Part shown: positions 1-36,875 of the stretch, piece by piece
How positions within the stretch are numbered: the stretch's first letter is position 1
Layout: each line of letters starts with the position of its first letter
Assembly: GCA_016867835.1 (NCBI GenBank)
Contig: VGIQ01000011.1
Span: forward strand, 1-36,875
Source of the DNA: Calditrichota bacterium
GTDB taxonomy: Bacteria; Electryoneota; AABM5-125-24; Hatepunaeales; Hatepunaeaceae
Reading direction: 5' to 3'
Length of the DNA: 36,875 nucleotides
The notes under the pieces: generated by a model
Told to the model about the DNA's origin: nothing
Databases searched by the model: none
What the model saw: only the letters and a program-made list of their open reading frames with translations
Made by a program: the position numbers and the translations under genes

Positions 1-1182
1 TCAGTCAGCCGACTTACCGCCGAAATCCGGCGACTACTCGAAGACGGGCTTCCGTTGCTCTATCTCGAAGGTGAGTTGTCGAATGTGAAACACCACTCTT
101 CGGGGCATCGGTATTTCACTATCAAGGATGAGGGGGCGCAGATCCCGGGGGTAATGTGGCGCACCCGCCCCGATCCGGGTTTCGATTTGCGCGACGGCTT
201 GAAAGTGCGCGCCTACGGGCGCGTTGTCGTTTGGGAGCAGGGCGGGCGGTATCAGTTCGATGTCCTCCAATTGATACCGGCCGGCTTGGGAGCGCTTCAG
301 ATGGCATTCGAGGCACTGAAGACCCGTCTGGCAGCCGAAGGCCTATTCGACTTCTCCCGCAAGAAACCGCTCCCGCGTTTCCCTCAGGCAATCGGTATCG
401 TCACCTCCCGCACCGGAGCTGCGCTTCACGACCTTGCCTGGGGATTTGCCACCCGCTATCCACCGGCGAGGCTCTACTTGATACCGGTAGCGGTGCAGGG
501 CGAGGGAGCGGCTGCCGAAATCGCCGCCGCTATTGAGCACTTCAACGGTATGAATCTCGTCGATATGATGGTCATAGGCCGCGGCGGGGGATCACTCGAA
601 GACCTCTGGGCGTTCAATGAGGAAGTTGTGGTCCGGGCTATCGCTTCATCGCGCATACCGGTCGTTTCGGCTGTCGGGCACGAGATCGATATATCGCTTT
701 CCGATTTGGCTGCGGATCTTAGGGCTCCGACGCCGACTGCCGCTGCCGGCCTGATGGTGCCGGACCGGATAGATTTATTGGCAACACTTGGACAAACCCG
801 TCAACGGATGAGCCGTTCGCTGCGTCGGGGGATCGAACTTTGGCGCGAGCGAACCGCCCGGATACGGGGAGGATATGGCTTTCGCCGCGCTCTAAACCGC
901 GTTAACGAAGAGCGAATGCGCCTGACCGATCTTGCCGCGCGTATCGAAGCGGACAATCGTCGGCTGCTCGAATTGTGGCGGCAGAGACTGACCGGCACCC
1001 GCGACCGGCTCACCGCGCTTTCGCCGTCGGCGGTTATGGAACGCGGCTTTGCGGTTGCCCGTCGACCGGACCGGACTATCATACGCTCGTCGGCAGTGCT
1101 CGCTTCCGGCGACCCTCTTGAACTGCAATTTGCCCGTGGCAGCGCCGCTGTCGCGGTTATCGGAGTCAAGCCCAGTGAATAG
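1..1182 (+). CDS. xseA: Exodeoxyribonuclease VII large subunit (5' end cut by window edge)
   Basis: Catalytic subunit of exonuclease VII, a cytoplasmic single-strand DNA nuclease that works with XseB. The reading frame is open from base 1, and the residues before the first in-window start codon (ELSN preceded by LYLEG, itself preceded by an SRLTAEIRRLLE-like stretch) match the N-terminal OB-fold of the family. The true start is therefore probably only about 10 codons upstream of the window. Family signatures seen are IGRGGGSLEDLWAFNEE and VSAVGHEID followed by DLRAPTPTAAA, in the catalytic core. The C-terminal part is charged and helical, as expected for the coiled-coil region that binds XseB. 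The gene ends with TAG inside the start region of xseB (8-base overlap), the usual arrangement for these two subunits. Confidence 0.95.
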   Translation, partial: SVSRLTAEIRRLLEDGLPLLYLEGELSNVKHHSSGHRYFTIKDEGAQIPGVMWRTRPDPGFDLRDGLKVRAYGRVVVWEQGGRYQFDVLQLIPAGLGALQMAFEALKTRLAAEGLFDFSRKKPLPRFPQAIGIVTSRTGAALHDLAWGFATRYPPARLYLIPVAVQGEGAAAEIAAAIEHFNGMNLVDMMVIGRGGGSLEDLWAFNEEVVVRAIASSRIPVVSAVGHEIDISLSDLAADLRAPTPTAAAGLMVPDRIDLLATLGQTRQRMSRSLRRGIELWRERTARIRGGYGFRRALNRVNEERMRLTDLAARIEADNRRLLELWRQRLTGTRDRLTALSPSAVMERGFAVARRPDRTIIRSSAVLASGDPLELQFARGSAAVAVIGVKPSE

Positions 1183-1417
1183 CGAAACGCCCGCCGCCGG
1201 AACTGAACCTTCGTTCGAAGATGCCTACCGGAGGCTTGAGGCGATTGCCCGCAAACTCGAAGAGCCCGCCACCCCGCTCGAGGAATCGTTCCGCCTTTTC
1301 GATGAGGGGCAGCAGTTGTTACGCTATTGCGAGCGCCTGCTCGATCAAGCCGAGCGCCGTATTCAGGTCATAGTGGGGGAATCGAGCGGCGAGGTCCGGG
1401 AGGAGACCATTGCCTGA
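1175..1417 (+). CDS. xseB: Exodeoxyribonuclease VII small subunit
   Basis: Small helical partner of XseA, about 80 residues, which is the normal family length. The core reads SFEDAYRRLEAIARKLEE followed by PLEESFRLFDEGQQLL, the typical XseB helical hairpin. The start is taken as GTG at 1175, giving VNSETPAAG; it is preceded by a GGAG at about 1162-1165 and overlaps the end of xseA by 8 bases. A longer open frame reaches upstream inside xseA but has no family similarity there. It overlaps dxs by 8 bases at its end, so xseA-xseB-dxs are probably translationally coupled. Confidence 0.9.
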   Translation: MNSETPAAGTEPSFEDAYRRLEAIARKLEEPATPLEESFRLFDEGQQLLRYCERLLDQAERRIQVIVGESSGEVREETIA

Positions 1418-3335
1418 GACCGCTGCTGAGAGCCTCTTGACCGGAATCGACAGCCCGGACGATCTGCGGCGGCTGAAGGTCGAGCAACTGCCGCAACTGG
1501 CTGAGGAACTGCGCACCTTTGTCATCGATGTCGTATCGCGAACAGGAGGCCATCTCGGGTCAAATCTCGGCGCTATCGAATTGACTCTGGCGCTCCACTA
1601 TGTCTATGATACGCCGCGCGACTTGATCGTCTGGGATGTGGGAGCCCAGGCTTATGCACATAAGATACTGACCGGCCGCCGGAGCCGATTCAACACCAAC
1701 CGGCAATACGGCGGAATCGCCGGCTTCCCCCGTCGCGCTGAAAGTCCCTATGATACTTTCGGCGTGGGACATTCTTCGACCTCGATTTCAGCCGCACTTG
1801 GGATGGCCGTAGCGCGCGACCTCTCCGGTCAGAGCCACAAGGTCATCGCCGTCATCGGCGACGGTGGGATGACTGGAGGGCTCGCCTTCGAGGGTCTCAA
1901 CAACGCCGGTTCCGAGGGCCGGGACATAACGGTCGTCCTTAACGACAACCGGATGGCGATATCGCCCAATGTCGGCGCGCTCTCGCGGCATATCTCCTCA
2001 CTTCGCGCCGATCCCCGTTTTGAACGCCTCAAGGACAGCATGTGGCAACTGGCGGGGCAACTGCCGCGCGGTTCACAGTTGCGCAAAGCGTTGGGCGGCG
2101 TCGATGCCGGTATCCGGGCGATGCTGGTGCCGGGGTTATGGTTTGAACGGCTCGGCTTTCGCTATGTAGGGCCTATCGACGGACACGATACTGGCGAACT
2201 CGTGAAGATGTTCAGTTGGCTGAAGGCGATACAGGGGCCGGTGCTGGTACACGTCCTGACCGAGAAGGGCAAAGGCTATCATCACGCCGAGAACGACGGG
2301 CTGAGACTTCACGGCGTCAGCAAGTTCGATCCCGAGTTTGGACCGGTGGCTGCGAGCGGTGAATTGACCTTTGCCGGGCACTTCTCAGACGAACTACTTA
2401 AGGTTGCCCATGAAGATGAGAAGGTCGTTGCCATCACTCCGGCAATGATCGAAGGGAGCGCGCTCGGGCAGTTTCAGGCTGAATTTCCGGAGCGGTGCTT
2501 CGATGTCGGTATTGCGGAACAACATGCCGTAACCTTTGCAGCCGGCTTGGCAGCGCAAGGATATAAGCCGGTAGTGGCGATCTATTCGACTTTCTTTCAG
2601 CGCGCCTACGATCAGTTGATTCACGATGTCGCTTTGCAGGAACTGCCGGTCGTCTTCGGAGTCGATCGCGCCGGTATCGTCGGTGAGGATGGCCCCACTC
2701 ATCATGGCGCCTTCGATCTCTCCTACCTGCGAGCCATTCCTGAGGTGCGGATTTTGATTCCGCGCGATAGCGACCAGATGCGGGCAATGCTTCGATTTGT
2801 ACTTCTGAAGGATGACCACGCCACGGCGATCCGTTTTCCCCGTGGCAAATCGCTGCGATTCGACCCGCCGGTCCGTCCCGAAACCGATTTGACCCGCCCG
2901 GAGATGCTGCGCGACGGGACCGACGGGCTTATCGTCGGTTGCGGGATAATCCTGCGCGAAGCACTCGACGCCGCGCTCGACCTGGTGAACGAAGAACTGC
3001 TCAACCTCGCGGTAGTCGATTTACGCTGTTTGAAGCCGCTCGATACCGAAACCTTGCGCGAATTTTCGCAGCGATTCTCCAAGTGGCTAACTATCGAAGA
3101 GAATACCCTTGAGGGCGGTATGGGCTCGGCCTTGATCGAGCATATCACCGACCATCAACTTCCGATAGAGATTTGCCGGATGGGGCTGCCCGACAAGTTC
3201 ATTGCACACGGTGACCGCGCCAGTCTCCTGCGCGATACCGGAATCGACCGGGCGGCGATTCGTAAAACAGCGCTCGGCTTCTTTGCCCGGCGGACGGTTC
3301 GTCCACGACGCCGGGTCGGACTATTCCGGCTATAG
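1410..3335 (+). CDS. dxs: 1-deoxy-D-xylulose-5-phosphate synthase
   Basis: Thiamine-diphosphate enzyme that joins pyruvate and glyceraldehyde-3-phosphate to make DXP, the first step of the MEP isoprenoid route and a precursor for thiamine and pyridoxal. At 641 residues it is full length. Visible landmarks: HLGSNLG (His48), GHSSTS (His121), the ThDP/Mg motif GDGGMTGG at about 150-157 with NDN at 178-180, the catalytic-Glu segment DVGIAEQHAVT (Glu370), and DRAGIVGEDGPTHHGAFD at 419-436. The start is TTG at 1410, supported by AGGAG at 1401-1405 and an 8-base overlap with xseB; the first residues are MPETAAESLL. Its presence implies an MEP pathway, which is notable because archaeal-type mevalonate enzymes occur at the other end of this window. 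Confidence 0.97.
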   Translation: MPETAAESLLTGIDSPDDLRRLKVEQLPQLAEELRTFVIDVVSRTGGHLGSNLGAIELTLALHYVYDTPRDLIVWDVGAQAYAHKILTGRRSRFNTNRQYGGIAGFPRRAESPYDTFGVGHSSTSISAALGMAVARDLSGQSHKVIAVIGDGGMTGGLAFEGLNNAGSEGRDITVVLNDNRMAISPNVGALSRHISSLRADPRFERLKDSMWQLAGQLPRGSQLRKALGGVDAGIRAMLVPGLWFERLGFRYVGPIDGHDTGELVKMFSWLKAIQGPVLVHVLTEKGKGYHHAENDGLRLHGVSKFDPEFGPVAASGELTFAGHFSDELLKVAHEDEKVVAITPAMIEGSALGQFQAEFPERCFDVGIAEQHAVTFAAGLAAQGYKPVVAIYSTFFQRAYDQLIHDVALQELPVVFGVDRAGIVGEDGPTHHGAFDLSYLRAIPEVRILIPRDSDQMRAMLRFVLLKDDHATAIRFPRGKSLRFDPPVRPETDLTRPEMLRDGTDGLIVGCGIILREALDAALDLVNEELLNLAVVDLRCLKPLDTETLREFSQRFSKWLTIEENTLEGGMGSALIEHITDHQLPIEICRMGLPDKFIAHGDRASLLRDTGIDRAAIRKTALGFFARRTVRPRRRVGLFRL

Positions 3336-3344
3336 GGCGAGATC

Positions 3345-4232
3345 GTGCGCCTCGGAATCATCGCCAATACCGGCAAACCGCGGATACGGGAGTTCGTTGA
3401 GCCGTTCCTGAGACGGCAGCATGCCGCTGGAATATCCTGTCGGGTGGCCTCCGATCTAACCGGCTTGATAGGCGATACCGGTTGCGAGATCGTCCCTCCT
3501 GAAATGGTCGCCGAAGGCGTCGATTACGTCCTCTCTTTCGGTGGCGACGGCACCTTCCTGCAGACCGCCCGCCTTGTCGCACCGGCTGGCAAGCCGATCA
3601 TCGGCGTCAATCTCGGCGGCTTCGGTTATCTGGCGGAAGTCAATATCGACGAAATCGACGCCCGCCTCGACGATCTGAAAACGGGTCGTTACCGGGAGCA
3701 GGAGCGGATGATGCTGGAGGCGGTCGGTGAAGGCATCGAGCCGGTTATTGCGCTGAACGACATCGTGATCGACAAGGGAGCGTTCACCCGAACGATCCGG
3801 CTTGAGACGCGCGTCGATGGCGAATTTCTTAACGAGTTTTATTCCGACGGCCTGATCATCGCAACGCCGACTGGTTCGACCGGCTATTCGCTCTCGGTTG
3901 GAGGCCCTATCGTAGAGCCGCGACTCGACGCGATTATCGTCAACCCCATATCACCGCATATGTTAGCCAATCGGCCGCTGTTGCTCTCGCCTGACCGTCG
4001 AATCGAAATTGCCGCCTACAGCGAGCAGGGTTGGTTCAGCCTTTCGGCCGATGGACGTAAAATAGCCGATCTACCTTCGGGAGCGACCATCCGCATCAGG
4101 CGCAGCCCGTTCGTGACCCGGGTCGTCACCTTCCGTGCTCCGACATTTTTCACTCTTCTGCGCAATAAATTGCACTGGCGTAACCGGCATAACGGCGAAG
4201 ACAATAAACTTGAAAAGGTTCACGCGGGATGA
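3345..4232 (+). CDS. nadK: NAD kinase (ATP/polyphosphate)
   Basis: Phosphorylates NAD to NADP in the cytoplasm. It is 295 residues long, normal for bacterial NadK. The nucleotide-binding motif GGDGT is at residues 66-70, followed by GVNLGGFGYLAEV and by the second conserved block SDGLIIATPTGSTGYSLS with NPISPHMLANRPLLL. The start is GTG at 3345 (MRLGIIANTGKP), nine bases after the dxs stop codon. Its stop overlaps the ftsY start as ATGA, so it is coupled to ftsY. Function is confident from the motifs; the preferred phosphoryl donor cannot be read from sequence alone. Confidence 0.95.
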   Translation: MRLGIIANTGKPRIREFVEPFLRRQHAAGISCRVASDLTGLIGDTGCEIVPPEMVAEGVDYVLSFGGDGTFLQTARLVAPAGKPIIGVNLGGFGYLAEVNIDEIDARLDDLKTGRYREQERMMLEAVGEGIEPVIALNDIVIDKGAFTRTIRLETRVDGEFLNEFYSDGLIIATPTGSTGYSLSVGGPIVEPRLDAIIVNPISPHMLANRPLLLSPDRRIEIAAYSEQGWFSLSADGRKIADLPSGATIRIRRSPFVTRVVTFRAPTFFTLLRNKLHWRNRHNGEDNKLEKVHAG

Positions 4233-5134
4233 GCCTATTCAACCGTATTCGAGCCGGGCTGATGCGCACTCGTGAAGCAGCCACCGAGCGCCTATCGGTG
4301 CTCTTTCGCCGCAACCAGTGGGACCCGGATGCTTTGGAAGAGGTTGAGGAACTGCTCCTGACGGCTGACCTTGGGGTCGCTGCAACCGATCGCCTGATGG
4401 AGATACTAAGGCAAGCCGGTCGTGACGTAAGTAGTCGTTTAGGCGATCCTGCGGCTCGCGTCAAAGAGGCCTTGGCCGAAATCCTCAATGGGCTTCCACC
4501 CTCTCCCAAGGTCGATGCCAAGCCCTATGTTATTCTCCTGGTAGGTGTCAACGGCACTGGCAAGACGACGACTGCCGGCAAACTTGCGCATCATTTTGCG
4601 CAGCAGGGCTTAAGATGTGCGATAGCCGCTGCCGATACGTTTCGAGCCGCCGCGATCGAGCAGTTGGAGGTATGGGCAAAGCGCGGCGGAGCAAGGCTTA
4701 TAAGCCAGGCGCCGGGGGCGGATCCGGCGGCGGTGGCTTTCGATGCCTACAGTTCGTGTCGAGCGCAGGGCGATGACGTGTTGATTGTCGATACCGCCGG
4801 ACGGTTGCAGGCGCGGCAGAATTTAATGGACGAATTGGCCAAAATTCGGCGCGTTCTGGGGCGGCTCGACCCGTCCTCGCCTCATGAGACGCTGCTGGTT
4901 CTGGATGCTACCACCGGACAGAACGGCCTGTCACAAGCGCGGGGATTCCTCGCTTCGGCGGGCGCTACCGGACTAATCGTCACCAAGTTGGATGGAACTG
5001 CCCGCGGCGGTATCGTTGTTCCAATCCGACAGGAGTTGGGACTGCCTATTACTTATCTTGGATTGGGGGAGGGCATCTCCGATCTGCAGTTGTTTGATGC
5101 CAAAGTCTATGTCGATGCGCTGCTGGCTGAATAA
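4229..5134 (+). CDS. ftsY: Signal recognition particle receptor FtsY
   Basis: SRP-receptor GTPase that docks ribosome-nascent chain complexes at the inner membrane for co-translational insertion. It is 301 residues long and consists essentially of the NG domain: helical N domain at about 1-90, then the G domain with P-loop GVNGTGKTT at 106-114, DTAGR at 188-192 and TKLDG at 252-256 followed by TARGG. The acidic N-terminal A domain of enterobacterial FtsY is missing, which is common in many phyla. FtsY rather than Ffh is indicated by the lack of a methionine-rich M domain. The ATG start overlaps the nadK stop by 4 bases. Confidence 0.96.
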
Positions 5135-5138
5135 TTCT

Positions 5139-6389
5139 ATGATGAAGATGACCCACGGTATTTTGACGGCAATAGCCGTATTATCGTTGACTTCGGCAGC
5201 GACCGCCCAATCCTACCGCAGCGAAGGTGATCTCGGACAGCCGCTCTTCGAAGCGGCTGCTTATCGCCGCCTCAGCACCGATTCCGACACGCCGCGAGTC
5301 GATGTCGTAGTCGAGACCCCGCACGATATGCTGCAGTTTGTCCGCAAGGACGGTGGCTTCAGCGCTTCGGTCGAGGTCAATCTCTCGATATATTCCGACA
5401 AGCGCCAAGTTATTCGACTGGTGAAGAACGCTTCGACCACGGTGGAGGCTTTTCAAAACACCAATACCCGGCGTGAGTTCCTCACCGTGCCCTTCACAAT
5501 GAATCTGAACGAAGGGGTTTATCAGGCGAAAATACTGCTATATGACCGGGAGTCGGGGCGAAGGGAGTTGATCGAGCGGGAATTCACGGTATCAAGATCG
5601 CCCAACGGATTCGACCTGTCGGATGTTCTTCCGGCGCGTTCGGGGCAACTCGATGCGGAAAGCGGCCTTCCTGCAGAGCCTGCCGTAGCCGGAGTTGTCC
5701 CCGACAGCACCGGCCGGATTCATTTCTTCGTCGATGTCCAACGCCGCGACCCGTCGCAGATCGTAGCACTGCATCTGACCTTGCTCGACAGCGACGGCAA
5801 CGAACGTTCCCGGGACAGCCTCTCCCTGGTCGGAGGAGCAAACCAATCGACCCAATCCTTCTCCATCGATTGCAGCGGTCTCTCTTTGGGGCGGTATCAC
5901 CTGATTCTGCGCGGCGAGTCGGGCGAGCAACAGGTTGTGCGGAAAGTCGAATTCAGGATCAATGCCTTCGACCTCCCGGGCACCATAAGCAGTCTTGAGT
6001 CGGCTATTCAGCAGTTGCGCTATATTGCCACCGATGCTGAGATCGAGGCGCTTCGGTCGGGATTTCCGTCTCAACGTGAAGAGGCATTCCTTAGGTTTTG
6101 GAGAGACATCTATCCAGCGGACGGCGAGTCTGCTCCTGGCCGGATGCGGGAATACTACAGCCGTGTCGCCTATACCAATCTGCACTACAGCACCGCACGA
6201 GCGGGCTGGGAGAGCGACCGCGGCCGAATCTACATCATTTACGGCAGTCCATCAGAGATCGAGCGACCCAACAACGACCATCCTGATCCTCCGGTCGAGA
6301 TATGGTACTATCACCACCTCGGCAAGCGATTTGTCTTTCGAGATGACTACGGCTTCGGCGATTACCGGCTCGCATCGCCGGTTTGGTAG
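5139..6389 (+). CDS. Exported GWxTD-domain protein
   Basis: About 416 residues. The N-terminus (MMKMTHGILTAIAVLSL, then SAATAQ) is a signal peptide, so the protein is exported. The middle is beta-rich and resembles stacked sandwich domains. The last 60 or so residues form a GWxTD-type domain, here GWESDRGRIYIIYGSP beginning near residue 356 and ending with VEIWYYHH and the FVFRDDYGFGDY segment. In known GWxTD proteins this domain is found mostly in uncultured FCB-like phyla, and its function is unknown. An open frame extends upstream inside ftsY, but the signal peptide fixes the start at ATG 5139 (alternatives 5142 and 5148), four bases after the ftsY stop. No strong ribosome binding site is visible, so coupling to ftsY is likely. 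No enzymatic function is claimed. Confidence 0.85.
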   Translation: MMKMTHGILTAIAVLSLTSAATAQSYRSEGDLGQPLFEAAAYRRLSTDSDTPRVDVVVETPHDMLQFVRKDGGFSASVEVNLSIYSDKRQVIRLVKNASTTVEAFQNTNTRREFLTVPFTMNLNEGVYQAKILLYDRESGRRELIEREFTVSRSPNGFDLSDVLPARSGQLDAESGLPAEPAVAGVVPDSTGRIHFFVDVQRRDPSQIVALHLTLLDSDGNERSRDSLSLVGGANQSTQSFSIDCSGLSLGRYHLILRGESGEQQVVRKVEFRINAFDLPGTISSLESAIQQLRYIATDAEIEALRSGFPSQREEAFLRFWRDIYPADGESAPGRMREYYSRVAYTNLHYSTARAGWESDRGRIYIIYGSPSEIERPNNDHPDPPVEIWYYHHLGKRFVFRDDYGFGDYRLASPVW

Positions 6390-6391
6390 CA

Positions 6392-7336
6392 GTGTCGCCA
6401 ACAGCTAGCCTACCCCGTCCCAGCCGGTGGCCTAAGGCTCTAAAGGCTGGCGACCGGATCGGCATCGTCTCACCGGCCGGGCCGGCGGATGCGGAATATG
6501 TGAGGCACGGCAAGGCGATTCTTGAGTCGTGGGGCTACGAGGTCGAGATTGCACCTCACGCGCTTGATCGGGAGGATTACCTTGCAGGAAGCGACGCCGA
6601 ACGTCGGGGCGATCTTGTCGAAGCATTGTGCAGTGACCGGTTCGACGCGCTCATCTGTTCGCGTGGCGGTTATGGATCGTTGCGTCTGTTGCGGGATCTT
6701 CCTTGGGACGACCTTGCAGCAAGTCCCCCCAAGGCTTTTGTCGGATTCAGTGATATCGGCGGACTTCAACTGAATCTCTGGCATCGTGCCGGGTGGATAA
6801 CCTATTCCGGCTTGCAGGCAGCGCACGGTTTGGGGGAGGGCAGCGCCACAGAACGCTCGGCAGCCCATTTTCGAGGCTGGCTTGATGGCTCCGGGCGGCG
6901 GTTTGGCTGGCCCGGGGAGTCCGAGGTCATATTGGGTGGAGACAACGTAGTTGGAACCGTTGAAGGTCCGATGGTCCCAGTCTGCCTCAGCATACTCGCT
7001 GCGTTGGCAGGAACGCCCTGGATGCCAGATTTGACCGAATCCATAGTGGTTCTCGAAGAAACTGGTGAAGCACCTTACCGGATCGACCGTATGATCTGGC
7101 AACTGAGAGACAGCGGCGCTTTGGATAAACTAAGAGCGTTGGTATTGGGCTGTTTCCTTTGGCAGGGACGAGACATCGCCGAAGATGCGCGGCGCATCGT
7201 TTGCGAACACTTCCCAAGTCTGCCAGTCTATTCTGGCCTTCCTTATGGGCATCGGGGCGACAGGTTCACATTGCCGGTGGGTGCAACTGTCCAGATTTCG
7301 GAGGGCAGAATGACGCTTGTCGGGGATGCCGTTTGA
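6392..7336 (+). CDS. S66 family peptidase (LD-carboxypeptidase / MccF-like)
   Basis: Serine peptidase of family S66, whose members cut the L,D bond of murein tetrapeptides during peptidoglycan recycling (LdcA) or inactivate microcin C (MccF). Landmarks: the opening GDRIGIVSPAGPA; CSRGGYGSLRLL, the glycine loop before the nucleophile; GFSDIGG, which contains the probable nucleophilic Ser; VVLEETGEAPYRIDRM, with the catalytic Glu region; and YGHRGDRFTLPVGA, with the catalytic His. Total length of about 314 residues is typical. The start is uncertain between GTG at 6392 and TTG at 6383, which overlaps the preceding gene by 7 bases; neither has a clear ribosome binding site. Location in a run with cell-envelope genes favours a murein role, but LdcA and MccF cannot be separated by eye. 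Confidence 0.88.
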   Translation: MSPTASLPRPSRWPKALKAGDRIGIVSPAGPADAEYVRHGKAILESWGYEVEIAPHALDREDYLAGSDAERRGDLVEALCSDRFDALICSRGGYGSLRLLRDLPWDDLAASPPKAFVGFSDIGGLQLNLWHRAGWITYSGLQAAHGLGEGSATERSAAHFRGWLDGSGRRFGWPGESEVILGGDNVVGTVEGPMVPVCLSILAALAGTPWMPDLTESIVVLEETGEAPYRIDRMIWQLRDSGALDKLRALVLGCFLWQGRDIAEDARRIVCEHFPSLPVYSGLPYGHRGDRFTLPVGATVQISEGRMTLVGDAV

Positions 7337-7926
7337 ATCTGGCGGTCTTTCTGTCGGGGCGGGGGAGTAACTTCGAAGCGATCCTCGAAGCAATTGATAA
7401 GGGAACGCTCGCGGCATCGGTCTGCCTGGTAGTAACCCATAATCCGTCTGCACTGGGTGCACGAACAGCATTATCGCGCGGAATCCCGGTTGTCTTGCTT
7501 CAGCGCGAGAGTTTTCCCGACGGCGGGTCGTTTGCGACTGCGATGATCGCCGCTCTGCAGCGGCATTCTGTAGATTGGATAGTGCTTGCCGGTTACATGA
7601 AAATGGTCCCTCCGGCGGTGGTCAAAGCCTTTCCCGGCCAGATCGTCAATATCCACCCGGCGCTGCTGCCTAAGTTCGGTGGGAAGGGGATGTTCGGGCA
7701 CCACGTCCATCAGGCGGTCCTGGACGCCGGAGAGACCGTAACCGGCGTTACGATTCACTTTGTGGACGAGATCTACGATCATGGCTTGGTAATCGCCCAG
7801 GAAACCGTGCCGGTGCTGCCGGGCGACACGGCCGCTACCCTTGGCGCGCGGGTACTGGAAATGGAACATCTTATCTATCCACGAATTCTGGCCAAAATTG
7901 CGGGCGAGTATCATAGTCGACAATGA
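7333..7926 (+). CDS. purN: Phosphoribosylglycinamide formyltransferase
   Basis: Transfers a formyl group from 10-formyl-tetrahydrofolate to GAR in de novo purine synthesis. The protein is about 197 residues, the usual PurN size. It opens with LAVFLSGRGSNFEAI, the phosphate-binding loop, and carries VNIHPALLPKFGGKGMFG with the catalytic Asn and His, then GVTIHFVDEIYDHG with the catalytic Asp. The start is assigned to TTG at 7333 because family similarity begins there; upstream codons in the same frame have no similarity. The TTG overlaps the stop of the S66 gene (TTTGA) and GGGGA lies just upstream. It ends in an ATGA overlap with purH, placing two purine enzymes in one coupled unit. Confidence 0.93.
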   Translation: MNLAVFLSGRGSNFEAILEAIDKGTLAASVCLVVTHNPSALGARTALSRGIPVVLLQRESFPDGGSFATAMIAALQRHSVDWIVLAGYMKMVPPAVVKAFPGQIVNIHPALLPKFGGKGMFGHHVHQAVLDAGETVTGVTIHFVDEIYDHGLVIAQETVPVLPGDTAATLGARVLEMEHLIYPRILAKIAGEYHSRQ

Positions 7927-9500
7927 TGAACTTTGAGTCCCTTCCGCCGACCGGCGATGTCCGGATCCGGCGCGCTTTGCTTTCGTGTTTTCGCAAGGAC
8001 GAAGCCATTTCCCTGGCGCAGCAACTTCACGTCCTGGGTGTTTCCCTTGTCGCCAGCGGCGGAACGGCCGATGCTATAGCCAAAGCCGGCCTTCCGGTTG
8101 AACGGACGGACCGTTGGACGGGTTTCGACGACCTTCTGGCCGGCCGGGTCAAAACCCTCCATCCGACACTTTATGCCGGAGTCCTTGCACGTGCTGGTTC
8201 AGCGTCGGATGACGAAGATCTTAGGCGGCATCAAATCGACCCGTTCGACTTGATTGCAATCGATCTCTATCCCTTCGAGCGAACCAGTGAACAGCGCACC
8301 GGTGAAGCCGCAACGATCGAACTGATCGACGTCGGCGGTGTGTCACTTATCCGGGCTGCAGCCAAGAACTTCGACCGGGTGACGGTGCTCTGCCGGGCTG
8401 AAGTCTTTGGGCCTTTTAGTGAACTGATTGCCGCTTCGGAGGGAATCATTGGACGCGCCGAGCGCCGCCGCCTGGCGGCTCTGGCTCTGCAGTGGACATC
8501 GTTCTACGACGGATGCATTGCGGGCTGGTTGGAGAATGACGACTCTGGATTCCCAGGTCACTTCGGGCTGCCTTTGATGTCAGACCTTGACTTGCGGTAT
8601 GGCGAGAATCCGCATCAGAAGGCACAGTTTTATCGCCTCGGCGGTCAGGGCGCAACTGGTGTAGCCGGAGTCGAGGTGCTTGGCGGCAAACAATTATCAT
8701 TCAACAACTTACTCGATCTTGACATCGCTCTCCGGTTACCTCGCGAGTTTGAGCGCCCGACGGTAGCGATCTTGAAGCACACGACTCCCTGCGGTATTGG
8801 ACAAGGTGCGACAGCAGCCGAAGCCTGCAAGATGGCGCGCTCCACCGATCCGGTCTCGGCATTTGGCGGAATAGCCGGCTTCAACTGTCCGGTCGATGAA
8901 GAGGCTGCGAAAGTCCTGCGCGAGGGCTTTATGGAGGTCGTCGCTGCGCCCGATTATACAGAAATCGCGCTGAAGGAGTTGCGCAAGTCGAAGAACCTCC
9001 GTATCATTCGTCTGTCGGGATTGCCTCCAGCCGGGCGGATAGATATGCGCACCGTCTGGGGCGGGGTTTTAATGCAGGAGGATGACTTCGGTTTTCCCGA
9101 ACTGGAAGAAGCCAAAGTTGTCACCCGGCTTCAGCCCGATCCGGCGCAGTGGGAAGCGCTCCGGTTCGCCTGGAAATCGGTCCGCTACGTGAAGTCCAAT
9201 GCGATCCTCCTTGCCGATGGAGATCGGACGCTTGGAATCGGCGCCGGTCAAATGTCCCGCGTCGATGCGGCGCACATCGCCATTTGGAAAGCAGGCCAGT
9301 CCGGGCTTGCGCTTGATGGGTGCGTTGCCGCCTCCGATGCCTTTTTCCCCTTCCGGGATGGCATAGATCTGCTCATCGATGCCGGTGTAAAGGTGGTCGT
9401 GCAGCCGGGAGGGTCTATGCGCGATGCCGAGGTGATTGCCGCGGCCGACGAGCGCGGTATCGCTATGGTCTTTACCGGACGACGGCACTTTCGGCATTGA
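7923..9500 (+). CDS. purH: Bifunctional AICAR formyltransferase / IMP cyclohydrolase
   Basis: Last two steps of de novo purine synthesis, 525 residues, full length. The N-terminal MGS-like IMP cyclohydrolase domain has [12 protein letters not shown] and [15 protein letters not shown] with the conserved Lys. The C-terminal formyltransferase part has [24 protein letters not shown], the catalytic [20 protein letters not shown], and a final block with SDAFFPF and [10 protein letters not shown]. Two departures from the usual consensus are visible: the first phosphate loop reads [10 protein letters not shown] where most PurH have a SVSDKTG-like string, and KHTTPCG replaces the common KHANPCG. The Lys and His of the latter are kept, so activity is expected. 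The start ATG overlaps the purN stop by 4 bases. Confidence 0.95.
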
Positions 9501-9544
9501 GGTCGTTTCGATTAGGTTGTCCAACTGGATGCCACTCTGAGCGC

Positions 9545-9558
9545 AGAGGTGCATCTCT
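9545..9558. promoter_or_regulatory. Near-perfect palindrome in the purH-mreB gap
   Basis: AGAGGTGCATCTCT is a 14-base palindrome with one mismatched pair. It overlaps an alternative hairpin (CACTCTG / CAGAGGTG with a one-base bulge) and lies about 60 bases before the mreB start, in the 116-base gap between purH and mreB. No T-run follows, so it is not a classical terminator. It could be an operator or an RNA structure; no factor can be named. Confidence 0.2.
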
Positions 9559-9616
9559 CGCGGGATTGTATCCTTAGGTGTTTGGATCGGCATATTAACG
9601 GCAGAACGGATTACAT

Positions 9617-10639
9617 TTGCCAGCATTCACTTCTATCATCACCAGCGACATCGCAATAGACCTCGGAACAGCCAATACCCTGGTCTATCTAAAGGGGCTT
9701 GGCATTGCCGTCCGGGAGCCTTCGGTTGTCGCCGTCACACGTCGCGACCGCAAGGTGCTCGCCATCGGAACCAAGGCGTGGGAGATGATGGGCAAGGCGC
9801 ATGGCGATATCGAAGTGATTCGTCCGATGCGGGACGGTGTGATCGACGACGACGAAGTCGCAGAGATCATGATCCGTTCCTTTCTGCGTCGGGTGCAGCA
9901 CAGCAAACTGATGCGCCCTCGGGTGATCGTCGGGGTGCCGTCGGGCGTTACAAAGTCCGAAAAGCGGGTCATTCGCGACTCGGCGGAGTATGCCGGAGCG
10001 CGGGAAGTGCACCTGATCGCCGAGCCGATGGCCGCGGCGCTGGGTGCTCAACTTCCGGTCAAGGAGCCGGTCGGCTCGATGATCGTCGATATAGGTGGTG
10101 GGACGACCGAAATCGCCGTGATATCGCTCTCTGGTATCGTTACGATGCACTCGATCCGCACCGCCGGGGACGAGATGAACGAAGCCATTGCCAAATACAT
10201 TCGCACCCAGCACAACCTTTTGGTCGGCGACCGAATGTCGGAGTGGCTCAAGTGGATGCTTGGCTCGGCGGCGGAGCTCCCCACCGAGATTGTGCTTCAT
10301 GCCAAAGGTCGGGACCTTGTCTCCGGGATGCCGAAGGAGAAGGAGATCACTTCAGAGGAGATACGCCGGGCGCTGCAGGAGCCGGTTTCGCAAATCGTCC
10401 TGGCAGTCAAGGAAGCCCTCGAAAAGACCCCGCCTGAACTGGCAGCTGACATCCGCGATCGGGGGATCATACTGACCGGCGGCGGATCACTACTGAAACG
10501 GCTCGACCAACATCTCCGCGACGAGACCAACCTCCCTGTCAACCGTGCCGATGAGCCACTCACTTGCGTGGTGCGCGGCATCGGCAAGGTTCTCGACGAC
10601 TTCGACTATTATCAGGACCTTCTGCTGACCAGCAATTGA
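9617..10639 (+). CDS. mreB: Rod-shape determining actin homologue MreB
   Basis: Actin-like ATPase that forms membrane-associated filaments and guides lateral wall synthesis. It is 340 residues long. Actin-fold motifs are clear: phosphate-1 SDIAIDLGTANTLVY near the N-terminus, IVGVPSGVTKSEKRVIRDSA, the phosphate-2 loop MIVDIGGGTTEIAVIS, HLIAEPMAAALGA, and the adenosine loop IILTGGGSLLKRLD. The segment that usually reads like GERTAEEIK is here GDRMSEWLKWMLG, a local divergence. The start is TTG at 9617 (MPAFTSIITSDIAID), with a short GGA at 9608-9610; no better start exists because similarity begins immediately. First gene of the mreB-mreC-mreD-mrdA-rodA block. Confidence 0.96.
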   Translation: MPAFTSIITSDIAIDLGTANTLVYLKGLGIAVREPSVVAVTRRDRKVLAIGTKAWEMMGKAHGDIEVIRPMRDGVIDDDEVAEIMIRSFLRRVQHSKLMRPRVIVGVPSGVTKSEKRVIRDSAEYAGAREVHLIAEPMAAALGAQLPVKEPVGSMIVDIGGGTTEIAVISLSGIVTMHSIRTAGDEMNEAIAKYIRTQHNLLVGDRMSEWLKWMLGSAAELPTEIVLHAKGRDLVSGMPKEKEITSEEIRRALQEPVSQIVLAVKEALEKTPPELAADIRDRGIILTGGGSLLKRLDQHLRDETNLPVNRADEPLTCVVRGIGKVLDDFDYYQDLLLTSN

Positions 10640-10649
10640 TGCTGACGGT

Positions 10650-11423
10650 ATGACCCTGCTCGCAAAGCGCTTCGGACCCTGGCTGCTGGTGTCGCTGCTC
10701 TCGATCTTGATCTTCATTCGAGATCAAGTATCGGGTGAGAGCGAAATGCGGCGTAGTCTCTCAGACGCCGTGGCTATCAGTGGCGCGCCGTTGAACGGAA
10801 TTGCCCGAATGGTCGGACTTTGGGCTGAAAACCGTCTGCTGCGGCAGCAACTTACGCAACTTGCCTTCGAAGCAACCCAGATAGAGGATATCCGTCGGGA
10901 AAACGAACGCCTTCGCGCGCTTCTTGACTTTCGCCAACGTTCGCAATTCGATTTGGTACCGGCATTGGTGGTCGGCGCGACGAGCGATGCCGGCATCGTC
11001 GGAATCATCATCGATCGGGGGGCGGAGCAGGGATTACGGCAAAATATGGCCGTCGTTTCGGCTCATGGACTGGTCGGTCGCATCTACCGAATGTCCGGGT
11101 CGAGTGCTACAGTTCAACTGGTGAGCGACCCGAAGTTCGGGGTTGCAGCCCGGCTTGCCAGTGGCGGTGTCGGCGGGATACTGCATGCGCTCGGATCGGG
11201 CCGTCTTCGTCTCGACGGTGTTCCCCTCTCTGCGGAACCGGCCGCCGGGGATTCAGTCATCACCTCGGGTGCCGGAGGCATCTTTCCGCCCGGCTTGATG
11301 ATTGGTCATGCGGTATCTGTCCGACCTTCACCCGAAGGCTGGCTAATGAACATTGAAGTAGAGCCTACCGTCGATTATAGCCGTGTCGGTGAGGTCTTTG
11401 TCGTCCGGCAGACCTCTCCTTGA
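10650..11423 (+). CDS. mreC: Rod-shape determining protein MreC
   Basis: Periplasmic scaffold of the elongasome that connects MreB and MreD to PBP2. It is 257 residues long. The N-terminal hydrophobic segment WLLVSLLSILIFI is a membrane anchor, followed by a coiled-coil stretch with ENRLLRQQLTQL and ENERLRALLDF. After that come the two beta domains with the family motifs VVGATSDAG, IIDRGAEQGLRQNMAVV, GLVGRIYRMS, VQLVSDPKFGVAAR, and GDSVITSGAGGIFPPGLMIG. The start is ATG at 10650, ten bases after the mreB stop. Its TGA overlaps the mreD TTG start as TTGA. Confidence 0.95.
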   Translation: MTLLAKRFGPWLLVSLLSILIFIRDQVSGESEMRRSLSDAVAISGAPLNGIARMVGLWAENRLLRQQLTQLAFEATQIEDIRRENERLRALLDFRQRSQFDLVPALVVGATSDAGIVGIIIDRGAEQGLRQNMAVVSAHGLVGRIYRMSGSSATVQLVSDPKFGVAARLASGGVGGILHALGSGRLRLDGVPLSAEPAAGDSVITSGAGGIFPPGLMIGHAVSVRPSPEGWLMNIEVEPTVDYSRVGEVFVVRQTSP

Positions 11424-11932
11424 CCACCTTCCTTCTGGTTGCACTGGGCGGCGCAGGTATTCTAATTGCGCACATTGCCCTATCCCATCTCATTACGATT
11501 GCCGGGGCGCGTCCCGATATCCTGCTCATTTACATCCTTTGGGCGACGCTTCGCTACGGGCGTTGGACCGGGCTTTGGCTCGGGTTCTTTTTGGGACTAT
11601 CCCAGGATGCGCTGTCGCTGGGGCCGTTGGGGATAATGGCATTCCTGAAGAGCAACCTTGCGTTTTGGCTGGCGGTTTGGCTGGAAGGTCGGGCCGGGAC
11701 GATTAGCAGCGGATGGTGGATGACCTTCGTCGCCCTGACATCGCTCCTTCAGTTCACCCTTGCCGGGCTGTTTGCGGGTGTGCCCGACTACGCCGTCTAT
11801 TTCCTTTGGACGGCAATCCCGGCGATGCTTTACACAGTGCTCGCCGGGCTGATATGGGCGCTTGCACCGCTGGGGCCTCGGCCGGTTGGGCCTCCCGGAT
11901 TGAGCGGTCGTGGACGGCGGCTCAAACGATGA
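11420..11932 (+). CDS. mreD: Rod-shape determining membrane protein MreD
   Basis: Small polytopic inner-membrane protein of the elongasome, 170 residues, dominated by hydrophobic segments (about five membrane spans). RPDILLIYILWATLRYGRW and GFFLGLSQDALSLGPLGIMAF match the typical MreD pattern, in which a conserved G-x2-QDxLS-like loop precedes a membrane span. Identity rests on this pattern and on its position between mreC and mrdA, since MreD sequences diverge strongly. The start is TTG at 11420, overlapping the mreC stop by 4 bases. The C-terminus is short, basic and proline-rich. Confidence 0.9.
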   Translation: MTTFLLVALGGAGILIAHIALSHLITIAGARPDILLIYILWATLRYGRWTGLWLGFFLGLSQDALSLGPLGIMAFLKSNLAFWLAVWLEGRAGTISSGWWMTFVALTSLLQFTLAGLFAGVPDYAVYFLWTAIPAMLYTVLAGLIWALAPLGPRPVGPPGLSGRGRRLKR

Positions 11933-11939
11933 GTGCGGC

Positions 11940-13802
11940 GTGAAAAGACCCTCTCATATTTGGTGGAGCGAGCGACGCTATCTCTTCTACGTGGTGTTTA
12001 TAGCGCTTCTCCTGGTCGGCATAGAGATTCGGCTCTTCCAAATGCAGGTGGTAAGCCGCCCAGACTTTTTGAAGCAGGCTGCAGCCAACCGCCTGCGAGC
12101 CGATGTTATAGAACCACCACGAGGACGCATATTCGACCGCAACGGTGCCCTTTTGGTCGATAATCGGCCGATCTACACCGTCTATGCTCTGCCCTGGACG
12201 ATCCGCCGCAATCCCCATACGATCGAACTTCTTTCGAGCGATCTCGGCCTTGAGCCGGCCGTGCTGGAGCGTCGAATCAGTCAGCGTGGGTGGACGACCT
12301 TTCAGCCTGCCCCGGTGATGCGCGACATCCCGCTGCATTTGTTAGCCCGACTCGAAGCCAACAAAATCGATCTGCCGGGCATCACCTTTCAGTCCGAAGC
12401 CAAACGCAATTACCCGATCCCCGGAGCGGCGCACTTCCTCGGCTATGTCGGGGAGCGACCTCCCGATGCGAAGAAGGAGAAGGGGCGCTTTGGATTGATT
12501 GGCCGGCGAGGGCTTGAGAAAACTTATGAGGAATGGCTTGGCGGGACGCCCGGGGTGCGTTTTCTCGAAGTTGACTCCAACGGGCGGATATTGGGAGTCG
12601 TCGAGGACCCGCCTCCGGTTGCGCCTCAAGCCGGATGGGATTTGATCCTCAATATCGATGCCGGCTTGCAGCAACTGGCGGCCGAATTGCTGACCGACAA
12701 GACCGGTGCCGTCGTCGCACTCGATCCCCGCAACGGCGAGATCCTTACCTTGCTCAGCCTTCCGGACTATGACCCGGCTCTGTTCGCCGGAGTATTGCCA
12801 CCTGAAATCTGGCGAGCGCTCGAAACCGATCCTGAATACCCGCTCCTGAACCGTGCCATACAGGGCCTCTACCCGCCTGGATCGACTTTCAAGATGGTCA
12901 CCCTTGCTGCAGGGCTTGAAGCCGGTGTCGTAACCCCCGGATTTCACACCTCGTGCGGCGGCGGAATGCAAATCGGCAACCGTTACTTCAAGTGCTGGAA
13001 TAAGAGCGGGCACGGGACACTCGATTGGGCCGGAGGGCTTCAGAAGTCGTGCGACGTCTTTTTTTATACTGTTGGTCTTCGGATCGGCGTCGATGCTATC
13101 AGCCGTTCGGCACTGCAACTTGCGTTGGGAAGCCGCACCGGGATCGACCTGGATGGTGAATTAAAAGGTCTGGCGCCGACTTCGACCTACCTAAGCCGCA
13201 GACACGGGACGAGCGGATGGAGCAAAGGTCTGGCTGCCAACATCGCCATCGGGCAGGGCGAGGTCCTCGCAACGCCGCTTCAACTGGCGGTTCATACCGG
13301 CGCCATAGCAACCGGGGTCATAGCCCGTCCGCATTTAGGGCGTGATTTGGTTCATCCGATCAGCGGCGAGATTCGTCCCATAGATCCGGTCTTGCGTCCG
13401 GTGAACATTTCTCCGATGATTTTGGCGAGATTGCGGGAAGCGATGCGGATGGTCGTCAACGAGCCTGGTGGAACCGCCGGTCGACAGAAGCGCCAGGACA
13501 TCGTCATTGCCGGAAAGACCGGCACGGCTCAGAATCCTCACGGCAAGGATCATGCACTTTTCGTCGGTTTTGCTCCCTTCGACGATCCTGTCATTGCCTG
13601 CGCGGTCGTGGTCGAGCATGGCGAACACGGCTCGTCTGGCGCGGCTCCGATTGCCTGTCAATTGATGGAATGGCACATCCATAACCTCTACCCGGGGCCG
13701 AGGCCGGATAAATGGGTGACGGCGGTGCCGGGAACGCCATCTGCGCCGATCGATACGCTTGGACAAGTCCTGGATACCCCATCAGAGCCGGACGATGAGT
13801 GA
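11940..13802 (+). CDS. mrdA: Penicillin-binding protein 2 (peptidoglycan DD-transpeptidase)
   Basis: Class B PBP that crosslinks lateral-wall peptidoglycan as partner of the RodA glycosyltransferase. It is about 620 residues with the GTG start at 11940. The N-terminal membrane span YLFYVVFIALLLVGIEI is followed by the PBP dimer domain (RADVIEPPRGRIFDRNG at about 53-69). The transpeptidase motifs are all present: S315-T-F-K318, S370-C-D372, and K526-T-G528. The full set indicates an active enzyme. Another in-frame GTG at 11910 would add ten residues and overlap mreD by 23 bases; 11940 is preferred because the protein then begins directly with the basic stretch before the membrane anchor. It overlaps rodA by 8 bases. 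Confidence 0.96.
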   Translation: MKRPSHIWWSERRYLFYVVFIALLLVGIEIRLFQMQVVSRPDFLKQAAANRLRADVIEPPRGRIFDRNGALLVDNRPIYTVYALPWTIRRNPHTIELLSSDLGLEPAVLERRISQRGWTTFQPAPVMRDIPLHLLARLEANKIDLPGITFQSEAKRNYPIPGAAHFLGYVGERPPDAKKEKGRFGLIGRRGLEKTYEEWLGGTPGVRFLEVDSNGRILGVVEDPPPVAPQAGWDLILNIDAGLQQLAAELLTDKTGAVVALDPRNGEILTLLSLPDYDPALFAGVLPPEIWRALETDPEYPLLNRAIQGLYPPGSTFKMVTLAAGLEAGVVTPGFHTSCGGGMQIGNRYFKCWNKSGHGTLDWAGGLQKSCDVFFYTVGLRIGVDAISRSALQLALGSRTGIDLDGELKGLAPTSTYLSRRHGTSGWSKGLAANIAIGQGEVLATPLQLAVHTGAIATGVIARPHLGRDLVHPISGEIRPIDPVLRPVNISPMILARLREAMRMVVNEPGGTAGRQKRQDIVIAGKTGTAQNPHGKDHALFVGFAPFDDPVIACAVVVEHGEHGSSGAAPIACQLMEWHIHNLYPGPRPDKWVTAVPGTPSAPIDTLGQVLDTPSEPDDE

Positions 13803-15021
13803 ACGCATCGGACGCAGCGGCAAAATCGCGCTCCTCGATCGCTGGCTCCTTATTGCGACCTTCCTCCTGACCGGCATCGGGCTGCTTCTGATCTACAGCG
13901 CGGATCACGCCCTTGGCAACTCGAGCCATTTCGACAAACAACTCCTCTTTGCTGGAGTCGGGCTCGGGCTGATGCTAATGTTGGCACTGACTCCGCTTCG
14001 ACTTTACTATGTCTGGTCGGTGGCCTTCTACTTGCTAATGCTCGCCGCATTGCTCTTTGTCGATATCGCCGGAGATGAACACCTCGGTGCCCGGCGATGG
14101 CTTAGTATCGGAGGCTTTAGCCTGCAGCCATCCGAACCGGCAAAATTGGCAATGATCATCATGGCAGCGCGTCTATTGGGGCAGTTGCGGCACGATGAAC
14201 TGGGCTGGAAGTCGCTGGTGCTGCTATTCGTTGTGATGTTTCCGCCGCTAATGCTGGTAATGGCTCAGCCAGATCTTGGCACTTCGACAGTATTCGTTGC
14301 AACCAGCGTTTCGATCCTCGGTTGGTCCGGGCTTCCGATGTGGTATTTTCTGGTCGCGGCGCTGCCCTTCATCTCGCTTTTTGCAGCGACATTGCCGTAT
14401 ATTTCACTACCTTTGGTGGCGGTCGGCTTTGCCCTGCTCTGGCGCAGTGGTATGAAGTGGGTAGGGACGATCCTGATGGTCGGGCTTTGCGTAGCCGCTG
14501 CCTTTGCGGCTCCGATGGCATGGAATAGGCTGGAGCCTTATCAACAGAAGCGGCTTACGACCTTTCTCGATCCCGAAGCCGATCCGCTCGGATCGGGCTA
14601 CCAGGTGATCCAATCCAAGGTTGCCGTCGGGTCGGGTGGCATCTTTGGGAGCGGTTACCTAAAGGGGACGCAGACGCAGTTACGGTTTCTGCCCCAGCAG
14701 CATACCGACTTCATCTTCGCTTTGGCGGGAGAGGAGTTCGGACTTTTAGGGACGACGACGGTCATGCTGCTCATCCTGATTTACGGCTGGCGTGGTCTGA
14801 GGATCGCCTGGCGGGCGCGGACTCAGTTTGCTGCATTGGTGGCGGTTGGAATGACCGGGCTGGTTGCCTATCATGCGGTAATCAACATCGGGATGGCGCT
14901 TGGGATGCTGCCGGTAACCGGCCTCCCCCTGCCGTTTCTCAGTTATGGCGGGTCGTTTCTGCTCACATGTCTCGCTGCAACTGGAGTGTTGCTATCGGTT
15001 GGGGTGCATCGCAGAGAATGA
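13795..15021 (+). CDS. rodA: Rod-shape determining SEDS glycosyltransferase RodA
   Basis: SEDS-family peptidoglycan polymerase that uses lipid II on the outer face of the inner membrane, paired with PBP2. About 408 residues with many membrane spans. SEDS landmarks seen: GARRWLSIGGFSLQPSEPAKLAMI, MAQPDLGTSTVF with the catalytically important Asp, QVIQSKVAVGSGGIFGSGYLKGTQTQLRFLPQ split over two conserved stretches, HTDFIFALAGEEFGLLG, and GLPLPFLSYGGSFLL. RodA rather than FtsW is chosen from the gene order after mrdA. The start is ATG 13795 (MSERIGRSGKIALLDRW), inside the end of mrdA; an upstream in-frame extension to 13759 is unlikely. Confidence 0.95.
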   Translation: MSERIGRSGKIALLDRWLLIATFLLTGIGLLLIYSADHALGNSSHFDKQLLFAGVGLGLMLMLALTPLRLYYVWSVAFYLLMLAALLFVDIAGDEHLGARRWLSIGGFSLQPSEPAKLAMIIMAARLLGQLRHDELGWKSLVLLFVVMFPPLMLVMAQPDLGTSTVFVATSVSILGWSGLPMWYFLVAALPFISLFAATLPYISLPLVAVGFALLWRSGMKWVGTILMVGLCVAAAFAAPMAWNRLEPYQQKRLTTFLDPEADPLGSGYQVIQSKVAVGSGGIFGSGYLKGTQTQLRFLPQQHTDFIFALAGEEFGLLGTTTVMLLILIYGWRGLRIAWRARTQFAALVAVGMTGLVAYHAVINIGMALGMLPVTGLPLPFLSYGGSFLLTCLAATGVLLSVGVHRRE

Positions 15022-15030
15022 CAGTTGAAT

Positions 15031-15058
15031 GCAGCATTATCGGTCAACAGGATGCTGC
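15031..15058 (+). other. Stem-loop in the gap after rodA
   Basis: GCAGCAT at 15031-15037 pairs with ATGCTGC at 15052-15058, a perfect 7-base stem with a 14-base loop. There is no following T-run, so it is at best a weak or factor-dependent terminator or an RNA-stability element between rodA and the next gene. Confidence 0.25.
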
Positions 15059-15100
15059 GAACATTCGAGGGGGGAGAGTTTTCCCAAAGGGGCAAGTCTA

Positions 15101-15589
15101 ATGGTGAAACTGAAGCATCTTCCAGTATATAGTGGTCGTTGCGTGTTGTTGTTGCTCATGCCGCTCCTTGTGGTATCAGCCGGTTTGGCGGCTTTTCAGG
15201 ATGACTACGATCGGGCTTTCAAAAAGTATCAGGCATCCCGGAGCAACTCGGACTACGAAAGCGCTGCTGCGGCTTTCGCCGCGCTATCGGCACGATCCGA
15301 TGCCGGCAGTCTTCGTCCCAACTGTATCTATTGGGAGGGCGAGTGCTGGTATGGGGCTAAAGAGTATCTTCGAGCGCTGATGGCTTTTGAACGAACCTTG
15401 GTGACGCCGCAGTCAAACAAAGAGGAGGATGCTCGCTTCAAGGTCGCTGTTTGTCATGTAAAGTTGAACTGGAACGACAGCGCCAAAGTGGAACTGAGCC
15501 GGTTCTTGCGCGACTTTCCCGCCAGCCGCCATATAGCAGCGGTGCGCAGGGAACTCGACCGATTGACTGCGGAGAGCGGTGGGCGGTAA
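15101..15589 (+). CDS. Small exported TPR-like protein
   Basis: 162 residues. The N-terminus is basic then hydrophobic (CVLLLLMPLLVVSAGLAAFQ), a likely signal peptide. The mature part has helical repeats, with YDRAFKKYQASRSNSDYESAA, then a CIYWEGECWYGAKEYLRALMAFERTL unit (spanning slightly more than one repeat), then FKVAVCHVKLNWNDSAKVEL and FLRDFPASRHIAAVRREL. The alternation of small and aromatic residues and the last phrase resemble TPR proteins of the YbgF/CpoB or BamD type that act in the periplasm. The start is ATG 15101, preceded by AAGGGG at 15087-15092; an in-frame ATG at 15029 lacks both a ribosome site and similarity. It ends inside the start of the M23 peptidase gene, suggesting the two act together in the envelope. 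Confidence 0.75.
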   Translation: MVKLKHLPVYSGRCVLLLLMPLLVVSAGLAAFQDDYDRAFKKYQASRSNSDYESAAAAFAALSARSDAGSLRPNCIYWEGECWYGAKEYLRALMAFERTLVTPQSNKEEDARFKVAVCHVKLNWNDSAKVELSRFLRDFPASRHIAAVRRELDRLTAESGGR

Positions 15590-17624
15590 TCGGGTGCGGT
15601 TTCTTGAAGGCGCGGTTATCAGGGTCGCCGGAGCCATATGCCTGATCGGCGTGAAGGTGCTGCTATTGACGGAAGGGCGCGCTGGATCGATTGAATCGAA
15701 TTCTCCAGAGGTCATTCCACCATTTAGGTGGCCTCTTCAGACCGATCCGGGTCTCTCGGCGTCGTTCTGTGAGTTCCGTCCGGGGCACTTCCACGCCGGA
15801 ATAGACATCAAGACCTGGGGCGCCCGGTCGGTGCCCTGTGTCGCCATTGCCGACGGCCGTATATCGCGAGTCAAGGTTCAGTCCACAGGCTACGGTAAGG
15901 CACTCTATCTGGCTTTACCCGACGGACGGATCGCCGCCTATGCACACTTGGACCGTTTTGCCGCCGGGATAGACGCCCGGGTGCGGGAGGTTCAGGAGCG
16001 AACCGGTGAGTTTGAGGTCGATCTCTTTTGGGAAGGCGACAGCGGCTATCCTGTCCGCGCCGGAGAGGTGATTGCACATAGCGGCGTCTCGGGAACGACC
16101 CATCCGCATCTTCACTTTGAGATGCGGAAAGGCTACAGTATCACCCGTAATCCTTTGCTGTCGGGATTTGCGATTGCCGACCAACGACCTCCGGTTCCGG
16201 TTGCTCTGGCTCTGACCCCACTTGACGCCGAATCGTCGGTCGAGGGGGATTACCAACCGAGGCTCTACTCGCGGCTCCTAAGGCGTCCCGACGGCATTTA
16301 CGAACCGGGCGATCCCATCGGAGCGACCGGCCGCATCGGCATCTCGGTAGATGCTTACGACCAGACCGACAACGCCACCAACGAACTGGCGGTGCACCGG
16401 ATTGAGTTGTATGTCGGGGGAGAGGTGTATTGGACGACCAGTTTCGATTGGTTCGACTACGCCGACTCCCGACAGATCGAATTGGAGCGGGACTATAGGC
16501 TTCAGCGGAGGGGTAAGGGGAGTTATCATCGACTATACCGGGCTGAGGGCAACCGCCTCCCATTAGGTCAAGGCGTTGGCATTATCGACGCCGGGTTCGG
16601 AGACGCCTTCCCGATCGACGTCGAGATCGTCTTCAGCGATGTCAACAGGAACCGATCGTCGTTGAAAATGCGGCTCGTAAGCGATCAGGTGGAAGACACC
16701 TCTAGGTCGGTCGGAGGCAAGTCACTCGTAACTCTAAATGGTAATGGTCAAGGGGCTCGGGAGCGTATCGGGATTGAAGTCTTCGATGGCTTCATTCGGC
16801 TCGCTGCGCCGCCGGGGGTGGCGCACTTCAAGATCAGAAACCTGGATCTGCAGATCCCGGCCATTTCCATTGGTGGGGGTGTCGCGGCGGCGTGGAAGCC
16901 GTTCGACGGGATGGACGGGGTAGCGACTATCGAGGCTGTCGATCACAAAGGTGTTGCCATCGGGAAGCGGGACTTTGAGGTGCGATGGGCGACTCCGGAA
17001 ACTTCGTTACGACTACTGTCGGACGACTCTTTGGCTGTCGCCGAGTTCCTGCCTGGAACGGTTCATGACGGGACTCTTGTCCGGCTCGAGCGGGAGCAAC
17101 TATTTGAAGACCCCGGATTCGTCGAAACGGTTGTCCGTCTCGAGCCACGCGATCAGGCTCTCGCCGGCCGATTGGCAGTCAAATTGCGACGCAGTGAAAA
17201 CGGCACCACCGAACTAGGCTGGGGTGTCTATTACTTTCGCGATGGACGAGGCTGGGTCTTTCTGGGTGCAGAGACGGAAGGAGGTTTTCTGACCGCGCCG
17301 GCGACCAGCCTCGAGCGGTTTGCTTTGGTTCGTGATACGACCGCGCCGACAATTGCGATCTCTTCACCTTCGCATGAGAAGGGGATTGGACCGCAGCCGC
17401 AACTATCTGCTATGGTCAAGGACGAACTGTCAGGCATCGCTTATCGCGGCATCGAGGTGTATCTCGATGGCCGCAAAGTCCCTGCCGAATATGATCAACC
17501 CCGGGCTCGTATCTCTTATCGGCCACCTAAAGCGCTGGGTGCCGGTAAACATGAGTTAGTCATCGCCGTCAGTGACCGGTCTGGCAATCGGACCCGAAGG
17601 TCGATCGTATGGCAGATTCCCTGA
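15579..17624 (+). CDS. Large exported M23 (LytM) family metallopeptidase with C-terminal Ig-like domain
   Basis: About 681 residues. A hydrophobic N-terminal segment (about 14-31) serves as signal or anchor. The M23 peptidase domain spans roughly 50-190: HxxxD motif H72-A-G-I-D76, the YAHLD segment with His123, and the H177-L-H179 pair followed by FEMRKG, so the zinc ligands and catalytic His are present. M23 enzymes cut peptide crosslinks in murein or, when inactive, activate amidases. The remaining 450 residues are beta-rich and end with an Ig-like domain (PTIAISSP, then ELSGIAYRGIEVYLDGRKV, then VSDRSGNRTRRSIV). This architecture occurs in uncultured FCB-like bacteria. The start is GTG 15579, overlapping the previous gene by 11 bases; GTG 15594 is an alternative. 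Substrate is not known. Confidence 0.88.
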   Translation: MGGNRVRFLEGAVIRVAGAICLIGVKVLLLTEGRAGSIESNSPEVIPPFRWPLQTDPGLSASFCEFRPGHFHAGIDIKTWGARSVPCVAIADGRISRVKVQSTGYGKALYLALPDGRIAAYAHLDRFAAGIDARVREVQERTGEFEVDLFWEGDSGYPVRAGEVIAHSGVSGTTHPHLHFEMRKGYSITRNPLLSGFAIADQRPPVPVALALTPLDAESSVEGDYQPRLYSRLLRRPDGIYEPGDPIGATGRIGISVDAYDQTDNATNELAVHRIELYVGGEVYWTTSFDWFDYADSRQIELERDYRLQRRGKGSYHRLYRAEGNRLPLGQGVGIIDAGFGDAFPIDVEIVFSDVNRNRSSLKMRLVSDQVEDTSRSVGGKSLVTLNGNGQGARERIGIEVFDGFIRLAAPPGVAHFKIRNLDLQIPAISIGGGVAAAWKPFDGMDGVATIEAVDHKGVAIGKRDFEVRWATPETSLRLLSDDSLAVAEFLPGTVHDGTLVRLEREQLFEDPGFVETVVRLEPRDQALAGRLAVKLRRSENGTTELGWGVYYFRDGRGWVFLGAETEGGFLTAPATSLERFALVRDTTAPTIAISSPSHEKGIGPQPQLSAMVKDELSGIAYRGIEVYLDGRKVPAEYDQPRARISYRPPKALGAGKHELVIAVSDRSGNRTRRSIVWQIP

Positions 17625-17938
17625 ATAGTTTCCTGACGGCAAAGGTAATCAAGCTGGTTTTAGGTAATCGCCGCGACTCACTCGCGGCATCTGGAATATC
17701 AATCCAAGTCGGAGCGGTTATGTATCTTGCCGACACCGAGAAGATGATCATCCACGATATGTCCTTCGTGCGCTACGAATGCCGCATAAAGAACATTCCG
17801 GATGATAAGCGGAAGAAGTTGTTCAGTCTCTCTTCGGTAAAACGGATGTGCGACAACGACCATGTTCCGAAGTTCAACGGCTGCCAGTATTGTCTGTCGG
17901 AATACCACACCTTTGACTTTACAAAACTGTTTCGCTGA
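17609..17938 (+). CDS. Small hypothetical protein with CxxC motif
   Basis: 109 residues, not recognised. With ATG 17609 it overlaps the M23 gene by 16 bases and has GAAGG eight bases upstream. An alternative ATG at 17720 has a better-looking GGAG at 17711-17714 and would give a 72-residue protein beginning MYLADTEKMIIHDMS. The C-terminal half holds four cysteines (YECRIKN, VKRMCDNDH and NGCQYCLSEYH) and could bind a metal ion, although spacing does not match a zinc ribbon I know. The frame fills the whole gap between two convincing genes and ends four bases before the next start, which supports it being real. No function is proposed. Confidence 0.6.
   Translation: MADSLNSFLTAKVIKLVLGNRRDSLAASGISIQVGAVMYLADTEKMIIHDMSFVRYECRIKNIPDDKRKKLFSLSSVKRMCDNDHVPKFNGCQYCLSEYHTFDFTKLFR
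17670..17688 (+). other. Perfect 7-base hairpin near the 5' end of the small Cys gene
   Basis: GCCGCGA at 17670-17676 pairs with TCGCGGC at 17682-17688 around a five-base loop. If translation begins at 17720 this lies in an untranslated leader; if at 17609 it lies within the coding region. No T-run follows. Confidence 0.25.
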
Positions 17939-17941
17939 CGG

Positions 17942-18862
17942 TTGTATGACTATCTAAACGGACTGATCGACAACCTTGCCCTGGATCACCGAAGGGGCGC
18001 GGCGGAGATCGTCCGGGACATCATCGAACTCTTTGCATCCATCGCCGAATTGGGCCAGGAGGATGACGACGGTGCCGACCATCTATTGAAGCGGGGTGTC
18101 AAGCGGCTGGCGCGCGGTCAGCCGACGATGGCTCCGGTGCTCAATTTGCTTAATCGGACGGCAACGGCTTTCGAAGCATCTAATGGAGATTGGGAGGCGT
18201 TTGGACAGAGCATTTCGCACCTTGCCGCCCGACGCAGCCGGCTCACCGAGAAGATGCTTGAACGGCTGGGCGAACTGCCCCCGGCACAAGGCAAACTAAT
18301 CGCCTATTCCAACAGTTCGACTGTGACGCAGATGATCGAGGAGTGCTCGAAACTCGGCTGGCCGCAGATGGTTTATTGTGGCGAAGGCAGGCCCGTAAAC
18401 GAAGGTCTGTTTCTGGCACGCAAGTTGACTGGAGCTGGCATCCCGATCACGCTTTTCACCGATGCGGCATTGATGTCGCGGGTAACGGAAGCCGATGCGG
18501 TCTGGGTGGGAGGTGATTCGATATCGAGTCAAGGGCTTGTCAATAAGGTAGGCAGTCTGGCATTGGCGATGCTCTGCCGGGCGGTCGGCATTCCATTCAT
18601 CTCGCTTGTCAGCAGCGACAAGTTTCTCTCGCCCGGTATGCGCCCCTACCTCAGATGCCTGCCGCAGAATCCCCGCGAGATCGCCGAAGACGAAGCCGAC
18701 ACCCTCAACGTCGTGAATGAATACTACGAGGAAGTGCCGCTTGACCTGGTGTCGGGCATCTTCTGCGATCTCGGCTTCTGTCCACCGGAGAGATTGGTGG
18801 GCGAAATCGAAGCTGAGCCGGTCAGCCCGCTCTTTGCGTCGCTTGCCGGTGCATCGTCTTGA
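17942..18862 (+). CDS. eIF2B alpha/beta/delta-like (IF-2B family) protein
   Basis: 306 residues. The C-terminal half matches the Rossmann-like fold shared by eIF2B subunits, methylthioribose-1-phosphate isomerase (MtnA) and ribose-1,5-bisphosphate isomerase: KLIAYSNSSTV at about 118-127, then DAVWVGGDSISSQGLVNKVG at 185-204 and GIPFISLVSSDKF. The Asp corresponding to the catalytic Asp is kept in GGDSIS (Asp192), but the Cys that MtnA and the ribose-bisphosphate isomerases use in the first motif is absent (YSNSS). A classical isomerase role is therefore doubtful, and similarity to the non-catalytic eIF2B-alpha branch is more apt. The start is TTG at 17942. It is followed by three glycosyltransferases, the first overlapping its stop as TTGA; whether it acts in sugar metabolism or regulation is unknown. 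Confidence 0.75.
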   Translation: MYDYLNGLIDNLALDHRRGAAEIVRDIIELFASIAELGQEDDDGADHLLKRGVKRLARGQPTMAPVLNLLNRTATAFEASNGDWEAFGQSISHLAARRSRLTEKMLERLGELPPAQGKLIAYSNSSTVTQMIEECSKLGWPQMVYCGEGRPVNEGLFLARKLTGAGIPITLFTDAALMSRVTEADAVWVGGDSISSQGLVNKVGSLALAMLCRAVGIPFISLVSSDKFLSPGMRPYLRCLPQNPREIAEDEADTLNVVNEYYEEVPLDLVSGIFCDLGFCPPERLVGEIEAEPVSPLFASLAGASS

Positions 18863-19935
18863 AAGTTCTGTATGTGGCCCCGGAGAATGTTTCCGGCGGC
18901 TTCGGACTCTTCGTCAAGGGGCACAAAGCGCGCGGCAATGAAGCGCGCTTTTTGCTTTTCTACCGCACAAAATACGCCTTCGAGGAGGATATATGCCTCG
19001 ATCTGCATGCCATGCCGACGGCGTGGTGGATTGCGAGGTTGGGACCTTGGTTGAAGGCGAAGCATAGCGTGCCCCGTCTGGAGACCCCGGCGCGACCTCC
19101 GATCTGGCAGCCCGGAGGCTGGCTCGAGCCGTTCTTCCAGAAGTGGCGGGACCAGATAAACAACCCAAAGATCCAGCGGGCTATCGCGCGGCATGGTCTG
19201 AACGACTTCGACATCTATCACTTCGAGCAAGGTGTCGATCCCTATCGCGACGGACGGTGGGCAGGCGAACTGGCTGCTCGCGACAAAGCGATCGTCTGTT
19301 TCTATCACGGCACCGACCTGCGCGATAGGGGGTTGATCGAAGCCGTCCACCGACACTCCCGCCTCAATCTCACCTCTGAGATTGACCTCCTCAGTTATCT
19401 TCCCGGGATGAAATATCTCTACTTGCCTATCGAAGTCGATAGGATGCCCCGGCGCATCAGGTCTGAGGACGGCCGTATCCGCATCGGGCACGCCGCGCGC
19501 AACAACCTGAAGGGCAGCGACATCATCGCCGCTGCAGTGCAACGGTTGGCACGCCGCTACCCGGTCGATTGGGTGATGATGCAAGGCTTGCCTCACACAG
19601 AGGCGCTTCGGATCAAAGCCGACTGCGATATCTACGTCGATCAAATCACCGACCGGGGCGGCTGGGGCTATGGCATGAGTTCGATTGAGTCGCTCGCGAT
19701 GGGCATTCCGACGGTAACCAGGATCAGCGTAGAGACCGCCGCCTTCCTCGGCAGCCATCCCTTCTTCGATGCTAACGAAGCTAATATCGGGTCGGCGCTC
19801 GAGCGTCTCATCAACGAGCCGGAACTGAGGCAGGAGGCGGGTGCGTCCGGTTTGGAGTGGGTTCGCAAGCGGCATAGCCTCGACGCGGTGATGGAGGCGC
19901 TCTACGGCTACTATCGCGAAGCGGGGCTGATCTGA
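18859..19935 (+). CDS. Glycosyltransferase (GT-B fold, GT4-like)
   Basis: 358 residues. It opens with MKVLYVAPENVSGGFGLFVKGH, a typical GT-B first strand and glycine loop, although the N-terminal domain is short and divergent. The C-terminal domain contains IRIGHAARNNLKGSDII, VMMQGLPHTEAL and YGMSSIESLAMGIPTVTRI, the last being the place of the E-x7-E-like nucleotide-sugar site of GT4 enzymes. It probably adds a sugar to a lipid-linked envelope glycan in the cytoplasm. The start is TTG 18859, overlapping the previous stop by 4 bases. Acceptor and donor are unknown. Confidence 0.8.
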   Translation: MKVLYVAPENVSGGFGLFVKGHKARGNEARFLLFYRTKYAFEEDICLDLHAMPTAWWIARLGPWLKAKHSVPRLETPARPPIWQPGGWLEPFFQKWRDQINNPKIQRAIARHGLNDFDIYHFEQGVDPYRDGRWAGELAARDKAIVCFYHGTDLRDRGLIEAVHRHSRLNLTSEIDLLSYLPGMKYLYLPIEVDRMPRRIRSEDGRIRIGHAARNNLKGSDIIAAAVQRLARRYPVDWVMMQGLPHTEALRIKADCDIYVDQITDRGGWGYGMSSIESLAMGIPTVTRISVETAAFLGSHPFFDANEANIGSALERLINEPELRQEAGASGLEWVRKRHSLDAVMEALYGYYREAGLI

Positions 19936-21026
19936 AGATCGTCTATTACCTGCCCAATCTGCATTTTGGGGGAGGCGCCAGGACGGCCCTTGAACTGGGC
20001 CGGCGACTGGTGCAGCGGGGGCATAAGGTAACGCTCGTAATACCGCGAGGCCGGCAACGGATGCCGGTGCCGGAAGGCATCTCGGTCGTCGAGAGCGGCC
20101 CTCAAATTGGGAATCCCTTGATTGCGGCATTAGTCTCTCCACTATTCTTCCTCGCAGCGAGGCTTGAGGCAGATGTCTTTATCGGCTCGATGCCGACTTT
20201 AGCGCTTGTTGCATATATGAAAGGCTGGTTGTCCGGCCGTCCGGCAGTGAACTACGTCCTGGGCGATGACCTAAACTTCTTCGATGACGGAACGCTGCTA
20301 CGGTCGCGGCTACTTCGTCGCCTTTACCGTCAAGTGGCGCTTTTCAGCCTTGGGAAGACGACAATAGTCGTCAATTCGCATTGGACAGCGACACGGGTGG
20401 TAGCCGCGGTAGGAAGACGCCCGATTGCCATTGTCCCCGGAGGGTATGATCTACAATCGTTCTACCTGGTAACGGACCATGCGGACGAGTCCGGCGTCAT
20501 TAACATTCTAACCATCGGTCGCAGGATGCGCAGCAAGGGACTGCCCGACTTACTGACCGCATTAAAAGTCGTTCAGTCTGATGGTGTAGCCTTCCGTTTG
20601 ACCGTCGCGACGAACGAAAACCTTACGATTGACAAACCCGGATTTGCCTGCGAAGTCGTCCGACCAGCCGACGATGCCGAATTGGCGGACCTCTACCGTC
20701 GCGCAGACATTTTCGTCCATCCCTCATGGGCAGAGGGCTTTGGGCTGCCTCCGCTTGAAGCGCTGGCAACAGGAGTTGCGGTCGTGGCGACCGACTCGGG
20801 CGGCATCAGGGAGTTTCTGAGAGATGAGGTGAACGCGCTGATCGTCCCGCCGCGTGAACCGCAAACGATAGCCGATGCGATTATACGGCTGGCACGTGAC
20901 AGGGACCTCCGCGCGAGACTTGCGTCCGGCGGAATTGATACCCGGGATCGGTTCACTTGGGATCATAGCGCCGACGCGTTGGAGGCTGTGCTTGATAAGA
21001 TCGTCCGGGAGCACCATGCTACCTGA
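19932..21026 (+). CDS. Glycosyltransferase family 4 protein with apparent CTG start
   Basis: About 364 residues if translation starts at CTG 19932. The segment KIVYYLPNLHFGGGARTALE directly after this CTG is an unmistakable GT4 N-terminal strand and glycine loop, so the protein must begin here; the next usable codon is GTG 20010, which would delete the first 26 residues of the fold. No ATG, GTG or TTG exists between the upstream in-frame region and that point. The CTG overlaps the previous stop codon (CTGA), mirroring the TTGA and ATGA overlaps of neighbouring genes. The C-terminal domain has LTIGRRMRSKGLPDLL, ADIFVHPSWAEGFGLPPLE (E-x7-E) and GVAVVATDSGGIREFL. A retaining hexosyltransferase for envelope glycans is likely. 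Confidence 0.85.
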   Translation: MKIVYYLPNLHFGGGARTALELGRRLVQRGHKVTLVIPRGRQRMPVPEGISVVESGPQIGNPLIAALVSPLFFLAARLEADVFIGSMPTLALVAYMKGWLSGRPAVNYVLGDDLNFFDDGTLLRSRLLRRLYRQVALFSLGKTTIVVNSHWTATRVVAAVGRRPIAIVPGGYDLQSFYLVTDHADESGVINILTIGRRMRSKGLPDLLTALKVVQSDGVAFRLTVATNENLTIDKPGFACEVVRPADDAELADLYRRADIFVHPSWAEGFGLPPLEALATGVAVVATDSGGIREFLRDEVNALIVPPREPQTIADAIIRLARDRDLRARLASGGIDTRDRFTWDHSADALEAVLDKIVREHHAT

Positions 21027-21939
21027 CGAAGTTTCGATCGTTACGCCGACGTTTAACCAATTGCCGTTTCTGAAACAGTATATTGCTTCACTGGAACGGC
21101 AGTTGCCGGATCCGGCAGCCTTCGAGGTGGTGATTGTGAATGACGGCTCGACCGACGGGACAGGCGACTATCTCGACGCCTATCAGGGGCCGCTGCGATT
21201 AGAAGTCATTCATCTTAAAGAAAATCAGGGCCGTAGTTCGGCGCGCAATAGGGGTATAGAAGCCACGTCCGGCAGGTTGATTCTCTTCCTTGATGGAGAT
21301 GTTGTAACGCCGAATGATCTGGTGCAGGGTCACAGCGAACGTCATACCGGCAAGCAGGAAGCCCTCCTGGGACGTATTATTTATAGGAAGCAGGGGCAAA
21401 CGAGAGCCTGGACACGATTTCTTGAGAGGCGGGGCGCAGTTCGGCTGCCGCCGGGGCGTGAGATTCCCGGCCATCACTTCCTGACGATTCACTCCTCTGT
21501 CCCCCGCGATCTCCTGGTTAAGTGCGGCGGATTCGACGAAAGTTTAGCCATTTATGGCGAGGATATCGATTTGGGATTCCGGCTGCGCAAGGTGGGTGTT
21601 AGATTGAGTTTTGCGCCCGAGTTGGAAGTTTTGCATTTGCATGTCCGGACGCTTGAGGAGTCGCTCAAAGTGGCGGAGAGTTTTGGGCGAACGACGCTAC
21701 CGCAACTTATGATCCGCTATCCAGAAATGAGTGAGTTGATGAAGTTCGAGCGGATAACTGTTGATGGCTGGAGCGGACGGTGGCGGAGGGCGGCGCTCAG
21801 CAGGGGGATTTATCGAACCGCACTTGGCCTAACAAAAGCGTTAGGGACTATCGGCGCACCGCCGGTGCTTTACAGTTATCTCCTATATTATCATTACTAT
21901 CAGGGTTTTCAACAGAGGGATCGAACGCGGTGGCCATAA
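21016..21939 (+). CDS. Glycosyltransferase family 2 protein
   Basis: 307 residues, GT-A fold. Motifs: VSIVTPTFNQLPFL at the start, VNDGSTDGTGDY at 41-52 for nucleotide binding, ENQGRSSARNRGIEAT, and the metal-binding LDGD at 92-95. Later CGGFDESLAIYGEDIDLGFRL is the acceptor-side ED motif region. The C-terminal tail is basic with tyrosine-rich helices and may contact the membrane. The start is ATG 21016 with GGGAG just upstream, overlapping the preceding GT4 gene by 11 bases; the longer upstream frame is not supported. It probably belongs with the two upstream transferases in assembling one glycan. Confidence 0.9.
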   Translation: MLPDEVSIVTPTFNQLPFLKQYIASLERQLPDPAAFEVVIVNDGSTDGTGDYLDAYQGPLRLEVIHLKENQGRSSARNRGIEATSGRLILFLDGDVVTPNDLVQGHSERHTGKQEALLGRIIYRKQGQTRAWTRFLERRGAVRLPPGREIPGHHFLTIHSSVPRDLLVKCGGFDESLAIYGEDIDLGFRLRKVGVRLSFAPELEVLHLHVRTLEESLKVAESFGRTTLPQLMIRYPEMSELMKFERITVDGWSGRWRRAALSRGIYRTALGLTKALGTIGAPPVLYSYLLYYHYYQGFQQRDRTRWP

Positions 21940-22826
21940 TCCTGGATGGGAAGAGTCTATCCGCAACTTTGCGGATTAGACTCAAGAAGGTTTTGGAAGA
22001 GGGACGCGCCGCTGGAAAGCCGCTGCCATTCTTCGTCGCAATGCAAGTAGGGGATGACCTGCCTTCGACGGTCTATATCCGGGCCAAGGAGAAAGCCTGT
22101 GAGGAGATGGGGATCGGCTTCCGTCATCATAAGTTGCCCGCCGAGACCTCCATGGAGGACTTACGCCGCGCGGTGCGGGATGTAAATGAGGACGACTCGG
22201 TACATGGCTTGATCGTTCAAAGCCCGCTGCCGGGTCACCTCGAAGAGATCGAGGTTCAGCGGATGGTGTCGCCACTCAAGGACGTCGATTGCTTTCACCC
22301 CGAAAACGTAGGCCTCCTTTATATTGGCAAGCCACGTTTTCAGCCCTGCACTGCAGCCGGGGTGGTTGAGTTGCTTCTTGCTTATGGCGTCGAACCGGCC
22401 GGGAAACGGGTGGTTATCATCGGCCGGTCGGTTATTGTAGGCCGTCCGCTCGCCGTTATGATGATGTTGAAGGCGCGCGGCGGCGATGCGACCGTCACGG
22501 TCTGTCATTCCCGGACGCCCGACCTGCCGGCGGTCTGCCGGGAAGGTGACATCCTGATCCCCGCAATCGGCAAGGCGGAGTTGATACGGGGCGATTGGGT
22601 CAAGGAAGGTGTGGTAGTGGTCGATGTTGGCATCAACCGGCTGCCCGACTCGAGCCAGAAGCGCGGCTACCGTATCGTTGGCGATGTCGCCTTTACCGAA
22701 GTCGAGCCGCGATCGTCGGCAATTGCTCCGGTGCCCGGCGGTGTCGGGCCGATGACGGTGGCAATCTTGATGAGCAATGTGATGCGCGCAGCAGGCTACG
22801 ATGTCAACCCCGCCTTCGAGCAGTGA
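21930..22826 (+). CDS. folD: Methylenetetrahydrofolate dehydrogenase / methenyltetrahydrofolate cyclohydrolase
   Basis: Bifunctional FolD interconverts 5,10-methylene- and 10-formyl-tetrahydrofolate, supplying the formyl donor for PurN and PurH found earlier in the window. About 298 residues. The catalytic Tyr and Lys are in STVYIRAKEKAC (Tyr49, Lys53); further motifs are VHGLIVQSPLPGH, PCTAAGVVELL, the NADP loop GRSVIVGRPLAVMM and APVPGGVGPMTVAIL. The start is GTG 21930, with AGAGGGA upstream and a 10-base overlap with the GT2 gene; the longer upstream frame is a shadow of that gene. This is the last gene of the run before a 124-base gap. Confidence 0.95.
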   Translation: MAIILDGKSLSATLRIRLKKVLEEGRAAGKPLPFFVAMQVGDDLPSTVYIRAKEKACEEMGIGFRHHKLPAETSMEDLRRAVRDVNEDDSVHGLIVQSPLPGHLEEIEVQRMVSPLKDVDCFHPENVGLLYIGKPRFQPCTAAGVVELLLAYGVEPAGKRVVIIGRSVIVGRPLAVMMMLKARGGDATVTVCHSRTPDLPAVCREGDILIPAIGKAELIRGDWVKEGVVVVDVGINRLPDSSQKRGYRIVGDVAFTEVEPRSSAIAPVPGGVGPMTVAILMSNVMRAAGYDVNPAFEQ

Positions 22827-22844
22827 CATGTTGCAGGCAGGCGA

Positions 22845-22864
22845 ATTTGCGTGATTCCGCAAAT
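22845..22864 (+). other. Stem-loop after folD
   Basis: ATTTGCG at 22845-22851 pairs perfectly with CGCAAAT at 22858-22864 around a six-base loop, 18 bases after the folD stop. It is not followed by a T-run, so it may be a weak terminator or an mRNA 3'-end stabiliser. Confidence 0.3.
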
Positions 22865-22879
22865 AGAGCGATTGTCCTA

Positions 22880-22908
22880 TTGATTGCTCAAGAGGAAATC
22901 GTTAGATT
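22880..22908 (+). promoter_or_regulatory. Possible sigma70-type promoter for the beta-propeller lipoprotein gene
   Basis: TTGATT at 22880-22885 and TAGATT at 22903-22908 are separated by exactly 17 bases and lie 42 bases before the start of the next gene, after the stem-loop that follows folD. Each hexamer matches four of six consensus bases, so this is only a weak call. Confidence 0.3.
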
Positions 22909-22950
22909 GCAATGATAGGCACTCTTCCGGTCGAATAGTCAGGAAGGCAT

Positions 22951-23919
22951 ATGACCGAACGGGTCAGGCTCATTGGGCTGCTGCTGTTGGCAGCAGCCGT
23001 CATCAGCGGTTGCGGCGGAACCAAGCCGGGCGTCAAGGCGACGTCTGAGGATGCCGGCCCGCAGTATCAGATCGGCGTAGTCGTTGCTCAAGACGGCGAT
23101 CCGGTGCAACTCACCAGCGGCGAAGCCGACAATGGCCTGGCGGCTTTTCAGCCCGACGGCGCGGCAGTCGTCTTTACATCCAACCGGGACGGGCGGTGGC
23201 AGGTCTATCAGCACAGCCTCTCCGACGGGTCGGAATCGCGGCTGGTCGAGAGCGAAGCCAATGATGAGGCTCCACGCTGGCTGCCTGATGGCAGCGGACT
23301 GATATTCACCTCGGACCGCAGCGGCGGCGGAGATTATGCCAGGGATATTTATATACTCGACCCTACGACGGGCGAGACGCGGCAGTTGACTACAAGCAGT
23401 GGTGATGAGTGGGGTGCGACACCAATTGCGGGGGACTCCCGTTACCTCTACCTTGCCAGTACCGGCGCAGGAGGGGATGAAGACTTGTATCGGGAGCCGG
23501 TGTCGGTAATGATCTCCGGTCTCGATGGCTCGGGGGGCGAACCTGTAGTGGGGGGGGAAAAGGGCTTGGCATCACCGGTCATCGTCGATGAGACGACTAT
23601 CCTCTGCCGGACCCGGGACGGGCATTTAGCACGGTTCAACCGGTCTGATGAGTCGCTGGTGCCGCTCCTTCCCGGTTCACTTCAGGTCGGGTCCCTGGCT
23701 TACAGCCAGGAAAAGGGTATTGCCGCATTGACCGTCAGCAAGAACGGGGAAGATTACCGACTCTGTCTTTTCAACCCGGCCACCTCGATGCTGCAAGATC
23801 TCGGCGATGCAACGAGCGATGCCCATCATCCGCAATTTTCGGTGGACGGTTCGATGGTCGTTTTCTCACGCCGCATCGAAGGTCATCATCAGTTATTCCT
23901 TCAGAAACTAACCCGGTAG
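22951..23919 (+). CDS. TolB-like beta-propeller lipoprotein
   Basis: 322 residues. The signal sequence ends in the lipobox ISGC with the lipidated Cys at residue 21, so the mature protein is a membrane-anchored lipoprotein. The body consists of repeats of the PD40/WD40-like type seen in TolB: FQPDGAAVVFTSNRDGRWQVY, then RWLPDGSGLIFTSDRSGGGDY, and near the end FSVDGSMVVFSRRIEGHHQLF (each quoted up to its core). Such propellers usually bind proteins or glycans. The start ATG 22951 is preceded by AGGAAGG, the best ribosome site in this part of the window. It has its own gaps on both sides and precedes the poly-gamma-glutamate cluster; a link to that cluster is possible but unproven. Confidence 0.85.
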   Translation: MTERVRLIGLLLLAAAVISGCGGTKPGVKATSEDAGPQYQIGVVVAQDGDPVQLTSGEADNGLAAFQPDGAAVVFTSNRDGRWQVYQHSLSDGSESRLVESEANDEAPRWLPDGSGLIFTSDRSGGGDYARDIYILDPTTGETRQLTTSSGDEWGATPIAGDSRYLYLASTGAGGDEDLYREPVSVMISGLDGSGGEPVVGGEKGLASPVIVDETTILCRTRDGHLARFNRSDESLVPLLPGSLQVGSLAYSQEKGIAALTVSKNGEDYRLCLFNPATSMLQDLGDATSDAHHPQFSVDGSMVVFSRRIEGHHQLFLQKLTR

Positions 23920-24122
23920 TTGACTACCTCTGAGTTAATAGGGGAGTCGGGCATCCCAACGGTCACTTGGGCGATCTAACGGACGAACAACCTGCACTGA
24001 ATGCACGAGCAACTTAGTCGTCGTTTCCAGGTCAAAGCACTGCGGAGAACGAAATCGGATGAGGCGAACCGGCAGGTGACGATTAGGTCCCGCCGGGAGG
24101 CTGTTAGTGCCGGTGACGCGCG

Positions 24123-25343
24123 ATGATCGTCCTCATTCTGGTCCTCTTGGGACTGCTTGCCTACGGCGTGCTGGAGTATCGGGGTCATCAACGCCGTCTT
24201 CGAGCAATCCCCCTGCGCATCCACGTCAACGGGACGCGCGGCAAGTCTTCCGTAACCCGCCTGATTGCTGCCGGACTAAGAGCCGGTGGAATCAAGACAA
24301 TGGCCAAGACGACCGGAACCCTGCCGAGGATCATCGATTTCGAGGGTCGGGAAGTTCCCATTGTCCGCGATCAGCGCGCCAACATTATCGAACAAGTCAA
24401 GATTCTCAAATACTTCGAGCGCCGCAAGCCGGAAGCGATGGTGATCGAATGCATGGCCGTGCTGCCGGAGTATCAATACATCTGCGAGAGGCAGATTATA
24501 CGCTCGCACATCGGCGTCATCACCAACGCACGGCTCGACCATATCAATGAGATGGGGAAGTTCCGGGAGCAAATAGCCCGGTCGCTCGCCAACTCGGTGC
24601 CGGCTGGCAAGCCTGCCGGCGGGCCGTTCGTTCTGAAGGGCAAGCCCCTTCCCCCGATCCTCTTCACATCCGAGAAGACCAATTTCAGGGTTCTCAAAGA
24701 AGTAGCCGACTTTCAGGGCGTCGAGGCGCGACGGGTCGGCGGAGGCGGAATTACCGGAGACGAACTGCAGAGATTTGGGCATATCGAGCATCCGGCCAAT
24801 GTCGGGCTGGCGCTTGCAGTCTGCGAATATGTCGGCATCGACCGGCAGACGGCTTTGGAAGGAATGTACCGGTCCGCGCCGGATGCCGGAGCGCTCAAAA
24901 TCGCCCGTTGTCACGAGCGTGGCAAAGACCTTCTCTTCGTCAACGCAATGGCAGCAAATGATCCCGAATCGACGCTTGAAATCTACCACCAGATCGTCGA
25001 GCGGTTCGCGCCGCTCGGGACGTTTATCATCCTGCTCAACTCTCGAGCCGATCGACAGGATCGCAGCATCCAGTTGATTGAGATGTCCGCTGGTAATATC
25101 ACTTTCGACAAAATGATCCTGACCGGGGAGAGTCTGAGCCGGTTTCTCTCCTTTCTCCCCCGATACAACATCCCCCGCGAGAAGGCGTTGGGGCTGGGAT
25201 GGATTGCGCCGGAGAAGGTCTATGACCAACTCTTCGACATGGTTGAGGGAAGTCACGGGACCGTGCTGGCGATCGGCAACGTGGGGGCGGGGGGGCTCGA
25301 TATCTTCAGGCATTTCTACAAGCATAGGAGGCAGGAGGCTTGA
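24123..25343 (+). CDS. capB: Poly-gamma-glutamate synthase subunit CapB/PgsB
   Basis: ATP-dependent amide ligase of the Mur-ligase type that polymerises glutamate through its gamma-carboxyl. 406 residues, similar to known CapB. An N-terminal membrane segment (IVLILVLLGLLAYGVLEY) is followed by the ATP loop HVNGTRGKSSVTRLI at about 34-48, VIECMAVLPEYQY, ITNARLDHINEMG and LLNSRADRQDRS, all characteristic of CapB rather than of MurC-F. The start is ATG 24123, after an in-frame stop, with no strong ribosome site. A 203-base gap with no recognisable gene precedes it. It overlaps capC by 4 bases (TTGA). In known systems CapB works with CapC and CapA at the inner membrane; no capA is present here. 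Confidence 0.92.
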   Translation: MIVLILVLLGLLAYGVLEYRGHQRRLRAIPLRIHVNGTRGKSSVTRLIAAGLRAGGIKTMAKTTGTLPRIIDFEGREVPIVRDQRANIIEQVKILKYFERRKPEAMVIECMAVLPEYQYICERQIIRSHIGVITNARLDHINEMGKFREQIARSLANSVPAGKPAGGPFVLKGKPLPPILFTSEKTNFRVLKEVADFQGVEARRVGGGGITGDELQRFGHIEHPANVGLALAVCEYVGIDRQTALEGMYRSAPDAGALKIARCHERGKDLLFVNAMAANDPESTLEIYHQIVERFAPLGTFIILLNSRADRQDRSIQLIEMSAGNITFDKMILTGESLSRFLSFLPRYNIPREKALGLGWIAPEKVYDQLFDMVEGSHGTVLAIGNVGAGGLDIFRHFYKHRRQEA

Positions 25344-25789
25344 TTGAGATAGCGGTCGGCATCGGGGTAGCCTTCAGCCTACTGTTTCATGAGGTGTTCG
25401 GCCTCGCAGCCGGGGGCATCGTGGTCCCCGGTTATATCGCAATGAATTTTCATCATCCCTGGCGGCTGGCGGGAACGCTCGTCGTAGCTCTTGCCGTCTG
25501 GGGATGCATACGTATCGTCAGCAATTTCGTCTTCGTCTATGGACGACGCCGGATGGTGCTGGCAGTGTTGCTGGGGTTCATTCTCGGCTATATATCGCGG
25601 CAGATGTTCGACGCCGGCGGCGGCGATATCCGGCTGGAGGCAATCGGCTACATCATTCCCGGTCTTATCGCCAACTGGATGGAACGGCAGGGGGTCTATA
25701 AGACGATCACAACAGTCCTGATGGGCGGTGCTGCAGTGCGGATACTGGTGATCCTGGTGACCGGCGGGGAGGTGATCGGAAATGTATAG
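25340..25789 (+). CDS. capC: Poly-gamma-glutamate biosynthesis membrane protein CapC/PgsC
   Basis: 149 residues, the characteristic CapC length, made of several hydrophobic membrane segments. The opening IEIAVGIGVAFSLLFHEVFG with GLAAGGIVVPGYIAM and the segment GDIRLEAIGYIIPGLIANWMERQG are typical of the family, which forms the membrane part of the polymerising complex with CapB. The start is TTG 25340, overlapping the capB stop. It overlaps the next gene by 8 bases, so capB, capC and the downstream gene are tightly coupled. Confidence 0.92.
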   Translation: MIEIAVGIGVAFSLLFHEVFGLAAGGIVVPGYIAMNFHHPWRLAGTLVVALAVWGCIRIVSNFVFVYGRRRMVLAVLLGFILGYISRQMFDAGGGDIRLEAIGYIIPGLIANWMERQGVYKTITTVLMGGAAVRILVILVTGGEVIGNV

Positions 25790-26909
25790 GCCAACCATCA
25801 AATCGAACTTCTGGCTTGGCGCGTTGACGGTCGCGTTTCTGCTCCTCTATTGGTGGGCTGAGAGCAACTTCATTACGGTTAGGTCATCCAACTTTGAGGT
25901 GAAACTGACTGCCGCCCGGACTATGCTAAAGGCAATGGAAGCGCTGCAGTCCTACCGTCTCCCCCACCTTAGCCGTACCGCCGCGCGGGAGATCGCCGAC
26001 CCGCTGGTCTTTACGCTGTTAGGTGAGAAAGACAGCCCTATCACCACCGATGAAGGCCGCATCGACGACAAGATCACAGCCCTCAATCCGAACTTCGCCG
26101 CCGCAATGGTCGATATGATCGCCTCGACCGGCGTTGAAAGAGGAGATACGGTAGCCGTGTTGTTGACCGGTTCTATTCCGGGCGCCAACATTGCGACCTA
26201 CGCCGCTTGCCAGGCGCTGGGCATCGTGCCGGTGGCAATAACGTCGGTTGGGTCATCGTGGTGGGGTGCCAACTCGGCAGACTTCACCTGGCTCGATATG
26301 GAGCGAATCCTGAGCGAAAAGGGTGTTTTCCCCTTTCGTTCGATAGCCGCGTCGCTCGGTGGAGCCGACGACCAGGGCGGACTGCGGCTTTCCGATGCAG
26401 GCAAGGAGATGATCCTCGAAGCGATCCAACGCAATGAAATGACATTGATTCGCGAAGGGAGTTTAGCCTCCAACGTCTCGGCTCGAATCGCGCTTTTTGA
26501 ACGCATCATGCCCTTGAATCGCTACCAGGCGGTGGTCAACATCGGCGGCGGCATTGCGGCAATCGGGCATCGTGAAAACGGGAAGTTGATTCCGTCCGGG
26601 GTGCATCGGTATCTCCCGGCGCGGAATTATCCGTCTCGGGGTGTGATTCACTCTTTCTCCGATCAGAGCGTTCCGGTGGCGCACGTCTATGATGTTGTAG
26701 CGGTGGCGCAATCCTATCATCTTCCGGTCTCGGCATTGCCTTTGCCGCATATTGGCACAGGGGATCTTTTTTCCAGTGAACGCTACAACCTGACCATTGC
26801 AGCCATTGCCGCAGTTACGATGCTGGCGTTACTGGCAGTAGTGAAATACCTCGACCGGCTGCACTACAAATGGCGCGAAGACGGGGTCGATCCCGACACC
26901 TTGGTTTAA
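25782..26909 (+). CDS. pgsW: Poly-gamma-glutamate system protein (PgsW-like)
   Basis: 375 residues. It has an N-terminal membrane segment (about 10-25) and a second one near the C-terminus (about 336-355), with a large soluble domain between. That domain contains ALNPNFAAAMVDMIAS, VAVLLTGSIPGANIATYAA, ITSVGSSWWGANSADFTWLDME and YQAVVNIGGGIAAIGHRENG. I recognise this as the family annotated poly-gamma-glutamate system protein, found beside capBC in Gram-negative bacteria; its biochemical role is not established. The start is ATG 25782 and the stop lies in the first copy of a 12-base tandem repeat. The gene symbol is tentative. Confidence 0.72.
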   Translation: MYRPTIKSNFWLGALTVAFLLLYWWAESNFITVRSSNFEVKLTAARTMLKAMEALQSYRLPHLSRTAAREIADPLVFTLLGEKDSPITTDEGRIDDKITALNPNFAAAMVDMIASTGVERGDTVAVLLTGSIPGANIATYAACQALGIVPVAITSVGSSWWGANSADFTWLDMERILSEKGVFPFRSIAASLGGADDQGGLRLSDAGKEMILEAIQRNEMTLIREGSLASNVSARIALFERIMPLNRYQAVVNIGGGIAAIGHRENGKLIPSGVHRYLPARNYPSRGVIHSFSDQSVPVAHVYDVVAVAQSYHLPVSALPLPHIGTGDLFSSERYNLTIAAIAAVTMLALLAVVKYLDRLHYKWREDGVDPDTLV

Positions 26910-26926
26910 TCTTAGGTTTAATCTTA
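26903..26926 (+). repeat. Perfect 12-base tandem duplication at the pgsW-like stop codon
   Basis: GGTTTAATCTTA occurs twice back to back, at 26903-26914 and 26915-26926, followed by GGGG. The first copy contains the stop codon of the preceding gene, and the GGGG after the second copy could serve as ribosome site for the next gene 11 bases on. The duplication looks like a recent slippage event. Confidence 0.85.
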
Positions 26927-26941
26927 GGGGCCGTTCAATAT

Positions 26942-27913
26942 ATGTCGAAACCTATTATCGGCATCTTGGCGCTGGCTTTCGGCATTTTTGCGACGGCCCG
27001 TTCAGACGCGGCTTGGCTTTCAGTAGCGCCGATCGGTAACGGCCGCAACGCCGAGACGCTCAAGGTGAAAGAGAATTCGCTTTCCTATTGGCGTCTTGGT
27101 GACAAGACTCCGGTTCAGGTCATGGTAACTGGACCGACCTCGCTCAAAGTCATTACCCGGTCGTCGCTGGATAAAAAAAGCAGCCACCGGACCTACGGAT
27201 TGAATGTCAGCCGCGAGGATGGTAAGAAATACCGTCTATCCCGGACCACCCGCTATATCAAGTCGGTTACCAATCCGAAGAATGCGGCTGAACGCATTGG
27301 GGAGAGCCGTTCGATCACATTCAAAGTGCCGGCCGGCGAGCATACCTACACCTTTATCGCTCCCAAGAGCGGCAAGAACACGGTCTATGCCAGGTTCTTC
27401 GTCGCCAACGGGACTGCCAAGAGCCCCGGCGAACCGTTGGTTTCGTTCAAGCCGGTCGGGACACCTGAGGAAGTGGCTATTCTGATCAAGGAAGAAGAGT
27501 ACCACTATTACCGTGCCGGAGGCGGCAACGGGCTGGAACTTGACGTTATCGGACCGACCCGTATCAACGGCCTGGCAAGGCTCGAGTTCGATCATACGAT
27601 GCGCGGCGAAAAGACCTTCCGGGTGCAGGTCAAGGAAGGTGCCCAACTGGTGCAAACGACGCCCTTTAAGAGCAAGCCATCGGCAGCCGCCTCCTACAAG
27701 GAGAAGAGCGTTAAGGTGCTATCGCGAGGTCACTCTTTCAAGATCGACGTCCCAGCCGGCCGGCATCGTTACCATATTTCGACTCCCGATCCCGGGGTGA
27801 CAGTCCTGTTCCGGTTCTACATTCCCCGGAAAAGCCTCGGTAACGAACTGCCGGAAGCGAAGCGCAATGGTTCGGCGCTATTGCAGGGCCTGTTCAAGAC
27901 GAAGGCCGGATGA
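26942..27913 (+). CDS. Exported protein with two homologous beta domains, poly-gamma-glutamate cluster
   Basis: 323 residues, not assigned to a named family. The N-terminus MSKPIIGILALAFGIFATARS with DAAW is a signal peptide. The mature protein contains an internal duplication: residues about 49-154 and 189-294 share the order of YWRLGDKTPVQVMVTGPT versus YYRAGGGNGLELDVIGPT, FKVPAGEHTYTFIAP versus FKIDVPAGRHRYHISTP, and VYARFFV versus VLFRFYI. Both halves look like beta-sandwiches, rich in Lys and Arg, which could suit binding an anionic polymer such as poly-gamma-glutamate (inference). The start is ATG 26942; an upstream in-frame extension lacks a signal peptide at its front. It overlaps the next gene by 4 bases (ATGA), so the two are expected to act together. 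Confidence 0.8.
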   Translation: MSKPIIGILALAFGIFATARSDAAWLSVAPIGNGRNAETLKVKENSLSYWRLGDKTPVQVMVTGPTSLKVITRSSLDKKSSHRTYGLNVSREDGKKYRLSRTTRYIKSVTNPKNAAERIGESRSITFKVPAGEHTYTFIAPKSGKNTVYARFFVANGTAKSPGEPLVSFKPVGTPEEVAILIKEEEYHYYRAGGGNGLELDVIGPTRINGLARLEFDHTMRGEKTFRVQVKEGAQLVQTTPFKSKPSAAASYKEKSVKVLSRGHSFKIDVPAGRHRYHISTPDPGVTVLFRFYIPRKSLGNELPEAKRNGSALLQGLFKTKAG

Positions 27914-28974
27914 TTTTTCGCTCAGTTGCAATTGCGACTCTAATTGCGGCTTCGGGCGCTGGTGCAATGCCACTGGGACCAGGAAGTGTGACGTTCGGCG
28001 CCGATTTGAAGCTGACCTACGACAGCAACCTGTTGCACTATTCGGATCGTGACTTCGACCGTTTCCTTGACGGCACCGAACCCTATCCTTCGACTTCTAT
28101 CCGCAGCCTGGATGACTTGCGCACAGACTTTAAGATGAGTGCCGAATACCGTATCGACTGGGCGCGGCGTCGTACGACGCGGCTGCGGCTAACCGGCAAT
28201 TTCGGCGCACACTACAGCAACCCGGTGAAGAACCTCGGTTGGGCAAGTTTCAACCTGCGGCAGGATATCGCTGCCATGCTGTTTGCTCAGGCAGGTTACT
28301 TCTACGAACCGCGCTACTACATTCGCGACTACCTCGACAGCCATACCGACTCTCGCCGGCGGTGTGATTTCGCGCTTTCGCAGTGGACCGGTTCGCTCAC
28401 CTGGCGTCCAATGTGGAGCTATGAACTGACGGGCACACTTCGGGTCAAGGATTATGAATACAACCGCTATTTCACTGAATATGACGGCCGGGTGATCGAG
28501 AGTGGGTTGGGAGGGGTCTGGCGTCAAGGTGACTGGCGGTTTGAGACGGGTTACTCCTTTGCCGTTCATAACAACACCGGATTCAGCCGGGGCGACCGAC
28601 TGCCCGAAGTGATCGAAAGTGAGGACTCAGAACTCGGCAACGCCGACTTCGAGGAGGATGGCTGGAACGTCTCGATGCGGCGCAGCCTGTTGATCTTTGC
28701 GTATGAAGGCGCATTGGAACTTGCAACCGATGTAGCGAGACGCGTCTATACGACTGACCGGTCCTCCTTCATCGACCCGATCCACTCGGAGCGAATAGAC
28801 CGGATGGGGACAGTCTCTCTCGTCGGAACGCTTGATTATAGTCCGGAAGTGAACCTTGAAGCCGGACTCGGCCGGCAGTGGCGAAGCACCGAAGCCAACG
28901 ACGAGCAAGCATCGCGCATCAAGAGTTTCGGAAGGTGGACGGTTTGGGCTGGTATAGGATATCGATTTGAGTAA
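27910..28974 (+). CDS. Outer-membrane beta-barrel protein, poly-gamma-glutamate cluster
   Basis: 354 residues. A signal peptide (IFRSVAIATLIAASGAGAM) is followed by alternating hydrophobic and polar strands with many aromatic residues, as in outer-membrane barrels: VTFGADLKLTYDSNLLHYS, RLRLTGNFGAHYSN, AQAGYFYEPRYYIRDY, WSYELTGTLRVKDYEYNRYF and the last strand WTVWAGIGYRFE. The aromatic residue near the C-terminus fits the BAM targeting signal. Its placement after capB-capC-pgsW and the exported repeat protein suggests it forms or gates the outer-membrane exit for poly-gamma-glutamate, or tethers the polymer to the surface. This is inference from context; no close functional relative is recognised. 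Confidence 0.8.
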   Translation: MIFRSVAIATLIAASGAGAMPLGPGSVTFGADLKLTYDSNLLHYSDRDFDRFLDGTEPYPSTSIRSLDDLRTDFKMSAEYRIDWARRRTTRLRLTGNFGAHYSNPVKNLGWASFNLRQDIAAMLFAQAGYFYEPRYYIRDYLDSHTDSRRRCDFALSQWTGSLTWRPMWSYELTGTLRVKDYEYNRYFTEYDGRVIESGLGGVWRQGDWRFETGYSFAVHNNTGFSRGDRLPEVIESEDSELGNADFEEDGWNVSMRRSLLIFAYEGALELATDVARRVYTTDRSSFIDPIHSERIDRMGTVSLVGTLDYSPEVNLEAGLGRQWRSTEANDEQASRIKSFGRWTVWAGIGYRFE

Positions 28975-29023
28975 TTTGACGCACGATAGGCGGCCAACCC
29001 GGGTCTCTGGTGAGGACTCTTTG

Positions 29024-29096
29024 GGGCCCATAGCTCAGCGGTTAGAGCAGCGGACTCATAATCCGTCGGTCCCAGGTTCAAATCCTGGTGGGCCCA
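29024..29096 (+). tRNA. tRNA with CAT anticodon, probably tRNA-Ile2
   Basis: A complete cloverleaf of 73 bases folds by eye: acceptor GGGCCCA with TGGGCCC, D arm GCTC with GAGC, anticodon arm GCGGA with TCCGT around CTCATAA, T arm CCAGG with CCTGG around TTCAAAT, discriminator A. The 3' CCA is not encoded (ACCC follows). A Watson-Crick G1-C72 pair rules out initiator tRNA. The C4-G69 and C5-G68 pairs and the overall match to the ileX type point to the tRNA-Ile whose wobble C is modified to lysidine by TilS, rather than elongator Met; this choice is probable, not certain. Confidence 0.9.
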
Positions 29097-29106
29097 CCCG
29101 AATGTT

Positions 29107-29186
29107 GCCGAACCGACATATTTCTATGATTATCAAGTATTTCCAATTCAATGGTCTGTTCGGCGGGCGAAATATGTCGCTTCGCC
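29107..29186. repeat. Long imperfect inverted repeat downstream of the tRNA
   Basis: Arms at 29107-29124 and 29169-29186 are 18 bases each and match at 16 positions, including an uninterrupted 11-base core CGACATATTTC / GAAATATGTCG. The loop is 44 bases. It lies between the tRNA and a separate terminator-like hairpin. It could be an RNA structure of the tRNA 3' trailer or a remnant of a small palindromic repeat element. Confidence 0.7.
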
Positions 29187-29205
29187 GCACACCCAATCAA
29201 CTCGT

Positions 29206-29240
29206 GAAAAGCGCCCGGTGGACTCCGCCGCGCGCTTTTC
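29206..29240 (+). terminator. Rho-independent type terminator after the tRNA
   Basis: GAAAAGCGC at 29206-29214 pairs perfectly with GCGCTTTTC at 29232-29240; the interior GGTGG / CCGCC can extend the stem. The 3' arm ends in TTTTC followed by TCATTTC, giving a U-rich tail. The A-run on the left arm makes it symmetrical, so it could act in both directions. It separates the tRNA unit from the following zinc-ribbon gene. Confidence 0.65.
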
Positions 29241-29267
29241 TCATTTCAGAGGTATGGGAGGACATCC

Positions 29268-29966
29268 GTGCTTGATGATTTGAATCTCCTGGCCCGGTTG
29301 CAGGAGATCGACAATTCGTTGCAGGAACTGGTTGATGAGAAGGGCGATTTGCCCGACCAGTTGGCTTTGCTAAAGAAAGATCTGTCGCGGCTCGAAGACA
29401 GCATTGCCAAAGCCGAGGGGGAACTCTCGGCCAATGCTGCCAGACGGCAACAATTCGATCGGGGCGTCGAGGAGGCGAAGGAGCGTCTCAAGAAGTCGCA
29501 GGGGACGATCTTCAGCGTCAAGACGACCCGGGAATACGATGCCATATCGTCGGAGATAGAGCAAGCCAAGCATCAGATTGCGGACTTCGAACGGCAATTG
29601 CTCGAGTTGACCGGTAGCGAAGATGTTCTGAAGAGAGAGATCATTCAACTTCGTGACAAGTATGGCGTCGTTCTTGCAGAGAATGAGGAGCGCCGCCTCG
29701 AAATGCAGGAGCGAATGGGGCAGAGCGAGGGCGAGGAACTTACCCTTTCCCATGAGCGGGAGAAGATCGTCGTCCGCTTGAAGAGACCGGTCTATGCGCA
29801 CTACGAACGGATCCGCAAGATCCGGGATGGGGTCGGAGTATCGCACCTTTCAGAAGGAGCCTGCAGTTATTGCTATTCGATGATTCCTCCCCAGCGTCAG
29901 GCAGAAGTGCGCCGAATGGACGATGTTATTCTCTGCGAAGTTTGCGGGTGTATAATGGTTTCGTAG
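29268..29966 (+). CDS. Coiled-coil protein with C-terminal C4 zinc ribbon (CT398/CdsZ type)
   Basis: 232 residues. The first 170 or so form a long charged coiled coil (from LLARLQEIDNSLQELVDEKG through EENEERRLEMQERM-like stretches). The C-terminus has a zinc ribbon with two CxxC pairs, ACSYCYSMIPPQ and ILCEVCGCIM. This matches the widespread bacterial family of coiled-coil zinc-ribbon proteins related to chlamydial CT398 (Pfam zf-RING_7), whose general function is unsettled; roles with secretion components and with RNA have been suggested. The start is GTG 29268 with GGGAGG six bases upstream. Here it sits directly before the RNase P RNA gene, a frequent kind of neighbourhood for this family, as far as I recall. 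Confidence 0.88.
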   Translation: MLDDLNLLARLQEIDNSLQELVDEKGDLPDQLALLKKDLSRLEDSIAKAEGELSANAARRQQFDRGVEEAKERLKKSQGTIFSVKTTREYDAISSEIEQAKHQIADFERQLLELTGSEDVLKREIIQLRDKYGVVLAENEERRLEMQERMGQSEGEELTLSHEREKIVVRLKRPVYAHYERIRKIRDGVGVSHLSEGACSYCYSMIPPQRQAEVRRMDDVILCEVCGCIMVS

Positions 29967-29973
29967 AGGTTAA

Positions 29974-30005
29974 GGGCTGGTGAGGGTAAGGGGTTGTGAG
30001 GGGGG
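29974..30005 (+). other. G-quadruplex motif between the zinc-ribbon gene and rnpB
   Basis: Four G-runs (29974-29976, 29984-29986, 29990-29993, 30000-30005) are separated by loops of 7, 3 and 6 bases, fitting the standard G3+N1-7 rule on the + strand, so the transcript could fold into an RNA quadruplex. It begins eight bases after the stop codon of the preceding gene. It may act in transcript ending or be incidental. Confidence 0.5.
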
Positions 30006-30075
30006 AGAATAATCGCCTTGTGATGACACTGGTTCACCAAACGTCTCCGGTGTAGCCGGATGATGATGATGTGGG

Positions 30076-30095
30076 TTAGAATTCGATAATTCTAA
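30076..30095 (+). promoter_or_regulatory. Palindrome and -10-like element immediately before rnpB
   Basis: TTAGAATT at 30076-30083 and AATTCTAA at 30088-30095 form a perfect inverted repeat with centre CGAT. Inside it GATAAT at 30085-30090 is a good -10 box that would place the transcription start at about the mature 5' end of the RNase P RNA (30096). No convincing -35 box is found 17 bases upstream, so the promoter may be extended or factor-dependent, or the palindrome may be an operator. Confidence 0.4.
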
Positions 30096-30470
30096 GCGGA
30101 GGCGGTCGGGCGGTCGCGTCGGCAAATAGCCGACGAGGAAAGTCCGGACTCCACAGGAGCGGGCGCTCGCCGCAAGGCGAGGTCTGACAGCCGGGAGGCT
30201 GTCGGAACAGAGAGCGCAACAGAAAACAGACCGTCCGCGACCCGCGGACAAGGGTGAAAAGGCGGGTTAAGAGCCCACCCGGATCCGGCGTGAGCCGGGT
30301 CTGATGCAAGCCTCGCCCGGAGCAAGACCGAGCAGTGGAGATGGTCAGCCCATGGGCTGACCAGCAAAGCGCTCCGCTTTGATTGATCCACGGGTAGGTC
30401 GCATGGACGACCCCGTCGTCCGTAGATGAATGACCGCTGAAACAGAATCCGGCTTATGAGCCGCCTCCGC
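30096..30470 (+). ncRNA. rnpB: RNase P RNA, bacterial type A
   Basis: Catalytic RNA that trims the 5' leader of pre-tRNAs together with RnpA. The ends pair as helix P1: GCGGAGGCGG at 30096-30105 with CCGCCTCCGC at 30461-30470 (extendable by two A-T pairs). Universally conserved blocks are present in order: GAGGAAAGTCCGGACTCC, ACAGAAAACAGACCG, GGGTTAAGAGCCCACC, CCCGGAGCAAGACC, CGTAGATGAATGACCGC and ACAGAATCCGGCTTAT near the 3' end. A total length of about 375 bases fits type A. It lies between a zinc-ribbon gene and recJ; the window carries no protein gene in this strand over it. Confidence 0.97.
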
Positions 30471-30482
30471 TTCTCTTCCACT

Positions 30483-30500
30483 CCGGCCCTGAACGGCCGG
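30483..30500 (+). terminator. Hairpin downstream of rnpB, possible terminator
   Basis: CCGGCC at 30483-30488 and GGCCGG at 30495-30500 form a G+C-rich stem with a six-base loop. It comes 12 bases after the RNase P RNA and 16 bases before the recJ start. No U-tract follows, so its use as a terminator is uncertain; the pyrimidine-rich TTCTCTTCC before it is on the wrong side. Confidence 0.3.
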
Positions 30501-30516
30501 TCAACATCGCTACTGC

Positions 30517-32232
30517 GTGTCGTTGCTTGAATCCCGATGGGAGGTCAGCGTCCCTGCCGACGCTGCAGCCATCGACCTATTAATGAAGGAGTTCCGCATT
30601 CCTCGTCCGGTAGCCCGGGTGTTGGTGAATCGCGGACTGGTCTCAACCGGCGAGGTCGAACGATTTCTCGCGCCGGGCCTGGCGCAACTTCACGATCCTT
30701 TTCTCCTGATAGATATGGAGAAGGCCGTCGAGCGAATCCTGCGCGCCATTCGGGAACAGGAGAACATCCTGATCTATGGCGACTACGATGTCGATGGGAT
30801 CACCTCAGTTGCTCTGCTCTACCTCTTTCTGCGCGATATTGGGGGGGCTGTATCGTTCTACATCCCGGACCGTTCGACGGAAGGCTATGGACTTTCGATA
30901 TCGGGTGTCGAAGAGGCGTCAAAGCGGAGTTGCAGCCTCATCATCACTGTGGACTGCGGCATCACTTCGATCGAGGAAGCGATTCACGCTCGGGCTGCCA
31001 ACATTGACGTGATCATCTCCGACCACCATGTGCCGGGCGAAGCGATACCCGATGCTTATGCGGTCATCGATCCGAAGCGGTCTGACTGCCCTTATCCTTT
31101 CAAGGAACTTGCCGGTGTCGGGGTCGCTTACAAATTGGCACAGGGAATCGCCCACCGATTCGGACTCGATTCGTCTTATCTTGAGCGCTACCTCGATCTG
31201 GCTGCGATTGGCAGTGCGGCTGACATTGTCCCGCTGGTGGATGAGAATCGGGTGCTGGTTAAAACCGGCCTGGAGAAACTGAACAAGGACGGACTGGAAG
31301 GGGTTTTGACTCTGGTCGAGAGTGCCGGACTGCAAGCCGGCCGGGTCGATGTGGGACAGATCATTTACGGGCTTGCACCGCGAATTAATGCCGTCGGACG
31401 GCTCGGTCATGCACAACCGGCGGTGGAACTATTGATCACCCGCAATGCCGTGCAGGCCCGCCGGATGGCTGGAATCCTCGAAGATGAGAACCGGCAGCGC
31501 AAAGAGATCGACACCCGGACATTGAACGATGCGTTAGCCCGTATCGAAGGGGAATACGATCCCGAGCGCGATCGGGTAATTGTCCTTGCCTCCGAAGACT
31601 GGCATCCCGGAGTCATCGGCATTGTCGCTTCACGGATCATCGAACGCTACTTCCGGCCGACGGTCCTGATAACTATCGAAAACGGCATCGGCAAAGGATC
31701 GGCGCGTAGCATCCCAAACTTCGATCTCCACTCCGCACTCAAAGCCTGCTCGGACCTCTTTCTGCAGTTCGGAGGGCACAAGTATGCGGCAGGTCTGACC
31801 ATCGAAGCGGAGCGAATTCCTGCGTTCCGAGCGCGGTTCAATGAAGTTGCCGGTTCGATATTGACGCCCGATGACCTGGTACCGCGAATCAAGATCGACG
31901 ATCATCTTGCGCTGCACGAAATGAACCGCGATTTAGTGTCGATGCTGGAGAAGTTAGCCCCCTTCGGGCCGCGCAACAGCCGCCCCAGTTTCATATCCGA
32001 AGGCTTGGAGGTGGTTGGATACCCACGCATCGTAGGCACCAATCACCTTAAGTTCCGGGTGCGACAGAACGGCGTCGTCCTTGATGCGATAGCCTTTAAC
32101 CAGGGCGAGAATGTCGAATGGATGGAGCCGGGCGGCATGGTCGATCTGGTCTATCACCTCGAGGAGAATCACTGGCAGGACCGGCAATATCTGCAATTGA
32201 AAGTGAGAGCGCTGCGGAAGTCGGAAGAGTAA
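30517..32232 (+). CDS. recJ: Single-stranded-DNA-specific exonuclease RecJ
   Basis: 5'-3' single-strand DNA exonuclease in recombination and mismatch or base repair. 571 residues, normal length. DHH-family motifs: I at DYDVDG (89-94), II at VDCGITS (Asp146), III at ISDHHVPG (169-171), then LAAIGSAADIVPL, APRINAVGRLGHA, and the DHHA1 motif FGGHKYAAGLTI, followed by the OB-fold C-terminal domain (PFGPRNSRPSF onward, including NHLKFRVRQNGVVLDAIAF). The start is GTG 30517; TTG 30523 is possible, changing only two residues. It is separated by 170 bases from the next gene cluster. Confidence 0.96.
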   Translation: MSLLESRWEVSVPADAAAIDLLMKEFRIPRPVARVLVNRGLVSTGEVERFLAPGLAQLHDPFLLIDMEKAVERILRAIREQENILIYGDYDVDGITSVALLYLFLRDIGGAVSFYIPDRSTEGYGLSISGVEEASKRSCSLIITVDCGITSIEEAIHARAANIDVIISDHHVPGEAIPDAYAVIDPKRSDCPYPFKELAGVGVAYKLAQGIAHRFGLDSSYLERYLDLAAIGSAADIVPLVDENRVLVKTGLEKLNKDGLEGVLTLVESAGLQAGRVDVGQIIYGLAPRINAVGRLGHAQPAVELLITRNAVQARRMAGILEDENRQRKEIDTRTLNDALARIEGEYDPERDRVIVLASEDWHPGVIGIVASRIIERYFRPTVLITIENGIGKGSARSIPNFDLHSALKACSDLFLQFGGHKYAAGLTIEAERIPAFRARFNEVAGSILTPDDLVPRIKIDDHLALHEMNRDLVSMLEKLAPFGPRNSRPSFISEGLEVVGYPRIVGTNHLKFRVRQNGVVLDAIAFNQGENVEWMEPGGMVDLVYHLEENHWQDRQYLQLKVRALRKSEE

Positions 32233-32285
32233 AGAGCACAAGGCGTCTATGGAATGTGGGATGACTAACGACCGCTGATTGATAC

Positions 32286-32324
32286 ATTGCGCAATTGAGA
32301 TTTAAGTGCGAATCTTCAACATTA
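32286..32324 (+). promoter_or_regulatory. Palindrome and weak promoter before the HMG-CoA synthase gene
   Basis: ATTGCGCAAT at 32286-32295 is a perfect 10-base palindrome. Its last base begins TTGAGA (32295-32300), which with ACATTA (32319-32324) forms an 18-base spaced sigma70-like pair about 80 bases before the coding start. The recJ to HMG-CoA synthase gap is 170 bases, long for this window, so an independent promoter for the mevalonate trio is plausible. The factor that might bind the palindrome is unknown. Confidence 0.3.
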
Positions 32325-32402
32325 TCCGTTCGATAATCGCTGCCATTGGCCGCCGGAACATCGGGTCGCCGGAACGCGCGAAAGAAACTATCAGGAAGAA
32401 CT

Positions 32403-33458
32403 ATGTCGGAAGTCGGAATCGTCGGTTACGGGGCTTACATTCCCCGTTACCGTATCAAATTGGAGTCGATTGCCGCCGTCTGGGGCGCGGACGCCGAGAG
32501 TTACAAACGAGGGCTGATGCTCTACGAGAAGTCCGTCCCCGGCCTCGATCAAGACACAATCACAATGTCGATTGAGGCGTCGCGCTATGCTCTGAAGCGG
32601 GCCGGCATCACCGGTCGCCAGGTCGGCGCCGCCTATGTCGGATCGGAGTCGCATCCCTATGCTGTGAAGCCGACCGGGACGGTGCTGACTGAAGCCATCG
32701 GCGCAACGCCGGAGGTTCACAGTGCGGACTTCGAGTTCGCCTGCAAGGCTGGCACTGAAGCGATGTATGTTGCCTATGCCCAGGTCAAAGCCGGGCTTAT
32801 CGACTACGGCATCGGCTGTGGAGCCGACACCTCGCAGGGCGCTCCCGGCGATGCCCTTGAATACTCGGCTTCGGCGGGCGCGGCGTCGTTCGTTTTCGGC
32901 CGGACCAACGTCATCGCGACGGTCGATCTGACCTACTCGTTCATGACCGATACCCCCGACTTCTGGCGGCGGGAGCATCAGTTCTATCCGCAGCATGGGG
33001 GGCGCTATACCGGCGAACCGGCCTACTTCAGGCACACCCTCGGTGCCGCCAGGGGCATTATGGAAAAAGCCGGGACGAAGCCTGCCGACTTCCGGTTCGT
33101 CGTCTTTCACCAGCCGAACGGCAAGTTCCCAACCGAAGCGGGGAAGAAACTCGGCTTTATCAAGGAACAGTGGGAGACCGGGCTCTTGACGCCATGGCTT
33201 GGCAACACCTATTCGGGCGCGTCTCCGATCGGGCTCACGGCGATCCTCGACATTGCGAGTCCGGGAGACCGCATACTGATGGTTTCGTTCGGATCGGGCG
33301 CCGGTTCGGATGCGTTCATTTACACCGTAACCGACCAGATCAATGGCAAGCCGCAAATGGCGCCCCTGACCCGGCCGCAACTCGACGAGAACAAGTTCTA
33401 CATCGACTACGGCCGTTATGCCAAATTCCGGGGCAAGATCATCCGCAACGAGAAGTAA
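32403..33458 (+). CDS. Hydroxymethylglutaryl-CoA synthase, archaeal type
   Basis: Condenses acetyl-CoA with acetoacetyl-CoA to HMG-CoA, second step of the mevalonate route. 351 residues, the length of archaeal HMG-CoA synthases and clearly shorter than eukaryotic or Gram-positive MvaS. The catalytic triad can be placed as Glu82 (VGSESHPYAVKPT), Cys114 (DFEFACKAGTEA) and His236 (VVFHQPNGKFP); the C-terminus has SFGSGAGSDAFIYTV and a FYIDYGRYAKFRGKII-like tail typical of archaeal proteins. The start is ATG 32403 with AGGA upstream; the longer upstream frame is not supported. It is followed by an archaeal-type thiolase and a DUF35 protein, as in archaea where the three form one complex. Probable transfer from archaea. 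Confidence 0.93.
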   Translation: MSEVGIVGYGAYIPRYRIKLESIAAVWGADAESYKRGLMLYEKSVPGLDQDTITMSIEASRYALKRAGITGRQVGAAYVGSESHPYAVKPTGTVLTEAIGATPEVHSADFEFACKAGTEAMYVAYAQVKAGLIDYGIGCGADTSQGAPGDALEYSASAGAASFVFGRTNVIATVDLTYSFMTDTPDFWRREHQFYPQHGGRYTGEPAYFRHTLGAARGIMEKAGTKPADFRFVVFHQPNGKFPTEAGKKLGFIKEQWETGLLTPWLGNTYSGASPIGLTAILDIASPGDRILMVSFGSGAGSDAFIYTVTDQINGKPQMAPLTRPQLDENKFYIDYGRYAKFRGKIIRNEK

Positions 33459-33526
33459 GAGGAGCCAAGAGGCACAAAGCAAGCAGTTGTTAATGAAATG
33501 CTGAATCTTCCCTGAACCAGGAACAC

Positions 33527-33557
33527 CATTTAGCATTAGCATTATCATTACCATTAT
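33527..33557 (+). repeat. Short CATTA-type tandem repeat
   Basis: CATTTAG CATTAG CATTAT CATTAC CATTAT run in succession at 33527-33557 in the 153-base gap between the HMG-CoA synthase and thiolase genes. It is a degenerate hexamer repeat, A+T-rich against its surroundings. An AGTTGTTA / TAACAACT inverted pair (33485-33492 and 33577-33584) brackets it. Confidence 0.6.
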
Positions 33558-33611
33558 CGCCGCTGCCCGGTGGTAATAACAACTTTGAACAGGCAATAAA
33601 GGGAGACATCA

Positions 33612-34775
33612 ATGCGTGAAGTCGCCGTCATCGGAGTCGGCATTCACAAATGGGGGGAACTGTGGGACTTGTCGCTGCGCGATATGCACGCGCTGGCGAC
33701 GTCGCGCGCCATAGCCGACGCCGGAATCGATCACATCGACTCGCTCTATGTCGGCTGCATGTCAAGCGGGCTCTTCACGGCGCAGGAGCATCTCGCCTCG
33801 CTGCTCGCCGACAATGCCGGCTTGTTGCCGGTTCCGGCGACCCGGGTCGAGAGCGCCTGTGCTTCGGGAGGACTGGCCTTCCGGCTTGGCTGGATGGAGG
33901 TCGCCTCCGGGCTATCTGACATCGTCCTCGTGAGCGGTGTCGAGAAGATGACCGATGTTACAGGCGAGGAAGCGACCTTTGCCCTTGCGACCGCAGCCGA
34001 TACGGAATATGAGGGCTACCAGGGCGCGACTTTCCCCGGCCTCTATGCGATGATGGCACGGGCGCACATGGAGCGCTATGGCACGACGCTTAGGCAAATG
34101 GCTGCGGTCGCGGTCAAGAGCCATGCCAACGGAGCGCTCAATCCCGATGCTCAGTATCCGTTCACCGTCTCGCTCGATGGTGTACTCAACTCGACAATGG
34201 TCGCCGATCCGCTGAGACTGCTCAACTGCTCGCCGATCACCGACGGGGCGGCGGCGGTCATACTTGCGCCGGCAGAGTGGGCCAGGGCAAATCTGAAGAA
34301 ACGGCCGCTTGTAGTGATCAAAGGTTCGGGTCATGCGACGGACACAATAGCGCTACATTCGCGCAAAGATCTGACATGGCTCGAGGCGACGGAGATCGCG
34401 GGTCAGAAAGCCTACCAAATGGCGGGCGTCGGGCCGTCAGACATCGACTTCGCCGAGGTGCACGACTGCTTCTCGATTGCGGAGATCATGGTTACCGAGG
34501 CGTTGGGATTCTTTGAGCCGGGACAGGGCGGGCCGGCCGCCGAGGCGGGTCAGACCGCGCGGGACGGAGCCAAGCCGATCAACACCTCGGGCGGGCTCAA
34601 GTCGAAGGGGCATCCGGTCGGAGCGACGGGCGTTGCGCAGATCATCGAGGTTGCGCGGCAACTCTGGGGCGAGGCTGGCGGTCGTCAACTCTCGAAGGCG
34701 CGGCGCGGCCTGGCGCAAAACATGGGCGGAACCGGCGGATCGGCGCTGGTGCACATTCTCGAAAGGAAGGACTAA
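33612..34775 (+). CDS. Acetyl-CoA acetyltransferase, archaeal/SCPx-type thiolase
   Basis: Makes acetoacetyl-CoA from two acetyl-CoA for the preceding HMG-CoA synthase. 387 residues. The acyl-carrying Cys is Cys83 in [14 protein letters not shown]; the other active-site residues are His284 in [10 protein letters not shown] and His334 in [10 protein letters not shown]. The C-terminus reads [15 protein letters not shown] in place of the CxG motif of ordinary biosynthetic thiolases, a feature of the archaeal type that works in complex with DUF35. The start is ATG 33612, with GGGAG eight bases upstream. In archaea the thiolase and the synthase share a CoA site held by DUF35 so that the unfavourable first reaction is pulled forward; the same gene order here suggests the same arrangement. 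Confidence 0.93.
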
Positions 34776-34779
34776 TCCT

Positions 34780-35169
34780 ATGAAAATCCGTTCACCGCGT
34801 TACGCGCGGGAGATTCCGCGCCGGTATCGTTACGAAGGTGCGAAGACCACGTCGGGTGAGATCTTTTTCCCGCCGCGAGTCGTCTATCCGGGCGGTGCCC
34901 AGGCTGAGCCTCACACTCTTGCGACGACGGGCAAGGTGATTACCTGGACGGTGCTGCACGTCGCCCCGCCGGAATATACCGATTTGACGCCCTTTGCTTT
35001 AGGGGTAATCGAACTGGATGACGGAGCGCGCATCACGGCGCAAATCGCAGACATCGACCCGAAGGAGGTGCAGTCGGGGATGCGGGTGAAGATCGAGTTT
35101 CGCAAATTGCGCACGGAGGGGGATGAAGGGTTGCTCTGCTACGGGTATAAGGTGGTGCCGGAGCGGTAG
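34780..35169 (+). CDS. DUF35 OB-fold protein of the thiolase / HMG-CoA synthase complex, zinc-ribbon cysteines lost
   Basis: 129 residues. The N-terminal arm IPRRYRYEGAKTTSGEIFFP and the following PPRVVYPGG align with the rubredoxin-like zinc ribbon of archaeal DUF35 proteins, where the family has CxxCG and CPxCG. Here none of those four cysteines is present (Thr, Ser, Tyr and Gly or gaps stand in their places); the only Cys is near the C-terminus in LLCYGYK. The OB-fold part is well kept (GKVITWTVLHVAPPEYTDLT, FALGVIELDDGARI, VKIEFRKL). It should bridge thiolase and synthase in the complex. ATG 34780 has AGGAAGG upstream and lies four bases after the thiolase stop; the longer frame inside the thiolase gene is a shadow. 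Confidence 0.88.
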   Translation: MKIRSPRYAREIPRRYRYEGAKTTSGEIFFPPRVVYPGGAQAEPHTLATTGKVITWTVLHVAPPEYTDLTPFALGVIELDDGARITAQIADIDPKEVQSGMRVKIEFRKLRTEGDEGLLCYGYKVVPER

Positions 35170-35202
35170 AAAAGGGGCGGGGCAGAGGGTGTGGGAATAA
35201 GA

Positions 35203-35229
35203 AACGGGCAGGCGCTTCGCCTGCCCGTT
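35203..35229. terminator. Strong convergent (bidirectional) terminator
   Basis: AACGGGCAGGCG at 35203-35214 and CGCCTGCCCGTT at 35218-35229 form a perfect 12-base stem with a three-base loop CTT. On the + strand it is followed by CTGTTATG, on the - strand by TCTTATTCC, so both sides have moderately U-rich tails. It separates the + strand mevalonate trio from the - strand repeat-protein gene and probably ends transcripts from both. Confidence 0.8.
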
Positions 35230-35296
35230 CTGTTATGCAGCCAATATGCAACCTGTGGCGGCAAGGCTGGCTTGCAGGGGCTGGGAATAACGGGCT

Positions 35297-36205
35297 TCAG
35301 AACCACCCGGTGGCATCGACGTAGCGTGATTGGACTCCGCTGAAATAGATGTCGATGGCGGGACCGTTGCCGTGTCCGGTGGAGTTCGGGACGATAGCGA
35401 CCGCTCCGGTGTCGGAAATGCTGTTTCCGAGCAGAAGGATGCCATTGCCGAGGGTGCGCAGCAGCCCGTTAAAGTCGATCGTCTTCCCCGACCGGCCCAG
35501 GATGACAGTGGAGGTGACGGAATCTCCTCCGATCTTCAAATCCTGGGGACTGACTGCTGTCCCCCCGGAGTTGATTTTCCCGGCTGATGATGTGCTACCG
35601 ACGAAGAGGTCGCCCTGGATGCCAAGATTGGCATCGTTGATGACGTCTTGGCCTGATCGCCCTATCTTTACACCGGCGGTTTGAATTCCAGTTCCGATGT
35701 GCAGAGCTTTGGCCGCGACACCGGTCCCACCGGAATCGATCTTGCCGACATTGTCGGATGGACCAACTGACAAGGTGCCGCTCGCACCGAGGAGGTTGGT
35801 TTTTATCACGACTTTGTAGCCCGATCGACCGATTTCCACATCCGATGTGGAAATGTCAGATCCGATTTTGAGACTCTGTCCGTTCGGATCGCCATTAGCG
35901 TCGATCATTCCGGATCCTTGGAAATTGCCGATCCGAACTTCCTCGATGATCCGCATGTCGCCTTCGACGGTAGTTCGATGATTCAGCTGCCCGATGGAAA
36001 CTTGCGCAGAATCTCCGCCCATACTGAGGGTTCCATTCGTTCCTGCGTTGATTGATCCAAGAAACTCGGACTTTCCCCGCACCTTCAACGCCCGAGCATC
36101 GTCATTGATGCTTGAGTTGATGAACTCCGCGGCGATCGAAGCATTATCGTTGACATTCACATCATCGACACGCAGTATCCGATGATTGACCTCTCCAGAG
36201 ATCAT
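35297..36205 (-). CDS. Repetitive beta-structured protein, phage tail-like or surface protein; possibly disrupted at its 5' end
   Basis: 302 residues from ATG 36205. Composition is rich in Gly, Ser, Thr, Asn and Asp. Three related units of about 55 residues contain LKIGSDISTSDVEIGRSG, LHIGTGIQTAGVKIGRSG and LKIGGDSVTSTVILGRSG, each followed by a VGKIDSGGTG- or AGKINSGGTA-like turn, as in beta-helical fibres or phage tail tip and surface proteins. No enzyme motif is seen. The frame upstream of 36205 is open to a TAG at 36239-36241, two codons after an ATG at 36245-36247 that has a perfect AAAGGAG (36254-36260) six bases before it. The likely ancestral start therefore carries an amber codon at codon 3, making this copy doubtful or re-initiated at 36205. 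Confidence 0.65.
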   Translation of the reverse strand: MISGEVNHRILRVDDVNVNDNASIAAEFINSSINDDARALKVRGKSEFLGSINAGTNGTLSMGGDSAQVSIGQLNHRTTVEGDMRIIEEVRIGNFQGSGMIDANGDPNGQSLKIGSDISTSDVEIGRSGYKVVIKTNLLGASGTLSVGPSDNVGKIDSGGTGVAAKALHIGTGIQTAGVKIGRSGQDVINDANLGIQGDLFVGSTSSAGKINSGGTAVSPQDLKIGGDSVTSTVILGRSGKTIDFNGLLRTLGNGILLLGNSISDTGAVAIVPNSTGHGNGPAIDIYFSGVQSRYVDATGWF

Positions 36206-36253
36206 ATCCTGATCTCTTGTTGAGTCATCTGCATTTCCCTAAGCCATGATTGG

Positions 36254-36260
36254 CTCCTTT
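36254..36260 (-). promoter_or_regulatory. Strong ribosome binding site ahead of a start followed by an amber codon
   Basis: On the - strand AAAGGAG stands six bases before ATG 36245-36247 (ATG GCT TAG). This is the best Shine-Dalgarno match in the region and points to the original start of the repeat-protein gene, 14 codons before ATG 36205 and in the same frame. Confidence 0.6.
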
Positions 36261-36288
36261 GTTAGGGATGTGGTTACGGTGATGAACA

Positions 36289-36875
36289 TTAGTAGGCATA
36301 GGGGCCGCCGTAAACCCCTATGTCAGATCGTGTGCCGTCCGGATCTTGGAGATCCGGGCGCCCTTCATCGACTCCGCGTGAATTGGCGCGTAGTCGGTAA
36401 GATCCCTCTTCGAATGCAGGCTCCACATTCATCAAATTATTCTCGCCCCATCCCGCATTCACCCAGATCCTTCCAGCATTCCAGAGAAGATTGTAATCGG
36501 GAACAAGTAGTTGGCCGTTTATAGCCCGATTAAAAACTGCCCAATCGGATATATTCATAATGATATTGTTGCTCAAGTCACCCCAAGAATGTGCTATTTC
36601 AGGACCATCTCTTAAATTCATGAATAAATTATTTCTTATCAAGGCGTTGTTTTGACCAATAGTCAATCCTCTTTGCTCTTCTCCTGAAGAACCCTGAAAG
36701 ATGCAGTTGACAATACGTGGACTGGCTCCCCCACAAGCAAGCCCATAACATACGAAATCTGATGTGTTCCTAAAGGTCAGTCCCCTTACGAGCATCGTGG
36801 TATCCTGCCCGCCTGTGATCCATGCGGCCGTATAATAGCCAGTTCCATCGAGGATCGTCTCCTCCGGTCCCGACT
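36289..36875 (-). CDS. Right-handed parallel beta-helix protein (5' part beyond the window edge)
   Basis: About 195 residues are visible; the frame is open through the right edge, so the N-terminus is missing. The visible sequence begins GPEETILDGTGYYTAAWITG, runs through LVRGLTFRNTSDFV, CGGASPRIVNCIFQGSS, ALIRNNLFMNL and LSNNIIMNISDWAVFN, and ends with DPDGTRSDIGVYGGPYAY. These stacked asparagine-ladder repeats and the final DPDGTRxDxGxYGGP phrase are typical of secreted pectate-lyase-like or choice-of-anchor beta-helix proteins. The DNA is markedly A+T-rich (40 G+C in the 120 bases 36541-36660) compared with the genes to the left, suggesting transfer. It lies upstream of the repeat-protein gene in the same direction, so the two may be one transcript. 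Substrate unknown. Confidence 0.8.
   Translation of the reverse strand, partial: SGPEETILDGTGYYTAAWITGGQDTTMLVRGLTFRNTSDFVCYGLACGGASPRIVNCIFQGSSGEEQRGLTIGQNNALIRNNLFMNLRDGPEIAHSWGDLSNNIIMNISDWAVFNRAINGQLLVPDYNLLWNAGRIWVNAGWGENNLMNVEPAFEEGSYRLRANSRGVDEGRPDLQDPDGTRSDIGVYGGPYAY

Follow-up and report, generated by a model that had tools for sequence, protein, structure and literature searches.

The window analysed here, a 36,875-nucleotide stretch of Calditrichota bacterium DNA (contig VGIQ01000011.1), carries five genes, pgsB-pgsC-pgsW-EXP4-BAR5, in one tight run at positions 24123-28974. We propose that they form a single cassette that would make poly-gamma-glutamate (gamma-PGA) and move the polymer across a two-membrane envelope. 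A probability of about 0.6 is assigned to this reading, in which export is inferred. To our knowledge, no outer-membrane step for gamma-PGA has been described in any two-membrane bacterium. If correct, the proposal would provide named and testable proteins for that step and would explain by what means two widespread anaerobic phyla might build PGA matrices, among them the matrices that have been suggested to keep syntrophic partners together in digesters. It would also suggest that a large natural group can do without PgsA, and would offer parts for gamma-PGA release from laboratory diderm hosts. PGA synthesis in Cloacimonadota has been published; EXP4 and BAR5 are added here as envelope partners without a description in the literature searched.

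Gene content and order of the locus

The five genes of the cassette are as follows.
24123..25343, + strand: pgsB/capB, poly-gamma-glutamate synthase, a Mur-ligase-like amide ligase with an N-terminal membrane segment (TIGR04012, PF08245)
25340..25789, + strand: pgsC/capC, multi-spanning inner-membrane partner of PgsB (TIGR04011, PF14102)
25782..26909, + strand: pgsW, poly-gamma-glutamate system protein (TIGR04332)
26942..27913, + strand: EXP4, exported protein with two predicted beta-sandwich domains (signal peptide, AF2, HHalign, PDB search)
27910..28974, + strand: BAR5, predicted 14-strand outer-membrane beta-barrel (AF2, PDB fold search, weak EpsL/BBP2_2 matches in relatives)

An earlier note, made from the sequence alone, had described capB, capC and a PgsW-like gene as coupled to an exported protein and a barrel, and this held. 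The gene identities and gene order are shown. Specifically, NCBIfam searches gave 381.7 bits for PgsB against TIGR04012 (cut-off 222.7), 117.1 bits for PgsC against TIGR04011 (cut-off 96.45) and 267.3 bits for PgsW against TIGR04332 (cut-off 100). Pfam searches matched PgsB to PF08245 and PgsC to PF14102, the latter with 118.7 bits, above the cut-off. The P-loop G(T/S)RGKSSVTR was kept among the PgsB proteins of the loci compared, and four hydrophobic segments were found in PgsC. The locus met the criterion for a PgsBC-type synthase, namely adjacent PgsB and PgsC above curated cut-offs with a 4-base overlap, and that for a pgsBCW-type locus, a TIGR04332 gene immediately after pgsC. The pgsC and pgsW genes overlap by 8 bases and EXP4 and BAR5 by 4 bases, while EXP4 begins 32 bases past the pgsW stop; its real start is the ATG at 26942, where the signal peptide begins, and not position 26870 as given in the list of open reading frames. 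Promoter and terminator scans returned nothing bearing on an operon. No transporter or hydrolase lies inside the cassette, and among the genes beside it neither a hydrolase nor a CapD-like gene was seen. PgsW, for which a sequence search of solved structures found no relative, has a C-terminal hydrophobic segment (335-358) and an N-terminal membrane segment identified by eye, and is inferred to be a periplasmic domain anchored through both.

The cassette shares PgsB and PgsC, a membrane synthesis complex and the order of the first two genes with the Bacillus pgsBCA(E)/capBCADE loci. In contrast to these, no PgsA/CapA, PgsE or CapD was seen in it, PgsW stands in place, and a periplasmic protein and an outer-membrane barrel, superfluous in a one-membrane cell, are added. 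The pgsB-pgsC-pgsW locus on a Cetobacterium plasmid (Fusobacteriota) has the same core order in a diderm host, with no adjoining PgsA, but its neighbours are ggt, DUF6305, a TRAP permease and a succinylglutamate desuccinylase, without EXP4 or BAR5; these two proteins are therefore not needed in every diderm. A PGA operon and a proposed PGA matrix have been reported for Cloacimonadota (PMC13082233; also PMC8542988), and a DAPI-stained matrix in a Cloacimonadota enrichment culture was ascribed to PGA (PMC13082233). The published operon comprises three genes, CapB, CapC and CapA (PMC13082233), whereas here the third gene encodes a TIGR04332 protein, not a PF09587 protein, and two further genes follow. 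The literature searched held nothing relevant on PgsW or on Calditrichota with PGA.

The exported protein and the barrel

No description of EXP4 or BAR5 was found in the literature searched, in line with the earlier note, and sequence searches found no solved structure of either. Structure prediction of the single proteins supported their description as an exported protein of two beta domains and a barrel.

The AF2 model of EXP4 (pLDDT 89.7) contains two beta-sandwich domains, which are homologous to each other (HHalign 99.1%, E 4e-19). A PDB fold search matched them to tandem carbohydrate-binding module (CBM) folds, a likeness resting on fold alone with a whole-chain TM of about 0.25; there was no Pfam CBM match above cut-off, and membership of CBM families such as CBM22 and CBM51 was not met. 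EXP4 belongs to no Pfam or NCBIfam family above cut-off, and the window protein has no match to either database. Both domains had been claimed to be basic, which held only in part: their pI values in the window protein are 10.4 and 9.6, but 7 of 32 family members have a pI below 7, and a mode of action of EXP4 based on strong positive charge was for this reason rejected as a family feature. On the basis of a model-predicted fold, EXP4 is a candidate periplasmic protein for polymer binding or hand-over, a role that is inferred.

The AF2 model of BAR5 (pLDDT 90.9, pTM 0.84) has 14 strands, with outer loops of 30/7/6/8/24/15/11 against turns of 3/4/2/2/2/4. It meets the criteria for an outer-membrane beta-barrel: an even number of strands closing the barrel, alternating long loops and short turns, and a signal peptide. 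CymA, OmpG and other porins were among its best 50 PDB fold matches, and AlgE, PelBC and a polysaccharide secretin were also found in the fold search. Exporters of the AlgE, PelBC and PgaA types likewise pair a barrel with a periplasmic partner to move polymer outward, but BAR5 has 14 strands, no TPR scaffold and no sequence relation to them; AlgE has 18 strands and PgaA-type barrels 16. The window protein matched no Pfam or NCBIfam family. A faint relationship to the exopolysaccharide protein EpsL is hinted at only by weak EpsL/BBP2_2 matches (E about 5e-4) in 3 of 32 relatives, the nearest families being outer-membrane proteins of exopolysaccharide loci, and membership was not met. EpsL/BBP2_2 (TIGR03014, PF10082) is likewise a barrel of the outer membrane whose gene lies in a locus for polymer synthesis, but the cassette polymer would be a polypeptide and not a sugar, and BAR5 has invariant loop motifs of its own. 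Conservation is concentrated on the outer side of BAR5, where outer loops and outer half-strands hold all but one of the 25 most conserved positions; the conserved outer residues include N40, D68, D69, Y184-D192 (YNxYFTEYD), D289, H292, R295, R325 and K338. BAR5 is mostly acidic (pI below 7 in 28 of 35 proteins), which seems odd for a polyanion channel, although this reflects overall pI only, the charge of the lumen not having been computed. From its predicted fold, BAR5 is a candidate exporter or surface-acting protein, its role being inferred.

Co-inheritance and the absence of PgsA

Recurrent co-occurrence with capBC in the absence of pgsA had been set beforehand as the test of a distinct system, and the outcome was positive across the 39 Calditrichota and 125 Cloacimonadota genomes surveyed (164 in total). 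Co-inheritance is thus shown. CapC, EXP4 and BAR5 were present in the same 37 of 39 Calditrichota genomes and all three were missing from the same two; EXP4 was encoded at most 5 kb downstream of capC in 35 of the 37, and so was BAR5 in 34, the exceptions sitting at contig breaks. Among the Cloacimonadota, BAR5 and CapC were both present in 100/125 genomes (Fisher p 3e-10), with BAR5 1.6-3.7 kb downstream of the CapC gene on the same strand in 93. The arrangement recurs in 9/9 genomes of the window's family. Overall, EXP4 and BAR5 are found together with the synthase genes in about 130 genomes, drawn from two phyla, and are therefore the best candidates yet for the gamma-PGA exit of diderms.

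A wide distribution of the two proteins without capBC would have refuted the proposal and was not broadly seen. BAR5 without CapC was found in only 6 Cloacimonadota genomes, all near contig ends, and in most of the discordant genomes inspected the cassette runs off the contig end, but in at least one (G044) pgsBCW and BAR5 are truly unlinked. BAR5 of a third phylum is found on its own next to lgt, and one of the genomes bearing it has an orphan PgsC elsewhere. A second EXP4 copy occurs in only 2/37 genomes, where it lies in an amino-acid racemase cluster devoid of pgsBC, alongside racemases, an M20 amidohydrolase, a sodium-solute symporter, and argB/argD-type enzymes or a DUF1611/DgcN-like protein.

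PgsA/CapA (PF09587) is absent from the window, as had been claimed, and from inside the cassette in all loci examined, so that the classical pgsBCA/capBCA criterion is not met. The sole PF09587 copy in the genome of the window lies on a different contig, within a 1023-aa secreted protein containing PKD domains. Across the genomes surveyed the presence of PF09587 does not follow that of the cassette, and in at least 19 genomes with capC no match at all was obtained. It falls within 10 kb of capBC in 2 Cloacimonadota genomes only; a position downstream of BAR5, at about 4 kb, is seen in G051 and G054 alone. A hidden pgsA in a conserved cluster elsewhere, the second possible refutation, was rejected, since PF09587 is mostly a protein of about 1000 aa (PKD domains are present in the copy scanned) with an unrelated distribution. 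Because PgsA is consistently absent from the cassette, we propose that PgsW is its functional stand-in.

Proposed route and alternative explanations

PgsBC is established elsewhere as polymerising glutamate and passing the chain onward. Here, PgsB and PgsC are inferred to polymerise glutamate at the inner membrane and deliver the chain into the periplasm, where PgsW, anchored in the inner membrane, would substitute for PgsA. Soluble EXP4 would hold or guide the emerging chain with its two CBM-like domains. BAR5 would be the exit, its CymA/OmpG-like fold being wide enough for an extended thin polymer, and its conserved outer loops may act as a gate or selective mouth for the departing chain. 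The dedicated Gram-negative export route suggested earlier is thus supported; polymer identity, export direction and hand-over remain inferences, with no experiment on EXP4 or BAR5, and co-inheritance cannot separate export from import, processing or anchoring. We are evenly divided over a bolder reading, in which gamma-PGA, a polypeptide polymer of non-ribosomal origin, would have its own dedicated and so far unrecognised secretion route across the diderm envelope. Calditrichota and Cloacimonadota would inherit this route as a unit, and it would comprise two new families, one of periplasmic carriers and one of outer-membrane barrels, the latter gating or processing the chain with a conserved outer rim.

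The alternative that survives best, although unlikely, is that BAR5 is a surface enzyme or anchor that cuts, trims or attaches the polymer by means of invariant acidic, His, Arg and Tyr residues in its outer loops. Omptins and PagP bear active sites on the barrel rim, and barrel loops usually vary more than the rest of the protein; the outward conservation of BAR5 and the lack of an adjoining hydrolase or CapD-like gene favour this view. Against it, no known barrel enzyme appeared among the best 50 PDB fold matches or in sequence searches, the folds that match best are those of channels, and conserved loops suit a gate equally well, catalytic geometry not having been tested. More doubtful still is that the polymer is kept in the periplasm or re-imported, with gamma-PGA bound to EXP4 serving as a store or osmolyte, and with BAR5 as a porin that takes up PGA pieces. 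The nearest solved barrels are indeed uptake channels (CymA, OmpG, chitoporins), and the neighbourhoods of the second EXP4 copies resemble amino-acid use; however, gene order and overlaps link the barrel to the synthase, the cassette has no transporter or hydrolase, and an extracellular PGA-like matrix is reported in Cloacimonadota (PMC13082233). It is also improbable that the PgsBC homologues produce some other amide polymer or attach a tag to an envelope component, with EXP4 and BAR5 serving that product: PgsB identity rests on sequence alone, no purified product from these organisms was found in the literature searched and the published staining is indirect, but PgsB and PgsC both exceed NCBI equivalog cut-offs. 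Lastly, that EXP4 and BAR5 are ordinary neighbours through general synteny, as the wholly syntenic folD to recJ block of the window's family might suggest, is all but excluded, and chance neighbourhood was likewise rejected, since the flanks differ between the two phyla while the five genes stay together, with presence and absence matched across the 164 genomes.

Organisation and recurrence of the cassette

The 2.9-Mb genome bearing the window carries five poly-gamma-glutamate (PGA) cassette genes, the last two encoding an exported two-domain protein (EXP4) and a predicted outer-membrane barrel (BAR5):

upstream of the cassette: folD and a TolB-like PD40 lipoprotein gene
24123-28974, + strand: pgsB, pgsC, pgsW, EXP4 and BAR5, in this order
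downstream of the cassette: tRNA-Met, a gene for a CdsZ-like zinc-ribbon protein, and recJ

All of pgsB, pgsC and pgsW exceeded the NCBI curated cut-offs, and no family match was found in Pfam or NCBIfam for the window's EXP4 and BAR5. Overlaps of 4, 8 and 4 bases were observed for pgsB/pgsC, pgsC/pgsW and EXP4/BAR5, respectively. The likely start of EXP4 is ATG 26942, 32 bases past the pgsW stop, which is preferred because its signal peptide begins there; the ATG listed with the ORF, 26870, prepends an arginine-rich stretch. A 12-base unit, TTTAATCTTAGG, is tandemly repeated at 26905-26928, from the last bases of pgsW into the spacer that precedes EXP4. Where the window ends, the minus strand (35297-36795) encodes repetitive proteins, one a tail-fibre-like repeat protein, the other a beta-helix-like fragment.

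The order folD-PD40-pgsB-C-W-EXP4-BAR5-cdsZ-recJ was kept in all nine family genomes where contigs permit. Across the 39 genomes of the phylum, CapC (PgsC, PF14102), EXP4 and BAR5 were present in an identical set of 37, while G030 and G036 lacked all three. By coordinates, EXP4 follows capC on the same strand at a distance of no more than 5 kb in 35/37 genomes, and BAR5 does so in 34/37; in the exceptions (G001, G015 and G032) a contig end cuts a cassette gene. At one locus (G007:C93, L036:7395-8427) pgsW was broken into two overlapping frames, either by a real frameshift or by assembly error.

Searching the contigs of named genomes with BAR5 returned 36 loci from Calditrichota (LCP-89 and Electryonea genomes among them) and Cloacimonadota, nearly all with the same five-gene order. 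Loci L070 and L080 held a divergent EXP4 in the corresponding slot, not caught by the first profile, and L081 was without EXP4. Of 125 Cloacimonadota genomes, 106 carried BAR5, 105 CapC above cut-off and 100 both (Fisher p 3e-10, descriptive only because the genomes are related). BAR5 started 1.6-3.7 kb downstream of capC in 93 of these 100 (median 2.57 kb). In the discordant genomes inspected the cassette runs off a contig end; its genes were truly unlinked in G044, and G107 carried a short single-domain EXP4-like ORF after pgsW, close to a contig end. Between Calditrichota and Cloacimonadota the flanks change while the five genes remain together. Gene identity and linkage are shown, and we read the block as a heritable cassette.

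The earlier note had proposed that these genes form a dedicated Gram-negative PGA route. We accept this with corrections; the folds are predicted and export is inferred. The co-occurrence of exported protein and barrel with capBC, which it had named as a check, was found (CapC with both proteins in 37/39 genomes of the phylum, CapC with the barrel in 100/125 Cloacimonadota genomes).

A third phylum, to which G047 belongs, has BAR5 in only 2/9 genomes, adjoining lgt. These lone copies (L171:7381-8496 and L170:7487-8572) lie beside lgt and udk, and G047 has an orphan pgsC between clpX and ssb, away from BAR5.

Predicted structures and proposed role of EXP4 and BAR5

The AlphaFold2 model of EXP4 (30 sequences, pLDDT 89.7) predicted two beta-sandwich domains, and its halves were homologous to each other (HHalign 99.1%, E 4e-19). 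Among the closest solved folds are tandem carbohydrate-binding modules (CBM22 and CBM51), at a whole-chain TM of only 0.2-0.3, so that only the domain class is supported. The two basic beta domains claimed by the earlier note were upheld in number by the model; the basic charge (pI 10.1 for the window's protein) was not family-wide, as 7/32 relatives had a pI <7. Two distant genomes have a second EXP4 without pgsBC (the copies at L177:5510-6475 and L178:4698-5714); both copies cluster with genes for an Orr-like racemase, an M20 amidohydrolase and a sodium-solute symporter. The G006 cluster also held alanine racemase, argB and argD-type genes, and that of G017 a DUF1611/DgcN-like protein whose match fell under its cut-off. 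These clusters hint at glutamate-family or D-amino-acid chemistry, without proving it.

BAR5 was modelled by AlphaFold2 (32 sequences, pLDDT 90.9, pTM 0.84) with 14 membrane strands and the alternating loop lengths of outer-membrane proteins. Assuming both termini to be periplasmic, mean conservation fell from 2.24 bits in outer loops to 1.81 in strands and 1.39 in inner turns, and all but one of the 25 best-conserved positions (24) lay in outer loops or outer half-strands; the outer-inner difference was reached by 7/328 circular label shifts. Invariant residues include FTEYD (188-192, inside YNxYFTEYD 184-192), D68, D69, D289, H292, R295, R325 and K338. Such an outer side is unusual for a porin and suggests that it serves as a gate, a binding site or a catalytic rim. 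Matching solved folds were CymA, OmpG and other channels. Relatives of BAR5, and these only, weakly matched EpsL and BBP2_2, two families of outer-membrane proteins from exopolysaccharide loci.

We propose that EXP4 would carry gamma-PGA through the periplasm and that BAR5 would take it across the outer membrane. That the last two genes carry gamma-PGA out is a reading we favour by a modest margin (probability about 0.6), with polymer identity, direction and hand-over all inferred. Its most serious rival, which we consider unlikely, has BAR5 working on the polymer at the cell surface without conducting it; the invariant outer-side residues would also fit a binding site or catalytic rim.

PGA synthesis in Cloacimonadota has itself been published, with near-universal capB and a DAPI-stained matrix (PMC13082233; PMC8542988). 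Neither the exported protein nor the barrel came up in the relevant sections of that work (supplement not covered); within the literature searched, EXP4 and BAR5 were not found described.

PgsA/CapA and PgsW

The authors of PMC13082233 describe three genes, CapB, CapC and CapA. The PgsA/CapA domain PF09587 was detected in 36/39 genomes of the window's phylum and 96/125 Cloacimonadota genomes. It does not track the cassette, since capC occurs without a PF09587 match (G005, G014, G024 and at least 16 Cloacimonadota genomes) and PF09587 without capC (G030, G036). Genome incompleteness weakens single absences, not the overall pattern, and the absence of pgsA from the locus that the earlier note had reported held. 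Among listed matches, PF09587 lay <10 kb from capC only in G051 and G054, ~4 kb past BAR5. Most copies lay within open frames of ~1000 codons, and such frames were common in both phyla; in the window's genome the domain is part of a secreted protein of ~1000 aa that also has PKD domains (L045:6760-9831, G000:C101).

The third cassette gene was constantly PgsW. A Fusobacteriota plasmid locus likewise has pgsBCW but no PgsA, EXP4 or BAR5; PgsW is therefore a core component, and EXP4-BAR5 appear to have been added in the cassette-bearing group. A second match to the PgsW model TIGR04332, with no CapC nearby, was present in 7/9 family genomes (L038:7075-7977, G000:C1:51080-51955, and six relatives), so a match to this model does not by itself identify a PGA locus. 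The paralogue neighbours a DUF4139-like protein and, in other genomes, a metallo-beta-lactamase.
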